From Acrocarpospora catenulata (lineage in GTDB: Bacteria; Actinomycetota; Actinomycetes; Streptosporangiales; Streptosporangiaceae), in contig NZ_JAHCST010000009.1 of the NCBI RefSeq assembly GCF_018476525.1, forward strand, positions 1 through 64,000: 64,000 nt of DNA. The letters run 5' to 3'. A program made the translations under genes and the position numbers. Position 1 is the stretch's first letter. Every line of letters starts with the position of its first letter. Of this stretch, positions 1-64,000 are shown piece by piece. The notes under the pieces were generated by a model. It did no database searches and had not been told where the DNA came from. It was given only the letters and a program-made list of their open reading frames with translations.

Positions 1-1257
1 CGCGGGGACCCGCCGGCTCCGGTCGGCGCCGACCGGGCTGAGGTCGGCGGCCCGCAGCAGGGCGGTGACGGAACCGGCCGCGTCGCCGCGGCTGCGGATC
101 GCGTGGGCCGCGTCCTCCAGCAGCCGCGCCACCCGCTCGTCCGGGCCGACCGTGGCGTGCGCCAGATGCCAGGCCCGGCGCTCCGGGCTGTCCGGCTGCC
201 GCTCGGCGAGCGTCGCGTGCGCGCGCACCCGTTCGTCGGCCGTGGACCGGTTGACGACCGCAGAACGCGTCAGCGGATGGCGGAAGGTCACCCGGCCTGC
301 CTGTTCGTCCACGGTGACCAGGCCGAGGCGCTCGGCCGGGGCCAGCGCCGCCGGGTCGGCGCCCAGCGCGGCCAGCGTGCCCAGGCTGCCGGTGCCGTCC
401 AGTACGGACAGCAGCAGCGCCTGCCGGGCCGGCTCCGGCAGCCCGCCGACCCTCGACTCGAACGCCGCCTGGAGGCGGCCGCTCAACGGCAGCACGTCCG
501 GCAGCCGGGCGATGCCGGACTGTTGCCCGCCGGACAGTGCGAGCGGGAGTTCGAGCAGCGCCAGCGGGTTGCCCTGCGCCTCCGCCAGCAGCCGCTGCCG
601 CACCACGGGCACGAGCGCCGGGAACCGGTGGGCCACCAGCGCGGCCGCGGCCTCCCGCTCCAGCGGCCGGACCTCGTTGTTCGGCAGGCCGGCACGGTCG
701 AAGAAGCTCTCGTCGCCGGATCGGTACGCGGCCAGGAAGCCGACCCTGGTTCCCGAGACCCGGCGGGCGACGGTGGCCAGGACCATCGCGCTGGCCCGGT
801 CCAGCCAGGGCAGGTCGTCGACGACCAGCAGGACGGGCCGGGTCGCCGCCGCGTGCGACAGCAGCGCCAGCGCCGCGTTCGCGATCACCAGGAGGCCGGG
901 CGGGGAACCGGCTTCCAGACCCAGCGCGACGCCGAGCGCTCTGCGGTGTGCCGGGGGTAACGCGTCGAGGTTGCCCGCCATCGGATACATGGCCTGATGG
1001 AGAGTGGAGAAGCTGTGGGCCGCCTCGAACTGCGTGCCCGACGCCCGGACCACCCGCGTGCCTGCCCCCTCGGCGTACGCGGCCGCCGCGTCGAGTAACG
1101 CCGTCTTGCCGACACCGGGCTCGCCGTACAGCAGCAGCGCACCGCCCGCGTGCCGGGCCCGATCCACGAAGGACCGGAGCAGGAGAAGATCGCCGTCGCG
1201 CCCGACCAGATCAACATCACCGGGCGCCTCGGGGCCGTCGGGGGGCGAATCGGCCAC
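1..1257 (-). CDS. LuxR-family ATP-binding transcriptional regulator (LAL type), C-terminus beyond window
   Basis: The leftward frame encodes an AAA-type ATPase of the large LuxR (LAL) regulator family; about 418 codons are present and the rest, including the expected C-terminal HTH, lies outside the window. A Walker A loop GEPGVGKTA sits near residue 45 and a Walker B LLVVDDLPWLD near residue 145. The start is a GTG at 1257 because GAGGA lies 7 nt upstream. These proteins couple ATP binding and a signal-sensing TPR region to promoter activation. The HTH itself is not seen here, so the LuxR assignment rests on the ATPase domain alone. The target is unknown. Confidence 0.8.
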   Translation of the reverse strand, partial: MADSPPDGPEAPGDVDLVGRDGDLLLLRSFVDRARHAGGALLLYGEPGVGKTALLDAAAAYAEGAGTRVVRASGTQFEAAHSFSTLHQAMYPMAGNLDALPPAHRRALGVALGLEAGSPPGLLVIANAALALLSHAAATRPVLLVVDDLPWLDRASAMVLATVARRVSGTRVGFLAAYRSGDESFFDRAGLPNNEVRPLEREAAAALVAHRFPALVPVVRQRLLAEAQGNPLALLELPLALSGGQQSGIARLPDVLPLSGRLQAAFESRVGGLPEPARQALLLSVLDGTGSLGTLAALGADPAALAPAERLGLVTVDEQAGRVTFRHPLTRSAVVNRSTADERVRAHATLAERQPDSPERRAWHLAHATVGPDERVARLLEDAAHAIRSRGDAAGSVTALLRAADLSPVGADRSRRVPA

Positions 1258-1337
1258 GTGGGCTCCTCGGTCTACTCCGGAGTGGTGACGAGCGGACGGC
1301 CCTTCGTCGAGGGCACACAGCACCCAGGGAAGATCCG

Positions 1338-2336
1338 TTATCCGCGTATCCCGATAATGTATGCCGCGGTAAGCGCAACGACACGGTCTTCGTCCTGTGA
1401 CAGATCTGCCAGGGCTCGTGACGCCATGGTCCCCGGGATGCCCGCGAGCGCCTGGGTCAGCCGTCGACGTGCGGAAGATTCAACGGTGCCGTGGGCGAGG
1501 CGATCAACGAGCCTGGTAGCGATCTGGTCCGCCGACGCGGGACGACTCGCCAGCGCGCTCAGTGCATCGGCTGCGTCGACGTCGTTCGTCCCCTCGACGA
1601 CCATGTCGACGAGCGTCGGGACCGCGTCGGCTACGCCACGTGCCCCGAGTTCCAGGGCCGCATACCTGCGGACCACGATGTCGGGGTTGGTGAGGGCGTC
1701 CCGCAGCAGCGCGGTCGCCTCACCGTCGGGAATCTCGACGATGGACTGGACGGCACGTTTGCGCACCTCGGCCACTGGTGAGCCGAGGCCCTCCGCCAGC
1801 AGTGCCAATCCGGCATCGCCCGATTGCGCCAAAGCCCATCGAAGGGCCCCGGCGACGTTCGGGTCCGTCTCGCTCAGCGCTGCCTCGACCAGTGCTTCCA
1901 CTGGCACCGGAACCTCTTCGACCGAGGACAAGGCCGCGCGCTGGCGCTTGCCGGCGCTCTTCGACCCCAGCGCCTGCAGGAGTGCGACGATCTGGAGGAC
2001 GTCCTCCCAGCCCGCGGGTTCCGCGGCCCCGATCCGACGCAGTCGCGTGAGCAGCTCCGTCTCAGCCGCGATGCGTTCTCGCGTCTGGCGGATGAGGTCG
2101 TCGACGAGCTCTGAAGGCGTGAAGTCAGGATCATCGAACGCGCGCCTGACTTCACGCAGCGACAGCCCCAATGACCGCAGGCTCTCGATATGGAAGATCC
2201 GCCGGATGTCCTCGCTGGAGTACTCGCGATAGCCGGAATCGCTACGACCCGTGGGCCGCACCAGGCCGAGCGAGTCGTAGTGCCTGAGCATGCGGGCGCT
2301 GACCCCGGACCGCCGTGCCACCTCACCGATCAACAC
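1338..2336 (-). CDS. MerR-family regulator fused to HEAT-like repeats
   Basis: The first 70 residues are a MerR winged helix (MLIGEVARRSGVSARMLRHY, then YREYSSEDIRRI), followed by a short helical dimerisation stretch to about residue 110. The remaining 220 residues are not a usual MerR effector domain: they form alanine-rich helical pairs (for example LLRDALTNPDIVVRRYAALE) typical of HEAT repeats. MerR proteins bind between the -35 and -10 elements; the HEAT part may bind a protein partner (inference). It starts 6 nt after the stop of the upstream HEAT-repeat gene, so the two are co-transcribed and probably translationally coupled. Confidence 0.85.
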   Translation of the reverse strand: MLIGEVARRSGVSARMLRHYDSLGLVRPTGRSDSGYREYSSEDIRRIFHIESLRSLGLSLREVRRAFDDPDFTPSELVDDLIRQTRERIAAETELLTRLRRIGAAEPAGWEDVLQIVALLQALGSKSAGKRQRAALSSVEEVPVPVEALVEAALSETDPNVAGALRWALAQSGDAGLALLAEGLGSPVAEVRKRAVQSIVEIPDGEATALLRDALTNPDIVVRRYAALELGARGVADAVPTLVDMVVEGTNDVDAADALSALASRPASADQIATRLVDRLAHGTVESSARRRLTQALAGIPGTMASRALADLSQDEDRVVALTAAYIIGIRG

Positions 2337-2342
2337 TGCCCA

Positions 2343-3011
2343 TCATCCCTCCTTGCCGGCGCCGCCGAGGGCCACGACGCGCTTCGCCTCCTCGATCGCG
2401 AACCCGAACGCGGCATCCGGGTCGCGCAACAGCCGTTCCGTGGCGATCGCGTGCGCGCGCACCCGTGGGTCGACATCCGTCATCGCTGCGCGCAGCGTTG
2501 GCATGATCACCTCACCGAGCGCGATCAGCGCCCGGCTGAGGCTCAGCTGCATCTCACGTTCGCCGCGCCCGAGCTGTGTCGACAACACCGCGGCCAACTC
2601 GGGCTCCTCACCTTCGGGCACGAGCACGACCGCTGCCCGCCAAGCGCTCCGCGCCACCTCGTCGTCGGCGTCGGACAGAAGCGCCCGTGTGATCGCCGGC
2701 CACGCCTGCCGATCCCCGATCTTGGACAGCGTGTGCAATGCCTGGCTCCGTGCCTGCGCACGCTCCGAGCGGACTTCCTCGAGAAGCACCGGGACCGTCA
2801 TCGACGCCGGGTGGCGGGTGAGTGCCCACGTCAGCATGTCGCGCACATAGAATTCGGGCTCGATCGCGCATCGTTCGACGAGCTTGTCGATAAACCGCGG
2901 GTCAGGGGTCGTCCCGACCGCCAGCGCTGCCCGCAGCCGCACTGACGAGCTGCTGTCCTCCAGCCCCTGGAAAGCTCGAATCATGTCCGTGTCCTGTTGC
3001 GGCATGGCCAT
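2343..3011 (-). CDS. HEAT-repeat protein, partner of the MerR-HEAT regulator
   Basis: A 222-residue, all-helical protein with repeated pairs such as SSSVRLRAALAVG, AQARSQALHTLSKIGD and DPRVRAHAIATERLL, characteristic of HEAT/PBS-lyase repeats; no catalytic motif is seen. The ATG at 3011 is chosen because AAGGAGG lies 7 nt upstream; an in-frame GTG 9 nt further upstream abuts this ribosome site and is less likely. It is the first gene of a two-gene unit with the MerR-HEAT gene. The shared repeat type suggests that the two proteins interact or that the regulator arose by fusion with a copy of this gene (inference). Confidence 0.8.
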   Translation of the reverse strand: MAMPQQDTDMIRAFQGLEDSSSSVRLRAALAVGTTPDPRFIDKLVERCAIEPEFYVRDMLTWALTRHPASMTVPVLLEEVRSERAQARSQALHTLSKIGDRQAWPAITRALLSDADDEVARSAWRAAVVLVPEGEEPELAAVLSTQLGRGEREMQLSLSRALIALGEVIMPTLRAAMTDVDPRVRAHAIATERLLRDPDAAFGFAIEEAKRVVALGGAGKEG

Positions 3012-3069
3012 CGGGACCACCTCCTTGGCAACAGTGAAGACCTTCTCACCGTGTCAAGGTCAAGCGGGG

Positions 3070-3828
3070 TCATAGCGACTTGACCAGGACTCGTGAGACG
3101 CCCAGCGCGGCGGTCTTCACCGCGGGGGCCAGCCGGGCGGGTTGGAAACGGGCCACCGGCAGCGAGACCGACAGCGCGGCCACCACCCTCCCCCCTCTGA
3201 AGATCGGTGCGGCGATGCAGGCGTTGCCGAGCTGCGCCTCCTCACGCTCGTACGCCAGGCCCTGGACCTGGATCTGCCCGATCTCCTCCTCCAGGCGCCC
3301 CGCGTCCACGATCGAGCGCGGCGTTAGTCTGCGCAGTGGCCGGGAGAAGACCTCGTCGAGGAGTTCCTGGCCGGAGTAGGCCAGCAGCACTTTCCCCACG
3401 CCGGTGCAGGTGAGCGGTAGCCGCCCCCCGACGGCGGACGGCAGGGACAGCGACTCGTGGCCGCGGATCTTCTCCACGTACACCACGTCCAGCCCGTCGC
3501 GCACCCCCAGGTGGATCGTTTCGCGGGTGGCCTCGAAGAGGTCGTGCATGAACGGCAGCGCGGCGTGCCGCAGGTCCCGTTCGAGCGGGACGATGCTGCC
3601 GAGTTCGAACAGCCGCCGGCCCAGCAGGTAGCGGCCGTCCCGCCGGACGACCACGCCCAGCTCGGTGAGGTCGTTCAGTAGGCGCAGGGCCGTCGACTTG
3701 GGCAGCTGGCACCGGTGGGCGATGTCCACCAGGCGCAGCGGGCCCCCTGTCGGCCGGAACGCGTCCAGCATCAGCCATGTCTTTTCCAGCATCGAGAGCC
3801 GCTCTTCGTTCCGTCTCACGGAACTCAT
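3070..3828 (-). CDS. IclR-family transcriptional regulator
   Basis: 252 residues in the typical IclR layout: an N-terminal winged HTH (about 12-75, with LVDIAHRCQLPKSTALRLLN) and a C-terminal effector domain (about 80-250, with GKVLLAYSG and a late CIAAPIFRGGRVVAALSVS). IclR proteins bind small aromatic or organic acids. The gene is divergent from the meta-cleavage lower-pathway operon across 164 bp, so it very likely controls that operon and itself. The ATG at 3828 has no good Shine-Dalgarno; a GTG at 3819 is an alternative start. Confidence 0.92.
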   Translation of the reverse strand: MSSVRRNEERLSMLEKTWLMLDAFRPTGGPLRLVDIAHRCQLPKSTALRLLNDLTELGVVVRRDGRYLLGRRLFELGSIVPLERDLRHAALPFMHDLFEATRETIHLGVRDGLDVVYVEKIRGHESLSLPSAVGGRLPLTCTGVGKVLLAYSGQELLDEVFSRPLRRLTPRSIVDAGRLEEEIGQIQVQGLAYEREEAQLGNACIAAPIFRGGRVVAALSVSLPVARFQPARLAPAVKTAALGVSRVLVKSL

Positions 3829-3861
3829 TGTTGTGCAGGCGAAGCGTGCGCCGGTACCAAT

Positions 3862-3942
3862 GGAACCGGTGGCAGGGCCTCTGACCCGCTGGTATACGAG
3901 CGCCCGTGGGACGTGACCGCGTTCTGTTCAGCTTTCGGTTCC
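3862..3942. promoter_or_regulatory. Divergent IclR/hydratase promoter region with spaced inverted repeat
   Basis: GGAACCG at 3862-3868 is the exact reverse complement of CGGTTCC at 3936-3942, and further CCGGTACC-like half sites surround both arms. The region lies between the IclR regulator and the hydratase start. The arms are a plausible regulator-binding site, but this rests on symmetry and position only. Confidence 0.4.
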
Positions 3943-3992
3943 GGTACACGGACCTCTGCCTCCGTCTATCCTCAACCCCGCAGGAGCAGCAG

Positions 3993-4799
3993 ATGAACGA
4001 CCAGCGGTCCGAACACCTCAAGGCGGCGGATCGGCTGCTGGCGGCCGCGACGTCCGGCCGCCCGTGTGCTCCCGTCCGGGACCTGATCGGCACGGCGGCC
4101 GAGGGGTACGCCGTACAGGAGATCAACACCCGGCGGGCGCTGGCCGAGGGCCGACGGCCGGTGGGGCGGAAGATCGGCATCACCAACCCGGCGGTGCAGC
4201 GCCAGTTCGGCATCGACCAGCCCGACTTCGGCGTGCTCTTCGCCGACATGTGCCACCCCGAGGGCCTGCCCATCCCCTACGGCCGGTTCCTCCAGCCCAG
4301 AGCCGAGGCGGAGATCGCGCTGGTGATCGGCACGGACCTGGTCGGCGGCCCCTTCACCGTGGCCGATGTGATCCGCGCGGTCGAGTTCCTGCTCCCGGCC
4401 GTCGAGATCGTGGACTCCCGCATCACGGACTGGGACATCACCCTGGCCGACACGATCGCGGACAACGCCTCCAGCGGCGGCTTCGTCCTCGGGAACTCTC
4501 CCGTCGCCCTGAGCGGCCTGGACCTGAGAACGGCGGCGATGCGGATGACCCGCGACGGCGCGGAGGTCTCCTCCGGCACCGGGGCCGACTGCCTGGGTCA
4601 CCCGCTCAACGCGGCCACCTGGCTGGCCAACACCCTCGGCGGCACGGACTTCCCGCTGCGGGCCGGGGACATCGTGCTGACCGGCGCACTCGGCCCCGTG
4701 GTGCCCGTGGCGCCGGGGAACGTGTTCGAGGCGCGCATCGAGGGCGTCGGCTCGGTGACCGCGGTCTTCGGCCCCACTTCGGAGAACCAGGAACGGTGA
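3993..4799 (+). CDS. dmpE: 2-keto-4-pentenoate (2-hydroxypenta-2,4-dienoate) hydratase
   Basis: 268 residues of the fumarylacetoacetase-like hydratase family. Visible hallmarks are [19 protein letters not shown] near the N-terminus, [12 protein letters not shown] (metal-binding acidic residues), [21 protein letters not shown] and a C-terminal [13 protein letters not shown]. It converts 2-hydroxypenta-2,4-dienoate to 4-hydroxy-2-oxovalerate in the cytoplasm. The start is the ATG at 3993, with CAGGAG 7 nt upstream. It is followed by the acetaldehyde dehydrogenase 7 nt downstream. The order hydratase-dehydrogenase-aldolase matches the hsaE-hsaG-hsaF order of actinobacterial steroid degradation, but no ring-cleavage genes are present here. 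Confidence 0.92.
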
Positions 4800-4806
4800 A
4801 CGACCA

Positions 4807-5730
4807 GTGAAAATCGCGATCATCGGGTCGGGGAACATCGGCACCGACCTCATGTACAAGGCGCTGCTGTCGCGCACGACGGAGGTCGTGGCGATGGCCG
4901 GCATCGACCCCGGCTCGGACGGCCTGGCCCGGGCCCGCAGACGCGGACTCGCCGTCACCGCGGAAGGCGTTGACGGCCTGGTCGGCCTGCCGGGGTTCGC
5001 CGAGGTCGACGTCGTCCTCGACGCCACCTCGGCCAAGGCGCACCTGCGCAACAGCGCCGTCGTCCAGGAACACGGCAAGCGGATCATCGACCTCACCCCC
5101 GCGGCCATCGGCCCCTACGTGGTGCCGTCGGTCAACCTCGACCAGCACCTGACCGCGCCCAACCTGAACATGGTGACCTGCGGCGGCCAGGCCACGATCC
5201 CCATCGTGGCCGCGGTCTCCTCGCGGACGCGCGTACGCTACGCCGAGATCGTGGCCTCCATCGCCTCCAGATCGGCGGGCCCGGGAACCAGGGCGAACAT
5301 CGACGAGTTCACCGAGACCACCAGCCGGGCGATCGAACGGGTGGGCGGCGCGGACCGCGGCAAGGCGATCATCATCCTCAACCCGGCGGAGCCTCCCCTG
5401 ATCATGCGGGACACCGTCTACTGCCTCGTCGACGACTGCGACGAGGCGGCGGTGGCCGGCGCCGTCGAGGAGATGGTGGCACGTGTCCAGGAGTACGTCC
5501 CCGGCTACCGGCTCAAACAGCGGGTCCAGTTCAGCCCGATCGACGCCGAGGAGCCGGTCTGGACACTGGCGCCGGGCAGCAAGGGCGGCGTCAAGGTGAG
5601 CGTGTTCCTCGAGGTGGAGGGTGCCGCCCACTACCTGCCCGCCTACGCGGGCAACCTCGACATCATGACCTCGGCCGCGCTCCGTACGGCGGAGCGCATC
5701 GCCGAACTGAGGACGGAGGCCACCGCATGA
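4807..5730 (+). CDS. dmpF: Acetaldehyde dehydrogenase (acetylating)
   Basis: 307 residues with an N-terminal Rossmann loop [15 protein letters not shown], the catalytic cysteine near residue 125 in [12 protein letters not shown], and the family C-terminus. It oxidises acetaldehyde with NAD+ and CoA to acetyl-CoA and normally forms a channelling heterotetramer with the next-encoded aldolase. The GTG start lies 7 nt after the hydratase stop and the end overlaps the aldolase ATG by 4 nt (ATGA), so the genes are translationally coupled. Confidence 0.95.
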
Positions 5731-6734
5731 CGAAGATCTACGTCCAGGACGTGACCCTGCGGGACGGCATGCACGCCATCCGCCACCGCTACACCCTCGA
5801 TCAGGCCGTGCTGATCGCCCAAGCGCTCGACGCCGCCGGAGTGGCCGCCATCGAGGTGGCCCACGGCGACGGCCTGTCCGGCGGCAGCTTCAACTACGGG
5901 CCGGGCGCGCACGCCGACGCGGAGTGGATCGAAGCGGTGGCCGGCGCCGTACGGCAGGCGAAGCTGACCACGCTGCTGCTGCCCGGCATCGGCACCGTCA
6001 AGGATCTGCGCCTCGCCCACGCCCTCGGCGTCACCTCCGTGCGGATCGCCACCCACTGCACCGAGGCCGACATCTCCGCCCAGCACATCGCGACCGCCCG
6101 CGAACTGGGCATGGACGTGGCCGGCTTCCTGATGATGGCCCACATGGCCCCGCCGGACGTGCTGGCGGCGCAGGCCACGCTGATGGAGTCGTACGGGGCG
6201 CACTGCGTCTACGTGACCGATTCGGGCGGCGGCCTGACCATGGACGGCGTGCGCGAGCGCGTCCGGGCCTACCGCGACGCGCTGCGCCCGGAGACCGAGA
6301 TCGGCATCCACGCCCACCACAACCTCAGCCTCGGGGTGGCCAACTCGGTCGTCGCGGTGGAGAACGGCTGCCACCGGGTCGACGCGTCCCTGGCCGGCAT
6401 GGGCGCGGGCGCCGGAAACGCCCCCCTGGAGGTGCTGGTGGCGGTGGCCGACCTGCTCGGCTGGGAGCACGGGTGCGACCTGTACCAGCTGATGGACGCC
6501 GCCGACGACCTCGTCAGACCACTGCAGGACCGCCCGGTCCGCGTGGACCGGGAAACCCTCACCCTCGGCTACGCCGGGGTCTATTCCAGCTTCCTCCGCC
6601 ACGCCGAAGCCGCCTCCGCCCGCTACGGCGTCGACACCCGCGCGATCCTCACCGAGGTCGGCCGCCGCCGACTGGTCGGCGGCCAGGAAGACATGATCAC
6701 CGACATCGCTCTGGACCTCCGTGTCAGGGCCTGA
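5727..6734 (+). CDS. dmpG: 4-hydroxy-2-oxovalerate aldolase
   Basis: 335 residues of the HMGL-like TIM barrel: [12 protein letters not shown] near residue 10 (metal ligand and catalytic residues), [13 protein letters not shown] and the metal-binding [11 protein letters not shown]. The C-terminal communication domain that contacts the dehydrogenase is present. It splits 4-hydroxy-2-oxovalerate to pyruvate and acetaldehyde. The last 11 nt overlap the convergent P450 gene, with no room for a terminator between them. Confidence 0.95.
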
Positions 6735-7917
6735 TCCGCAGCGGCAGGGTGCCCCAGTGCAGGCGGAAGCCGTCCAGTTCGTCAGGGTCCACCGCGAGCT
6801 GTAGCCGGTGAAGTTCGCGGGCGATGCGGTCGAACATGATGCGCGCTTCGAGACGGCCCAAGGATGCGCCCAGGCAGAAGTGGATCCCGTGGCCGAAGGC
6901 GATGTGGCGATGGACGTCTGAGCGATGGATGTCGAACACGTCCGGATCGTCGAAGACCGCGGGGTCCCTGTTGGCGCCCCACAGGGACAGGCCGACGCGC
7001 TCGAACGCCGGGATCGTGCCCCCTGCGAGGTCGATCTCGCGGAAGGTGAAGCGCGGCGGGACGATCTCGACCGGCCCGCGGAACCGCAGCGTCTCCTCGA
7101 CGGCCGCACTCGCCAGTGACGGGTCGGCGAGGAGGTCCTGCCACTGTTCAGGATGGGTGAGCAGGAGCCGGATGCCGTTGACGATGACGTCGACCGTGGT
7201 CTCCTGGCCGGCGATGAGCAGGAGCTGCACCATCGCGACGAGCTCGTCGCGGTCGAGGGCGTCGCCCTGCGCCTCCAGGGCGACGAGCTCGGAGAGCAGG
7301 TCGTCCTCGGGGGCCGCTCTGCGGCGCGCGGCCAGGTCGTCGATGTAGGCGGCGAACGCCAGCGTGGCGGCGGCGTCGTGGTCGGCCGCGGAGACGATGG
7401 TCGCCGACCAGTCGCGAAACTGTGCGCGGTCCTCCTCGGGGACCCCCACGAGCTGGGCGATGACGTTGACCGGCAGCGGATCGGCCAGGTCGGCCACGCC
7501 GTCGAAGGTGCCGAGCCGGAGAGCACGGGCGACCAGTTGGTCGGCGACGTCGGCGATCCACGACTCCAGCTTCGCGACCATGCGGGCCGTGAACGCCTTG
7601 CTGACGAGCCCGCGCAGCCGGGTGTGGTCAGGTGGATCCAGGGAGATGAGCTGGCGCGCCGCGATCCGCTCGGCCTCGCTCTGCCAGTGGGCCACCGGCA
7701 GGTCCTGGGCCTGGTGCTTGAGCACCTCGTGGCCGATCGCCGGGTGCTGCAGGCCCTCGAGGACGTCGGCATGGCGGGCCACGACCCAGAACCGGTTGCC
7801 GGCGGGGTCGATTTGCGGGACGGGCCGGCCGGCGACCCGCACGCGGGCGTAGAACGCGTGCGGGTCGCGGCGCGTGTCAGGCTCCCACAGCTCCGACGGC
7901 CTGAACTCGACAGTCAT
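6724..7917 (-). CDS. Cytochrome P450
   Basis: 397 residues of a soluble class I bacterial P450. The I-helix oxygen-activation motif is AGQETT, the ExxR motif is EETLR, and the heme loop is [18 protein letters not shown] with the axial cysteine near residue 348. Redox partners are not encoded nearby, so it must use general ferredoxins. It starts 57 nt after the stop of the GH127 gene on the same strand and may be read through from it, but the function looks unrelated. The substrate cannot be inferred. Confidence 0.93.
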
Positions 7918-7974
7918 GTGCCACCTTCGTTGAGTTCAGCTGCGGTCGTGGATCCGCGGAGCCCGGCCATCCGA

Positions 7975-10900
7975 TCAGCCGCAGGACGCGGCGGCGTACT
8001 GCTGGACGAGCTCGGACATCACGCTTCTCCCGTCGATGGTCCCGGTGACGCGGATCGTGACCTCACCGGCGGCGACCTGCGGCGCGCGGACCGCGAAGGA
8101 CTGGTAAGCGTACTTGCCCGGGGCGAGGTTGACGAAGGACTTCGAGCCGTAGGGCGTCTCCACCACCACGTCCACGGGCCCGTCGTGATCGTTCGTCACG
8201 CGTACCGCCACGTAGGCCGAGTTGCCGATGCACCGTCCCTCGGCGGTGACCGTGACCGGCACCTCCGCGGCCGGCGCCAGTTCGCTCCGCGCGCTCACGG
8301 CGGCCGCCACCACCGCGTCCTTCTGCGCGCTGGTCAGGTGCCCGGCCGCCACGAACGCCGTGGCCGTCTGGGTGACCTTGGCGACGAACGCGTCGTGGGT
8401 GGCGAACGGCGCGCTGTCCCAGACCACGTCGAGGAAGGTCAGACCGTCCGTGCCGGGCGAGGTGATGCCGGTGACCGGGACGTCGTAGTTGGGCAGCCCG
8501 TCGTTGCGCTTCACGTTGGGAACGCCGGAGTCGATGCTTCCGAAGACGATCTTCGGCTCCACCCGGCGGAAGTACGCGGAGTGGGTCTGGGTGTCCCCGA
8601 CGTACCACGGGCGCAGGTTGAACCCGTGCGTCGTGAAGAGGGGGTCTCCCGCCGCGCTGGTCCCGGCCGCCGTGATGGCCGCCCGCGAGTAGTCGCCGTC
8701 CCGCTTGAGGTACCGGTAGAGCGTCAGCTCACGGTAGTTGCCGCCGCCGGGGTTGCCGACGATCGGCATGAGCAGCGGTCCCCACATGATCGACTGGGTG
8801 TCCGGCCGGTCGATGGCGCGCTCGATCCGGATGCTGAACGGCATGGAGATCTCGATGGTGTCCCCGGAGTGCCAGTTGCGGCTCAGGGTCACGTAGGTGC
8901 CCGGCACCGGGGTCTGCATCGGCGCCACGGCTCCGTTGATCCGCACGGTGTAGCCGCTGTTGGCCCACTTGGGAACCCGCAGCTTGATGTCGAGGCTGCC
9001 GCTGCCGTTGACGGTGAGCTTGGTGCCGGCCTGGCGGGGGAAGTTCGTCTCCTGGGTCACGGAGAAGTTCTTCTCCGCCCAGGTCACGGTCGACGGCACG
9101 AAGAGGTTGACCCAGAGGGCCGAACCGTCGGCGGACTTGAAGTAGACGGCGTCCTGGTACTTCGTGTGGATCTCCAGCCCGGTTCCCCCGCAGCAGGTGC
9201 CGGTGTTGCCGTAGGACTTGCTCGCGCCCGGGGTCAGCGGCTGGAAGTAGGTGACCTGCGGGTTGGCCGTGCTGGTCGAGTCGGCTCGCGATCCGGCGAG
9301 CTGGTTGAACAGGGCCCGCTCGTAGTAGTCGATGTAGGCCGGGTCCTGGGTGTGGAAGAAGAGGTTGCGGGCCAGCTTGGAGACGTTGTAGATGGAGCAG
9401 GTCTCCGCGCCGCCCTGGGCGATCGCGTTGGCGATGTTGTCCCGGTTCTGGAACATCTCGATGTTGTTGTTGGAGCCCGGGTAGTTTCCGCCGGTACCGC
9501 CGTGCGTGAACATGCGGTGCGGAACGATCATGCCGAAGAAGTTCTTCGCCGCCTGGAGGTATTCCTGGTCGCCGGTCTGCTCGAAGATCCGCATGTAGCC
9601 GGTGAAGTTGGGCACGTGCTGGTTGACGTGCAGCCGGGCCGGGCGACGGCGGCCGAGGGGGGCGGGGTTGGTCACCACCAGGATGTCCCGGTTCTCGACG
9701 CAGGCGCCGAAGAGGGACTCCCGGTTGTCGAAGCACTTCGCCGTCTGGAGGTGCTTGGCGTCACCGGTCAGCGCGTAGATCTCCGGGAAGATCTCGTTGG
9801 CGCCGCCGTACTCACCGGCGATGTAGGTGTCCCACATGTAGTTGAGGTTGTCCCTGGTGATGGGTCCCTGGTACTGCGGGTGGGTCTTGTCGCCGGTGGT
9901 CAGGGCGAGGTGTGCCCAGTCCGCCATCTTGGTGACGACCTCGCGGGCCTTCTCGTTGCCGGTCAGGTAGTACGCGTCCAGCAGACCCCGCATGATCTTG
10001 TGCTGGGTGTACCAGGGCGCCCAGACGTTGGTGCTCTGGTTGCTGCCGTAGACGGCGAACCGGGGCGGCGCCAGCCGGATGACGGCGTCCTCCGGGATGG
10101 CCCCGAGATAGCCGGGGTAGACGGGCGTCCAAAGACCCGTGTTGCCCGAGGTGATGGCGACGATGCCGGCGTCGCGGTGGTTGGGTGAGGAGTCGAGGGC
10201 GGTCGCTCCGCTCTCCTCGTCGAAGCGGTACCAGGCGATGTTCCCGCCTCCCGTGGATCCCGCGGCGGAGCTCTGGAGGGACTGGATCTCCGCCTGGCTG
10301 AGGGCGCGGTCGAAGATGTGGAACTCGTCGATGGTGGCGTTGAGCATCGGGTCGCCGTACTGGGACCGGCCGATCCAGACGTTGCCGGGGACGCCGAGGT
10401 TGGTCGGGTTGAGCGTCATGCTGTTGTTCGTGCCGACGGGTGAGCCGTTGACGTACAGCGTGCCGACCGTGCCCGAGAGGGTGACGGCGAAGTGGACCCA
10501 CTGCCCGGTCGGCACCGCCGTCGTGCCGTTGATCTGCTGCTCCTGGCCGCTGCCGCCGACGGTGATGGCGAACCGGGGCGGGTTTCCGGTCGCACCCGAG
10601 CGGGCGGTCAGGAACATGTTGACCGTGGTGTTCTGACCGAAGTCGAAGATCCTGCTCCAGCTCTGTGCCGCGGCGAGGTTGACCCAGGTCGCGATCGTGA
10701 AGTTGGTGAGCTGGGACACCGCCTCCTGAGGGAGACGGATGTGCTCGGCGTTGCTGCCGCCGTTGAGGCGCAGACCGTTGCCGAAACGTCCCGCGACCCG
10801 GTCGATGGCGGGCTCCTGGCCACCACCGCCGCCACCGCCGGAGGAACCCATCCGCGCGGTGATGGCGGCCTGGCACGCGGCGAGTTCGTCGACCATCCAG

Positions 10901-11355
10901 TCGAGCTTGGTCTTGAAGACCTGCTGGCCCTGGTCCGCGTAGGCCTGGGCGAGGGCGCTCATGTAGTGGCCGGCCCAGTGCCCGCTCAGCAACCCACCGT
11001 CCTCCCAGCCGCCGGGCACCGTCAGGCCCGCCGGGTTGGGCCGGCCGGCCTGGTTGTTGAAGAGCATGAGGAAGCGGCGTTCGTCGAAGGCCTGTAGGAA
11101 CGCCTTCATCCGGTCGCGCTTCTCCTGTAACAGACCGGAGTGCAGGCTGACCTCGTGCAGCCAGAACGGCCTGATCGTGGTGTTGCTTCCGGCGCCGACG
11201 TACGGGATCCCGGCCAAAGACTCAGTAACCCCTACGGCTGTGGTCTCCGCCGCGGTCGCCGGAACAGCCTTGTTCGTCACGGCTAGCGCCACACCGATGG
11301 CCGATGCACGCACGAATGTGCGGCGGCTCACTCCTGACATCTCGGATTCCGTCAT
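7975..11355 (-). CDS. Secreted GH127 (DUF1680) beta-L-arabinofuranosidase-like enzyme with inserted LamG domain
   Basis: 1126 residues from the ATG at 11355 (a longer open frame exists upstream, but GAAGGGAAG precedes this ATG and a Tat signal SRRTFVRASAIGVALAV follows at once). The GH127 N-terminal helices cover about 45-170. A concanavalin-like LamG domain follows a GSSGGGGGGGQ linker (about 179-365), and the catalytic region resumes with YTQHKIMRGLLDAYYLTG. Zinc and nucleophile residues are recognisable: ETC near 650 and CC near 719, like the Glu-x-Cys and Cys-Cys of characterised GH127. A beta-rich C-terminal module with RCIGNS and a terminal CG ends the protein. It probably acts outside the cell on arabinosides. 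Confidence 0.9.
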   Translation of the reverse strand: MTESEMSGVSRRTFVRASAIGVALAVTNKAVPATAAETTAVGVTESLAGIPYVGAGSNTTIRPFWLHEVSLHSGLLQEKRDRMKAFLQAFDERRFLMLFNNQAGRPNPAGLTVPGGWEDGGLLSGHWAGHYMSALAQAYADQGQQVFKTKLDWMVDELAACQAAITARMGSSGGGGGGGQEPAIDRVAGRFGNGLRLNGGSNAEHIRLPQEAVSQLTNFTIATWVNLAAAQSWSRIFDFGQNTTVNMFLTARSGATGNPPRFAITVGGSGQEQQINGTTAVPTGQWVHFAVTLSGTVGTLYVNGSPVGTNNSMTLNPTNLGVPGNVWIGRSQYGDPMLNATIDEFHIFDRALSQAEIQSLQSSAAGSTGGGNIAWYRFDEESGATALDSSPNHRDAGIVAITSGNTGLWTPVYPGYLGAIPEDAVIRLAPPRFAVYGSNQSTNVWAPWYTQHKIMRGLLDAYYLTGNEKAREVVTKMADWAHLALTTGDKTHPQYQGPITRDNLNYMWDTYIAGEYGGANEIFPEIYALTGDAKHLQTAKCFDNRESLFGACVENRDILVVTNPAPLGRRRPARLHVNQHVPNFTGYMRIFEQTGDQEYLQAAKNFFGMIVPHRMFTHGGTGGNYPGSNNNIEMFQNRDNIANAIAQGGAETCSIYNVSKLARNLFFHTQDPAYIDYYERALFNQLAGSRADSTSTANPQVTYFQPLTPGASKSYGNTGTCCGGTGLEIHTKYQDAVYFKSADGSALWVNLFVPSTVTWAEKNFSVTQETNFPRQAGTKLTVNGSGSLDIKLRVPKWANSGYTVRINGAVAPMQTPVPGTYVTLSRNWHSGDTIEISMPFSIRIERAIDRPDTQSIMWGPLLMPIVGNPGGGNYRELTLYRYLKRDGDYSRAAITAAGTSAAGDPLFTTHGFNLRPWYVGDTQTHSAYFRRVEPKIVFGSIDSGVPNVKRNDGLPNYDVPVTGITSPGTDGLTFLDVVWDSAPFATHDAFVAKVTQTATAFVAAGHLTSAQKDAVVAAAVSARSELAPAAEVPVTVTAEGRCIGNSAYVAVRVTNDHDGPVDVVVETPYGSKSFVNLAPGKYAYQSFAVRAPQVAAGEVTIRVTGTIDGRSVMSELVQQYAAASCG

Positions 11356-11417
11356 GGCCCGTCTTCCCTTCACTTGCAAGCTTGGCCCTCGTGTGAGCGC
11401 GTGATCTCGTCGCGGCA

Positions 11418-11431
11418 TGTTAACGTTAACA
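11418..11431. promoter_or_regulatory. LacI-type operator TGTTAACGTTAACA upstream of GH127
   Basis: A perfect 14-bp palindrome with a central CG, the usual geometry of LacI/GalR operators, 63 bp upstream of the GH127 ATG. Near-identical sites lie upstream of the xylan cluster (29351) and at the start of its second gene (30853). Confidence 0.75.
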
Positions 11432-11574
11432 ATTTCAGCTTGTACTACTCCCTTTCCACGCCGCTTCCGGGCGCGACAGGCCATTCGGACAGGACAGTGC
11501 CAAGCGCTGCGCAGCCCGCGCCGCAGCACCTGGAGCCGCGCGAAGCCGCTCACCTAAGGGGACATCGATGAGAT

Positions 11575-11588
11575 TGTTAGCGTTCACA
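11575..11588. promoter_or_regulatory. Second LacI-type operator TGTTAGCGTTCACA
   Basis: This keeps the TGTTA-n-CG core of the other palindromes with one arm mismatch (TCACA for TAACA) and lies 157 bp upstream of the perfect site. The spacing would suit DNA looping by a tetrameric or paired LacI-type repressor (inference). Confidence 0.5.
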
Positions 11589-12040
11589 TGACGTCGCACC
11601 AGAGTCGGGCGTCGAACTGTTACCAAGGCTTTACAAATACATTACGAATAAGATTCGTGTTCCGCACTTTTGGGACTGCACATAAGCCTCTGAGCAGGCA
11701 TCTTTCCCGGAAACGCCGCTCCTCCTGAGGTCGATCCCCTACGGCAGCAGGTCGAGCGCATGATCGCTAATCCGTGGACCACCGATCACGTGAAGCCCGA
11801 GGATGACCCCACTCAACCCGAACGGCTGAACCGGGAGGTCCAAGCGCTTGGCCGCCGAACTCGGCCGTCTTCGGTGACAAGCCAGCCTTCACCCCGGCGG
11901 CCGTCTGGCTGGCGTCGGCCAGGCGGAAGTTGGCGCCTGACCGACGCCAACTCTGCCCGACCTGCCGCGACTCCCCCGGCAGCCGCATGCCGTGACCGCG
12001 CCCTGGGCGACGGGACTGACAGGCTCGCTAATCTGCGGCC
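11589..12040. other. 452-bp intergenic stretch without a supported gene
   Basis: The first 100 bp are AT-richer than the surroundings (ACAAATACATTACGAATAAG around 11632), consistent with promoter DNA. Open frames beyond that show poor composition and no recognisable domain. Nothing further can be supported. Confidence 0.5.
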
Positions 12041-12301
12041 ATGTCGAAGCTCAGATTGAACAACGACACTGCGGCGATACTCGGGGTCTGGATCGAGCCG
12101 TGGGGTAGAGACCACTGGATGAAGCCCCAGGAGACGTTCACGATCGTCGCCGACGATTCTGAGCATCCGCCTTCCGACGACCCGCCCTTCGACGTCGTCT
12201 TCCACGACCAGGGTGTCAGCGTCTACGTGAACGCCGCCCACGAGGCCACCGTCTATGACGAATCGGGCAACGAAGTGCCCTGTGGGTACCAGCGTCCTTA
12301 G
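12041..12301 (+). CDS. Small hypothetical protein, 86 residues
   Basis: An acidic 86-residue protein beginning MSKLRLNNDTAAILGVWIEP, with alternating hydrophobic residues that suggest a single beta-sandwich (FDVVFHDQGVSVYVN, ATVYDESG). No signal peptide or known motif is seen. There is no Shine-Dalgarno, but TAATCT sits 6 nt before the ATG, so the message could be leaderless. Its stop overlaps the stop of the convergent VOC gene by 4 nt. I do not recognise the family. Confidence 0.65.
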   Translation: MSKLRLNNDTAAILGVWIEPWGRDHWMKPQETFTIVADDSEHPPSDDPPFDVVFHDQGVSVYVNAAHEATVYDESGNEVPCGYQRP

Positions 12302-12684
12302 GCCGGGGTCACGATCTGGATCAGGTTGCCGCAGGTGTCGTCGAAGGTTGCCATGGTCACCGGGCCTGCCTGCATCGGCTCCTGTGTGAACGTCACCCCC
12401 AGGCCGCGGAGCCGTTCGTACTCCGCCTTCACGTCCTCGACCTGGAAGGAGGCGGCCGGGATGCCGTCGGCGACCAGGCCCTCCTTGTACGGCTTGACCA
12501 CGGGGTGCCCGTCCGGCTCCAGGAGCAGTTCGGTGCCCTTGGGGTCCTCCGGTGAGACGACCGTCAGCCACCGGGCCTCGCCCAGTGGGATGTCGTGCTT
12601 CTTGGTGAAGCCGAGCACCTCGGTGTAGAAGTCGAGGGCCTTCTGCTGGTCGTCCACGAACACGCTGGTGACGTAGATCTTCAC
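12298..12684 (-). CDS. VOC (glyoxalase/bleomycin-resistance) family protein
   Basis: 128 residues with the paired beta-alpha-beta-beta-beta VOC fold: KIYVTSVFVDDQQKALDFYT at the start and TMATFDDTCGNLIQIVTPA at the end. The GTG at 12684 is preceded by AAGGA 8-9 nt upstream and overlaps the ArsR stop by 4 nt (GTGA), which fixes the start. Such ArsR-coupled VOC proteins are often metal-independent binding or resistance proteins; the substrate is unknown. Confidence 0.9.
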   Translation of the reverse strand: MKIYVTSVFVDDQQKALDFYTEVLGFTKKHDIPLGEARWLTVVSPEDPKGTELLLEPDGHPVVKPYKEGLVADGIPAASFQVEDVKAEYERLRGLGVTFTQEPMQAGPVTMATFDDTCGNLIQIVTPA

Positions 12685-12968
12685 GGTGTCTGTCCTTTTC
12701 TGGTGACCGGCCACCGCTCGAAGATGGCGGCCAGCGGAGTGGTGTCGAGGTGGTGGAACTTGTATCGCCCCTGCTTGCGCGTCGTGATCAGCCCGGCCTC
12801 CTCCAGCACCGCCAGATGCTGGGATACGGCCTGCCGGGTCAGGCTCAGCTGATGTCGACTCGTCAGGCGGACACAGATCTCGAACAGGGTCTGGCCGTCG
12901 CGCTCGGTCAGCTCGTCGAGAATGGTCCGCCGGGTGGGGTCGGCCAGGGCCTTGAAGACATCGCCCAT
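12681..12968 (-). CDS. ArsR-family transcriptional repressor
   Basis: 95 residues with a winged HTH: MGDVFKALADPTRRTILDEL, then SLTRQAVSQHLAVLEEAGL as helix-turn-helix and TTRKQGRYKFHHL as the wing. No paired cysteine metal site is evident, so it may respond to something other than a metal. It is the first gene of a coupled ArsR-VOC pair and has a clean inverted repeat 12 bp upstream of its ATG, which implies autoregulation of the operon. Confidence 0.9.
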   Translation of the reverse strand: MGDVFKALADPTRRTILDELTERDGQTLFEICVRLTSRHQLSLTRQAVSQHLAVLEEAGLITTRKQGRYKFHHLDTTPLAAIFERWPVTRKGQTP

Positions 12969-12979
12969 GCGAAGACAAT

Positions 12980-12999
12980 AGGCAAGCCGTCACTTGCCT
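12980..12999. promoter_or_regulatory. ArsR operator, AGGCAAG-N6-CTTGCCT
   Basis: Perfect 7-bp inverted repeat arms with a 6-nt spacer, 12 bp upstream of the ArsR start, placed to overlap the promoter. Autoregulation is inferred from position and from ArsR-family habit. Confidence 0.6.
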
Positions 13000-13231
13000 G
13001 TCAATGTGGACATGTCGCACTACACGCCCTTGTAGACCTGGAGTACGCGCCCTCGACGGCCGAGCGGGCACGGTAGCCGAGCTGGTCGAACGCCGGAGGG
13101 CGACACCTTCGGCCGCCCGTCCGGCACGGCGGTCCAGCGGATCGGCAACGGCGGGGATCTACGCACCATTCGGATAACAATCGTCGCCTTGATGCCTGGT
13201 TGTGTATGGAGCGATCCATGAGAATTGGCGG

Positions 13232-15400
13232 GTGCCGGATCTTTCCCCACTTGTCGCGGGCGACCCGCCGCGCATCGGTTCGTACACGCTCACCGGTCGG
13301 CTCGGGACGGGTGGGCAGGGCACCGTCTACCACGCGGTCGGGGCTTCCGGTGAGGCGGTGGCGGTCAAGTGGATCCGCCCCGATCTGACCGGGGACAAGG
13401 TCAGCATCCAGCGGTTCCTGCGGGAGGTGCAGGCGGCCAAGCGGGTGGCGCCCTTCTGTACGGCGCAGATTATCGACACCGGTGTGGAACACGAGCGGCC
13501 GTACATCGTCAGCGAGTACATCGAGGGCCCCTCGCTCCAGCAGAGTATTCTCGCGTCGGGCCCGATCAGGGGGAACGCGCTCCACCGTCTCGCGATCGGC
13601 ACGGCCACCGCGCTCGCGGCGATCCACAGAGCGGGGATCGTGCACCGCGACTTCAAGCCCCCGAACGTGCTCATGGGCCCCGACGGGCCGCGGGTCATCG
13701 ACTTCGGCATCTCCCGCGCGCTGGACGTCACCTCGTCGCTGACCTCGGTGCCGATCGGAACGCCCGCCTTCATGGCCCCGGAACAGTTCCACGGCAAGGA
13801 TGTCGGCCCGGCCGTCGACATGTTCGCCTGGGCCAGCACCATGGCGTACGCGGCGACGGGCCGTTCCCCCTTCGCCGGCGACACCTTACCCGTGGTGATC
13901 AACCGCATCCTCAACACCGAACCAGCAATCGAGAACATCGAGGGCAGGCTGCGGGACCTCGTGGTGTCCTGCCTCAGCAAGGATCCCACCCAGCGCCCGA
14001 CCGCCCAGCAGGTCATCGAGGCCCTGCTCGAACAGTCCGGCCCCACGCCGACGCCACCCGCCGTGAATCCGGGCGACGCCTTCGACCGGACCACGGAGAC
14101 CAAGAGGTACTCGCCGCAGGCATGGCAGCCCCCCGCCTCGCCTCCGATGCCCCTGTCGCCGCTGCCCGCAGCATCATTAGCCGGTGCCACCCATGAGGAG
14201 CCGCAAACCGGACCGGAGCCGGAGGCGGTCACCGGCCCGGTTTCCGCGTTTGGCAACTACCTGCGCCGCCCTTACGCCAAGGCCATCTCCGCCGGCGCTG
14301 TCGCCGTGGTCGCCGTCGCCACCACCGCGCTCGTTCTCTCCTCCGCGGGCGGGCAGGGCGTGACCGGTGACGCCGCCAGGACCCACACCTCGCTCACACC
14401 TACGGCTCCAGCTCAGGGAGGCGGCCAGGCTGCGGCCGGAATGTCCGCCGTGAGCCCCACCCCGGCGCCCAGCCCCACGCCGACCGACGCTGTCCCCACG
14501 ACAGCGCTCGAGAAGAGGAAACTCCCCGGCCTCTCCGCCACCCTCTACGACCACCCCGACGACGCCGCCAGCCTGGTGAGCTACACCATGTCGGACTCCA
14601 AGGGGAACACAAAAGCCGTCTACATCAGAAGCTCGTACGACAAGTCATTCAAGAAACGGACGCAGTATTTCTCGGTCGAAGTCTCGCCGAATGGAAAGTA
14701 CGGCGCCGGGACTCCGCGAAAGTTCTATAGCGGGTACGACTCGGTGGACATCATCAATATGGAGTCCGGCCGCGTGACCAAGGTGAAAACCGTTCCCAGC
14801 CCTCAGGAGGAATGGCGCCCCCACTGGTCCCGGGACAGCAAGCGCCTGCTGCTGACCGCACGGCAGAAGAAGGGCTCGAAGTGGGTGAACGTGGGCTTCA
14901 TCGTGGTCGACGTCGCCAAGAAGAAGGCCAAGGTGGTCAAGATCAATGATCCGACCATCGCATCCAGCTCGTTCGGCTGGGACGGGGAGGACAAGGGAGT
15001 CGTCGCCTATTTCAAGACCGGGAAGACCAAGGGCCTGCGCTTCTACAGTCTCCAGGGAAAGGTGCTCCGCGACATCACCAACGTGAGCGACCCTACGTGG
15101 GACGACGCCCGCGGGCTTTTCACGCCGTCCGGCGCCTCCTTCATCTCCTTCTGCATCGGTTCAGACGAGGAACTGTGCGTCTGGGACACCGCGAACGGCC
15201 AGGAAAGGACGAGATTCTCCTCCGACTGCACCGGCTTCATCGGCTGGTACGACGAGGAGCACATCGTCTGCTTCCCCTCGGACGAGGACAAGGCGATCGT
15301 CGTCGTCGACCTGAAGGGCCGGACCGTGCGTACCCTCGTCGAGGCCGGCAGCAAGGCGATAAAGAACTTCGCGGTCTCGGTCAACTTCCGATACTCGTAG
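13232..15400 (+). CDS. Membrane Ser/Thr protein kinase with extracytoplasmic beta-propeller-like domain
   Basis: 722 residues from the GTG at 13232 (VPDLSPLVAGDPPRIGSY, the common start of this kinase type); an in-frame GTG at 13202 is possible. Kinase landmarks are GTGGQG, the ATP lysine VAVKW near 46, HRDFKPPNVL with the catalytic Asp near 140, DFGISR and MAPEQF. A proline-rich linker leads to one membrane segment (AKAISAGAVAVVAVATTAL, about 350-370). The outer part is Thr/Pro-rich and then WD40/TolB-like (DSVDIINMESGRVTKV, CVWDTANG). It likely senses an external cue and phosphorylates cytoplasmic proteins. Confidence 0.92.
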   Translation: MPDLSPLVAGDPPRIGSYTLTGRLGTGGQGTVYHAVGASGEAVAVKWIRPDLTGDKVSIQRFLREVQAAKRVAPFCTAQIIDTGVEHERPYIVSEYIEGPSLQQSILASGPIRGNALHRLAIGTATALAAIHRAGIVHRDFKPPNVLMGPDGPRVIDFGISRALDVTSSLTSVPIGTPAFMAPEQFHGKDVGPAVDMFAWASTMAYAATGRSPFAGDTLPVVINRILNTEPAIENIEGRLRDLVVSCLSKDPTQRPTAQQVIEALLEQSGPTPTPPAVNPGDAFDRTTETKRYSPQAWQPPASPPMPLSPLPAASLAGATHEEPQTGPEPEAVTGPVSAFGNYLRRPYAKAISAGAVAVVAVATTALVLSSAGGQGVTGDAARTHTSLTPTAPAQGGGQAAAGMSAVSPTPAPSPTPTDAVPTTALEKRKLPGLSATLYDHPDDAASLVSYTMSDSKGNTKAVYIRSSYDKSFKKRTQYFSVEVSPNGKYGAGTPRKFYSGYDSVDIINMESGRVTKVKTVPSPQEEWRPHWSRDSKRLLLTARQKKGSKWVNVGFIVVDVAKKKAKVVKINDPTIASSSFGWDGEDKGVVAYFKTGKTKGLRFYSLQGKVLRDITNVSDPTWDDARGLFTPSGASFISFCIGSDEELCVWDTANGQERTRFSSDCTGFIGWYDEEHIVCFPSDEDKAIVVVDLKGRTVRTLVEAGSKAIKNFAVSVNFRYS

Positions 15401-15601
15401 GTCAGGCCAACCAGTCGCCCGCTGCCGGTGGAGTCGATCCGGTTCTTCGACCTCGACCGGGGGCGCGGGCGCTGGTCGACCAGACCAGGACCGCCATGGG
15501 CGGCACGCTCGGACCGGCCGGGTTCTCCCGGCAGATGATCGAAACGGCGGAACGGGTGACCTTCCAGCGCTGAGGCCGTCAGGTTAAAGTTCCGCCGCAG
15601 G

Positions 15602-15636
15602 TCCGGGACGTGCGCCGAACTCGCGCACGTCCCGGA
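15602..15636. terminator. Bidirectional hairpin terminator
   Basis: Perfect 14-bp arms (TCCGGGACGTGCGC and its complement) around a 7-nt loop, between the convergent kinase and WxL-like genes. There is no T-run, as is usual for actinomycete terminators. Confidence 0.7.
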
Positions 15637-15641
15637 GCCTT

Positions 15642-16268
15642 TCAGGACTGGTTGAACAGCGAGAGCGTCAGGGTCGAGTGGTACTCACCGGCGGCGACGT
15701 CCGCCGGGGTCCGCAGTGCCAGGTCGGCGTTGACCTGGTGGGTCCCGATCTCCTCGGCCGAGTCGGCGGTCGAGACCAGCAGCTCCTGGCCCTGCAGACC
15801 CACGGCGGGAGCCCCGGTGCCGTCGGATACGACACTGGAGACCGGCTCACCGGCCGCCACCGCACCGGTCGAGGAACCCGACAGCAGACGCGGAGCCCAG
15901 CCCAGGTACTCCGGACCGATCGTCTTGGCCGGATCGTCGGCCGCGGTGAACTGGCTGGACTGACCCACGACCGCCCAGAAGTCACCGGCCGGGATCTCGT
16001 CCGGCAGACGGGTGTCGGTCACCGTGACCGTCGGCAGGGTACCGGTGAACTGACGGGCCGCGGCGTCCGAGCCGTTCTCCGTCAGCGTCACCCCGTTGTT
16101 GTCGGCCACCGTCATCGACACTTCACCCGGAACGCGGATGGGCTCGATGTTGACCGAGACGTCGATGCCGTCGCTGGGCGGGTCGTCGGCCGCCATCGCG
16201 GGAACGGCCACGCCGACCAGCCCGAGACTGAGCACCGACACAGCCAGTAACCGGGTCTTGGTTTTCAT
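15642..16268 (-). CDS. Secreted WxL-like domain protein
   Basis: 208 residues with a Sec signal peptide (KTRLLAVSVLSLGLVGVAVP, cleavage after AMA). The mature part is beta-rich with LPTVTVTDTR, DFWAVVGQSSQFTA, LGWAPRLL and a final AGEYHSTLTLSLFNQ, the pattern of actinobacterial WxL-type cell-wall proteins. It binds peptidoglycan or other wall polymers non-covalently in the families known. It lies 64 nt downstream of the GH39-like gene on the same strand, so the two may be co-transcribed and anchor or assist the enzyme at the surface (inference). Confidence 0.7.
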   Translation of the reverse strand: MKTKTRLLAVSVLSLGLVGVAVPAMAADDPPSDGIDVSVNIEPIRVPGEVSMTVADNNGVTLTENGSDAAARQFTGTLPTVTVTDTRLPDEIPAGDFWAVVGQSSQFTAADDPAKTIGPEYLGWAPRLLSGSSTGAVAAGEPVSSVVSDGTGAPAVGLQGQELLVSTADSAEEIGTHQVNADLALRTPADVAAGEYHSTLTLSLFNQS

Positions 16269-16332
16269 GTGCTTGCTCCATTTCCTGCTGGCCGGGGCCG
16301 GCCAGCCGACCGGCCCCGGTTCAGTGAGGCGT

Positions 16333-19300
16333 TCAGCCGCAGTTGGTCGCGGTGTAGGTGGTGTCGTAGGGCGTGGTGACCTGCTGGCCGCCGATCGTCG
16401 CGGTGCCCGTCACGGTCACCGCGCCCGCGGCGAGCTGGCCGGATCGCGTGTTGAAGGACTGGTAGGCCTGCTTGCCCGGGGCGACGTCGGCCACGGTCTT
16501 GGACCCGTACGGGGTGGTCAGCGTGATCGTCGCCGGCACGGAGGCGTCGTTGACGGCCGTGACCGCCAGGTAGGTCGAGGTGCCCACGCAGCGGGGGGAG
16601 GCGGTGACGGTCAGCGGGACCACCGGGGTGTCGTTCTCGGTGGCGACCTTGATCGGCGCGATGCTGAACTTGTCCAGGTTGGGACCCCACTGGCTGTCCA
16701 GCTCGGGGATGCACGGTGTCGGGCATCCGGTGGCCTTCGCGCCGTTGGCGGGGTCGTTGTACAGGGCGATCGAGTTCGCGCCGGCCTTCAGCGTGACGGG
16801 CACGCCGCGCGCCCACCAGTTGCCCCAGGACCAGGTGTTCTTGAACCAGTACCGCTTGGAGTTCCCGCTGTTGACGGAGACGTCGAGGGGGCGCGAGATG
16901 ATGTCGGCGTTGTAGACGTGGCCGGTCTTCCGCTCGTCGTTGGCGTACTGGACGACGAGCAGGTAGTCGCCCGCCTTGTCCACGTTCACGTCGAGGGTCA
17001 GCCGGTTCTGCGGGCCCTGTCCGACCCAGGCGACGTACTGGCCGCCGGAGGCGTAGCCGTGGTTCTCCACCACGGCCGCACCGGCCCGGGCGCCGGCCTC
17101 GGCCTCGACCGACTGCACCGGCCGCGGCCCGGAGGTCGCCCGGGTCACGCTCACCTTGTCGAGGTTGACCGGGGTGGCGCCGGAGGGCTCGACGGTCACC
17201 CGGTTGATGCCCGCCGACAGGAACAGCCGGTGGCTGTCGGTCTTCCAGAAGCCGCCGCCGGTGTTGGCGCGGAGCACGCCGCCGCTGACCGGGCGCCGGT
17301 CGAGCCCGATGTTCGCGGTGACCGCCCCGGGCTGCCCGGCGCTGTTGTGCCGGAACACCAGGTCGTAGTAGCCGTCCTCTTCGGCGTACACCGAGAACAT
17401 GGCCTCGCCGCCGCTGCCGAGGGTGAGGTAGCCCGCCCCGGACTGCTGGGGCTTGTCGTAGGCGTAGGTCGCCGCGCCCTTGGTCTGCGCGCGCTCGGCC
17501 TCGTAGTCCCGGGTGACCGGGCTGGTGACGGCCGGCTCCAGGTCGATGCGGTCGATCGTCGCCTGCTGGACCGCGACGCCCAGCTCGGGGTGGGACTTGG
17601 CCAGGCGGATCTCGTTGGCGCCCGCCTGGAGCTGGACCACCACGTCCTTGCGGGTCCGCCACTGGAAGTTCAGCGTGGCCTGGTAGTCCACGAACTGGGC
17701 CTGACCGCCGTTGACGGTGAGCACCTGCTGGGACGGCTGACCGGTCTGGTTGCCGTACAGAATGCTCAGCTTGTACGCCCCGGCCGCCGGCACGTTCGGC
17801 ACGTTGAACGTCACCGCGCTGGTGTTCTGGGTGAGGTTGCCGACGTGTCGGGTGCCGGAGGTGGCCGCGGCGTTCCAGTTCGACGCGGTGCCGAAGGTCT
17901 GCACCGTGCCCGCCGTGACAGTGGCCAGCTCCGCTTCGTAGGAGGCCCGCCAGGGCTGGGTCACCGACTGGCGGGTGCCTTCGCCGCCGGGCGAGAGCAC
18001 GATCTCGTACGCCGCCATCAGGTCGATGTTCGGCCCGCCGTCGCCGGTGACGCCGAGCCCGCGGACCGGGATGGTCAGCGAGCCGTTCACCGGGGTGTAG
18101 TCCTGGTCGAGCAGCACCACCGGCGGCGGGGCGTCGGAGTTCTGGCCGCTCCAGGTGGACGCCGCCAGGGTCACGTTGACCTTGGAGCCGAACAGCGCCG
18201 GGTCGATGTTGTTGACCACCACGTCGAACGCGGTCGCCGTGCCGCCGCCGGCGATGATGCGCGCCTGCTTGCGGCCGTCGTCGATGGCGGCGATGGCTTC
18301 CAGTTTGTCGATGGTGGTCGCGGCCGGCGGAGTGACCTTGACGGTGTCACTACCGGCCATGTCGGCGTACATCTTGTAGAACCACCAGCCGCCGCCGGGC
18401 TTGTTGGTCTCCACGACGTCGCCGCCGAGCAGACCGGCCGCGGTCCAGTACGCCTTGCCGCCCGCGTCGACCTTGGCCTCCTCGAACATGGCGACGTACT
18501 GGATGAGCTGGCCGGGCACCGTCAGGTCGCGGTTGCCGCCGTACTCGTTGATGTTGATCGGGATGGGGGCGATGCCCCGGTCCCGCTCCAGGTTCCGGAA
18601 GGTCTGGTAGTTGGTGCGGAAGTAGTTGCCGTTGAGGGGGTTCAGCCCGGTGGAGTCGAGCTGGTGCCAGGACACGAAGTCGGGCAGCACGTTGTTGTCG
18701 CGGGCGAAGGTGAGGAAGTCCCCGTAGTTGCGCGCCCGGAACACGGCGTCGTTGGTGCCCATGACCCGCGCGCCCGGGTGGTTGGCGCGGATGTACTCCA
18801 CGGCCGCCTTCCAGTGGGCCAGCAGGGCGGCCATCCGCGTCTGGTACTGGGAGGTGGTGCCGGTCGAGGTGCCGTACCAGATGCCGTCCGGCTCGTTGAA
18901 CGGCACGTAGACGATGCGGTCGGCGTACGGGCTGTTCTTGACCTGGTTGACCACCCAGGCGAGCTTCTCCATGTAGTTGCTGTGGCAGACCGCGTTGCAG
19001 GGGGTCACCCCGCCGGCGTTCTCGTACGTCCACTGGGCGTACATGTCCTGCACGTTGATCTGGATGTACTTGCCGCCGTTGCGGAAGAACGAGGGCGCCA
19101 CCACCAGCGCGTCACCGTTGGGGTGCTGGGCGCCCGCGGGCGGCTTCTGGTTGACGGTGGCCACCCGGAGCGGCTCCAGCGTGTTGTCGCTGGGCACGCC
19201 CTCCTCGCTCAGCCCGTACAGGGATCCGCTCGCGGCGCCGCGGAACGCGCCGGTCCGGGTGCCGAGGTCGACCACGAGCTGCGTGGCCGCCGGGTCGTCT

Positions 19301-19407
19301 CCGTGCGCGGGAACCGCCGCCGTCACCCCTGCGGTGACGAGGGCGAACGTGGTTGTCACCGCGGCGACGATTCGCCGTGCTCGCCGATGTGTTGGTAATT
19401 TGGACAT
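16333..19407 (-). CDS. Secreted clan GH-A glycosidase (GH39-like) with carbohydrate-binding modules
   Basis: 1024 residues from the ATG at 19407 (GGAGGAG 4 nt upstream), with an Arg-rich signal peptide. The catalytic part shows acid/base YVPFNEPDGIW with Glu near 172 and nucleophile ININEYGG with Glu near 288, as in GH39 and related TIM barrels. Three beta modules follow that begin like CBM6/CBM35: SYEAELATVT, DYEAERAQTKG and SVEAEAGARAG. The last 90 residues (RCVGTS to a final CG) resemble the C-terminus of the GH127 protein. It is the last enzyme of the alpha-galactosidase/ABC importer unit, so a galactose- or arabinose-bearing polysaccharide is likely. Confidence 0.8.
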   Translation of the reverse strand: MSKLPTHRRARRIVAAVTTTFALVTAGVTAAVPAHGDDPAATQLVVDLGTRTGAFRGAASGSLYGLSEEGVPSDNTLEPLRVATVNQKPPAGAQHPNGDALVVAPSFFRNGGKYIQINVQDMYAQWTYENAGGVTPCNAVCHSNYMEKLAWVVNQVKNSPYADRIVYVPFNEPDGIWYGTSTGTTSQYQTRMAALLAHWKAAVEYIRANHPGARVMGTNDAVFRARNYGDFLTFARDNNVLPDFVSWHQLDSTGLNPLNGNYFRTNYQTFRNLERDRGIAPIPININEYGGNRDLTVPGQLIQYVAMFEEAKVDAGGKAYWTAAGLLGGDVVETNKPGGGWWFYKMYADMAGSDTVKVTPPAATTIDKLEAIAAIDDGRKQARIIAGGGTATAFDVVVNNIDPALFGSKVNVTLAASTWSGQNSDAPPPVVLLDQDYTPVNGSLTIPVRGLGVTGDGGPNIDLMAAYEIVLSPGGEGTRQSVTQPWRASYEAELATVTAGTVQTFGTASNWNAAATSGTRHVGNLTQNTSAVTFNVPNVPAAGAYKLSILYGNQTGQPSQQVLTVNGGQAQFVDYQATLNFQWRTRKDVVVQLQAGANEIRLAKSHPELGVAVQQATIDRIDLEPAVTSPVTRDYEAERAQTKGAATYAYDKPQQSGAGYLTLGSGGEAMFSVYAEEDGYYDLVFRHNSAGQPGAVTANIGLDRRPVSGGVLRANTGGGFWKTDSHRLFLSAGINRVTVEPSGATPVNLDKVSVTRATSGPRPVQSVEAEAGARAGAAVVENHGYASGGQYVAWVGQGPQNRLTLDVNVDKAGDYLLVVQYANDERKTGHVYNADIISRPLDVSVNSGNSKRYWFKNTWSWGNWWARGVPVTLKAGANSIALYNDPANGAKATGCPTPCIPELDSQWGPNLDKFSIAPIKVATENDTPVVPLTVTASPRCVGTSTYLAVTAVNDASVPATITLTTPYGSKTVADVAPGKQAYQSFNTRSGQLAAGAVTVTGTATIGGQQVTTPYDTTYTATNCG

Positions 19408-19599
19408 GCCTCTCCTCCGGCTCTCCAACTGCTGGCCGATGGGGTGGGGAATTTGGTGCTCAAAGGTGGCCGGCCGAGCCCTTGGACAGGCGTTTCTCGG
19501 CCGGTTCACCGCGTTCTCTTACGTGGTCCTCGTGCGTTCCCGCTCCGCCCGGGGCGGTGATCTACCGCCCACGGGCGTTCGTGCCGGCATGGGGTGCTG

Positions 19600-20970
19600 C
19601 TACTGGAACAGGGCGTTGACTTCGTCGTTGGCCTTGCTGAGCGAGGACGGCTCCGCCTCGAAGCTCAGCACCGCGTCCATCGCCGGGCTCATGATCGCGG
19701 CGACGTCGCCGGCATGGTCGGTGATCGGGAACAGCGACGTGGTGTTCTCGTGGATCTGCACGGTGAACGCGCTGATGTCGACGCCCTTGGCGGCGAACTT
19801 CTGCTCGGCGATGGTGAGCGCCTCAGGGATGGCCGGGAAGACGACGGCCTTGTCGCCGACCGTCTTCTGGCAGTCCGCGGACGCCAGGTACTTGACCCAC
19901 TGCCACGCCTGGTCCTTGTGCTTGGTTCCGGCGTAGATGGAGTCGGCCAGGCCGTTGTAGATGGTGGCGCGCTTCCCGGAGGGGCCGACGGGCGTCGGCG
20001 CGGTGCCCACCTCGACGCCGTCGTAGCCGTAGTAGGTGTTGATCATCCAGGAGCCGTTGGTGGACAGCGCGTACTTGCCGGCGCCGAAGCCGTCGTTGAC
20101 GCTGGTGCCGGACCTGGCGATGGCCAGGCTCGGCATGTAGCCCTTGTCGATCAGGCCACGCCACCAGGCGATCGTGTCCTGGAAGCGCGGATCGTTGTAC
20201 TGGAACTTGGTGCCCCACGGGTTCTTGTCGGTGAACTGCCAGCCGGTGGAGAGCGCGTACATGCTCCACATCTGCTGGCCGACCCCGGCGCCGTTGTTCT
20301 CGTCCAGGCCCAGGCCGTAGACCTCGACGTTCTTCTTGTCGAAGCCCGGCTCGTCGCCGCGCTTGCCGTTCTTGTCCACGGTGAGGCGGGCGATGATCTT
20401 CTCGTAGCTGCCGCCGTCCTTGGGGTTCCAGGTGAGCGACTTCATCTGGTCCTCGGTGATGCCGGCGTCGGCGAGCATCTTCTTGTTGTAGAAGATCGCG
20501 ATCGTGTCGAAGTCCTTCGGCAGGCCGTACCGCTTGCCGTCGGCCGACACCCACAGGTCGGCCAGGCCGGGAGCGTAGGCGTCCGTTTTGGTGCCGTCGG
20601 CGGCGACGAACTCGTCCAGCGGCAGGATCTGCTGCTTGCCGGCGAACTCGGGGTAGTAGTTCAGGTGGTTGGTGAAGACGTCCGGCGCGTTGCCCGACAC
20701 GAGGTTGGTCGTGAGGCTCGTCCAGTAGTCGCCCCAGCCGAACTGTGAGATCTTCACACTGATGTTGGGGTTGGCGGCCTGGAAGGCGTCGGCGCAGGCC
20801 TGGTAGGCCGGCAACTGGTTGGAGTCCCACAACCAGTAGCTGATTTCGATCTTCTCGGCGCTCGGGGCGGCGCCGCTGCCGCCGCCGTCCCCGCTCTCGC
20901 CGCTGCCGCACCCGGCCAGGGCCAGCGGAAGTATCGTCGCGACAGCGGCGAGGCGCGTTATCCGTCTCAT
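19600..20970 (-). CDS. Sugar ABC transporter substrate-binding lipoprotein
   Basis: 456 residues with a lipobox LALAGC, cleaved to a lipid-anchored cysteine, then a Gly/Ser linker and a cluster B (MalE-like) binding fold (EISYWLWDSNQLPAYQACAD, DTIAIFYNKKMLADAGI, KYALSTNGSWMINTYYG). AAGGAGA lies 8 nt before the ATG. It follows the two permease genes in the same unit and delivers an oligosaccharide to them; the alpha-galactosidase at the head of the unit suggests an alpha-galactoside. Confidence 0.93.
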   Translation of the reverse strand: MRRITRLAAVATILPLALAGCGSGESGDGGGSGAAPSAEKIEISYWLWDSNQLPAYQACADAFQAANPNISVKISQFGWGDYWTSLTTNLVSGNAPDVFTNHLNYYPEFAGKQQILPLDEFVAADGTKTDAYAPGLADLWVSADGKRYGLPKDFDTIAIFYNKKMLADAGITEDQMKSLTWNPKDGGSYEKIIARLTVDKNGKRGDEPGFDKKNVEVYGLGLDENNGAGVGQQMWSMYALSTGWQFTDKNPWGTKFQYNDPRFQDTIAWWRGLIDKGYMPSLAIARSGTSVNDGFGAGKYALSTNGSWMINTYYGYDGVEVGTAPTPVGPSGKRATIYNGLADSIYAGTKHKDQAWQWVKYLASADCQKTVGDKAVVFPAIPEALTIAEQKFAAKGVDISAFTVQIHENTTSLFPITDHAGDVAAIMSPAMDAVLSFEAEPSSLSKANDEVNALFQ

Positions 20971-21019
20971 GCCAGATCTCCTTGTTGCGGTGGGGGGATG
21001 AGAGTGGTTCGGGGAGGGA

Positions 21020-21910
21020 TCATTTGATCCCGGAGAACTGGATGGAGTTGACTATCCATCGTCCGAAAATGGTGAAGAGCGCGATGACCGGTAACGCGGC
21101 CAGGAGCGTCGCGGCCATGAGCCCGGACCAGTCCGGCCCGGCCTGCGGCGTCTGGGCGCGGAAGATGCCCAGGGCCACGGTGAGCACTCGGACCTCGTCC
21201 TCCTGCCCCACCAGCAGGGGCCAGAAGTACTCGTTCCAGGCTCCGATGTAGACCAGCAGGGAGATGGTGGCGATCGGCGCCGAACTCATCGGCACGATCA
21301 GCCGGAAGAAGATGTGCGCGTGTCCCGCGCCGTCCACGATCGCCGCCTCCTCCACCTCCCTGCTGATGTTGAGGAAGAACTGCCGGAGGAAGAACACCGC
21401 GAACGGCGTCATGAACAGGTACGGCAGCACGATCCCCGCGTAGGTGTTGAGCAGCCCGAGCTGCTTGACGGTCACGAAGTTGGGCAGCGCGGTGAAGATC
21501 GGCGGGACCATCAGCGCGGTCAGGAAGACGAAGAAGACCTTCTCCCGTCCCGGCCAGCGCAGCCGGGCGAACGCGTACGCGGCCATGGCGCTGAAGAACA
21601 CCTGGCAGACGGTGATGACGGCCGAGGTGGCCACCGAGTTCGCCAGGTACCGCCAGAAGTTGATGTTCGCGCCGGAGCCGCCCTCCGCGGTGGCCTCCGC
21701 CAGCGTCGCGATCCCCAGGACCCGCTTGAACGCGCCGAAGGTGAAGTCGGTCGGCAGCAGCGAGCCCGCGTTCGCGAAGAGCGTCCGGTTGTTGGACAGC
21801 GAGATGCGCAGCATCCAGTAGAACGGCAGCAGCGTGATCAGGACGAACAGCACGAGGATCGCCCAGGCCGCCATCCGCTGCCAGCTCAGCCGTCTCGGTG
21901 CGGGGTTCAT
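21020..21910 (-). CDS. Sugar ABC transporter permease, MalG type
   Basis: 296 residues with six predicted membrane helices (first MAAWAILVLFVLITLLPFY) and the EAA coupling loop EEAAIVDGAGHAHIFFRLIV near residue 190, ending with the MalG-type tail GRWIVNSIQFSGIK. It starts 10 nt after the other permease. The ATPase subunit is not encoded here; actinomycetes often use a shared MsiK ATPase. Confidence 0.93.
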   Translation of the reverse strand: MNPAPRRLSWQRMAAWAILVLFVLITLLPFYWMLRISLSNNRTLFANAGSLLPTDFTFGAFKRVLGIATLAEATAEGGSGANINFWRYLANSVATSAVITVCQVFFSAMAAYAFARLRWPGREKVFFVFLTALMVPPIFTALPNFVTVKQLGLLNTYAGIVLPYLFMTPFAVFFLRQFFLNISREVEEAAIVDGAGHAHIFFRLIVPMSSAPIATISLLVYIGAWNEYFWPLLVGQEDEVRVLTVALGIFRAQTPQAGPDWSGLMAATLLAALPVIALFTIFGRWIVNSIQFSGIK

Positions 21911-21920
21911 GGCCTCCCTC

Positions 21921-22814
21921 TCAGTCCAGGTCCGAGTCGCCGGCGCGCAGCAGCTTGAGCTGGAGGAGCGCGAGGGTGGCGAGAATCGCGAAGAGGGCGA
22001 CGCAGACGGCGGCGGCGTAACCGAAGTTGAAGCGCTGGAACGCCTGCTCGTAGATGTAGTAGTAGATCACCCGGGTGGCGTTGATCGGCCCGCCCTTGGT
22101 GGTGACCGCCACCGTGTCGAAGATCTGGAACGATCCGATGATGGTCAGGACCAGCACCAGCGCCAGGGCCGGCCGTAACAGCGGCAGGGTGATCCGCCAG
22201 AACATCCTCGCCTCGGAGGCGCCGTCGGTCGCCGCCGCCTCGTACACGGTCTTCGGGATGGCCTGCAGGCCGGCGAAGATCAGCAGCGCGGTGTAGCCCA
22301 TGTGCCGCCAGACGTTGACCAGCGCGATGGTGGGGATGGCCGTGCTCGTCTCGCCGAAGAAGGCCACCGGGTCCAGGCCGATCCACTCCAGCGCCTGGTT
22401 CACGATGCCGAGCTGGGCGTCCAGCATCGTGTACCAGATCAGGGCGACCACCACGTTGGCCACCAGGTACGGCAGCAGCAGCACGCCCCGGATCAGCCCG
22501 GAGCGGGTCAGCCGGTGCATGAGCACGGCCATGCCGAGGGCGACGACCGTCTGCACCCCGATGTTGATGACGACGTACTCGACCGTGACCTTGAGCGAGT
22601 TCCAGAACAGGCGGTCGCCCAACAGGCGCTCGTAGTTGCCGGCGCCGACCCATTCCGGCGGCGCGAGCAGGCTGTAGTCGGTGAGGCTGAGGTACATGGT
22701 CCGCAGCGTCGGCCACAGGTAGAAGACGGCGAAGCCGACCGCCGCGGGCAGGAGGAAGACCATCGCGACGGGCAGGTCGCCCGCCCGGCGCCGATGTTCT
22801 GTGCTGGTCCTCAT
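21921..22814 (-). CDS. Sugar ABC transporter permease, MalF type
   Basis: 297 residues from the ATG at 22814 (MRTSTEHRRRAGDLPVAMVF). Six membrane segments are predicted, with the EAA loop YEAAATDGASEARMFWRITL near residue 200. The start is 5 nt after the alpha-galactosidase stop; the longer upstream open frame is only the shadow of that gene. It pairs with the MalG-type subunit to form the transmembrane pore. Confidence 0.93.
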   Translation of the reverse strand: MRTSTEHRRRAGDLPVAMVFLLPAAVGFAVFYLWPTLRTMYLSLTDYSLLAPPEWVGAGNYERLLGDRLFWNSLKVTVEYVVINIGVQTVVALGMAVLMHRLTRSGLIRGVLLLPYLVANVVVALIWYTMLDAQLGIVNQALEWIGLDPVAFFGETSTAIPTIALVNVWRHMGYTALLIFAGLQAIPKTVYEAAATDGASEARMFWRITLPLLRPALALVLVLTIIGSFQIFDTVAVTTKGGPINATRVIYYYIYEQAFQRFNFGYAAAVCVALFAILATLALLQLKLLRAGDSDLD

Positions 22815-22819
22815 GACGG

Positions 22820-25021
22820 TCAGGCCTTTGTGATGTGCAGCAGGAGCAGCTGTTCGGGGTGGAGCGGCGGGGCGGACAGGCCGACCTCCGCCAGCACCTG
22901 GCCGGTGACCACGACGCCCTCGGCCAGCCACGGGTTCGGGGCCACCGCGGTGGTGCCCGGACTGTCGCCAGGGGCCAGCGGATGCACGCGGTAGCGCTGG
23001 TGCGGGTCGAGTCCGGGGAGGCGGACCCGCCCGGGCTGGGTGCGGGCGCCGGTGGTCATCGCCACCACCGCGAACAGTGCCTGGTCGTGGTCGGCGGACA
23101 CGATTCCGTGCACCCACAGCGCCGGGTCGGGATGGTCGGCCCGCACCACGTGGCCGCGGTGCAGCCAGCCGCGCATCCGCTTGTAGAGCCGCACCCACCG
23201 GCGCAGCTCGGCGCGTTCGGCGCCGGTGGCCGCGGTCAGGTCCCATTCGATGCCGAAGTGGCCGAACAACGCCGTGCCGGCCCGCAGCGCCAGGCTCTGC
23301 GTCCGCCCGGTGGTGTGCGAGCGCGCCGACCCCACGTGCGAGCCGATCAGCTCCGGCGGCAGGAGCAGTCCCGTCCACCGCTGGATCGCCTGCCGTTCCA
23401 CGCCGTCGATGCAGTCGCTGGCCCAGACGCGGTCGGTACGCTGGAGAATGCCGAGATCCACCCTGGCCCCGCCCGACGAGCACGACTCGATCTCCAGCGC
23501 GGGGTGGCGCGCCCGCAGCTCGTCCATCAGGCGGTAGACGGCGGTGGTCTGCCCGTGCACGTCGGCGTCGATGAGGTCGCGGTTGTGGTCCCACTTCAGG
23601 AAGGCGATCCGGTACTCGGTCACCAGCGCGTCCAGCCGCTCCAGGATGTACCGGTACGCCTCCGGGCGGCGCAGGTCGAGCGCCTGCTGGTGACGGACCG
23701 GCGGGGGCTGCCGGCCGACGGACGCCATGATCCAGTCGGGGTGCGCGCGGGCCAGGTCCGAGTCGGGGTTGACCATCTCGGGCTCGACCCACAGGCCGAA
23801 GTCCATGCCCTGGGCCCGTACGTGCTCGACCAGCGGGTGCAGCCCGTCCGGCCAGCGGATCTCGTCGACGAACCAGTCGCCGAGACCGGCCCGGTCGTCG
23901 CGGCGACCGCGGAACCAGCCGTCGTCGAGCACGAACCGCTCGGCCCCGACCTCGGCGGCCGCGTCGACCAGCGCCTTGAGCCGGCCCAGGTCGTGGTCGA
24001 AGTAGACGGCCTCCCAGGTGTTGACGACCACCGGTCGCGGCCTGTCCCGTCCGCTCCGCGTGCCGCGCAGCTGGTGGTGGAAGCGGCCGGCCATCTCGTC
24101 CAGGCCGTCGCCGTGCACGGCGTAGATCCACGGGGTCTCGTAGGAGGCGCCGGGCGCGAGCCGGATCTCGCCGCTCCGCAGGAGTTCGCCGCCGCCGATG
24201 ACGGACTCGCCGGTGGGCAGCCGCTCGGCGTAGGTGCGGTGGTTGCCGCTCCAGCCGACGTGCACGCCCCACACCTGGCCGGACCGGAAGCCGAAGCCCT
24301 GCTCGCCGGCGACGAGGATGAACGCGGCGTCCGAGCCGGTGCGCCCGCGCCGGCCGTCGCGGACGTGGGCGCTGGCCGAGAAGGCGCGCCGTTGCGGGGC
24401 GCGTTCCCGGCTCCAGCGGCCGGTGAAGTCGAGCAGTTCGGTCGCCTCGGTCGGCACCGGCAGGGCCATCACCAGGCCGTCGAGCGTGTACCACTCGGCG
24501 GCGGTGTTGCGCAGCGCGGCGCGCATGCGGAGCACGCCGCCGGGCGTCAGGTCGAGGCGGAGCTCCAGGGATAACCCGCAGTCGTGGTCCGAGGCCAGGA
24601 CCACGACCTCGCCGCCCTCGCCCCCGCCGCGGTTGCGCAGGCCGACGTGCTCGGTCTCGAACAGCGGTGACCAGTGCCGGCCGTCGCGGTGCCCCAGCAG
24701 GCCCGGCAGGCCGAACCAGCCGGTCGCCAGCTCCGGCACCATCGCCACCGAGGCCGGGGTGTCCAGCGAGTTCGGCACCGTCGCCGGCAGTGAGGCCAGC
24801 GCCAGCGCCGTCAGGTCCGCCTCGGTCGCGTGCGGCAAGGCGCGTCCCCAGTGCAGCACCCGTGGCAGCCGGATGCCGCGGCAGTCGAGCACCAGACCGA
24901 CTCCGGACGCCTGGAGGTGGACGAAGCCGTCGACCCCGCGCTCGTCCGGCCGGGCCGCGACGCCGTCGCCCGCACCCGAGTGCGGGTCGCCGGCGTCGGC
25001 GATGGTCTCCACGATTGCCAC
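22820..25021 (-). CDS. GH36 alpha-galactosidase
   Basis: 733 residues from the GTG at 25021, chosen because AGAAGGA lies 7 nt upstream; the frame is open further but without a ribosome site. Catalytic landmarks are the nucleophile Asp near 478 in FLKWDHNRD and the acid/base Asp near 536 in ASDCIDGVERQ, with FVLDDGWF and FGLWVEPEMVN between. There is no signal peptide, so it acts in the cytoplasm on imported alpha-galactosides. It heads the leftward unit alpha-galactosidase, MalF, MalG, binding protein, GH39-like enzyme and is divergent from a LacI regulator. Confidence 0.95.
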   Translation of the reverse strand: MAIVETIADAGDPHSGAGDGVAARPDERGVDGFVHLQASGVGLVLDCRGIRLPRVLHWGRALPHATEADLTALALASLPATVPNSLDTPASVAMVPELATGWFGLPGLLGHRDGRHWSPLFETEHVGLRNRGGGEGGEVVVLASDHDCGLSLELRLDLTPGGVLRMRAALRNTAAEWYTLDGLVMALPVPTEATELLDFTGRWSRERAPQRRAFSASAHVRDGRRGRTGSDAAFILVAGEQGFGFRSGQVWGVHVGWSGNHRTYAERLPTGESVIGGGELLRSGEIRLAPGASYETPWIYAVHGDGLDEMAGRFHHQLRGTRSGRDRPRPVVVNTWEAVYFDHDLGRLKALVDAAAEVGAERFVLDDGWFRGRRDDRAGLGDWFVDEIRWPDGLHPLVEHVRAQGMDFGLWVEPEMVNPDSDLARAHPDWIMASVGRQPPPVRHQQALDLRRPEAYRYILERLDALVTEYRIAFLKWDHNRDLIDADVHGQTTAVYRLMDELRARHPALEIESCSSGGARVDLGILQRTDRVWASDCIDGVERQAIQRWTGLLLPPELIGSHVGSARSHTTGRTQSLALRAGTALFGHFGIEWDLTAATGAERAELRRWVRLYKRMRGWLHRGHVVRADHPDPALWVHGIVSADHDQALFAVVAMTTGARTQPGRVRLPGLDPHQRYRVHPLAPGDSPGTTAVAPNPWLAEGVVVTGQVLAEVGLSAPPLHPEQLLLLHITKA

Positions 25022-25138
25022 ACTTACGTCCTTCTCGTCGGAATGAGGCCGTGCGTCATCTGCCGAGCTCAGGGGCCCGGCCGGCGATGTCTCGATGGGG
25101 GTCTCGATGGGGGGTGGTGGGTAGTGAGCACGCTCACA

Positions 25139-25189
25139 TGTAACGTTCAATGCTGGGCTGAGACTTACATGTCGCCAGCGTTACGTCAA
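25139..25189 (-). promoter_or_regulatory. Putative alpha-galactosidase promoter and LacI operator
   Basis: TGTAACGTTCA at 25139-25149 is a LacI-like half-symmetric site with the central AACGTT. On the minus strand TTGACG (25184-25189) is followed 16 nt later by TAAGTC, a possible -35/-10 pair reading into the GH36 gene. The region lies between the GH36 gene and the divergent LacI gene. Confidence 0.45.
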
Positions 25190-25310
25190 GATGTCACCAG
25201 CGCTCTCGCGGAGCGCTTCACCCCCGGTCTGCGCGGCGCTCCGGGCGCATGATGCGTGCTAGAGTCCGGAGGCGTTGAGGCTCGGCGACTGCAACACATG
25301 AGTGGTGCGA

Positions 25311-26363
25311 ATGTCAGACACAGCCAATCGGGGGAAAATGGCAGGCGCGAACGATCGTCGCTCAACTCGCCGCCCCAGCATCGACGATGTCGCGAAACTC
25401 GCCGGCGTTTCCCGGCAGACGGTGTCCAATGTGCTGAACGGGCGCAAGGATTACTTCTCAACGCAGACGCAGGCGCGCGTGACGGCCGCGATGGAAACGC
25501 TTTCCTACCAGCCGAACCGCGCCGCCCAGACTTTGCGCTCCCGGCGCAGCATGCAAATCGGCTACCACATGTCCGGCGAGGAACTGGAAACGGTCAAGGG
25601 CTTCACCCTCAGTTTTCTCCAGGCGTTGATAAAGGCGGCGGCGCGGCACGGATACCAGATTCTGGTGTTCACGCACACCGACGACCCCTTGCCGGTGTTC
25701 ACCGAACTGATCGCCCGGGGAAACGTCGACGCGCTGATCGTCTCGGAATCGCAGGTGGACGACCCGCGCGTCCGGCTGCTCGCGCAGAGCAAGCTACCCT
25801 TCGTGTCCTTCGGCCGCCTTGCCCCCGACCTGCCCCAGCAGTGGGTCGACATCGACAATGCCGATGGAATGGCCATGCTGATGGACCACCTGGTCGGCAA
25901 GGGATACCGCCGGTTCAGCTATATCGGGGCCGAAGGCGAGGAGTACTGGAAGCGGGAACGGCTCCAGGGTTTCAAGCGGGGCCTCGGACAGCACGGGCTG
26001 AATTCGACTGACGAAGATGTCTTCCAGGGTTCCGACAACGCGATCCGCGAGCATGTACGCCGCATTCTCAGCCAACCGCATCGGCCTGACGCGATCGTCA
26101 CCAGCAGCGACTCCATCGCCGCGGTCGTGGTCAACGTCTGCCATTATCTGGGCCTGCGCGTGGGCCAGGACATCGCGGTCACCGGATTCGACGGTGGCGC
26201 GATGGGACTTATCTCCGAGCCGACCATCACCAGCGTCCGGATACCCCTGGAGAAGGTCGCGAGCGAACTGATCGACCGCTGCCAGGCCGAAATCGACGGC
26301 GGGCCCACCGGTCACCCCGGAATTCTGATCCCCACCGAGATATTCCAGGGCGGAAGCGCCTGA
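25311..26363 (+). CDS. LacI-family transcriptional regulator of the alpha-galactoside unit
   Basis: About 350 residues. The HTH is IDDVAKLAGVSRQTVSNVLN, then the hinge and a periplasmic-binding-like sensor domain ending TSVRIPLEKVASELIDRC. Starts at GTG 25302, ATG 25311 or ATG 25338 are all possible; GGGGGA before 25338 is the only Shine-Dalgarno-like sequence, though it is close to that ATG. It is divergent from the GH36 gene, so it most likely represses the alpha-galactosidase/ABC unit until an oligosaccharide binds. Confidence 0.9.
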   Translation: MSDTANRGKMAGANDRRSTRRPSIDDVAKLAGVSRQTVSNVLNGRKDYFSTQTQARVTAAMETLSYQPNRAAQTLRSRRSMQIGYHMSGEELETVKGFTLSFLQALIKAAARHGYQILVFTHTDDPLPVFTELIARGNVDALIVSESQVDDPRVRLLAQSKLPFVSFGRLAPDLPQQWVDIDNADGMAMLMDHLVGKGYRRFSYIGAEGEEYWKRERLQGFKRGLGQHGLNSTDEDVFQGSDNAIREHVRRILSQPHRPDAIVTSSDSIAAVVVNVCHYLGLRVGQDIAVTGFDGGAMGLISEPTITSVRIPLEKVASELIDRCQAEIDGGPTGHPGILIPTEIFQGGSA

Positions 26364-26408
26364 AGACGCTTTTGGCAAATCCCTTCATAGAGGCCCTCCG
26401 CTCCTGGT

Positions 26409-26852
26409 TCAGGTGACGCGGGTGTCGTACGTCTCGCGGTTGGCGAGCACGTCGTCCATGTGTGTCTCGGCCCAGGTCTTGAGGCCGCGCATCATGTGGT
26501 GCAGGGAGAGACCTAGGTCGGTCAGCTCGTAAGAGACCGTGACGGGCACGGTCGGCGTCACGGTGCGTGTGAGGAGACCGTCACGCTCCAAGGAGCGCAG
26601 CGTCTGCGTGAGCATCTTCTGGCTGACGCCGGCCAGCAGGCGGGACAGCTCCGAGTAGCGCATCGACCGCGGTTCACCCACGCAGCCTTCGCCCTGCTGA
26701 TGCGAGCCGCCGCTGCCAAGCGCGGCCAGGATCAGCGTGACCCACTTGTTGGAGATCCGGTCGAGCAGCTTGCGGCTTGGACACGCCGCCACGAAAGCGT
26801 CGTATTCCGCCTTGACCTGTGCCCTCTTCTGAGCCGCCGTCGTCGTTGCCAT
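26409..26852 (-). CDS. HxlR-family transcriptional regulator
   Basis: 147 residues with the HxlR signature: an early CPSRKLLDRISNKWVTLIL, a winged HTH with MRYSELSRLLAGVSQKMLTQ and LRSLERDGLLTRTV, then VSYELTDLG. The conserved N-terminal cysteine (near residue 24) used by many HxlR redox or aldehyde sensors is present. It is divergent from an aldo/keto reductase, with a palindrome in between, so it probably senses reactive carbonyl or oxidative stress and controls the reductase (inference). Confidence 0.9.
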   Translation of the reverse strand: MATTTAAQKRAQVKAEYDAFVAACPSRKLLDRISNKWVTLILAALGSGGSHQQGEGCVGEPRSMRYSELSRLLAGVSQKMLTQTLRSLERDGLLTRTVTPTVPVTVSYELTDLGLSLHHMMRGLKTWAETHMDDVLANRETYDTRVT

Positions 26853-26900
26853 TGACCGCTCCCCTAACCCGTGGGTGTCTTACGCACTTCGGAGTACCTG

Positions 26901-26915
26901 CTTCCTGCCAGGAAG
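26901..26915. promoter_or_regulatory. Palindrome CTTCCTG-C-CAGGAAG between HxlR and aldo/keto reductase
   Basis: A perfect inverted repeat with 7-bp arms in the 129-bp divergent promoter region, followed by TTACC and TACCCATACT that could hold a -10 element. Likely HxlR binding site. Confidence 0.45.
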
Positions 26916-26981
26916 TTACCTACCCATACTGAAGCAAGGCGCCGTTGGAAACCACCCAGCTCAACACGTAAAGGCAGAGGT

Positions 26982-27857
26982 ATGAGCACGTTCCCCACTT
27001 CGCTTCCCGGCGGTACCTGGACCCTGGGCGACCTGACCGTCACCCGGTTCGGCTACGGTGCCATGCAACTCGCTGGCCCCGGGGTGATGGGTCCGCCGGC
27101 CGACCATGACGGCGCACTCGCCGTCCTTCGCGAGGTCGTCGACCTCGGAATCACCCATATCGACACCAGCGACGCCTACGGACCGCGCGTCACCAACCAG
27201 CTGATCCGTGAAGCGCTGCACCCATACCCCGAATCGCTGCACCTCGTGACCAAGGTCGGCGCGACCCGTGACCAGCGGGGCGGCTGGCCCCCGGCCCGAC
27301 GGCCCGAAGACGTGCGCCGCTCCGTTCACGAGAACCTTGAAGCCCTCGGCCTCGAGGTGCTCGACCTGGTCAATCTCCGGCTCGGCGACGCCCAGGGACC
27401 CCAGCCCGGCTCGCTTGCCGAGCCGTTCGAGATGCTCGTCGAACTCCAGCGGCAGGGGCTGATCCGGCACCTCGGTGTGAGCAACGCGACGGCGGAACAG
27501 GTCGCCGAGGCACTGGCTATCGCGCCGATCGTGTGCGTGCAGAACATGTACAACCTCGCCTACCGGCAAGACGACGAACTGATCGACGACCTCGCTGAGC
27601 AGGGCATCGCCTACGTGCCGTTCTTCCCGCTCGGCGGCTTCAGCCCACTCCAGTCCTCGGCGCTCTCGACGGTGGCCGCCCGGTTGGACGCGACGCCGAT
27701 GTCTGTCGCCCTGGCCTGGTTGCTGCATCGGTCGCCGAACATCCTGCTCATTCCTGGCACCTCGTCGGTGGCGCACCTGCGCGAGAACGTCGCCGGCGCG
27801 GGCCTCTCATTCTCCGATGAGGAACTCACCGAGCTGGACAAGATCGGCCATGGCTGA
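26982..27857 (+). CDS. Aldo/keto reductase
   Basis: 291 residues of the AKR TIM barrel. The catalytic tetrad is visible: Asp and Tyr in HIDTSDAYGP, Lys in LVTKVGA. The usual active-site His position lies around VNLRLGD and is not clearly kept. The C-terminal LIPGTSSVAHLRENVAGAG is the NADPH-binding loop. ATG at 26982 is preceded by GGCAGAGG. It reduces carbonyl compounds with NADPH in the cytoplasm and is divergent from the HxlR regulator. Confidence 0.92.
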   Translation: MSTFPTSLPGGTWTLGDLTVTRFGYGAMQLAGPGVMGPPADHDGALAVLREVVDLGITHIDTSDAYGPRVTNQLIREALHPYPESLHLVTKVGATRDQRGGWPPARRPEDVRRSVHENLEALGLEVLDLVNLRLGDAQGPQPGSLAEPFEMLVELQRQGLIRHLGVSNATAEQVAEALAIAPIVCVQNMYNLAYRQDDELIDDLAEQGIAYVPFFPLGGFSPLQSSALSTVAARLDATPMSVALAWLLHRSPNILLIPGTSSVAHLRENVAGAGLSFSDEELTELDKIGHG

Positions 27858-27892
27858 GCGGCCGGCACCGGCGGCCCGACGGGATGTTCCGG

Positions 27893-28927
27893 CTACTTCA
27901 GCAGCGCGGCGGTGCTCTCGCGGACTACGAGGTCGGTGCCCAGTTCCACCCGCTTCTGGTGGAGATGCTCCCCGGTGGCCAGGCTGATCAGCATTTCGGC
28001 GGCCGTGGCGCCCATCTCGGTCAACGGCTGGCGGATGGTGGTGAGCGGCGGGAGGATCCAGTGACTGCTCGGCATGTCGTCGAAGCCGATCACGCTCAGG
28101 TCGTCGGGGATGCGTAACCGTAGCTCGCGGGCCGCGTGGTAGACCCCGATGGCCTGGCCGTCGTTGGCGGTGAAAATCGCGGTAGGCGGCTCCGGCAGTG
28201 CCATCAGCCGGCGGGTGTAGACCACGCCGTCCTCGATCTGGAACTCCCCCTGGTAGATCAGGTCGGGGTCGACCGGCACACCCGCGGCGTCGAGGGCGGC
28301 GCGGTAGCCGTCAAGGCGGGCCCGGCTGGAGAGCGCGTATGCCGGGCCCGTGATCATCGCGATGCGACGGTGCCCCAGTTCGAGCAGGTGACGGGTGGCC
28401 TCCAGCCCACCGCTCCAGTTCGTGGCTCCCACCGAAGGCACGCCGAGCCCCGGATTCCCGGCGGGGTCCAGTACCACCAGAGGGACCCCCAAGGTGGCCA
28501 GTTGCACCCGCTGCTCGTCTGAGGGGGCCGAAAAGGCCGTGATCACGCCGGTGGGGCGACGGCTGAGCACGTCCTCGATCCATCTCTGCCGGGGCGTGTG
28601 CCGGCCCCCGAGCTCGGAGGTCACCACACTCAGGCCGTGCGTCCAGGCGACCCGCTGTACGCCCTTGACGATTTCCGTCGGGTAGTCGCCGGCCAGTTCG
28701 TGGAAGACGACCTCGATGTGCCTGGCTGCCTTGATGCGACGGCGCCGCCTGCGGTAGCCGTGTTCCGCGATGAGTCCCTCGACCAGGGCGCGGGTCTCCG
28801 GACCGACCTCCGCGCGGCCATTGACGACCTTGGAGACGGTGGCGGCGGAGACACCGGCGAGCTCGGCGATCTGGTTGAGGGTCAGTGGTGCCGAGTCACC
28901 GGTGGGGGATTGTTCGGTCGAGGTCAT
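27893..28927 (-). CDS. LacI-family regulator next to the xylan cluster
   Basis: 344 residues from the ATG at 28927, or 357 from an in-frame ATG at 28966. The HTH is LTLNQIAELAGVSAATVSKV with the hinge RRRRRRIKAARHIEVVF, then a sensor domain with GFDDMPSSHWILPPLTTI. TACACT sits 7 nt before 28927, so this start could be leaderless. CCGAAcgcctTTCGG at 28939-28953 overlaps the start region. It is divergent from the GH43/GH10 cluster and is the best candidate regulator for it, by analogy with BxlR-type xylan repressors. Confidence 0.9.
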   Translation of the reverse strand: MTSTEQSPTGDSAPLTLNQIAELAGVSAATVSKVVNGRAEVGPETRALVEGLIAEHGYRRRRRRIKAARHIEVVFHELAGDYPTEIVKGVQRVAWTHGLSVVTSELGGRHTPRQRWIEDVLSRRPTGVITAFSAPSDEQRVQLATLGVPLVVLDPAGNPGLGVPSVGATNWSGGLEATRHLLELGHRRIAMITGPAYALSSRARLDGYRAALDAAGVPVDPDLIYQGEFQIEDGVVYTRRLMALPEPPTAIFTANDGQAIGVYHAARELRLRIPDDLSVIGFDDMPSSHWILPPLTTIRQPLTEMGATAAEMLISLATGEHLHQKRVELGTDLVVRESTAALLK

Positions 28928-29053
28928 GTCGGGAGTGTACCCGAACGCCTTTCGGTCGCTGATCATGACCGTTGTCGCAGTTCTTCCCTATCGCAAGCAC
29001 TGCCGGGCAGACACTAAAAGCCGAATGCTTTCCGAAAATGTCGGAATCTGGAT

Positions 29054-29063
29054 CGAAATTTTC
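29054..29063. promoter_or_regulatory. GAAATTTTC element (GAAA-N-TTTC) upstream of the xylan cluster
   Basis: CGAAATTTTC matches the short inverted repeat GAAA-N-TTTC described in Streptomyces xylanase promoters. It is one of two copies in the 533-bp gap between the LacI gene and the first GH43 gene. Confidence 0.4.
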
Positions 29064-29160
29064 AGCTCGCGCCACCAGGAGCACGGGGGCACTGCCACCT
29101 CGTGGCTGCGAAAATTACTTAAATCTGGTCCGAATCCTATGGATTTCCAACTGGTAACTT

Positions 29161-29177
29161 CTGTGAAACTTTCACAG
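29161..29177. promoter_or_regulatory. 17-bp palindrome CTGTGAAA-C-TTTCACAG
   Basis: Perfect inverted repeat with 8-bp arms containing GAAACTTTC, the same GAAA-N-TTTC core as at 29055. Its symmetry and place upstream of the xylan genes make it a strong regulator-site candidate. Confidence 0.6.
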
Positions 29178-29350
29178 CTGCCGACAGTGCGACGCGATCT
29201 TCCTGCGGACGAATGTCCAGGCCGGGAAATGTGCCGGTAGCAATGCCGAGGTCAGCGAGGGTCGCGACTCGTTGACGCTGGATCGGACAGTCGGATGTAC
29301 TCCGCGACACGCCCCCACGGGAGCAGGCCACGAAGCTCTGCCGTCCCGAA

Positions 29351-29364
29351 TGTTAACGATAACA
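29351..29364. promoter_or_regulatory. LacI-type operator TGTTAACGATAACA upstream of the xylan cluster
   Basis: 13 of 14 positions equal the perfect palindrome upstream of the GH127 gene; it lies 97 bp before the first GH43 start. The rest of the 28928-29460 gap holds no gene that I can support. Confidence 0.7.
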
Positions 29365-29460
29365 ATTTCGTGGCCAGCATGACCAGCCGCACATCCCCGG
29401 TCCCGCCGTCAGGCAGACGGGGAGACCGGGGACCCATTCCCCCCAGAGAAAGGAACACGC

Positions 29461-30842
29461 GTGTCCCTGAGCCGAAGGCAGTTCGGCAAGGCCGCCCTGA
29501 CGTCGGCCGCGCTGGCGACCACCGGTTTGGTCGGTCTCCCCCGCGCGGCGTGGGCGGCCAATACCGCCTACGTCTTCACGTACTTCACCGAGTCCCCGAA
29601 CCAGACCGGCGCCGACTACGGTCTGCATCTGGCGGTCAGCCGCGACGGCCTGAACTGGACGCCCCTCAACCAGAACAACCCCGTCGTCACCCCCACCGCC
29701 GGCCAGCAGGGCCTGCGCGACCCGCAGATCTTCCGCAAGCTCGACGGCACCTTCGTGGTCATCGCGACCGACCTGAAGGGCCTCAACTTCGGCACCACCA
29801 GCCAGTACCTGCACGTCTGGGACTCGGTCAACCTGACCGACTTCACCGGCTACCGCCGCCTGCGCATGCACACCACCAGCGGCCACACCTGGGCCCCGAC
29901 GGTCTTCCGCGACACCTCACGCGGCCAGTACGGCATCGTCTACTCGTTCAACACAGGCGGCCGGGACATCCTGGCGGTCAACTACACCTCCGACTTCCAG
30001 TCGGTCGGCGCGCAGCAGACCTTCTTCAGCCCCAGCTTCAACGTGCTGGACGGCGACATCGTGGTCGACGGCAACACCACGTACCTCTACTACAAGAACC
30101 TCAACGACGGGAACCTCTACGGCGCCCGCTCCGCCACCGGCCAGCCCAACAGCTTCACCACCTACACCGGCGGCATCCGGATGGGCAACGCCATCGAGGC
30201 GCCGCTGCTCCAGAAGACCAACGAGGGCGGCTGGCGCCTGTGGGGTGACTCCTTCAGCCCGGTCAACAACGACTACTACCTGTGGTCCTCCGGCAACATC
30301 GGCGCGAGCGCGTGGACGGCGGTGAACCAGCGCGACTACACCCCGCCGCTGAACGCCAAGCACGGCTCGATCGCCGGGATCACCGACGCCGAGTACAACG
30401 CGATGGTCGCGCGCTGGGGGCTGCCGAACTGGGTGCGGCTGAAGTCCTACAACTTCCCCGATTACTTCGTCCGGCACGCCAACCGGATCGGGCGCATCGA
30501 CCCCTACCCGTTCGACCCCTACCGCGAGCAGTTGTGGCGCATGGTGCCGGGCCTGGCGGACGCCAACGCGGTGTCGTTCGAGTCGGTGAGTCTGCCGGGC
30601 AACTACCTGCGGCACAACAACTACGCGATCCGCCTGGACCCCAGCGACGGCTCCTCGACCTTCCGCGCCGACGCCACCTTCTACCGGGTGGCCGGGCTGG
30701 CCGACGGCGGCTGGTCGTCGTTCCGGTCCTACAACTTCCCGACCTACCACCTGCGGCACCAGGGCTACGTGCTGCGCATCGACCCGATCAGCTCCTCGTC
30801 AAGCGCCACCGACCGTCAAGACGCGACCTTCCGGGTGACCTC

Positions 30843-30846
<4 letters not shown>
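29461..30846 (+). CDS. Secreted GH43-type enzyme with AbfB (CBM42) domain
   Basis: 461 residues with a Tat signal (SRRQFGKAALTSAALATTGL). The five-bladed propeller has LRDPQIFRK, GHTWAPTVFRD and NAIEAPLLQK, as in GH43/GH62-like arabinofuranosidases and xylosidases. From about 320 the C-terminus is an arabinose-binding AbfB trefoil (VRLKSYNFPDYFVRHANRI, LPGNYLRHNNYAIRLD, FRSYNFPTYHLRHQGYVL). It likely removes arabinose side chains of arabinoxylan. GTG start with AAAGGAA upstream; the stop overlaps the next ATG (ATGA). Confidence 0.9.
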
Positions 30847-34416
<3,570 letters not shown>

Positions 34417-34519
34417 CGCGGCACACCCGCTGAACCGGTCCCGGACGCGGCGGACCCGCCGGCCCGTCGCGTCCCGGAGCCACAAGCGCCCCCCATCAAC
34501 CCCCTGAGGGAGTCAACAG

Positions 34520-36352
34520 GTGAGACCCGCACTCCTCACGGCCAGAAGGAAAGCCCTGGTCGCCTGGTCCGTGATCCTGCTTCTTCCGGCCCTGCTGTTC
34601 CCGTCCCCGGCCAGGGCGGACAACCCGATCGTCCAGACCATCTACACCGCCGACCCGGCGCCGCTCGTCCACAACGGCCGCGTCTACCTCTACACCGGGC
34701 ACGACGAGGACGGCTCGACCTACTTCACCATGCGGGACTGGCACGTCTACTCATCCGCGGACATGGCCAACTGGACCGACCACGGCTCGCCCATGAGCCT
34801 GTCCACCTTCGCCTGGGCCGACGCCAACGCCTGGGCCGGTCACGTCGCCTCCCGCAACGGCCGCTTCTACTGGTACGTGCCGGTACGGGACCGTGCCTCG
34901 GGTTCGATGGCCATCGGGGTCGCGGTCGGCGACAGCCCGACCGGGCCGTTCCGTGACGCCATCGGCCGCCCGCTGGTCAACAACGGCGAGATCGACCCCA
35001 ACGTCTTCATCGACGACAACGGCCAGGCCTACCTGTACTGGGGCAACCCCCGCCTCTGGTACGTACGGCTGAACACCGACATGATCTCCTACTCGGGCAG
35101 CCCGACCCAGATCCCCCTCACCACGGCGGGCTACGGCACGCGCACCGGCAACGCCAGCCGTCCGACCCTGTACGAGGAAGCGCCCTGGGTCTACAAGCGC
35201 AACGGCCTCTACTACAACGTGTTCGCCGCGGAGTGCTGCTCGGAGTTCATCGCCTACTCGACGGCTCCCAGCGCCACCGGGCCGTGGACGTACCGGGGAA
35301 CGATCATGCCCCGGCAGGGCGGCAGCTTCACCAACCACGCCGGGGTCGTCGACTTCAACGGCGGGTCCTACTTCTTCTACCACAACGGCGCCCTCCCGGG
35401 CGGAGGCGGTTTCACCAGGTCGGTCGCCGTGGAGAAGTTCACCTACAACGCCGACGGCACCATCCCCACCATCAACATGACCACCGCCGGGCCACCCCAG
35501 GTGGGAACGCTGAACCCGTTCGTCCGCCAGGAGGCCGAGACGAGCGCCTGGGCGCAGGGCGTCGAGACCGAACCCGCAAGCGAAGGCGGCATGAACGTCG
35601 GCTTCATCGAGAACGGGGACTACCTCAAGGTCAAGGGTGTCGCCTTCGGCACCGGGGCCTCGTCCTTCACCGCCCGGGTGGCCTCGGGATCGGGCGGCGG
35701 CACCATCGAAGTCCGGCTGGGCGGCCCGACCGGCACGCTGGCCGGCACGTGCAGTGTGCCGGGCACCGGCGGCTGGCAGTCGTGGACCACGGTCACCTGC
35801 CCCGTCAACGGCGCGACCGGCACACGGGACCTCTACCTCCGTTTCGCCGGCGGCAGCGGCTACCTGCTCAACTTCAACTGGTGGCAGTTCGCCCAGGGCG
35901 GGAGCAGCGGCGGGAACCTGCTGACCAACGGCGGCATGGAGAACGGCACGACCGGCTGGACGGCGTCCGGTGGCAGCACCCTGTCGTCCGCCACGAACCT
36001 CGCCTACGCAGGCAGCCGGTCCCTGCTCAACTCCGGGCGCACCGCGGCGTGGAACGGCCCCAACCAGAACGTGACCTCGAGCCTCACCAACGGCAGGAGC
36101 TACACCACGAGCGTCTGGGTGCGGTCACAGAGCGGCACCCCCAGCGCGAAGGCGACCCTGGCCGTCACGGCCAACGGCACCACCAACTACTTCCAGCTCA
36201 CCCCGGCCCGGACGGTGAACACCGGCGGCTGGACCCAGCTGACCGGCACCACCACCGTGTCCTGGACCGGGACGCTGACCAACGCCTCCTTCTACGTCGA
36301 GACGGCCACCGGCACCGACGGCCTCTACATCGACGACGCCTCCTTCCAATAA
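34520..36352 (+). CDS. Secreted GH43 enzyme with CBM6 and CBM4/9-like modules
   Basis: 610 residues. Signal peptide (KALVAWSVILLLPALLF, cleaved near PARA). The GH43 propeller has putative acids in YTADPAPLVHN, EIDPNVFIDDNGQAYLYWG and EEAPWVYKRNGLYY. A CBM6 follows from about 340 (RQEAETSAWAQG, VGFIENGDYLKVKGV) and a CBM4/9 jelly roll from about 470 (LLTNGGMENGTTGWT, DGLYIDDASF). GTG start with GAGGGAG upstream. Probably an arabinofuranosidase or xylosidase on decorated xylan. Confidence 0.93.
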   Translation: MRPALLTARRKALVAWSVILLLPALLFPSPARADNPIVQTIYTADPAPLVHNGRVYLYTGHDEDGSTYFTMRDWHVYSSADMANWTDHGSPMSLSTFAWADANAWAGHVASRNGRFYWYVPVRDRASGSMAIGVAVGDSPTGPFRDAIGRPLVNNGEIDPNVFIDDNGQAYLYWGNPRLWYVRLNTDMISYSGSPTQIPLTTAGYGTRTGNASRPTLYEEAPWVYKRNGLYYNVFAAECCSEFIAYSTAPSATGPWTYRGTIMPRQGGSFTNHAGVVDFNGGSYFFYHNGALPGGGGFTRSVAVEKFTYNADGTIPTINMTTAGPPQVGTLNPFVRQEAETSAWAQGVETEPASEGGMNVGFIENGDYLKVKGVAFGTGASSFTARVASGSGGGTIEVRLGGPTGTLAGTCSVPGTGGWQSWTTVTCPVNGATGTRDLYLRFAGGSGYLLNFNWWQFAQGGSSGGNLLTNGGMENGTTGWTASGGSTLSSATNLAYAGSRSLLNSGRTAAWNGPNQNVTSSLTNGRSYTTSVWVRSQSGTPSAKATLAVTANGTTNYFQLTPARTVNTGGWTQLTGTTTVSWTGTLTNASFYVETATGTDGLYIDDASFQ

Positions 36353-36376
36353 CCCCCGGCAGAAAGGAGTTACGCG

Positions 36377-37660
36377 ATGCCAGGCCACAGACCCCTGCTC
36401 ACCGCCATCGCGGCCGCAACGCTGCTCGTCCTGTCCATGGCTCCCGCGGCGATGGGCCACGCCCGGAGCGCGAGCGGCGCCCTGGCGGCGACCGCCGGAT
36501 GCGGCAGGACGCCGACACTCGCCAACGGCACCAACACGATCCAGAGCAGCGGCAAGAACCGCAGCTTCATCCTGAGGATTCCCGGCAACTACGACAACCG
36601 GCGACCGTACCGGCTGGTCTTCGGCTTCCACTGGCTGGGCGGCACCGCCACCGACGTCGCCAGCGGCCAGACCGTGCAACGGGACGTCTGGGCCTACTAC
36701 GGCCTGCTGAGACTGGCCGGCGAGAGCACCATCTTCGTCGCGCCCCAGGGTCTCAACAACGGCTGGGCCAACAGCGGCGGCGAGGACGTGACCTTCGTCG
36801 ACGACATGATCCGGCGGATCGAGTCGGACCTGTGCGTCGAGACGACGCAGCGCTTCGCGCTCGGCTTCAGCTACGGCGCCGCCATGAGCTTCGCGCTCGC
36901 CTGCGCGAGGCCCACCGTCTTCCGCGCGGTGGCGGTCTACTCCGGCGGACGGCTGAGCGGATGCAGCGGCGGCACCCAGCCGATCGCCTACTTCGCGGCG
37001 CACGGCCTCAGGGACAGCGTGCTGAACATCTCCGGCGGACGATCGATGCGCGACACGTTCGTCCGCAACAACGGCTGCGCCGCCCAGAACCCGCCCGAGC
37101 CCAGCCAGGGCAGCCTGACGCACCGGGTCACCACCTACTCGGGCTGCGCGGCCGGCCGCCCGGTCGTCTGGGCCGCCTTCGACGAAGGCCACATCGCCGC
37201 CCCGCAGGACGGGGCGCCCGGCGACAGCGGTTCCCGTACCTGGCTCCCCGGAGAGACGTGGCGATTCTTCACCCAGTTCGACTCCAGCCCGTCGCCCAGT
37301 CCCTCCCCGAGCCCTTCCCCGAGCCCTTCACCGAGCCCGTCGCCGTCGCCGTCGGGACCGGTCACGGGGGCGTGCGCGGCGACACTCCGGGTGACGAATT
37401 CCTGGCAGGGCGGGTTCCAGGGGGAGGTCACCGTGCGCGCGGGCAACACCGCGATCACCGGCTGGACCGTCAGGTGGACCTGGCCCGGCGCGCAGAGCAT
37501 CACCCAGATCTGGTCAGGCGTCTCCTCCGGATCCGGGGCCAACGTGACGGTCCGCAACGAGACCTACAACGGCTCACTCGCCGCCAACGCGAGCACGACC
37601 TTCGGCTTCCTCGGCAGCGGCACACCGGCCACCCCGGCGGCCACCTGCACAAGTCCGTGA
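36377..37660 (+). CDS. Secreted CE1-like (feruloyl/acetylxylan) esterase with CBM2
   Basis: 427 residues with a signal peptide and a mature alpha/beta-hydrolase of the PHB-depolymerase/feruloyl-esterase type: nucleophile Ser near 165 in LGFSYGAAMS, Asp in AAHGLRDSV and His in DEGHIAAP. A long SPSPSP linker (37288-37356) joins it to a cellulose-binding CBM2 (ACAATLRVTNSWQGGFQGEV) with its terminal cysteine. It starts 24 nt after the GH43-CBM6 gene with AGAAAGGAG upstream. It would remove ferulate or acetate from xylan. Confidence 0.9.
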   Translation: MPGHRPLLTAIAAATLLVLSMAPAAMGHARSASGALAATAGCGRTPTLANGTNTIQSSGKNRSFILRIPGNYDNRRPYRLVFGFHWLGGTATDVASGQTVQRDVWAYYGLLRLAGESTIFVAPQGLNNGWANSGGEDVTFVDDMIRRIESDLCVETTQRFALGFSYGAAMSFALACARPTVFRAVAVYSGGRLSGCSGGTQPIAYFAAHGLRDSVLNISGGRSMRDTFVRNNGCAAQNPPEPSQGSLTHRVTTYSGCAAGRPVVWAAFDEGHIAAPQDGAPGDSGSRTWLPGETWRFFTQFDSSPSPSPSPSPSPSPSPSPSPSPSGPVTGACAATLRVTNSWQGGFQGEVTVRAGNTAITGWTVRWTWPGAQSITQIWSGVSSGSGANVTVRNETYNGSLAANASTTFGFLGSGTPATPAATCTSP

Positions 37661-37682
37661 CCACAATTCCCACCGAGTAGAC

Positions 37683-37726
37683 GTCGGGCTCATGGTCCGT
37701 GTGCCAGCCCACACCATGAGCCCGAC
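37683..37726. terminator. Terminator of the xylan cluster
   Basis: Perfect 14-bp arms GTCGGGCTCATGGT / ACCATGAGCCCGAC with a 16-nt loop, 22 bp after the esterase stop. It closes the rightward five-gene unit. Confidence 0.8.
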
Positions 37727-37783
37727 CCTCGATCCCTCGACCGGCGGCCTCTCCTTACGCGGTTGGCGTGACCTCCCGCGTCG

Positions 37784-38066
37784 TCATCCCGGGTCCGGCA
37801 CCGCCTGGTCACGCGGGCCACGGTCGCGCGCTTCCGAAACCGAGTCCCGGTACCTCACCGGCATGGCGACCCGATGTACCCGGCCGGGTTCGGCCTCCTC
37901 GCCCGCGAACAGCACCTCCACCGCCTTGCGCCCCAGCTCGTAGTGCGGCAACGCCACGGTCGTCAGCTTGGGCCGCATCCACGACGCGATCGGATGGTCG
38001 TCGAAGGGAACCGAGAGCCCGGCGTCGCTCAACGCCTGGTAGGCGCCCAGAGCCAGCCAGTACGGG
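37784..38066 (-). pseudogene. LacI-family regulator, C-terminal fragment
   Basis: The leftward frame holds only the end of a LacI-type sensor domain (YWLALGAYQALSDAGLSVPF, then DDHPIASWMRPKLTTVALP and GRKAVEVLFAGEE). The HTH and most of the sensor are missing, and between LSVP and FDDHP the usual DDVSVVG stretch is lost as well. It abuts a binding-protein fragment on the other strand. A deletion removed the divergent promoter and both gene starts. Confidence 0.8.
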
Positions 38067-38067
38067 G

Positions 38068-38507
38068 CGAGGGCTCGCTCTACGCCATGGGCCTCAACTT
38101 CTCCATGACCGGTGTCTTCTACGACAAGAAGCCGGCCGAGCAGATCGGCATGACCACTCCCCCGCAGGCTCTCGCCGACCTCGACGCCGCCCTGACCAAG
38201 GCCAAGGAGGCGGGCCTGACCCCGATCGCGCAGTTCAATGGCGGCGCGACCGGCGGCCTGGCCTCCCCGCTCCAGGACCTGATGGCCTCCTACGGCCCAC
38301 TGGCGCCGATCAACAACTGGATCTTCCAGAAGTCCGGCGCGACCATCGACACCCCCGCCAACCTCCAGGCCACCCAGTACCTGTGGGAGTCCGGCAACCT
38401 CGACAAGCAGATGGCCGGCGACATCGGCTTCTTCCTGATGCCCCCGGCCCAGGCGGGCGGCAAGCGGGCCGCCGTGTCTGCCCCGCTGGCCTTCGGCATC
38501 GGCGCAG
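38068..38507 (+). pseudogene. Sugar-binding protein, internal fragment
   Basis: About 145 codons from the middle of an extracellular solute-binding protein (GSLYAMGLNFSMTGVFYDKK, PPQALADLDAALTKAKEAGL, TPANLQATQYLWESGN, DIGFFLMPPAQAGGKRA). Signal peptide, N-lobe start and the C-terminus are absent. It runs directly into a permease fragment in another frame near 38507. Confidence 0.8.
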
Positions 38508-38834
38508 GCCGAGAGCGCCCGCATCGACGGCACCGGAACCTGGCAGCTCTTCTGGCGGATCCACGTGCCACTGGCGGCCCCGGCGACCTCGTCGCTGGCG
38601 ATCCTGCTGTTCCTGTGGACCTGGAACCAGTTCCTGCTGGCCATCGTGCTGGTCGACGACCCGCTGCAACGCACCATGTCAGGGGCCCTGGGCGCCTTCC
38701 AGGGACAGTGGGGAACCGACATCCCGCTGCTGTGCGCGGGCTCGCTGCTCATCCTGGCGCCGACACTCGCGGTGTTCCTGATCTTCCAGCGGCGTTTCGT
38801 CACAGCCCTGCTTCAGGGTTCACTTAAGGGGTGA
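38508..38834 (+). pseudogene. Sugar ABC permease (MalG type), C-terminal fragment
   Basis: About 108 codons starting within the EAA loop (AESARIDGTGTWQLFWRIHV), with the last membrane helices LAILLFLWTWNQFLLAIVLV and SLLILAPTLAVFLIFQ and the tail LLQGSLKG. Its stop overlaps the fructokinase GTG by 4 nt (GTGA), which shows that the intact ancestor was an ABC importer operon with the kinase. Confidence 0.85.
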
Positions 38835-39685
38835 TCACGTACGGAGCCGTCGAGGCCGGCGGCACGAAATGGGTGTGCGCGCTGGCCGACACCGACGGAA
38901 AAATCGCGGCCACCGAAACGATCCCGACGACGACCCCCGAGGAAACCATCCCGGCGGCCCTGGCGTTCTTCCGGCGCCACCCGGCCCCGGCGGCGGTGGG
39001 CATCGCCACCTTCGGCCCGGTCGACCTGGTGACCGGGCACCTCACCGCCACCCCCAAACCCGGCTGGTCCGGCGCCGACGTGGTGACCCCCTTCCGCGAC
39101 GGGCTGGGGGTGCCGGTCGCGCTCGACACCGACGTGAACGGTGCCGCGATCGGCGAGTGGCGGCACGGTGCTGGCCGGGGCCTGCACACCCTCGCCTACA
39201 TGACGGTCGGCACCGGCATCGGGGTGGGCGTCATCACGCACGGACGTCCCCTCCACGGCCGTACCCACCCGGAGGCCGGGCACATGCGGATCCCCCACGA
39301 CACCGCACGCGACCCGTTCCCCGGCGTGTGCCCCTTCCACGGCGACTGCCTCGAAGGGCTGGCCTCCGGCACGTCGATGCGTCAACGCTGGGGGCGGCCC
39401 GCGCAGGAACTCGGCGACGGCGAGCCGTGGGAGCTGGAGGCCGAGTACCTGGCACTGGCCGTACACAACCTGGCCTCCATCCTGTCCCCCCAGATGGTGA
39501 TCATCGGCGGCGGAGTCGGCGGCAGGCCCGGCCTGCTCGACCTGGTCCGGGCCCGCGCGGCCGAACTGGCCGGCGGCTACGCCCTGGACACCGTCATCAC
39601 CGCGCCGGGGCTGGGCAACCTGTCCGGTGTCACCGGCGCGGCGGAACTGGCCCGAGCGGCCCTGAACGGAAACGAGAACGGGTGA
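38831..39685 (+). CDS. ROK-family fructokinase
   Basis: 284 residues. N-terminal phosphate loop AVEAGGTKWVCAL, catalytic Asp in DTDVNGAAIGEW, TVGTGIGVGV, and a zinc site HPEAGHMRI...CPFHGDCLEGL typical of bacterial ROK fructokinases. It phosphorylates fructose to fructose 6-phosphate in the cytoplasm. It is coupled on both sides by GTGA overlaps (permease fragment before, GH68 gene after). With the upstream promoter region deleted, its expression is uncertain. Confidence 0.93.
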   Translation: MITYGAVEAGGTKWVCALADTDGKIAATETIPTTTPEETIPAALAFFRRHPAPAAVGIATFGPVDLVTGHLTATPKPGWSGADVVTPFRDGLGVPVALDTDVNGAAIGEWRHGAGRGLHTLAYMTVGTGIGVGVITHGRPLHGRTHPEAGHMRIPHDTARDPFPGVCPFHGDCLEGLASGTSMRQRWGRPAQELGDGEPWELEAEYLALAVHNLASILSPQMVIIGGGVGGRPGLLDLVRARAAELAGGYALDTVITAPGLGNLSGVTGAAELARAALNGNENG

Positions 39686-40752
39686 CCACGACGACCCGCT
39701 GGACGCGGCGCCACCTCGACCTGATCACCGAGGACCCGGCGACGACCGCGCCGCCGATCCTGGGCCCGGCCGAGGCGGCGCTACCCGGCCTTGACCTGTG
39801 GGACATGTGGGCGATCCAGGACGAGGACGGCACCACCGCCCTCTTCGACGGCCGCGAACTCTGGATGGGCCTGACCGCCCCCGCACTCGGCCATCCGGAA
39901 GACCGCCACGACGTGGCCCGCATCCGCCTGCTGGCCCTGGACGCCGGGAAGTGGATCGACCTCGGGAACCTCTTCCCCGACGAGGAATCACCCGGCAGCC
40001 GCGAATGGTCGGGCACGGCGATCCGCCGCCCCGACGGCACCGTCTCGGTCTTCTACACCGCGACCGGGCACCGCGGCGAGCCCCGGCCGACCTTCGTCCA
40101 ACGGGTCATCGAGGCCCGACTGCCGCTCGGGAACTCCCGGCAACCACGGTCGGGCAGCCATCGGGAGATCGTACGCTCCGACAGCGAGTTCTACCTCCCA
40201 GCAGACGACCTCGAAGGAGGACCGGGAAACATCCGGGCCTTCCGCGACCCGGCCTGGTTCCGAGGCCACCTGCTGATCGCGGCCTCAATCCCCTGGGGCG
40301 ACCGCCACATGGGCGCCATCGCACTGACCGGCCCAGAATCCGAAGGCTGGCCACTACGCCCGCCCCTCCTGATCGCCGACGGAATCAACCGCGAGATCGA
40401 ACGCCCCCACATCGTGACCCACAACAACCTCCACTACCTCTTCTTCTGCACCCACCACCAGTCGTTCGAGCCCCCCGACACCGCCCCCACCGGCCTCTAC
40501 GGCTTCGTCTCCACAACACTCGACGGCCCCTACGAACCCCTCAACGGCTCCGGCCTGGTCATCGCGAACCCAGCGACCCAGCCCGACCAGGCCTACGCCT
40601 GGATGGTGCTCGACGACCTGCGGGTGGTGAGCTTCCTCGACTACAGAGGCCCAGCCGACCGGACACACTTCGGCGGAACAGTGGCACCACTGCTGAAACT
40701 CCACTTGGAGGGCAACCGCACCCACATCGAACCGGCCATCGGCATTTCCTGA
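39682..40752 (+). CDS. GH68-family enzyme (levansucrase/beta-fructofuranosidase type), no signal peptide
   Basis: 356 residues with the GH68 catalytic triad in order: nucleophile Asp in LDLWDMWAIQDEDG, stabiliser Asp in IRAFRDPAWF, acid/base Glu in INREIERPHIVTHN, plus SREWSGTAI. There is no signal peptide, unlike typical secreted levansucrases, and the protein is shorter than usual (400 or more). Next to a fructokinase and a destroyed importer, a cytoplasmic sucrose or fructo-oligosaccharide hydrolase is more likely than a levan synthase (inference). The stop is 11 bp from a transposon-gene fragment. Confidence 0.85.
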   Translation: MTTTTRWTRRHLDLITEDPATTAPPILGPAEAALPGLDLWDMWAIQDEDGTTALFDGRELWMGLTAPALGHPEDRHDVARIRLLALDAGKWIDLGNLFPDEESPGSREWSGTAIRRPDGTVSVFYTATGHRGEPRPTFVQRVIEARLPLGNSRQPRSGSHREIVRSDSEFYLPADDLEGGPGNIRAFRDPAWFRGHLLIAASIPWGDRHMGAIALTGPESEGWPLRPPLLIADGINREIERPHIVTHNNLHYLFFCTHHQSFEPPDTAPTGLYGFVSTTLDGPYEPLNGSGLVIANPATQPDQAYAWMVLDDLRVVSFLDYRGPADRTHFGGTVAPLLKLHLEGNRTHIEPAIGIS

Positions 40753-40762
40753 GACCCCAGAC

Positions 40763-41030
40763 CGCAATGCCGTCGCAGTGGTCGCGTAGCTGTTCCAAAG
40801 CGGTGGTCTTGAGCCGGTCGACTTCGTCGACGATGAGCAGTGCGACGAAGGCCGGCAGGCCGTGCGGGTCGGTGAAGGTACGCCGGTCGTAGGGGTCGGG
40901 GGCGCGCAGGGTGGCGAAGTCCCAGCCGATGCGGGTGAGTTCTTTGTCGATCATGCGGGGGGTGGCGCTGACCGTCGGGGTGTACAGCAGGGTGTGCCAG
41001 TCGTCGCGGTCCTTGCCGACGACGTGCCCC
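40763..41030 (-). pseudogene. TniB/IstB-like transposition ATPase fragment
   Basis: About 90 codons of a leftward AAA-ATPase: LLYTPTVSATPRMIDKELTR, a Walker B FVALLIVDEVDRLK and TTALEQLRDHCDG. The Walker A part and the C-terminus are absent. The motif set resembles transposition helper ATPases. It marks a former mobile element between the GH68 gene and the methyltransferase. Confidence 0.55.
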
Positions 41031-41071
41031 GTGCGGGGCCCGGATGGTGTGGTGTCCGGGCCCCGCACGGG
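41028..41071. terminator. Strong hairpin terminator after the methyltransferase
   Basis: Perfect 17-bp arms (CCCGTGCGGGGCCCGGA and complement) with a 10-nt loop, 10 bp past the methyltransferase stop. Confidence 0.8.
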
Positions 41072-41080
41072 ACGGGAGCG

Positions 41081-41827
41081 TCAGCGCTTCATGAGGGCGA
41101 AGACTCCCCAGCCGAGGTATTCACGCGTGCAGCGCGCGTAGCGGGCGGGCTCGGTCGTGAGCTCCGCGCGTACCTGCGGGACCATTTCGTCGTCGGGGTT
41201 CTGGTCGAGCCAGCGGCGCATGGTGAGCCACTGGGCCGCGGCGTAACGGTCCCAGCTGTCCTGGTCGGCCAGCATCATTTCCACGACGTCGTAGCCGAGG
41301 TCGCCGAACTGCTCGATCAGGCCGGGCAGCGGCAGGTAGTCGGCGATGCTGGTGGCGTGGCAGGCCTTGGCGGTCTCCTCGTCCGGAGGGGTCCGCCGCC
41401 AGTAGGGCTCGCCGATCAGCATCAGACCTCCGGGGCGGAGGCTGCGGCTGAGCAACTCGGCCGTTCCGGCGACGCCGTTCCCGATCCAGGTGGCGCCGAC
41501 GCAGCAGGCCAGGTCGACCGGCTGGTCCGCGACGTGGCCGGAGGCGTCGCCGTGGACGAACTCCACCCGGTCGGCGACGCCGAGTTCGGCGGCGCGGGCC
41601 TGCGCCTGGGCGGTGAAGACCGTGCTGATGTCCACCCCGGTGCCCGTGAAGCCCAGGTCGCGTGCCCAGGTGCACAGCATCTCGCCCGAGCCGCTGGCCA
41701 GGTCAAGCACCCGTGTCCCGGGGGCGAGGTGGAGCGCTTCGCCTAGGGCGGCGAGCTTCACGGGAGTCAGCGGGTTGTGGATGCGGTGGCCGCTCTCGCG
41801 AATGGTGAAGATGCGGGGAAGGTCCAT
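41081..41827 (-). CDS. SAM-dependent methyltransferase (class I)
   Basis: 248 residues from the ATG at 41827 (AAGGAA with 7-nt spacing); an ATG at 41848 that overlaps the stop of the upstream RsgA fragment (ATGA) is the alternative. SAM-binding motif VLDLASGSGEMLCTWA, then GVDIS and VEFVHGDAS. The partly conserved YWRRTPP and the final YLGWGVFALMKR fit small-molecule methyltransferases. It is preceded by a leader ORF and a broken rsgA-like piece, so it may be expressed from their control region. Substrate unknown. Confidence 0.88.
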   Translation of the reverse strand: MDLPRIFTIRESGHRIHNPLTPVKLAALGEALHLAPGTRVLDLASGSGEMLCTWARDLGFTGTGVDISTVFTAQAQARAAELGVADRVEFVHGDASGHVADQPVDLACCVGATWIGNGVAGTAELLSRSLRPGGLMLIGEPYWRRTPPDEETAKACHATSIADYLPLPGLIEQFGDLGYDVVEMMLADQDSWDRYAAAQWLTMRRWLDQNPDDEMVPQVRAELTTEPARYARCTREYLGWGVFALMKR

Positions 41828-41844
41828 GACCAGATTCCTTTCCG

Positions 41845-42000
41845 TCATGCCTTGAAGTTCGGGAACTGCTTAATGGCGCACAGGTTGATGGCGCACAGGC
41901 CGCGCTCGGCCCGCACCACGCGGCCCGGAACCAGTCCGGCGGCCCGCGACGGGGTGAGGAAACGCTCACGTTCGGCGCCCCAGCCGTAGTCGGCCAGAGT
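41845..42000 (-). pseudogene. rsgA: RsgA (ribosome small-subunit GTPase) N-terminal fragment
   Basis: The leftward frame shows LADYGWGAERERF followed by AAGLVPGRVVRAERGLCAI, the N-terminal OB-fold start of RsgA-type GTPases. A 15-bp tandem duplication (ATGGCGCACAGGTTG) gives LCAINLCAI, then the frame ends; the GTPase domain is gone. Its stop codon overlaps an ATG of the methyltransferase frame. Confidence 0.6.
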
Positions 42001-42132
42001 CAGAACGCGCGCAGGAGGAAAAGATCGGTGTGAAGTGCGTTGATGAAACAACGTGGAGACCCTTGAAAGGGGGCCCCGCCGGACGGCAGGCGTGCCGGGA
42101 CTACTCCCAACAGGAAGAAAGGCAGGCGAAGG

Positions 42133-42201
42133 TCAGGACGAGGCCCGGGAAGTGAGGATGGTCCGGGCACCGCGCACAGCGGTGATCTCCACGACAGTCA
42201 T
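42133..42201 (-). CDS. 22-codon leader ORF with ideal Shine-Dalgarno
   Basis: MTVVEITAVRGARTILTSRA and two further Ser residues, preceded by AAGGAGGT 6 nt before the ATG, a near-perfect ribosome site for so short a frame. GC-rich potential hairpins (around 42061-42105) separate it from the rsgA fragment and the methyltransferase downstream. The layout is that of an attenuation leader peptide controlling a translation-related or resistance gene. Alternatively it is the start of a lost gene. Confidence 0.5.
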   Translation of the reverse strand: MTVVEITAVRGARTILTSRASS

Positions 42202-42379
42202 CAACTCACCTCCTTCGTCTCCGTAAGCGAACAGATTGTCGCTGCCGCCGCTACCGTACCACCCGCCGCGAACGTCGGCGCCGCTCGGACGGCACGTTGG
42301 AGCCGCAGACCCGCCGAGCAGGCCACAGCCGTGCTGGAAGCCGCGGTGCCGATCACGGTGAAGGGCCCGGCCCGGTTTC
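42202..42379. other. Promoter-side intergenic DNA of the leader ORF
   Basis: On the minus strand GGTACGGTAGCGG around 42247-42259 could supply a -10 region for the leader ORF. No coding frame with recognisable protein character was found in this part. Confidence 0.3.
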
Positions 42380-42648
42380 CTGGAAGAGTTGGCGGGGCAC
42401 ATCGCCGCACATCCCGACGCGCTCACCTCAACGGCATCAGCGCCCGACCTGCCCGCGACGGAGCACTCGCAGCCCTCGCCTCAGACCTCCCCGCCGCGAT
42501 CCTCACGGACCTCCTCGGGCTCCACGTCAATACCGCAGTTCGCTGGGTCAGCTACGCACGCCGTGCCTGGACCGACTACCTTGCTATCCGAACCGCCAAG
42601 GAGAAACAAGCCATGCCAAGCCAGGCCCCACGATCGGCGGGCCCGTGA
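42380..42648 (+). pseudogene. Tyrosine-recombinase-like C-terminal remnant
   Basis: The frame ending at 42648 reads ALAALASDLPAAILTDLLGL and VNTAVRWVSYARRAWTDYLA, a C-terminal helix set common in actinomycete integrase-like proteins; an upstream piece (EELAGHIAAHPDALTSTASA) sits in another frame, so a frameshift or deletion separates them. It has no start of its own. Its stop overlaps the GTG of the next gene. Confidence 0.45.
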
Positions 42649-43121
42649 AGTACGTCGATCTCTCCGCCACCGTCGGCGAGATCGACGGTGTGATCAGCCC
42701 GCAGGCGTATCTCGACCGGCTACCTGAGCTCCGCGCGGCGCTGCCTGAGGGGGCTGCGGCCTACGCCTCCGAGCCCGGTCACTACGATTTCCGCAGTGCG
42801 CGGTGCGTCCATGATCTGAAGCTGGACACGATCCTGTTCGGGGAGGACGGTAACGGCGGCTGGATACAGCTCGGATTCCGGCACAACTGCTGGAAGCACG
42901 AGGAGGACCTGACCATCCGCTACACAGGCGTGAGCAGCTTCACGCTGCAGACGGCATCGGACATGCCTCTTGTGACCCGCCTCGGTGAGGTCATCTTGGA
43001 CGAGGTGCTGCCCCACCCGGACGGATGCGCCCACGAGATCGCCTGCCACACCGGGTCCGTCATCATCGTCTGCCGGGACCTCGCCGCAACGTGGGCCGAG
43101 GCCGACTGCCCGGACAAATAG
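42645..43121 (+). CDS. Hypothetical protein, 158 residues
   Basis: The GTG at 42645 begins a compact acidic protein (KYVDLSATVGEIDGVISPQA, ARCVHDLKLDTILFGEDGNG, WIQLGFRHNCWKHEEDLTIR) with several Trp and His and four or five Cys. No signal peptide or membrane segment. The size and composition recall polymorphic-toxin immunity proteins, but no toxin is adjacent. It overlaps the integrase remnant by 4 nt, so its translation may once have been coupled to that gene. Confidence 0.65.
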   Translation: MKYVDLSATVGEIDGVISPQAYLDRLPELRAALPEGAAAYASEPGHYDFRSARCVHDLKLDTILFGEDGNGGWIQLGFRHNCWKHEEDLTIRYTGVSSFTLQTASDMPLVTRLGEVILDEVLPHPDGCAHEIACHTGSVIIVCRDLAATWAEADCPDK

Positions 43122-43148
43122 AGATTGATCGCGAGAGGAAATCGCGCG

Positions 43149-43757
43149 ATGGAACCCGGCTACGTCCTGGCTGGCTATCGAGTCGCTACCCGCGCCGATC
43201 GGCATGATTGGCAGGACGTGGGCCTTCCCGGTGCTGGTCTGGTATCGATGAGCGACTGCGTGGTGGACCTGGCCTCGGTAGATCCCGGTGGCTGGGACGA
43301 CTGGTTCGCCAGCCCTCAAGAGGCCGAGATCGCGTGCGAGCACGCCGGCAGGCCGGGCTTGCACGTGCTCGGAGTCGGATTCGCGGCCGCCGATGTTCCC
43401 GGGCTGTTGGCCGATATCGCCGATGGAGGCTGGGACACCTCGGCCGGGAGCCTTCCGGAACGGCTGGCCCGGCGCGAGAGGTTTCCCTGCGACAGCGGCC
43501 GACGGTTGGGGTTCGAACTGGTCGGCTTCGACAGCGGGCGCTGGCATACCTGGACCTGTCTGGGAGGCCTCGTCGCCGACGTCTACCGGGCCACCGGCGT
43601 CCAGCCGGGACCCTGGGGGCTGATCCAGGACGAGCAGGGCGCGCGCCGGGCGGCTCAATGGCTCACCGACTCGGGTCTCGGCGATCCCAAGGTATTCCTC
43701 TGGGCGGCCGCACTGCTCACGGACACCCCGCGAGCGACCCTCCAGACCGAGGAATAG
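43149..43757 (+). CDS. Hypothetical protein, 202 residues
   Basis: ATG at 43149 with AGAGGAA 8 nt upstream. The protein begins MEPGYVLAGYRVATRADRHD and contains RLGFELVGFDSGRWHTWTCL and GPWGLIQDEQGARRAAQWL. It is soluble, without a signal. It follows the 158-residue unknown by 27 nt, so the two are probably co-transcribed. I do not recognise the family. Confidence 0.7.
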   Translation: MEPGYVLAGYRVATRADRHDWQDVGLPGAGLVSMSDCVVDLASVDPGGWDDWFASPQEAEIACEHAGRPGLHVLGVGFAAADVPGLLADIADGGWDTSAGSLPERLARRERFPCDSGRRLGFELVGFDSGRWHTWTCLGGLVADVYRATGVQPGPWGLIQDEQGARRAAQWLTDSGLGDPKVFLWAAALLTDTPRATLQTEE

Positions 43758-43903
43758 CGCACGGTCGGAATAACACCCTTCCACCATTGATCGCCCGCTT
43801 CAGGACCCGCTCCAGCTTCGGCGGCTCGTCTGGGTGGCGTCCGGGCCGTAGAGCTGGATGGCGCCGATGCTCTTCAGGCGGGGTAGAAGCTTGAAGCCAA
43901 CGG

Positions 43904-44407
43904 CTACTCAGCCGCCCTCCATTCTGGAGTCACGCAGCCCTCTTCGTAGTGCCACCGGCCCTCCTCCTCGCCTTGGATCACGAACCGCTTCACCGCAGGA
44001 ATGTCCACAGCAGACGGAACGTTCAGCGCGACCAACCCGAACTGCTCAATCCCCTCGCCCACCACCCCGAACGGCGCGAAAGCGTCCAGCACCGCCTGAA
44101 GCTCCTCGACTCGACGACCACCCTCCGCTGGGATGATCCGAATCGTGCAGTTGCCGGAGTACTCCACGGCCTGCTTCACCCACAGCACCCCGTCCTCGTC
44201 AGGCGCGACCACGACAACATCACCGAGCGCAAAGCCACGGACGAAGAACGGGGTGTTGTCCAACCGGACGCGATCGTCGCCGACCTTGACCGCCCACAAA
44301 CGCTCGGTCCCCGCAGGAGGCCACCCGTCCTCGGGTTCAAGGTCGAACACCACCCGCACCCAGTCAACGCCAGGGTCCCGCTCGAAACTGTTCCCACTCA
44401 CCCGCAC
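43904..44407 (-). CDS. DUF4265 domain protein
   Basis: 167 residues matching the DUF4265 pattern: VVFDLEPEDGWPPAGTERLW, VGDDRVRLDNTPFFVRGFAL, GDVVVVAPDEDG and GNCTIRIIP. GTG at 44407 lacks a close ribosome site (GGGGGA is 13 nt away); GTG 44401 is possible. The domain is found scattered in actinomycetes, often in variable regions; the function is unknown. Confidence 0.75.
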   Translation of the reverse strand: MRVSGNSFERDPGVDWVRVVFDLEPEDGWPPAGTERLWAVKVGDDRVRLDNTPFFVRGFALGDVVVVAPDEDGVLWVKQAVEYSGNCTIRIIPAEGGRRVEELQAVLDAFAPFGVVGEGIEQFGLVALNVPSAVDIPAVKRFVIQGEEEGRWHYEEGCVTPEWRAAE

Positions 44408-44470
44408 AGGATGGCAAATTCATCCCCCAGAGGCAGCAGTCATGAGCACCGCCAAACACCGACGTGCTCC

Positions 44471-44644
44471 CTACTGGGTCAACAGAATCGCGATCGCCTC
44501 AGCGACATCACCCACGACGTGGTCAGGCCTGTCGATCGCATCAGGCCACTGCCGCCCGCGATCAATCCATATCGTCCGCAGGCCGACGGCCCGTCCGCCG
44601 CCAACATCGGCTGCCGCGCTGTCACCGATCATCCATCCATCGGG
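44471..44644 (-). pseudogene. HAD-superfamily hydrolase C-terminal fragment
   Basis: 58 codons including motif IV of HAD phosphatases: PDGWMIGDSAAADVGGGRAV, then GLRTIWIDRGRQWPDA and a normal C-terminal AEAIAILLTQ. Upstream in this frame is an immediate stop, and motifs I-III are missing. Remnant of a deleted gene. Confidence 0.75.
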
Positions 44645-44707
44645 CTGTCAAAGGAACGCCGCATCGCTCCGCTCTTGATCAACCAGCGTCTATGTACGTG
44701 ATCTGCC

Positions 44708-45268
44708 TTATAGGTGGGCCAGTAGTCCGTCCAGCGGTCGTGGTACGCGATCGAGGTCCAGTGCGGCGACGAGTGGGGCTGAGTAGCGGATCTTGCGGCC
44801 GCTGCCTGAGCCCATGAAGCGGCGCAGTTGGTCGTGGGTGTTGCGTTCGCGCCAGCCGGGTTGTTTCTGGAGTGTGCGAAACGATCTGAGGTCGCCCTCG
44901 GCGTCGACGACGCGTTCGACCGTGGCGGTGCCAAGGGCGCGGATCAGTTCGTCTTCCAGGTCGGCTACGCACACGAAGAATCCGAGCGTCTCCAGATCGC
45001 TTCTGTTGAGATTGGATCCGAGGCCGGCGCGCTCCAGGCCCCTCCGGAAGGCGCCTTCTTCGCCGGCGTCGTACAGACCGGCCAGCCGGAGATTGCGACC
45101 GGGAGGGCCGAGCTTGCCGGCATACGTGCCGATGTTCGTGGCACCGCCCATCGCCACGAGGGAGATGCCTTCGGCCGCGAGGTTTCGGCCCCGGCGCTCG
45201 GCCAGCGCTTCGATGGCCGACTTGTCACTGACTCCCTCGACCAGGACCACGGTGCGCGTATGGTTCAC
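44708..45268 (-). CDS. Stand-alone TOPRIM domain protein (OLD-like)
   Basis: 186 residues. TOPRIM signatures are visible: the glutamate in TVVLVEGVSDKSAIEALAER, the switch ISLVAMGGATNIG and the acidic pair in LRLAGLYDAGEEGAF. This is the C-terminal nuclease domain of OLD/GajA-type proteins, but without the ABC-ATPase half. Similar solitary TOPRIM proteins occur in actinomycetes with unknown role. GTG start with CAAGG about 9 nt upstream. A role in nucleic-acid cleavage is possible but not shown. Confidence 0.75.
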   Translation of the reverse strand: MNHTRTVVLVEGVSDKSAIEALAERRGRNLAAEGISLVAMGGATNIGTYAGKLGPPGRNLRLAGLYDAGEEGAFRRGLERAGLGSNLNRSDLETLGFFVCVADLEDELIRALGTATVERVVDAEGDLRSFRTLQKQPGWRERNTHDQLRRFMGSGSGRKIRYSAPLVAALDLDRVPRPLDGLLAHL

Positions 45269-45358
45269 GCGCTCAGCCTTGCACCGTGTCCGGCGAGGTT
45301 TGTACCCATTTTCCGGCGTTGGAGTCCGGCGGATCGGGTCGAGACGACGTAGGCGACA

Positions 45359-45955
45359 TCAGGGTGACTGCGGTCGCTGTAGGCCCTGGAGGAGTAGTTC
45401 GACCAATCGGCGGGGGTCGTAGCGCGGGTCGCTGTCATGTCCGATGCAGAGGTTGCCGATGCCGCGCATCAGTTCGTAGGCGTGCGTGCCCGGCCTGATT
45501 TCGTCGGCGTTGACCGCGGCCTCGAGCAGCTGCGCGCAGACGGGCACCAAGCGGTCGAGGAAGTAGGTGTGTAGCGCTTCGAAGCCGCTGCTGTCCGATT
45601 GCAGGGCGTTGGCGAGTCCGTGCTTGGTGACCAGGAAATCGACGAAGAGGTCGACCCACTGACGGAGTGCCGCGAAGGGAGAGTCGGTCTCGGTCAGCAG
45701 GGTCGGGCCGGCCTCGGCGCAGGCCTCGACCTGGTGGCGGTAGACGGCGACGATGAGATCCGCCCGGGTCGGGAAGTGGCGGTAGATCGTCCCGAGTCCG
45801 ACGCCGGCTCTGGCCGCGATCTCACGCATCGGCGCGTCGACGCCGGAGGTGACGAACACCGCGGCGGCGGCGGCGAGCAGCGTCTGCTGGTTGCGCAGCG
45901 CGTCGGCCCGCTTGCTTCGGGCCGGCACCTCCGCAGACCGGCTTGTACTGGACAC
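45359..45955 (-). CDS. TetR-family repressor of the adjacent hydrolase
   Basis: 198 residues from a GTG at 45955 (AAGGGGA upstream; GTG 45958 also possible). HTH MREIAARAGVGLGTIYRHFP near 45-65, then a TetR_C ligand domain (RGIGNLCIGHDSDPRYDP). It is divergent from an alpha/beta hydrolase, and two identical-core palindromes lie between the genes, so it represses the hydrolase and probably itself. Confidence 0.92.
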   Translation of the reverse strand: MSSTSRSAEVPARSKRADALRNQQTLLAAAAAVFVTSGVDAPMREIAARAGVGLGTIYRHFPTRADLIVAVYRHQVEACAEAGPTLLTETDSPFAALRQWVDLFVDFLVTKHGLANALQSDSSGFEALHTYFLDRLVPVCAQLLEAAVNADEIRPGTHAYELMRGIGNLCIGHDSDPRYDPRRLVELLLQGLQRPQSP

Positions 45956-45986
45956 CACACTCCCCTTCCGACGACGCTTGACTAAG

Positions 45987-46001
45987 CGGAACGCCGTTCC
46001 G
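45987..46001. promoter_or_regulatory. TetR operator copy 1, CGGAAC-GCC-GTTCCG
   Basis: Perfect 6-3-6 inverted repeat, 32 bp upstream of the repressor start. It is paired with a second copy 28 bp away (centre to centre). Confidence 0.75.
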
Positions 46002-46014
46002 TATATTTCCGTTT

Positions 46015-46029
46015 CGGAACAGCGTTCCG
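46015..46029. promoter_or_regulatory. TetR operator copy 2, CGGAAC-AGC-GTTCCG
   Basis: Same arms as copy 1, with a different 3-nt centre, nearer the hydrolase. The twin layout suggests two repressor dimers covering both divergent promoters. Confidence 0.75.
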
Positions 46030-46123
46030 CTTTGAGTGTAGGTGAAGCGGGGCGTTCCTGTCCGCCTCCCCCACAGCCGGCCGAATGAGGCCGCCAGCAA
46101 GCCCATGGAAGGAAACGCACATC

Positions 46124-47083
46124 ATGAGTGAATCGACTCACGCAGTCGGCACCACCAGCGCACCCACCCCCGTCCTCTCGGTCAGCCCGGTGGTGTTGCC
46201 GACTCCCGGCCGCGCCGTGGATCTGCAGGTGAGAGTCTCCGCGCCCGTGACCGGAGACGAACTGCCGATCATCCTCCTCTCACACGGCCACGGCTACTCA
46301 AACAACCTTTCCTCGCTGAACGGCTACGCCCCACTCGCCAACTTCTGGGCGGCGCACGGCTTCGTCGTGATCCAGCCCACCCATCTGGACTCCAGGACGC
46401 TGAGCCTGAATCCCGACGACCCCGAGGCGCCCTTGTACTGGCGATCGCGTGCCGAGGACATGAAGCGCATCCTCGACCAACTCGACACGATCGAGGCCGC
46501 CGTCCCGCAGCTCCTTGGGCGCCTGGACCGAAGCAGGGTCGCCGTGGCCGGACACTCGATGGGCGGGCACACCGCGAGCCTGTTACTGGGCGCGCGGCTC
46601 ACCGATCCCCACGACGGAACCGAAGTGAACCTGGCCGAGCCCCGGATCAAGGCGGGTGTACTGCTCGCCGCCCCCGGCAGAGGCGGCGATGCCCTCACCA
46701 CGTTCGCGGCCGAGAACTACTCCTTCTTGCTGACCACGGACTTCTCCAAGATGACGACGCCCACGCTGGTGGTCATCGGCGACAAGGACGCCTCTCCCCA
46801 CCTCACGGCCCGGGGCGCGGACTGGTTCACCGATCCGTACTTCCTCTCCCCCGGTCCCAAAACCATGCTCACCCTGTTCGACGCAGAGCACGGACTCGGC
46901 GGGGTCGCCGGATATGACGTCGCCGAGACCACGGACGAAAGCCCCGAGCGAGTCGCCGCGGTCCAGCAGCTCACCTGGGCCTATCTACGGACCGAGCTCT
47001 ACCCCGGGGATCCCGCTTGGCAGGCGGCCCGTGACGCGCTGGCGGACGGAACGAATCCGCTCGGACGGGTCGAATCCAGGTAA
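46124..47083 (+). CDS. Alpha/beta hydrolase (PAF-acetylhydrolase/dienelactone-like)
   Basis: 319 residues with the hydrolase fold: oxyanion region ILLSHGHGYSNN, nucleophile Ser in VAVAGHSMGGHTASLL, acid in VVIGDKDASPH and His in FDAEHGLGG. No signal peptide, so cytoplasmic. ATG at 46124 preceded by AAGGAA. Controlled by the divergent TetR; an ester or lactone substrate is likely and may relate to the inducer. Confidence 0.9.
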   Translation: MSESTHAVGTTSAPTPVLSVSPVVLPTPGRAVDLQVRVSAPVTGDELPIILLSHGHGYSNNLSSLNGYAPLANFWAAHGFVVIQPTHLDSRTLSLNPDDPEAPLYWRSRAEDMKRILDQLDTIEAAVPQLLGRLDRSRVAVAGHSMGGHTASLLLGARLTDPHDGTEVNLAEPRIKAGVLLAAPGRGGDALTTFAAENYSFLLTTDFSKMTTPTLVVIGDKDASPHLTARGADWFTDPYFLSPGPKTMLTLFDAEHGLGGVAGYDVAETTDESPERVAAVQQLTWAYLRTELYPGDPAWQAARDALADGTNPLGRVESR

Positions 47084-47093
47084 CCAGGCAGTG

Positions 47094-48020
47094 TCAGGCT
47101 GTCGCCCGTAGGTGTTGGTGCGCCCACTCCTCGAAGGTCGTGAGCGGGATACCGAGGGCCCGCGCGAATTCCGGACGGGCGGGTTGCCCGGCCACGTTCA
47201 TGAGTTCGTGCGAGACGCCCGCCCACACCGGCATTCCCGCGGCGATGGCCTCCTCCTCGGTCATGTCGGGCGCGGGCAGTTCGGTGCCCAGAGCGCGGGA
47301 GAGGGTCTTGGCGATGTCCGTCATCGTCAGGTAGTCGCTCGCCAGTTCCAGCTCGACCCCGTCGAACCGCTGCGGCGCGGCGATGGCCGCCGCCGCCGTC
47401 CTGCCGATGTCGTCGACCGCGACGAGGGAGAGCCGGGTCTGGGGCTTCAGGACAGTCGCCAGGCCGCCCTCGACACCCCGCGGGATCAGGTACGCCACGG
47501 AGGGCAGGAAGTTCTCCATGAAGAAGCCCGGCTTGATGAGCGACCAGTGCACGAAACCCGCCGCGCGTACTCGATCCTGGATCCCGGCCTTGGCGGCGTA
47601 GTAGGGAGCCAGGGACGCCCAGCGACCTTCGCCCCAGCCGGGGCTCTCGGTGTGCCGCCCGGCACCGGAGACGGACGTGTGCACGAACTGCGGCACACCC
47701 GCGGCCAGCGCACCTTCGATCAAATTGACGGCCTGGGTCAGCTCGCCGTCGAAGTCGAAGGTACCTCCCTTCATCTCGGGCATCTGGAGGGAGAAGACGG
47801 CTCGGGCCCCCTGCGCGGCCCGGAACACCGAGTCGCGGTCGCGGAGATCGCCGGTGACCAGTTCGGCGCCGAGCGCTTCGACGGACTTCGCCCGGTCTGC
47901 CGCGGGGTCGCGGACCAGCGCGCGGACGGGAACACCCGCCGCGAGCAGGGCACGGGCGGTGGCGCCACCCTGCTGTCCGGTGGCGCCAATGACCAGGACG
48001 GGTGCGGGATCGGTGGACAT
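47094..48020 (-). CDS. NmrA-like NAD(P)-binding protein
   Basis: 308 residues of the atypical short-chain dehydrogenase class: GATGQQGGATARALLAAGVP at the N-terminus (NAD(P) loop), GDLRDRDSVFRAAQG and FVHTSVSGAG. The active-site Tyr of true SDRs appears as PYYAAKAGIQ. It may sense redox state or act as a quinone/alkene reductase. ATG at 48020 with AGGAGAGG upstream; longer frames lack a site. Divergent from a TetR gene with two operators between. Confidence 0.9.
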   Translation of the reverse strand: MSTDPAPVLVIGATGQQGGATARALLAAGVPVRALVRDPAADRAKSVEALGAELVTGDLRDRDSVFRAAQGARAVFSLQMPEMKGGTFDFDGELTQAVNLIEGALAAGVPQFVHTSVSGAGRHTESPGWGEGRWASLAPYYAAKAGIQDRVRAAGFVHWSLIKPGFFMENFLPSVAYLIPRGVEGGLATVLKPQTRLSLVAVDDIGRTAAAAIAAPQRFDGVELELASDYLTMTDIAKTLSRALGTELPAPDMTEEEAIAAGMPVWAGVSHELMNVAGQPARPEFARALGIPLTTFEEWAHQHLRATA

Positions 48021-48048
48021 GAGGCCTCTCCTGGGGTACGCATACACT

Positions 48049-48069
48049 AAACGGCGGGGCCCGCCGTTT
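48049..48069. promoter_or_regulatory. TetR operator, 21-bp inverted repeat
   Basis: Perfect 10-bp arms AAACGGCGGG / CCCGCCGTTT around one G, in the divergent region between the NmrA-like gene and the TetR gene, overlapping the former's promoter. Confidence 0.75.
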
Positions 48070-48086
48070 CTTCTTCGGTAAGATAC

Positions 48087-48099
48087 GGCGGACCCCGCC
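48087..48099. promoter_or_regulatory. Second TetR operator copy GGCGG-ACC-CCGCC
   Basis: Repeats the GGCGG/CCGCC core of the 48049 site, 25 bp before the TetR start. Probably autoregulatory. Confidence 0.65.
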
Positions 48100-48123
48100 A
48101 CTTAGCAAATGTGAGGTAAGACC

Positions 48124-48693
48124 ATGCCCGCCCAACGCGCGGACGCCCGGCGCAACTACGCCCGCCTGCTCGCCGTGGCCGAAGAGGCGATCGCCGAGCA
48201 CGGCGCCGACGCATCCCTGGAGCAGATCGCCCGCACCGCGGGAGTCGGATCGGCCACCGTACGCCGGCACTTCCCCAACCGCCACGCACTCCTGGAGGCG
48301 GTCTTCCGCGAACGGATCGAAACCCTGTCCGCCCACGCCCGCGACCTGACCAGCAGGGCCGACACCCGGGCGGCGCTACTGGAGTGGCTGAGCGCCGTCA
48401 CCGCCTCCGCGGCGACCATCCGAGGGCTGGCCATCGCACTGACCCGCGACAGCGCGGCCGACCCCGACGTGGCACACGAGCACTGCGCCTCGGCACAGCT
48501 CACCGAGGCGGGCGACCCCCTGGTACGCCGCGCCGCGAACGCTGGCGCCCTGGCACCGGGCGTGACCATCGCCGACCTGCTCACCCTGATCACCGGCATC
48601 GCCCTGGCCACGGAACACCACGTGGACCCCGCTGCAGAGTCAGACCGACTACTCGGCCTGACCATAGCGGGGATCAGCCCCCATCAGGAGTGA
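48124..48693 (+). CDS. TetR-family repressor of the NmrA-like gene
   Basis: 189 residues. HTH SLEQIARTAGVGSATVRRHF near 32-52, then a short helical ligand domain (ADLLTLITGIALATEHHVDP). ATG at 48124 after GTGAGG. It is divergent from the NmrA-like gene across about 100 bp that hold two matching palindromes, a classical repressor/target pair. Confidence 0.92.
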   Translation: MPAQRADARRNYARLLAVAEEAIAEHGADASLEQIARTAGVGSATVRRHFPNRHALLEAVFRERIETLSAHARDLTSRADTRAALLEWLSAVTASAATIRGLAIALTRDSAADPDVAHEHCASAQLTEAGDPLVRRAANAGALAPGVTIADLLTLITGIALATEHHVDPAAESDRLLGLTIAGISPHQE

Positions 48694-48840
48694 CTGTGCC
48701 CTTGTTGATTGGTTGTTGGTTTCGTTGATCAGAGAGGCTTAAAAACCCACGCCCTTTACAAAGTAAGACCGGATCTAGGCTTGCGCCCAAGCGAAAGTGG
48801 CAGTGTGCGGACAAGGAAGGCGCGCGACCTTCCCGTGGCG

Positions 48841-50073
48841 TCACGCCGGATGGGCAACAATCTTCAGGCCGATGGGGCCGTTGATCATGAAGGACGGCAT
48901 GCGGGCGGGCTGCTCCCCCGGCTGGGCGAGGGCGAGGTCCGGCAGGCGCTCGAACAGCGTGGTCAGGGCGACTTCCGCCTCCAGACGCGCGAGGTGCGCG
49001 CCGAGGCAGAAGTGGGGTCCGTAGCCGAACGCGAGGTGTTCTTTGCTGGTCCGTGTGGGGTCGAAGTGGTCCGGGAGGTCCGGGTGGAGTTCCGGATCGC
49101 GGCCGGCGGCGGCGAAGCCGATGATGATCGGGTCGCCCTTGGCGATGACGACGCCCTCGCCGAGATCGATGTCCTCGATGGCGTAACGCAGCGGAAGGTG
49201 CATGACCGGGCCCTCGGCACGCAGCGTCTCCTCGATGACGTCCTCCCAGCTGATGGTTCCCTCGCGGATCCGGGTCAGGTTCTCGGGGTGGGTGAGCAGG
49301 GCCTGGACGGCGCTGGTGATGAGGTTGACGGCGGTTTCGTAGCCTGCGCCGATCGTGACGAAGAGGGTGGCGAGCAGCTCGGGTTCCGGCATCGCCTCCT
49401 CGTCGGGCTCGGACGGCAGGAGCAGGTCGCTGGTCAGGTCGGCGCCCGGATGCTCTCTCTTGTATCGCACGAACTCGGTGAACCCGTTGTAAAGCTCGGC
49501 CTGGGCGGCCAGTGCCTGCTCCGGGTCGGCCGACCAATCCGTAATGGCGTCGATCGCGGCGCCGAGTTTCTCGCGCATGTGGTCCGGAACGCCGAACAGG
49601 TCGGTGATGACGGTCATGGTCAGCGGCAGTGCCAGGGCCTGCCGCACGTCGGCCGTCGCCCCGGGCGGCAGGGCGGCGAGCGCCTCGACCAGGCGGTCCG
49701 CGGTCGCCTGGATGTGCGGACGGATCCGCTCGACGCGCCGCGGCGAGAACGACGGGGCGATGCGGCGCCGGGACCTACGGTGTTCCTCGCCGTAGGTGTT
49801 GAGGAGGCTCGGATTCAGAACGCCCGCGGCCAGCGGCCAGCCCTCGGGAAGGTCGGCCATACCGGGCCAGTGCCGGTGGGGATCACGCGAGACGCGCGGG
49901 TCACCGGTCAATGCCTGAATGACGCTGTGCCGGGTGACCGACCAGGCGTAGACGGGCCCTGGAAGCTCGACGAGCACCGCCGGCCCCTGGGCGCGCAACG
50001 CAGCGGCCTCCGCATGCAACGCATGGCCGGTGAGATCGAGCTTGGGACACCTGGGAACGGACGATGACGACAT
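48841..50073 (-). CDS. Cytochrome P450
   Basis: 410 residues from the ATG at 50073 (GAG about 7 nt upstream). I-helix TIGAGYETAVNLI, with Ala instead of the second Thr of the usual (D/E)TT, ExxR as EETLR, and heme loop FGYGPHFCLGAHLARLEAEV. The family resembles CYP105/107-like biosynthetic P450s. It is monocistronic, with a weak hairpin (GGAAGG/CCTTCC, 48815-48833) downstream. Substrate unknown. Confidence 0.93.
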   Translation of the reverse strand: MSSSSVPRCPKLDLTGHALHAEAAALRAQGPAVLVELPGPVYAWSVTRHSVIQALTGDPRVSRDPHRHWPGMADLPEGWPLAAGVLNPSLLNTYGEEHRRSRRRIAPSFSPRRVERIRPHIQATADRLVEALAALPPGATADVRQALALPLTMTVITDLFGVPDHMREKLGAAIDAITDWSADPEQALAAQAELYNGFTEFVRYKREHPGADLTSDLLLPSEPDEEAMPEPELLATLFVTIGAGYETAVNLITSAVQALLTHPENLTRIREGTISWEDVIEETLRAEGPVMHLPLRYAIEDIDLGEGVVIAKGDPIIIGFAAAGRDPELHPDLPDHFDPTRTSKEHLAFGYGPHFCLGAHLARLEAEVALTTLFERLPDLALAQPGEQPARMPSFMINGPIGLKIVAHPA

Positions 50074-50188
50074 GCAACGCTCCAGTTGCCGGGAAACCAC
50101 ACGGAGGCTTCCGCTTTCTGATCGGGTGGCCGACGCTACTCCGTAGCCAAACGTGAAACACTTAGTAGTGCAATAAGGACGAGGGCCG

Positions 50189-50377
50189 CTATCGGTCCAG
50201 GGCCTGCGCTACCTCGTCTGCGGCGGTTTCTCCGGATCGTACGGCGCCGTCGATGTAGCCGTACCAGCGAGACGAGGTTTCCGCTCCCGCCCAGTGGATT
50301 CGGCCGACGGGCAGGCGCCAGGTGGAGCCGAGTTGGGTCCACGCACCCGGTGGGAACAGCGCCGAACTTGTGCGCAC
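50189..50377 (-). pseudogene. Flavin monoamine oxidase C-terminal fragment
   Basis: About 55 codons keep the end of an FAD amine oxidase: GAWTQLGSTWRLPVGRIHWA, GAETSSRWYGYIDGAVRSGE, then TAADEVAQALDR. The GxE...Y(I/M)DGA part covers the FAD cysteine-loop region of this family. The N-terminal 400 residues are absent, and the aminotransferase gene follows at once, so the gene was truncated by rearrangement. Confidence 0.7.
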
Positions 50378-50404
50378 AGATCATTCCGGCACACCGGCAC
50401 GGTG

Positions 50405-51724
50405 TCAACGAGCCAGTACGTCGGCGAAGCCGGCGGCGAGGAGGTCCATCACCTCGTCCACCTGTTCCTCGGTCGAGATGAGCGGGAGGTAGAAGAGCAC
50501 GGTGTTGCCCCAGGTCTGGAGGATCAGGCCCCGCTCGCGGCAGGCGGCCAGCACCTCGCGGCCGATCTGGCGGTCGCCGTCCGGCCGGATCAGCACCGAC
50601 CAGAACAGGCCGATCCCGGACACCTGGCTGATCGAGTCCTGGTGGCGCTTCCCGATGAGCCGCAGCGCCTCCGCCACGCGCGGCGCGAGACGGGCGCAGT
50701 TCTCGACCAGTCCCTCGCTCTCGATGATGTCGATGGCGCGCAGGGCCACCGCGCAGCCCGTGGCGTGGGCGGTGTAGGTGCCCATGTGGCGCAGGGCTCT
50801 GGGACCGTTGGGGTCGAACGCCTCGGTCACGAACGGCGCGGCGATCGCGCCGCTGACCGGGAAGTAACCGGAGGACAGGCCCTTGCTGACGGTGATGATG
50901 TCACCCTGGATCCCGAAGTGGTTCTGCCCGAACAGCTTGCCCGTACGGCCCCAGCCGCAGAGGACCTCGTCGGTGATGTGCAGGATGCCGTACGACCGCA
51001 GGACCTCCTGGACCTTACGCCAGTGGTCCACGTGGGCCACCCGGACCCCGCCCGCGATGCTGACCGGAATCGGCTTCGCGAGCAGCGCCGCGATGTTCTC
51101 CGGGCCGACCCGCTCGATCGTCTCCCGGAGCGTCGCCACCCACTCCTCCGACGCCCGCTCGTCCTGGTGCGGCGTGGGCGGCAGGCGTACGAACATGCTG
51201 TCGATGTCGCGGATGAAGTGCTCGTTGTCGGGTTCGCCCGGCGCCGCCAGGGTGGCGATCGTCGTGCCGTGGTACGAGCCGAGGGTCGAAAGGATCTTCC
51301 GCCGCCCCGTCTCGCCGCGGTTGAGGTGGTAGTTGAAGGCGATGCGCAGCGCGGCCTCGACCGCCTCTGAGCCGCTCGTCGCGTAGCGCACGCTCCCGCC
51401 CTCGTGCCGGGTGAGCTTGAGCAGCCGCTGGGAGAGCCGTGCGGACGGCTCGTTGGTGCAGCCGAACACGCTCGGCAGGTGCGCGCCGCGGACCAGCTGG
51501 TCGTAGGCGGCCTGCGCCATCTCCGGCCGCCCGTGGCCGACGATGCACGAGCCGAAGGAGGCGTGGGCGTCGACGTACCGGCGGCCGTCGGTGTCCCACA
51601 GGTAGATGTTCTCGGCACGGTCGAGGACGATCGGGCGCGCGCCGTGCTCGGGGTCGAGGGTGGAGTGGTGCCAGACCGGACGTACCCACGAGAATTCGGG
51701 CGCCAGCGTGCTGCTGTCAGTCAT
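50405..51724 (-). CDS. Class III PLP-dependent aminotransferase
   Basis: 439 residues. PLP lysine in ITVSKGLSSGYFPVSG, the Asp that binds the pyridine N in ILHITDEVLCGWGRTG, and SGSEAVEAALRIAF at the phosphate site. It resembles omega-amino acid:pyruvate aminotransferases. ATG at 51724 with AGGAA about 9 nt upstream. It is the last intact gene of a unit with a SnoaL-like protein and a luciferase-type monooxygenase, so its amine substrate or product is likely tied to that oxidation. Confidence 0.93.
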   Translation of the reverse strand: MTDSSTLAPEFSWVRPVWHHSTLDPEHGARPIVLDRAENIYLWDTDGRRYVDAHASFGSCIVGHGRPEMAQAAYDQLVRGAHLPSVFGCTNEPSARLSQRLLKLTRHEGGSVRYATSGSEAVEAALRIAFNYHLNRGETGRRKILSTLGSYHGTTIATLAAPGEPDNEHFIRDIDSMFVRLPPTPHQDERASEEWVATLRETIERVGPENIAALLAKPIPVSIAGGVRVAHVDHWRKVQEVLRSYGILHITDEVLCGWGRTGKLFGQNHFGIQGDIITVSKGLSSGYFPVSGAIAAPFVTEAFDPNGPRALRHMGTYTAHATGCAVALRAIDIIESEGLVENCARLAPRVAEALRLIGKRHQDSISQVSGIGLFWSVLIRPDGDRQIGREVLAACRERGLILQTWGNTVLFYLPLISTEEQVDEVMDLLAAGFADVLAR

Positions 51725-51764
51725 GCGCTGCACTTCCTGAGGGTGAAACGGGAAACAACAGGAA

Positions 51765-52220
51765 TCAGGCGGTGGCCGGCACGGTACGGGGGCCGCCCAG
51801 CCGTTCGAGGACGACCCGCGACGAGAAGCGCCAGCGGCCGTCCTCCCGGACCACCTGATCCTGGTAGGAGGCCGCCACCACCACGTGCGCCCCGTCCGAG
51901 GTCACGCAGTGGACCGTCACGTCGCTGCGGACGTCGGCGCGAGCGTCGGAGACGAAGGTGATCTGAAGGTTGCCGGGCACGTGGTGGGTGTGCCGGAAGG
52001 CCGCGAAGGTGGACTCCAGGCCTTCCATGATCTGGTCACGGCCACGGTAGGCCGTACCGCGTGACCGGATGTCCTGGACGGCGTCCGCGGTCCAGAGGTC
52101 CGCGAACGCCTCGGGGTCGTGCTCGTCGACGGCACGGCAGTACTCGGCGAGGAGCTCCGCGACGTGGTTGCGTTCCTCCAGCAGCCGCAGCCGCCGGTCC
52201 AGGTGCGACAGGTCGCTCAT
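51765..52220 (-). CDS. SnoaL-like/NTF2-fold protein 1
   Basis: 151 residues with the cone-shaped NTF2 fold pattern (VAELLAEYCRAVDEHDPEAF, ADLWTADAVQDIR, HHVPGNLQITFVSD, VVAASYQDQVVREDGRWRFS). Related proteins are isomerases, dehydratases or small subunits of ring hydroxylases. It starts 3 nt after the monooxygenase stop and precedes the aminotransferase. Confidence 0.9.
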   Translation of the reverse strand: MSDLSHLDRRLRLLEERNHVAELLAEYCRAVDEHDPEAFADLWTADAVQDIRSRGTAYRGRDQIMEGLESTFAAFRHTHHVPGNLQITFVSDARADVRSDVTVHCVTSDGAHVVVAASYQDQVVREDGRWRFSSRVVLERLGGPRTVPATA

Positions 52221-52223
52221 GGG

Positions 52224-53282
52224 TCAGCCGAGCTTGGGGCCGACCTCGTGGGCGAGCCGTCGCATGGACTCCTTCCACGGCGCGGGGTCGTCCGAGTAGT
52301 CGTGGTTGTAGATCATCAGGGTGCCGAACTCCCCGTTGACCTCGCGCCAGGCCCGCAGTTTCTCCAGCACGGTCTCCGCGCTGCCGACGACCCAGACGTT
52401 GTCGCACAGCCAGTCGAGGTCGACGTCGCCGGAGGTCATGCCCGGCGTGAGCATCGTGTCGAGCAGGTTGTGGTGCTGGTAGATGGGCAGCAGGTACTCC
52501 TGCCAGGCGTGGCCCATCCCGCCCTCCTTGGCGAGGCGGCGCGCCTCGTCGTCGGTGTCGGCGATCAGGACGTCGCGGACGACGCGGTGGTCGGCGCGGC
52601 GTGGCGTGCGGCCCGCCGCCACGGCGGCGGTGGAGTAGGTCTCCCAGTGGTTGTTGAGCGCGTCCACCCCCGAGTACACCGAGACGGGCAGGTAGCCGCG
52701 CTGTCCGGCGAAACGCATGGACGGGGAGTTCATGCTCAGGCCCGTGACGCCGATGGGCACCTTGCCGCCCCACGGCAGCATGTTCCGCCACGGGTGGGCC
52801 GGGTCCTCCTCGGGGTAGCCGGCGTTCCAGAACTCGCCCTCGAACCAGAAGGGCTCGCCCGCCCAGATCTTCTCCATGATCTCGATGGACTCGGCCACCA
52901 TCCGGTGGTTGTTCTTCATGTCCCGGATGCCGCGCAGGAGCGCGTCGCCGGGGAAGGCGCCGGCGCCCACGCCGAGGATGTAACGGCCTTCGAGGATCTG
53001 CGTGAGCCAGCCGATCTGGATCGCCAGCGACCCGGGCTGGTGGTAGGGCAGCAGGTGGGCGCCGGGCGCGAGGGTGATCTGCTCGGTCTGGAGGGCGGCC
53101 GCCGCGATCACGAGCTCGGGGTTGGGCACCGACTCCCACGCCTGGGTGGCGTGCTCCCCGATCCAGAATTCGGTGAGTCCCGACTGGTCGGCGTGGATCG
53201 CCTGGTCGACGGCCCAGGAGAACACCTGCTTGGCCGTGCGCCGGGGCGACATGAACGGAGTGAAGAACATCGCAGCGTGCAA
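52224..53282 (-). CDS. Luciferase-type (LLM) flavin-dependent monooxygenase
   Basis: 352 residues of the bacterial luciferase TIM barrel: LTEFWIGEHATQAWESVPNP, ITLAPGAHLLPYHQPGSLAI, RYILGVGAGAFPGD and a long insert before VPIGVTGLSMNSPS. These enzymes need FMNH2 from a separate reductase; the flavin reductase domain protein at 54635 is the obvious partner. A TTG at 53282 has GGAAGGG 9 nt upstream; the ATG at 53270 is the alternative. First gene of a leftward unit with an operator 115 bp upstream. Confidence 0.92.
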   Translation of the reverse strand: MHAAMFFTPFMSPRRTAKQVFSWAVDQAIHADQSGLTEFWIGEHATQAWESVPNPELVIAAAALQTEQITLAPGAHLLPYHQPGSLAIQIGWLTQILEGRYILGVGAGAFPGDALLRGIRDMKNNHRMVAESIEIMEKIWAGEPFWFEGEFWNAGYPEEDPAHPWRNMLPWGGKVPIGVTGLSMNSPSMRFAGQRGYLPVSVYSGVDALNNHWETYSTAAVAAGRTPRRADHRVVRDVLIADTDDEARRLAKEGGMGHAWQEYLLPIYQHHNLLDTMLTPGMTSGDVDLDWLCDNVWVVGSAETVLEKLRAWREVNGEFGTLMIYNHDYSDDPAPWKESMRRLAHEVGPKLG

Positions 53283-53396
53283 AGGGGACCACCCTTCCTG
53301 GAACTTCTCGCTACCGAACGCCCGGTCGGCTTACCGTAGTCTTGTCGCAGCCTATGTGTAAAGTACTCCGCACCCAAGACTCGTGACCGTAACATT

Positions 53397-53412
53397 TACC
53401 ATACGGTTGGTA
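53397..53412. promoter_or_regulatory. Cluster operator 1, TACCATACGGTTGGTA
   Basis: Imperfect palindrome upstream of the LLM monooxygenase. It shares the core ACCnnwCGGTTGG with four other sites in this cluster and is the most symmetric (5-bp arms TACCA/TGGTA and a central CG). Confidence 0.65.
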
Positions 53413-53423
53413 GGCAGCCTGGG

Positions 53424-53888
53424 TCAGCCCTTGAGCGTGTCGGCGATCCGGAAGTGGAGCTCGATGCGGTTCAGGTGGTCGACCTGGATCGTCTTCTCCG
53501 TGAAGCGCCAGACGCCGCCGGTCTTCCTGAAGCGGTCGTGGTACTGGCCGCCCACCACGATCTGGTACTCGTGGCCGGGCGCCCGCTGCAGCACGGTGAA
53601 GTAGCACCGCGACGACGCGGACAGGCCGTCCTCCGCGAGCTCGATGAGCTGGTTGGAGATGAGGTGCCTGGTCCGCGGATCACCGTTCTTGTAGGTCACG
53701 ACCTGCTCGGCGTAGAAACGCTCGATCTCCTCGGGCCCGTCAATCGGCTCGCCGACGACCCCCGGCATGGACGGACGCAGCACGCCGTCCCCCAGGATCG
53801 CGGCCACCGTCCGGAAGTCACCCTCGTCCAGCGCGAAGGTGTACCGGTAGCACAGGGCCCGGATCTGCTCGTAGTCCTCGGCGCCCAC
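53424..53888 (-). CDS. SnoaL-like/NTF2-fold protein 2
   Basis: 154 residues from the GTG at 53888 (AGGAGG 5 nt upstream), not from an ATG further out. NTF2 pattern YEQIRALCYRYTFALDEGDF, NGDPRTRHLISNQLIEL, YQIVVGGQYHDRFRKTGGVW, close to the beta subunit of ring-hydroxylating dioxygenases, but no alpha subunit is present. Divergent from NTF2 protein 3 with a shared operator between. Confidence 0.9.
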   Translation of the reverse strand: MGAEDYEQIRALCYRYTFALDEGDFRTVAAILGDGVLRPSMPGVVGEPIDGPEEIERFYAEQVVTYKNGDPRTRHLISNQLIELAEDGLSASSRCYFTVLQRAPGHEYQIVVGGQYHDRFRKTGGVWRFTEKTIQVDHLNRIELHFRIADTLKG

Positions 53889-54031
53889 CAGCGCCTCCTC
53901 TCGCTCTCGTGGATGGGGGAACTCCCCGGCGTCGCGCTCCCCCACCGGCCGTCGCACGCCGGCGACCGTCGCCCGGAGGAGGCGCGTCGGTAGTCTGCAT
54001 CAACCGCTTGCGGAAGCCAAGGGCTTTTGCC

Positions 54032-54047
54032 TACCGTTCGGTTGTTT
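54032..54047. promoter_or_regulatory. Cluster operator 2, TACCGTTCGGTTGTTT
   Basis: Located between the divergent NTF2 proteins 2 and 3. Matches the cluster consensus at the ACCGTTCGGTTG core. Confidence 0.6.
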
Positions 54048-54116
54048 GTTACGTTCCCTCACGTCCCCGACGTGAGCCACGTGAGACCCGGCCCGGTGGC
54101 CGACGAGAGGAAAGCC

Positions 54117-54497
54117 ATGTCGGACGCGACGATCGAGCAGCTCGCCGAGCAGTACGTCGATGCCTACAACCGCAACGACCTCGACGCCCTGGAGGCGCTG
54201 CTCCACGATGACGTGCACTTCCAGCACCACAACCGGGAGGTGGACTACCGGACCAAGGAAACGTCCATGGACATGTTCCGGATGGCGGCCGGAGCCTTCC
54301 CCGGGAAGTCGTTCTCCAACCGCCTGTCGCTGCGGGTGAGCGGTGACACCGCGATCCTGCAGCACACGTGGACGTGCACCCCCACCGTCGACGCCCCGAA
54401 CATGGGCGCGACCGCGGGCGTGCCGCTCGCGACCGAGCTGGCCACCTTCCTGACCTTCAGGGACGGCAAGCTCGTCGAGTACCACGACTTCGGCTGA
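54117..54497 (+). CDS. SnoaL-like/NTF2-fold protein 3
   Basis: 126 residues, the shortest of three NTF2-fold proteins: IEQLAEQYVDAYNRNDLDAL, LLHDDVHFQHHNREVDYRTK, LATFLTFRDGKLVEYHDFG. This form is closer to true SnoaL polyketide cyclases and ketosteroid isomerases than to dioxygenase subunits. GAGAGGAAAG precedes the ATG. A terminator follows directly, so it is a single-gene unit. Confidence 0.9.
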   Translation: MSDATIEQLAEQYVDAYNRNDLDALEALLHDDVHFQHHNREVDYRTKETSMDMFRMAAGAFPGKSFSNRLSLRVSGDTAILQHTWTCTPTVDAPNMGATAGVPLATELATFLTFRDGKLVEYHDFG

Positions 54498-54511
54498 GCC
54501 CGGCGGCGGGT

Positions 54512-54542
54512 GGCCTGCGGCGGCGCGGGGCGGCCGCAGGCC
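54512..54542. terminator. Hairpin terminator
   Basis: Perfect 10-bp arms GGCCTGCGGC / GCCGCAGGCC with an 11-nt loop, 14 bp after the stop of NTF2 protein 3. Confidence 0.65.
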
Positions 54543-54561
54543 CGTACCTCAGGAGAGATCT

Positions 54562-54577
54562 AGCCAACCGGTCGTTC
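54562..54577. promoter_or_regulatory. Cluster operator 3 (AGCCAACCGGTCGTTC)
   Basis: On the minus strand this reads GAACGACCGGTTGGCT, containing the CGGTTGG core. It lies 57 bp before the flavin reductase fusion gene. The match is weaker than at the other sites. Confidence 0.5.
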
Positions 54578-54634
54578 GTTTGATTAAATGCGGAACTACC
54601 CAGCCCCCGCCACGCCCCGAGGAGGCCCACGGCC

Positions 54635-55819
54635 ATGACGTCCATCGACCCGCTGTGGTTCCGCAGTGTCCTCGGCCAGTACCCGACCGGGGTCTGCGTG
54701 ATCACCGGCGTGGACCCGGAGACCGGACCGGCCGGCATGGTCGTCGGCTCGTTCACCTCGGTGTCCCTCGACCCGCCGCTCGTCGCCTTCTTCCCCGACA
54801 AGTCCTCCACGAGCTGGCCCAAGATCGAGCGCGCGGGCGCCTTCTGCGTCAACATCCTCGGCGCCGACCAGGAACAGGTCTGCCGCACCTTCGCGTCCAA
54901 GGCGCCCGACAAGTTCACCGACCAGCCCTACCGGCTCGGCGTCACGGGTTCGCCCATCCTCGACGGCACGGTCGCCTGGATCGACTGCCGGATCGAGTCG
55001 GTCCAGGAGGCGGGCGACCACTACATCGTCCTCGGGCTCGTCCAGGAACTGCAGATCGAACAGCCCCGGTTGCCGCTGCTGTTCTTCCAGGGGGGCTACG
55101 GCCGCTTCACCCCGCTGTCGCTCGCCGCGCCCGACAGCCACGGCGAACTCACCCGGCAGCTCCGCCACGTCGATGTGATGCGCTCGGAACTGGAGTCGCT
55201 GGCGGCCGATCTGCACTGCCGGGCGACGGCCACGGCGCAGGTCGGTGGCGAGGTCGTCATCGTGGCCAGCTCGTGGGCGGGCAGGACGCCGGACGACCGC
55301 AGCACGCTGGTCGGGCAGCGGCTGCCGTACGTGCCGCCGACCGGCTCGATCTTCGCCGCCTGGGGCTCCGACGCGCAGATCGACACCTGGTTCAAGGCGG
55401 CCCGCGCGGTCTGGGCCCAGCGGCCCGGCGACGTGGCCGAGGCCATGGCCCGGCACCGGCGCGCCCTGGCCATCGTGCGCTCCCGTGGCTACTCGCTCGG
55501 GCTGCTGAGCACCGGGCAGCGGGCGTTCGCCGAGCTGCTCCAGTCGGCCGCCGCCGATCCCGGCGCCGCGCCGCCGCCGGAGCTGTTCGCCATCGTGCAG
55601 AACCTCGTCTACGACCCCGAGGAGCTCACCGACGAGGCGCGCCGCGCGGTACGGCAGATCTCGGCCCCGGTCTTCGACGCGGAGGGGCGCGTCACGCTGG
55701 CGCTGACCGCCTACGCCTTCCACCGGCCGGAGACCGGCATCGAGGAGTACATCGAGCGGGTCCGCGAGGCCGCGGGGACCGCGACCAAGCTGATCGGCGG
55801 GCAGGCCCCGGGCGCCTGA
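54635..55819 (+). CDS. Flavin reductase fused to an IclR-type effector-binding domain
   Basis: 394 residues. Residues 1-165 are a flavin-reductase FMN-binding split barrel (RSVLGQYPTGVCVITGVDPE, VGSFTSVSLDPPLVAFFPDK, AFCVNILGADQEQVCRTFAS). Residues 175-390 match the ligand domain of IclR regulators (VDVMRSELESLAADLHCRAT, RSRGYSLGLLSTGQRAFAEL, ISAPVFDAEGRVTLALTAYA) with no DNA-binding helix. It would supply reduced flavin to the LLM monooxygenase, with the IclR part perhaps making it substrate-responsive. A related layout is known in some two-component monooxygenase reductases. Confidence 0.9.
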   Translation: MTSIDPLWFRSVLGQYPTGVCVITGVDPETGPAGMVVGSFTSVSLDPPLVAFFPDKSSTSWPKIERAGAFCVNILGADQEQVCRTFASKAPDKFTDQPYRLGVTGSPILDGTVAWIDCRIESVQEAGDHYIVLGLVQELQIEQPRLPLLFFQGGYGRFTPLSLAAPDSHGELTRQLRHVDVMRSELESLAADLHCRATATAQVGGEVVIVASSWAGRTPDDRSTLVGQRLPYVPPTGSIFAAWGSDAQIDTWFKAARAVWAQRPGDVAEAMARHRRALAIVRSRGYSLGLLSTGQRAFAELLQSAAADPGAAPPPELFAIVQNLVYDPEELTDEARRAVRQISAPVFDAEGRVTLALTAYAFHRPETGIEEYIERVREAAGTATKLIGGQAPGA

Positions 55820-55840
55820 GCCGGCGCGCGGAGCCCGCGG

Positions 55841-55896
55841 GCCCAGTTCAGTGAGCCCAGTTCAGTGAGCCCAGTTCAGTGAGCCCAGTTCAGCGG
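55841..55896 (+). repeat. Four tandem copies of a 14-bp unit
   Basis: GCCCAGTTCAGTGA three times exactly and once with two changes, between the convergent flavin reductase and TetR genes, ending 3 bp before the TetR stop. Slippage product. Confidence 0.9.
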
Positions 55897-55898
55897 GA

Positions 55899-56522
55899 TC
55901 AGTTCTCGGTGAACGCCAGGAACGTGGACATCGAGACGAACTCCGACGCCACCCGGGCCGCGCTGTAGGGGCCGGTCTTCCGGTACCACACCGGGATGTT
56001 GTTGACCGCGCCGAGCATGTAGAAGGTCGCCAGGCGCACATCCGTGCCCGGCCGCAGCTCGGCCGCGCCGTCCGTGAGGGTGTCGCGGAGGTAGTCGGAG
56101 AAGACCCGGCGGTGCTTGCGCACCGTGGCGGCGTTGTCGCCCGTCAGGTAGCGCCACTCGTTGAAGTAGAGGCTGACCCGTTCGACGTTGTTGAGATACC
56201 AGTGGATGATCTCCGTCAGGAACGCCTCCAGCCGCTTGCGCGGCGGGAGATCGCGCGCGGTGATGCCTTCCATGATCTGCACCGCCTGCTCGTGCGACTC
56301 CGCGAAGATGCGGAAGAGCAGGTCCTCCTTGGAGGAGATGTAGTGGTACAGACTGCCCTTGAGGACGCCGACCCGGTCGGCGACGTCCTGGACGCTCGCG
56401 GCCGAGTACCCCTTGGCGTAGAACACCTCCACAGCGGCCTGGAGCACCTCAGCCTCACGGTTGCGACGGTCGACGACGCGCCGGCCCTTGCTCTCGTTGC
56501 TCACAGAGCCTCTCTCTCGCAT
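55899..56522 (-). CDS. TetR-family repressor, probable cluster regulator
   Basis: 207 residues (201 if the GTG at 56504 is used). HTH SVQDVADRVGVLKGSLYHYI near 43-63, with the KGSLYHYISSKEDLL pattern of fatty acid/acyl-CoA-responsive TetR proteins (FadR/KstR2-like), then a TetR_C domain (YLNNVERVSLYFNEWRYLTG). An operator of the cluster type lies just upstream, so it is autoregulated; the same motif upstream of four other units makes it the likely master repressor, perhaps released by an acyl-CoA intermediate. Confidence 0.92.
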   Translation of the reverse strand: MRERGSVSNESKGRRVVDRRNREAEVLQAAVEVFYAKGYSAASVQDVADRVGVLKGSLYHYISSKEDLLFRIFAESHEQAVQIMEGITARDLPPRKRLEAFLTEIIHWYLNNVERVSLYFNEWRYLTGDNAATVRKHRRVFSDYLRDTLTDGAAELRPGTDVRLATFYMLGAVNNIPVWYRKTGPYSAARVASEFVSMSTFLAFTEN

Positions 56523-56539
56523 CTCCTTCGTTGCCTTCC

Positions 56540-56555
56540 GGCCGTTCGGTTGGCA
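56540..56555. promoter_or_regulatory. Cluster operator 4, GGCCGTTCGGTTGGCA
   Basis: 18 bp upstream of the TetR ATG. Strong match to the CCGTTCGGTTGG core, consistent with autorepression. Confidence 0.65.
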
Positions 56556-56588
56556 TAGACCTAGTGTGCCACGGCTGGCGGGAGCACG

Positions 56589-58049
56589 TCACTTTCGCAG
56601 GACGACGCTGAACTCGGGGGTGGTGACGGACACCGCCCGGGACCGCCGGTCCTGGGCGATGAGGTCGGTCAGGTTGCGGACGATGGAGGACGACATGCGC
56701 CGGGGGTCGGTCTGGATGGGGCCGGCCGCCAGCATCGCGTCCACCTCCTCGTCGGCGCACATGAAACGGAGCAGCAGCTCCTCGTCGCTCATGCCGGGGC
56801 GGAACCGCTGCCTGATCTCCTTGAGGGTCGGCTGCGGACGGGTCCAGTTCGCGAACTGGCCGGCCCGCGGCGAGGAAAGGATCTTGTCGAGCACGTCGGG
56901 GTCGACGGGCCTGGGCAGCGGCCCGTAGTGGCCCAGAGCGTACTGGACGCACTCGTCGGGGACGATGCTCCAGCGCCTGCCCGTCACCACGTTGAGCACC
57001 GCCTGAACGCCCACGAACTGGGAGAACGGCGTGGCCATGATGGGCTGCCCCAGCTCCTCGCGGACGCGGGGGATCTCCTCAAGCACCTCCGGGAGCCGGT
57101 GCGCCATCCCGTGCTCGGCCAGCTGGTTCTTGAGCGTGCCGGTCATGCCGCCGGGCAGCTGGTGCTGGTAGATCCGCGGGTCGTACTCCGCCATCCGGCC
57201 GACCTCGTAACCGGCGTCGGCGGCGGCCCAGATGAAGTTCTCCTCCACCGGCGCGAAACGGCTGGTGTCCAGGCCGTGCGTGTGCCCCAGCGTCTCCAGG
57301 ATGGGCATCATGCCCTCCGTGGACGGCAGGGACGGGCCGTTGGCCATGGGCCGGGAGGCCGTGTGCAGGATGGTGAAACCGGCTTTCATCGCCTCGATGT
57401 AGTTGTGCTGCGCGAGGCCGGTGGTGTTGTGGCAGTGGATCTCCAGCGGGACCGTCCCGGTGGCCTCGCGGATCGCCGGGAGCAGCGTACGGGCGCGCTC
57501 GGGGGTGAGCACACCGGCCGCGTCCTCGACGTAGACGGTCTTGATGCCGGGGAAGGTCGTCATCTCCCGCGCCCTGGCCGCGAAGAAGGCGTCGTCGTGT
57601 ACGTCGGTCAGGCCGTACATCACGGCGGGGACCGGGGTGCCGCCCGCCTCCGCCGTGACGCGGCAGACGCGTTCGAGGGTGGGCATGTCGTACAGGCAGT
57701 CGTACAGCCAGAACTGTTCGACGCCATGCTTGATCATCGTCTGAATGTACAGGTCAATGATCGCGTCGGGGGTGAAACTGAAGCCGATGACGCTGATCGT
57801 CCGCATACCGGCGCGGTTGATGCTGTTCGGCATGTTCCGCGTGAGGAAGTCGGTGCAGGCCCAGGGGTCGTCGGCGAACTGGCGCAGCAGCACGATGAAC
57901 ATGCCGGGGCCGGTGAGGTCGATGACCCGGAACCCTGTCTGGTCCAGGTGGGGCAGGGCCTGCGCGGCCTGGTAGGGGCGCATGCGCAGGCCCCAGAGGC
58001 TCTGCTGGCCGTCACGGAGTGTCTGGTCGACGAATTCGATGTGGGTCAT
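56589..58049 (-). CDS. HMGL-like biotin-dependent carboxyltransferase subunit, copy 1
   Basis: 486 residues of the oxaloacetate decarboxylase/pyruvate carboxylase/5S transcarboxylase type. N-terminal FVDQTLRDGQQSLWGLRMRP supplies the first metal ligand Asp, LEIHCHNTTGLAQHN the His-x-His pair, and HQLPGGMTGTLKNQLAE follows the barrel. At the position of the family's essential lysine (KDMAG) it has Glu: YVEDAAGVLTPERA, Glu near residue 175. The ATG overlaps the biotin carboxylase stop (ATGA). It should transfer CO2 between biotin and an unknown acceptor. Confidence 0.9.
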   Translation of the reverse strand: MTHIEFVDQTLRDGQQSLWGLRMRPYQAAQALPHLDQTGFRVIDLTGPGMFIVLLRQFADDPWACTDFLTRNMPNSINRAGMRTISVIGFSFTPDAIIDLYIQTMIKHGVEQFWLYDCLYDMPTLERVCRVTAEAGGTPVPAVMYGLTDVHDDAFFAARAREMTTFPGIKTVYVEDAAGVLTPERARTLLPAIREATGTVPLEIHCHNTTGLAQHNYIEAMKAGFTILHTASRPMANGPSLPSTEGMMPILETLGHTHGLDTSRFAPVEENFIWAAADAGYEVGRMAEYDPRIYQHQLPGGMTGTLKNQLAEHGMAHRLPEVLEEIPRVREELGQPIMATPFSQFVGVQAVLNVVTGRRWSIVPDECVQYALGHYGPLPRPVDPDVLDKILSSPRAGQFANWTRPQPTLKEIRQRFRPGMSDEELLLRFMCADEEVDAMLAAGPIQTDPRRMSSSIVRNLTDLIAQDRRSRAVSVTTPEFSVVLRK

Positions 58050-59410
58050 TCCCCACCCTCCAACCATGCGGGCAGAAACTCGTTCTCCACCCAGCGGGTG
58101 GTGACCGGGGACTCGCGGAACCGCTCGGTGCCCAGCACCGCGGCGTGGAACGGGATCGTGGTCTCGATGCCACGGACCTCGGTGCGGGCGAGCGCCCGCA
58201 GCATGAGGTCGATCGCCGCCGCGCGATCGGGCGCGTGGACGATGAGCTTGGCGACCATGGAGTCGTAGTAGGGCGAGATGGTCGCGCCGTTCTCGACGAA
58301 GGTGTCGACCCGTACGCCGTGCCCCTGCGGCGCCGTCCACCGCTCGACGCGTCCCGGCGAAGGGAGGAAGTCGCGCCGGGGGGACTCGGCGTTGATCCGG
58401 CACTCGATGGCGTGCCCGGACACCGTGATGCCGGGCTGCGCGACCGACAGCGGCTCGCCGCGGGCCACGCGGATCTGCTCGCGCACCACGTCCACCCCGG
58501 TCACCATCTCCGTCACCGGGTGCTCGACCTGGACGCGGGCGTTGAGCTCCAGGAAGACGAACTCGTTCCGGTCGGTGTCGACCAGGAACTCGACGGTGCC
58601 GGCGCTGACGTAGCCGAGCGCGCGGGCGAGCCGTACGGCCGAGTCGCGCATGCCGTCGCGGACGGCGTCCGGCAGTCCGACCGCGGGCGCCTCCTCGATC
58701 AGCTTCTGGTAGCGGCGCTGGGTCGAGCAGTCCCGCTCGCCAAGGTGTACGACGTTGCCGTGGGTGTCGGCGAGCACCTGGACCTCGACGTGCCGTGCGC
58801 GCTCGACGTACCGCTCCAGGTAGACCGTGCCGTCGCCGAACGCGCGCTCCGCCTCCTGGCTGGACCTCGCGAACGAGGCCCGCAGGTCGTCGGCCGAGCG
58901 GACGATGGTCATCCCGCGTCCGCCGCCGCCGGCTGACGCCTTGATGAGGCACGGATAGAGGTCGAGTTCCTCGGCGAGGGCGACGGCCTCCTCCGCGTCG
59001 GCGAGCCCGCGCGTGCCACCGCCCGTGGGGATGCCCAGGTCGGCCGCCATCTCGCGGGCCTTGAGCTTGTCGCCGGAGCCGCGCATGACGTCGGCGGGCG
59101 GGCCGATGAACGTGATGCCGTTCTCCTCGCACGCCGCGGCGAGTTCCGGCCGTTCGGACAGGAAGCCGTAGCCCGGGTGCAGGGCGTCGCAGTCCGTGGT
59201 GAGGGCGGCGGCCACCACGCGCTCGACGGATAGGTAGCTCTCCAGCGGGCTGGGCGGTCCGATGACCACGACGCGGTCGGCCAGGCGCGCCGCGAGCGTC
59301 TCCCGGTCCGCCTCCGAGCAGGCGAGGACGGTCTCCAGACCCTCGTCGAAGCAGGCGCGCGCCACCCGCGCGGCGATCTCGCCGCGGTTGGCGATGAGGA
59401 CCCGCCGCAC
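58046..59410 (-). CDS. accC: Biotin carboxylase
   Basis: 454 residues, close to AccC length. IANRGEIAARVARAC at the start, ATP-grasp KASAGGGGRGMTIV, HVEVQVLADTHGNVVHLGER, CSTQRRYQKLIEEAP and the catalytic LELNARVQVEHPVTE, which is complete. It carboxylates the biotin of the carrier protein with ATP and bicarbonate. It has no fused carrier domain, and the carrier gene ends 1 nt before its GTG. The gene order carrier-carboxylase-transferase argues for one dedicated complex. Confidence 0.94.
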   Translation of the reverse strand: MRRVLIANRGEIAARVARACFDEGLETVLACSEADRETLAARLADRVVVIGPPSPLESYLSVERVVAAALTTDCDALHPGYGFLSERPELAAACEENGITFIGPPADVMRGSGDKLKAREMAADLGIPTGGGTRGLADAEEAVALAEELDLYPCLIKASAGGGGRGMTIVRSADDLRASFARSSQEAERAFGDGTVYLERYVERARHVEVQVLADTHGNVVHLGERDCSTQRRYQKLIEEAPAVGLPDAVRDGMRDSAVRLARALGYVSAGTVEFLVDTDRNEFVFLELNARVQVEHPVTEMVTGVDVVREQIRVARGEPLSVAQPGITVSGHAIECRINAESPRRDFLPSPGRVERWTAPQGHGVRVDTFVENGATISPYYDSMVAKLIVHAPDRAAAIDLMLRALARTEVRGIETTIPFHAAVLGTERFRESPVTTRWVENEFLPAWLEGGE

Positions 59411-59411
59411 G

Positions 59412-59924
59412 TCAGCCCGCAGCCGGAACGATCGTGACCAGCGTCTGCCCGAACTCCACCGCGCCGGAGTTCGGCACGTGGATCGCGCCGACCACGCCGG
59501 ACACGGGCGCCGTCACGTTGTTCATGAGCTTCATGACCTCGACGATGCACAGGGTGTCACCCGCCTCGACGGCCGAGCCGACCTCGACGAACGGCGGCGC
59601 CCCCGGCTGCGGGGCACGCCAGAAGATGCCCACGGTCGGCGACGTCACCGCGATGCCGTCGGGCGCGGTGCCGACGGCGGTCGGCGGCTGCTCGACGACG
59701 GGCTGCGGAGCGGGAACGGGAGCGAGCGCCGGAGCTGCCGGAGTGACGGGGGGCGGGGCGGGCGCGGGCGGGGCGGCCACGGGCATCCCAGTGGCCACGG
59801 GTAGGGAGGCGCCGTTGCGTGACAGTGCGATCGAGGTGTCGCCGACGGTGATGAGCGCCTCGTCCCACTCGGACTTCTCCAGCGCGGCCAGGATCTGTCG
59901 GATCTCGTCGGGGCTCAGGGACAT
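59412..59924 (-). CDS. accB: Biotin carboxyl carrier protein
   Basis: 170 residues from the ATG at 59924 (GAGGAG upstream). A helical N-terminus (SPDEIRQILAALEKSEWDEA) as in AccB, a long Ala/Pro linker (about 45-85), and a biotinyl domain with the target lysine near 132 in CIVEVMKLMNNV, Val replacing the usual Ala of the AMKLM motif. The tail FGQTLVTIVPA closes the barrel. It carries carboxybiotin between the carboxylase and the transferase. Confidence 0.94.
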   Translation of the reverse strand: MSLSPDEIRQILAALEKSEWDEALITVGDTSIALSRNGASLPVATGMPVAAPPAPAPPPVTPAAPALAPVPAPQPVVEQPPTAVGTAPDGIAVTSPTVGIFWRAPQPGAPPFVEVGSAVEAGDTLCIVEVMKLMNNVTAPVSGVVGAIHVPNSGAVEFGQTLVTIVPAAG

Positions 59925-59950
59925 GTGTTGCTCCTCGGGTGCGGCGCCGG

Positions 59951-60784
59951 TCATCGGGGCACGATGGCGATGGGACGAAGGGGGGATCCCGTCGCGCCCT
60001 TGATGCGCAACGGCAGGGCGAAGAAGGTGAAGTCCCACGCCTCGGCGGCCGCCAGGTTCTCCAGATTGAGGGACTCCATGATGTAGAGCCCCCGCTCCAC
60101 CAGGAAGTGGAGGTGGACCTTGAGCGACACGATCGCCATGGCGGGCTTGTGCTCGAAGTTCATCGTGTCCGAGCCGCCGGCGAGGATTCCCCGGCTGCTC
60201 AGCCACTCCGCCCCGGCCCGGGTGACCCCGGGGAGGCCGTCGTCCACCAGCCCCAGGTACCGGTCCATGTCGTCGAAGTAGCGCATCCACCCGGTGCGCA
60301 CCAGGACGATCGAACCGGGCCCCGGCTCCTCCCTGTCGGCGAACCAGCTCTCGAGCTCGTCGGGCCCGATCCCGTCCGCCGGGGTGAGCGGCCGGCCGAA
60401 GAGCCGCTCCGCGTCGATCAGGTGACCGCGCCCGACCAGGGGCGGGATCTCCTCGGCGTCGGCGACCTCGAGACCGCCCGTCGGCGACTGCAGCCGCGTC
60501 ACGTCGCGGTCGCCGAAGATCCTGCCGTCCTTGGAGATGTGGCCGAGCGCGTCCACGTGGCTGCCCACGTGCGCGCCCGTGGTGAACACCTCCATCGAGG
60601 AGGAGATGCCGTCCGGATAGTTGTGCTGCCCGTGCAGCTTGGACAGCGCGAACGCGTACGGCGGATGGGCCGGGTGCCGGGTCATCCCTGGTTGCAGGCG
60701 CACCGCCAGGTCGTAGATGCGGACGTCGGGCGAGGTGGGCCACACGACGCTCGTGTCGATGTGCGATCCGGACCAGTCAGCCAC
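59951..60784 (-). CDS. Cyclase-family (kynurenine formamidase-like) hydrolase
   Basis: 277 residues with the metal motif HVGSHVDALGH (HxGxHxDxxxH) near 75-85 of the cyclase/formamidase superfamily, and GIGPDELESWF and GILAGGSDTMNFEH further on. It resembles the isatin/formamide or lactone hydrolases of this group. The ATG overlaps the end of the acyl-CoA ligase by 8 nt and the carrier gene follows 26 nt after it. It probably opens a ring or cleaves an amide or ester in the pathway. Confidence 0.9.
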   Translation of the reverse strand: MADWSGSHIDTSVVWPTSPDVRIYDLAVRLQPGMTRHPAHPPYAFALSKLHGQHNYPDGISSSMEVFTTGAHVGSHVDALGHISKDGRIFGDRDVTRLQSPTGGLEVADAEEIPPLVGRGHLIDAERLFGRPLTPADGIGPDELESWFADREEPGPGSIVLVRTGWMRYFDDMDRYLGLVDDGLPGVTRAGAEWLSSRGILAGGSDTMNFEHKPAMAIVSLKVHLHFLVERGLYIMESLNLENLAAAEAWDFTFFALPLRIKGATGSPLRPIAIVPR

Positions 60785-62351
60785 GGGGGCCCTCCTTCAC
60801 TGCGGGTGCCGCATCGCGGTCCCAGGCGGCGCCGACGCCGTCGCGGCGCAGCACGTACTTGTGGATCCGGCCGGTCTCCGTCCGGGGGAAGTCCTCGACG
60901 AACTCGATGTAGCGCGGTCGCATGAAGTCGCTCAGCCGGGTCTCCAGCCAGGTGGAGAGCTCCGCCTCGGTGAGGGCCGAGCCGGGGCGCCGGATGGCCA
61001 CCACCTTCACGTCCTCCTCGCTGAGTTCGGAGGGGACGCCGATCGCCGCGGCCTCCATGACGTCCGGGTGGTCGCTGACCGCCTTGTCGATGAAGAAGCT
61101 GCTGACGTTCTCGCCGCGCCTGCGGATGGTGTCCTTCATCCGGTCCAGGAACACGTAGTAGCCGTCGGGGCGCCGGAGCCCGACGTCGCCGGTGTGGAAC
61201 CAGCCGCCGGCCATCGCCTCGGCGGTCTTCTCCGGTTCCTTGAAATATCCGGACATGAAGGCGTCGGTGACGCGGGAGCGGACCAGGAACTGGCCCGGCG
61301 TGCCGTCCGGCACCTCCACGTCGTGCTCGTCCACCACTCTGGCCTCGACGTGTTCGAGCGGCACGCCCGTGGTGCCGGAGCGCACGTCCTGCGGCGGGTT
61401 GATGATGGCCATGGTGCCGGTCTCGGTCAGGCCGTACCCTTCCACGATGCGCACCCCGAGCCGCCGTTCGAGCGGCCGGTGGAGTTCCTCGGGCACCGGG
61501 GCGGCGAGGATGTAGCGGAGCGTCGTCACGCCGGAGGCCGCGTCGCCGGGCAGTTTGCTCAGCAGGGTGAGCATGGTGCCCATCACGTTGGTTACGGTCG
61601 CGCCGCTGCGTTCGATCCAGGACCAGAACCGGCTGAGCGAGAACCTGCCGTCCACGTGCACCGGCACACCGAGGTGGAGCCCGGCCATGAAGGTGGTCTG
61701 CTGGGCGTTGCAGTGGAACAGCGGCAGGCAGGTGTGGAGCACGTCGTCGAGGCCGAGCCCGAGATGCTTGGCGAAGTACCCGCCGGTGTTGACGTAACTG
61801 GTGTGCGGCAGCATGACGCCCTTGGGCGGGCCGGTCGTGCCGCTGGTGTAGATGATCCCGCAGGTCTCGCCGCCGCGGACGGCCACCGGGGCCGGCTCCC
61901 CGAGCGCGGGGTCGACCAGTTCGTCGTAGGCGATGCCGCCCGCTCCCCCGGCGACCACGATCCAGCGCAGGTGCGGGAGCGGCCCGATGGCGTCGAGCGC
62001 CGGGAGGAGCGAGGCGTGGATGACGATCCCGCACGCCTCGGAGTGGTCGAGGGTGTAGTGCAGCGCCTCCCCCACCGTGGCGGTGTTCACCGAGACGGCG
62101 ACGGCGCCGTGCCGGCTGACGCCGAGGAACGTCTCGACGAACTCGATCGAGTTCGGGAGCATGATCGCGACGTGCTCGCCCCGCCGGACCCCCGCCTGGG
62201 CCAGCCACGCCTGGCACCGCCCGGCGCGCAGCCAGAGCTCGCCGTAGGTCCGCGGCACGCCCAGCACGTTGACGGCGAGCGCGTCAGCCCGGCGCTCGGC
62301 ACGTAGCTCCATGAGTTCGTTGAGCGAGTCGTACGGGCTGTATGTGCGCAT
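60777..62351 (-). CDS. Acyl-CoA synthetase (AMP-forming, ANL family)
   Basis: 524 residues. P-loop IIYTSGTTGPPKGVMLPH near 175, GYGLTETG (A5 motif) and the C-terminal hinge YYVFLDRMKDTIRRRGENVS, then the Lys region FPRTETGRIHKYVLR. Closest in pattern to carnitine-CoA ligase (CaiC)-like enzymes. It activates a carboxylic acid to its CoA thioester. It heads the leftward unit ligase, cyclase, carrier, carboxylase, transferase, with an operator 38 bp upstream. Confidence 0.94.
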   Translation of the reverse strand: MRTYSPYDSLNELMELRAERRADALAVNVLGVPRTYGELWLRAGRCQAWLAQAGVRRGEHVAIMLPNSIEFVETFLGVSRHGAVAVSVNTATVGEALHYTLDHSEACGIVIHASLLPALDAIGPLPHLRWIVVAGGAGGIAYDELVDPALGEPAPVAVRGGETCGIIYTSGTTGPPKGVMLPHTSYVNTGGYFAKHLGLGLDDVLHTCLPLFHCNAQQTTFMAGLHLGVPVHVDGRFSLSRFWSWIERSGATVTNVMGTMLTLLSKLPGDAASGVTTLRYILAAPVPEELHRPLERRLGVRIVEGYGLTETGTMAIINPPQDVRSGTTGVPLEHVEARVVDEHDVEVPDGTPGQFLVRSRVTDAFMSGYFKEPEKTAEAMAGGWFHTGDVGLRRPDGYYVFLDRMKDTIRRRGENVSSFFIDKAVSDHPDVMEAAAIGVPSELSEEDVKVVAIRRPGSALTEAELSTWLETRLSDFMRPRYIEFVEDFPRTETGRIHKYVLRRDGVGAAWDRDAAPAVKEGPRG

Positions 62352-62388
62352 CTTTCTCTCCCCGGCGGGCCGGCGATCCGGCCTTCTC

Positions 62389-62404
62389 TACCGAATGGTT
62401 GGTC
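62389..62404. promoter_or_regulatory. Cluster operator 5, TACCGAATGGTTGGTC
   Basis: 38 bp upstream of the acyl-CoA ligase ATG. Fits the cluster consensus with one core change (T for C in CGGTTGG). Confidence 0.6.
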
Positions 62405-62447
62405 ACGCTAACGCAATAACGGGCACTGTCAAGGTACATTTCGGCCC

Positions 62448-63914
62448 CTACGACGTCGTGCCGCGCCTGAGGGTGATCTGGTAGCCGGAGCCCGAGATGC
62501 TCACCGCTCGCGCCCGTACTCCGCTCACCTGGGCGAGCTGGTCCACGACTCTGGCGAGCGAGGTCGGCGACGTCGTGGGCACCGGGCCCGCCGCCTTCAC
62601 CGCGTCCACCTCCTCCGCCGAGAACAGCGCCCTCAGCAGCAGTTCGTCGTCGGTGAGCGTGGCGCCGAGCTGGGCTCGCAGCTCACGCAGGGTGGGCTGG
62701 GGCCGCTCCCAGTTCGCCAGGCGGCGCCCGCGCGGGGATTCGAGCACGCGGTCGGCCACCTCGGGGTCGAGAACCCCGGCCACCGGTCCGTAATGGCCGA
62801 GGGCGTAGTGCACGACCTCGTCCGGAATCACCTCGTAGCGCCGGCCGGTCACCACGTTGCAGACGGCCTGGATGCCGACGATCTGCGAGAAGGGGGTCGC
62901 CATGATCGGGTGCCCGAGCTCGCGGCGCACCCGGGGGATCTCCGCCAGCACCTCGTCGAGGCGGTCCTCCATGCCGTACTGGGCGAGCTGGCTCTTGAGG
63001 CTGCCCGTCATGCCGCCGGGCAGCTGGTGGTCGAACGGGCGTACCGAGTACTCGCTCGGCGCGCCGATCTCGTACCCGGCCGTACGGGCCTCGTGTTCGA
63101 GGCGCTCGGCCACCGGGTCGAACCTGGTGCTGTCCAGGGCGTGCGTGTGGCCGAGGGCGACGATGTTGTCGACCGTGGCCTCCGTCGAGGGCAGCGAGGG
63201 CCCGTTGGCCAGCGGACGCGAGGCGGTGTGCAGGATGTCGATGCCCGCGCGTACGCCTTCGAGGTACACCTGCGGCGCCAGCCCCGTGTTGGTGTGGCAG
63301 TGCAGTTCGATGGGGACGCCGTCGACCGCCCGGACCAGCGCGGGCAGCAGCGTGCGGGCGCGCTCGGGGGTCAGGATCCCGGCGGCGTCCTCGACGTAGA
63401 CGGCCTCGACGCCCGGCCAGCGCGCCATCTCGGCGGCGCGGACCGCGAACCACTCGTCGGTGTGGACGTCCGTCAGGCCGTACATCACGGCGGGGACGGG
63501 CGCGGCGCCGGCGGCGGTCACGACGTCCGCGATCCGGCGCATCCTCGGCAGGTCGAGCAGGCAGTCGAGGATCCAGAAGCTGTCGATCCCGTGGCGGGCC
63601 ATGCAGGTGATCCACAGGTCGACCACCGAGTCGGGCGCGAAGCCCATGCCGCCGACCGAGATGGTGCGCGTCGCGGTGCGCAGGTGGGAGTTGCGCAGGC
63701 CGCGCGCCAGGTGGTCGACGGTCTCCCAGGGGTCGTCCCTGAAGGTGCGCATGAGCACGGCGAACATGCCCGCGCCCGTCATGTCGACGGCGTGGAAGCC
63801 CGTGCGGTCGATGTTCTCCAGCACCGGCATCGCCTGGTAGGCGCGCATGCGCAGGCCCCACAGGCTCTGCTGGCCGTCGCGGAGGGTCTGGTCGACGAAC
63901 CGGATCTCGGTCAC
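62448..63914 (-). CDS. HMGL-like biotin-dependent carboxyltransferase subunit, copy 2
   Basis: 488 residues, clearly paralogous to copy 1 (shared FVDQTLRDGQQSLWGLRMR, PSLPSTEATVDNIVALGHTH, HQLPGGMTGSLKSQLAQYGM). It also has Glu (near 175) in YVEDAAGILTPERA in place of the family lysine, and keeps LHCHTNTG as the metal His pair. It is coupled to an upstream gene by a GTGA overlap and ends 44 bp before operator 5. Two copies may be partners in one complex or act on different acceptors. Confidence 0.92.
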   Translation of the reverse strand: MTEIRFVDQTLRDGQQSLWGLRMRAYQAMPVLENIDRTGFHAVDMTGAGMFAVLMRTFRDDPWETVDHLARGLRNSHLRTATRTISVGGMGFAPDSVVDLWITCMARHGIDSFWILDCLLDLPRMRRIADVVTAAGAAPVPAVMYGLTDVHTDEWFAVRAAEMARWPGVEAVYVEDAAGILTPERARTLLPALVRAVDGVPIELHCHTNTGLAPQVYLEGVRAGIDILHTASRPLANGPSLPSTEATVDNIVALGHTHALDSTRFDPVAERLEHEARTAGYEIGAPSEYSVRPFDHQLPGGMTGSLKSQLAQYGMEDRLDEVLAEIPRVRRELGHPIMATPFSQIVGIQAVCNVVTGRRYEVIPDEVVHYALGHYGPVAGVLDPEVADRVLESPRGRRLANWERPQPTLRELRAQLGATLTDDELLLRALFSAEEVDAVKAAGPVPTTSPTSLARVVDQLAQVSGVRARAVSISGSGYQITLRRGTTS

Positions 63915-64000
63915 GACCGGCTCACCGTCTCGATGATGCGGCGGCAGTTCTCGACCGTCTGCTCATCGTCCAGGCCGATGCCGACGGTCTGGAACACCAG
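63911..64000 (-). CDS. Right-edge partial gene, C-terminal end only
   Basis: Only the last 29 codons are in the window: LVFQTVGIGLDDEQTVENCR then RIIETVSRS and a stop that overlaps the GTG of carboxyltransferase 2. The LVFQ start and short helical end resemble the C-terminus of luciferase-type oxidoreductases, but too little is present to be sure. It is the gene upstream in the same unit as copy 2. Confidence 0.5.
   Translation of the reverse strand: MVFQTVGIGLDDEQTVENCRRIIETVSRS

Follow-up and report, generated by a model that had tools for sequence, protein, structure and literature searches.

At its right end, the window, by which we mean the whole stretch of 64,000 nucleotides analyzed here, encodes two carboxyltransferase (CT) paralogs in which a glutamate stands where a carbamylated lysine (Kcx) would be expected. 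As the latter has been regarded as a fixed element of the CT active site, the locus raises two questions: can such an enzyme dispense with the carbamate, and what does it carboxylate? A natural and conserved Glu substitute would let the role of the carbamate be separated from the remaining catalysis. The enzyme class itself is already known, and the novelty lies in the Kcx-to-Glu variant; in the literature, we found nothing pertinent on this variant, on mycofactocin-linked ketone carboxylation or on monoterpene carboxylases.

The operon and the substituted position

Both CTs belong to a minus-strand operon, transcribed in the order CT1, acyl-CoA ligase, PF04199 cyclase/hydrolase, biotin carrier (BCCP), biotin carboxylase (BC) and CT2, and flanked by a TetR regulator, a flavin reductase, NTF2-like proteins and a luciferase-like (LLM) oxidoreductase. 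The principal features are:

62448-63914, minus strand: CT1, carboxyltransferase subunit; GTG start, 488 aa; Glu175 replaces Kcx (codon GAG, 63390-63392)
60777-62351, minus strand: acyl-CoA ligase, AMP-forming, 524 aa; 57% identical orthologues near Glu-type CTs in genomes G742, G745 and G746
59951-60784, minus strand: PF04199 cyclase/hydrolase, 277 aa; PF04199 match
59412-59924, minus strand: BCCP, biotin carrier; above the TIGR00531 cut-off; EVMKL motif with biotin Lys132
58046-59410, minus strand: BC, biotin carboxylase; expected ATP-grasp and catalytic motifs present
56589-58049, minus strand: CT2, carboxyltransferase subunit; ATG start at 58049, 486 aa; Glu175 replaces Kcx (codon GAG, 57525-57527)
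55899-56522, minus strand: TetR-type regulator; conserved near most tier-I Glu-type clusters (see below)
54635-55819, plus strand: flavin reductase (PF01613), likely supplying reduced flavin
52224-53282, minus strand: LLM oxidoreductase; 57-64% identical orthologues in six other Glu-type clusters

The span 56589-63914, to which the sequence-only reading had assigned the CT pair, is correct and also takes in the four genes lying between them, from the ligase to BC. The ligase and cyclase reading frames overlap, as do those of BC and CT2, the last two by 4 bases. Past the window edge, the same contig encodes an LLM protein, thiolase-like and OB-fold-like proteins, a second PF04199-like protein, an acyl-CoA dehydrogenase-like pair, a second ligase, an SDR and an ABC transporter, the names of those proteins without a family search being drawn from sequence and BLAST similarity.

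As read from their ORFs, CT1 and CT2 are full-length CTs of the pyruvate carboxylase (PC) type with Glu at residue 175, encoded by GAG in both. In the HMMER alignment, the VEDAAG motif of CT1 aligns free of gaps with IKDMAS of 5ks8, LKDMAG of 2nx9 and LKDMAA of 1rqb (the 5S subunit); hence, the Glu sits precisely on the carbamylated-lysine position, bearing out the earlier proposal of a Lys-to-Glu change at the catalytic site of both paralogs. The Asp and His-x-His metal ligands, which had been described as kept, are indeed retained as Asp13, His205 and His207, and in the final alignment they are invariant across all 23 Glu-type CTs that we collected, within a set of about 100 invariant positions. 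The carbamylated-lysine ligand is missing throughout this clade, Glu175 being present in 23/23, whereas the remaining 38 CTs in the tree comprise 37 with Lys and one with Tyr. Because of this distribution, the Glu of CT1 and CT2 is neither a chance occurrence nor a sequencing error. A search for a substitute lysine elsewhere, an alternative that the sequence-only reading had itself allowed for, recovered no conserved Lys column among the 23 sequences (the best column has 14/23), and this candidate was dropped.

Origin and spread of the glutamate-type clade

To place the variant, we used a tree of the 23 Glu-type and 38 other CTs built without the Kcx-position column. All 23 actinomycete Glu-type CTs form one clade (95/87), whose sister is a Tyr-bearing CT from Novosphingobium (together 100/99), and CT1 groups with the CT of the metagenome-assembled genome L010. 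The earlier suggestion that two enzymes changed alike point to a subfamily thus stands in part: the subfamily is real and monophyletic, but it reflects one inherited event rather than two, the tree lending no support to independent changes in CT1 and CT2 and pointing to inheritance from a common ancestor. The Glu clade lies outside a 21-row Hpe-type clade (see below), and both fall within a 51-row group (98/91) that excludes PC and OadA. Relatives of this larger group are also found on plasmids L048 and L051, whose host strains are known bisphenol A degraders, an occurrence that fits 4-hydroxyacetophenone as an intermediate.

Glu-type CTs occur in Pseudonocardia, Amycolatopsis, Saccharopolyspora, Rhodococcus plasmids, two uncultured actinomycetes and the window genome. 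In contrast, none was recovered from 342 further genomes belonging to the window's family at an E-value of 1e-105, a rarity that fits horizontal transfer. By genomic context, they fall into two tiers. Tier I (the window, G742-G747, W01 and W03) is characterized by PF04199 cyclases, an LLM oxidoreductase, paired acyl-CoA dehydrogenases, TetR and often mycofactocin-type SDRs, with some of these genes missing from some clusters; most tier-I genomes encode two distinct Glu-type CTs. Tier II (L016, L017, L045, L087, L089 and L090, together with the Tyr-type L047) instead carries a dikinase-like module of a swivel-domain protein, a 516-aa protein and a PPDK_N protein. The 516-aa protein (e.g., L017:12258-13808) has no Pfam or NCBIfam match, accompanies the other two in all tier-II clusters and is probably part of a small-molecule dikinase.

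Two further CTs were treated as separate variants. The sister of the Glu clade, encoded at L047:8001-9458 on plasmid pSA1 of Novosphingobium resinovorum, has Tyr instead of Kcx, reads His-x-Asn rather than His-x-His, and adjoins the dikinase-like module. L036 (from G002), a distant CT-like protein omitted from the final tree owing to its long branch, has Leu for Kcx, with an Asn-x-His motif replacing His-x-His.

The metal site without a carbamate

A Foldseek search with the AlphaFold model (pLDDT 79, from 11 sequences) recovered 5ks8 (E = 1e-31) and 1rqh (9e-30), indicating the same fold as 5S, OadA and the CT of PC; this match does not extend to the geometry of the site, and several active-site loops are poorly predicted. 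It is plausible that Glu175 is a direct metal ligand. Since carbamyl-lysine exceeds Glu in length by about three atoms, the site geometry must then shift. In the amidohydrolase superfamily, Glu is known to replace carbamyl-lysine, and no lysine occupies the Kcx position of the metal-binding DRE-TIM metallolyases at large. Likewise, an HOA aldolase encoded elsewhere in the window has Thr there (YVTDSGG). By analogy with these cases, metal binding can survive without carbamyl-lysine.

The same comparisons open an alternative, bearing on the ligand step alone, in which the metal is held by Asp, His and His with water or substrate, and Glu175 acts in the second shell or as an acid/base, as in the DRE-TIM metallolyases. 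Beyond the Thr of the window's HOA aldolase, it draws support from the Tyr of the sister CT and the Leu of the outlying one, and from the profile's additional matches to structures of HMG-CoA lyase, homocitrate synthase and HOA aldolase. However, an invariant Glu (23/23) suggests a specific role. We regard this alternative as a serious contender whose chances fall a little short of even.

The acceptor and the two carboxyltransferases

The nearest characterized relatives of the window system carboxylate ketones: HpeCBA of Rhodococcus rhodochrous GD02 acts on 4-phospho-acetophenone and 4-phospho-acetovanillone at the ketone methyl with one ATP, accepting phosphorylated ketones only and not free phenols; production of HpeCBA in E. 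coli did not succeed (PMC9618137). Our Hpe-type reference consists of plasmid relatives with the same operon layout, namely the Lys-type operons L049 and L058, which encode a PEP-utiliser, PPDK_N, BCCP, BC, CT and HAD phosphatase, followed by a ligase and an amidohydrolase; their gene order is that of hpeHICBAD, their families match, and their protein masses are close to the published GD02 values. By order and mass, HpeB (49.3 kDa) fits BC (49.5-49.7 kDa) and HpeA (57.4 kDa) fits CT (54-55 kDa), the reverse of the HpeB/HpeA labels in Table 1 of PMC9618137.

Like Hpe, XccBCA of Aromatoleum and the Acv carboxylase of Sphingobium SYK-6, the window operon combines a separate BC, BCCP and PC-type CT with a CoA ligase in a catabolic setting. 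It differs in having two CTs and in their Glu, where the Hpe-like CTs keep Lys (for Hpe, Xcc and Acv as judged from L049 and L058). Moreover, Hpe needs the kinase HpeHI, a HAD phosphatase and an amidohydrolase, whereas the window cluster lacks all three, with neither a two-component kinase nor a HAD phosphatase adjacent to the operon. A kinase was considered and rejected: the cluster has none, and its contig (C171) has no PEP-utilising dikinase. Since HpeCBA takes phosphorylated ketones only, the acceptor in the window differs from that of Hpe and, in the absence of a kinase from the cluster, is probably not phosphorylated. The acetophenone (Apc) and acetone carboxylases follow the same strategy of ketone carboxylation, then CoA ligation and cleavage; they are biotin-independent and of a different family, unlike the window system with its BC and biotin carrier.

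With the CTs of 5S, OadA and PC, those of the window share the fold, the Asp and His-x-His ligands, a biotin partner and matches above cut-off to PF00682 (HMGL-like TIM barrel) and PF02436 (PYC_OADA domain). They differ in the Glu, in scores below the NCBIfam cut-offs (CT1: 325 versus 402 for PRK09282, pyruvate carboxylase subunit B; 282.8 versus 756.5 for oadA) and at the positions that we take to be Thr882 and Tyr628 in PC numbering. The former, a proton-relay residue, is Gly (Gly304) in 23/23 Glu-type CTs, neither Thr nor Ser, and is also Gly in L049 and L058; the latter is Phe, Met or Trp, a loss of Tyr common to the Glu clade and the Hpe-like CTs. In RePC, T882A abolishes oxaloacetate decarboxylation (PMC5895798). 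The sequence-only reading had proposed altered chemistry or an altered acceptor. A monophyletic Lys-to-Glu subfamily with several further active-site changes relative to the pyruvate enzymes makes a different acceptor likely, and kinship with the Hpe-like CTs, combined with the shared loss of pyruvate-enzyme residues, makes a ketone its best-supported identity.

Hence, we propose, with about even confidence, that the operon encodes a three-component biotin-dependent carboxylase of the ketone type, acting on a non-phosphorylated ketone, with Glu175 as a direct or water-bridged metal ligand. Briefly, BC would use ATP to carboxylate the biotin on BCCP, and a CT subunit would move the carboxyl group onto the carbon alpha to the ketone of a catabolic intermediate. 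The CoA ligase might then activate the resulting beta-keto acid for cleavage by hydrolases or thiolases. Glu175, with Asp13, His205 and His207, would hold a divalent metal directly or via water, and the site could assemble independently of CO2. The two CTs would probably differ in acceptor or act in two successive carboxylations. If true, this would open a wider range of ketones to carboxylation by biotin enzymes, useful for CO2 fixation and for degrading terpene- or lignin-derived ketones.

As to the substrate, Glu-type clusters contain CoA ligases, acyl-CoA dehydrogenases, thiolases, an LLM oxidoreductase and cyclases, some with mycofactocin-type SDRs; the P450, SDR and LLM genes found in sister clusters suggest a compound that is hydroxylated and oxidised, and that it is a terpenoid is a guess. 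A more specific version, in which a lineage with an encoded Glu for carbamyl-lysine carboxylates non-phosphorylated, possibly terpenoid-like ketones via two CTs in two successive carboxylations, is offered tentatively and is somewhat unlikely to hold in full.

It is quite doubtful that these CTs have kept a 2-oxo acid as acceptor, or use a CoA ester supplied by the adjoining ligase, with Glu as a tolerated ligand swap. The Pfam matches, the fold shared with PC, OadA and 5S and the ligase gene itself speak for it, but the positions conserved in pyruvate enzymes are altered throughout the Glu clade, and the nearest operons of known type use ketones. The two-acceptor step has a rival of its own: CT1 and CT2 could form one heteromeric CT instead of two carboxylases. 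This would suit the dimeric state of PC-type CTs, the single BC and BCCP shared by both and the recurrence of CT pairs in several genomes; yet in G743 and G744 the second (beta) CT comes with a separate BC and BCCP, and a lone Glu-type CT occurs in G742, G748 and G749, making a heteromer rather improbable. Finally, although the residue lost is a metal ligand in characterized enzymes, inactivity or decay of either CT is exceedingly improbable for full-length, operon-borne proteins with such invariant ligands and positions.

Elsewhere in the window, positions 3070-7917, encoding an IclR regulator, an MhpD-like hydratase, acetaldehyde dehydrogenase, the HOA aldolase and a P450, look like a meta-cleavage lower pathway. 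Positions ~16300-40900, with a sugar ABC transporter, LacI-type regulators and secreted glycosidase-like proteins, look like a carbohydrate-use region.
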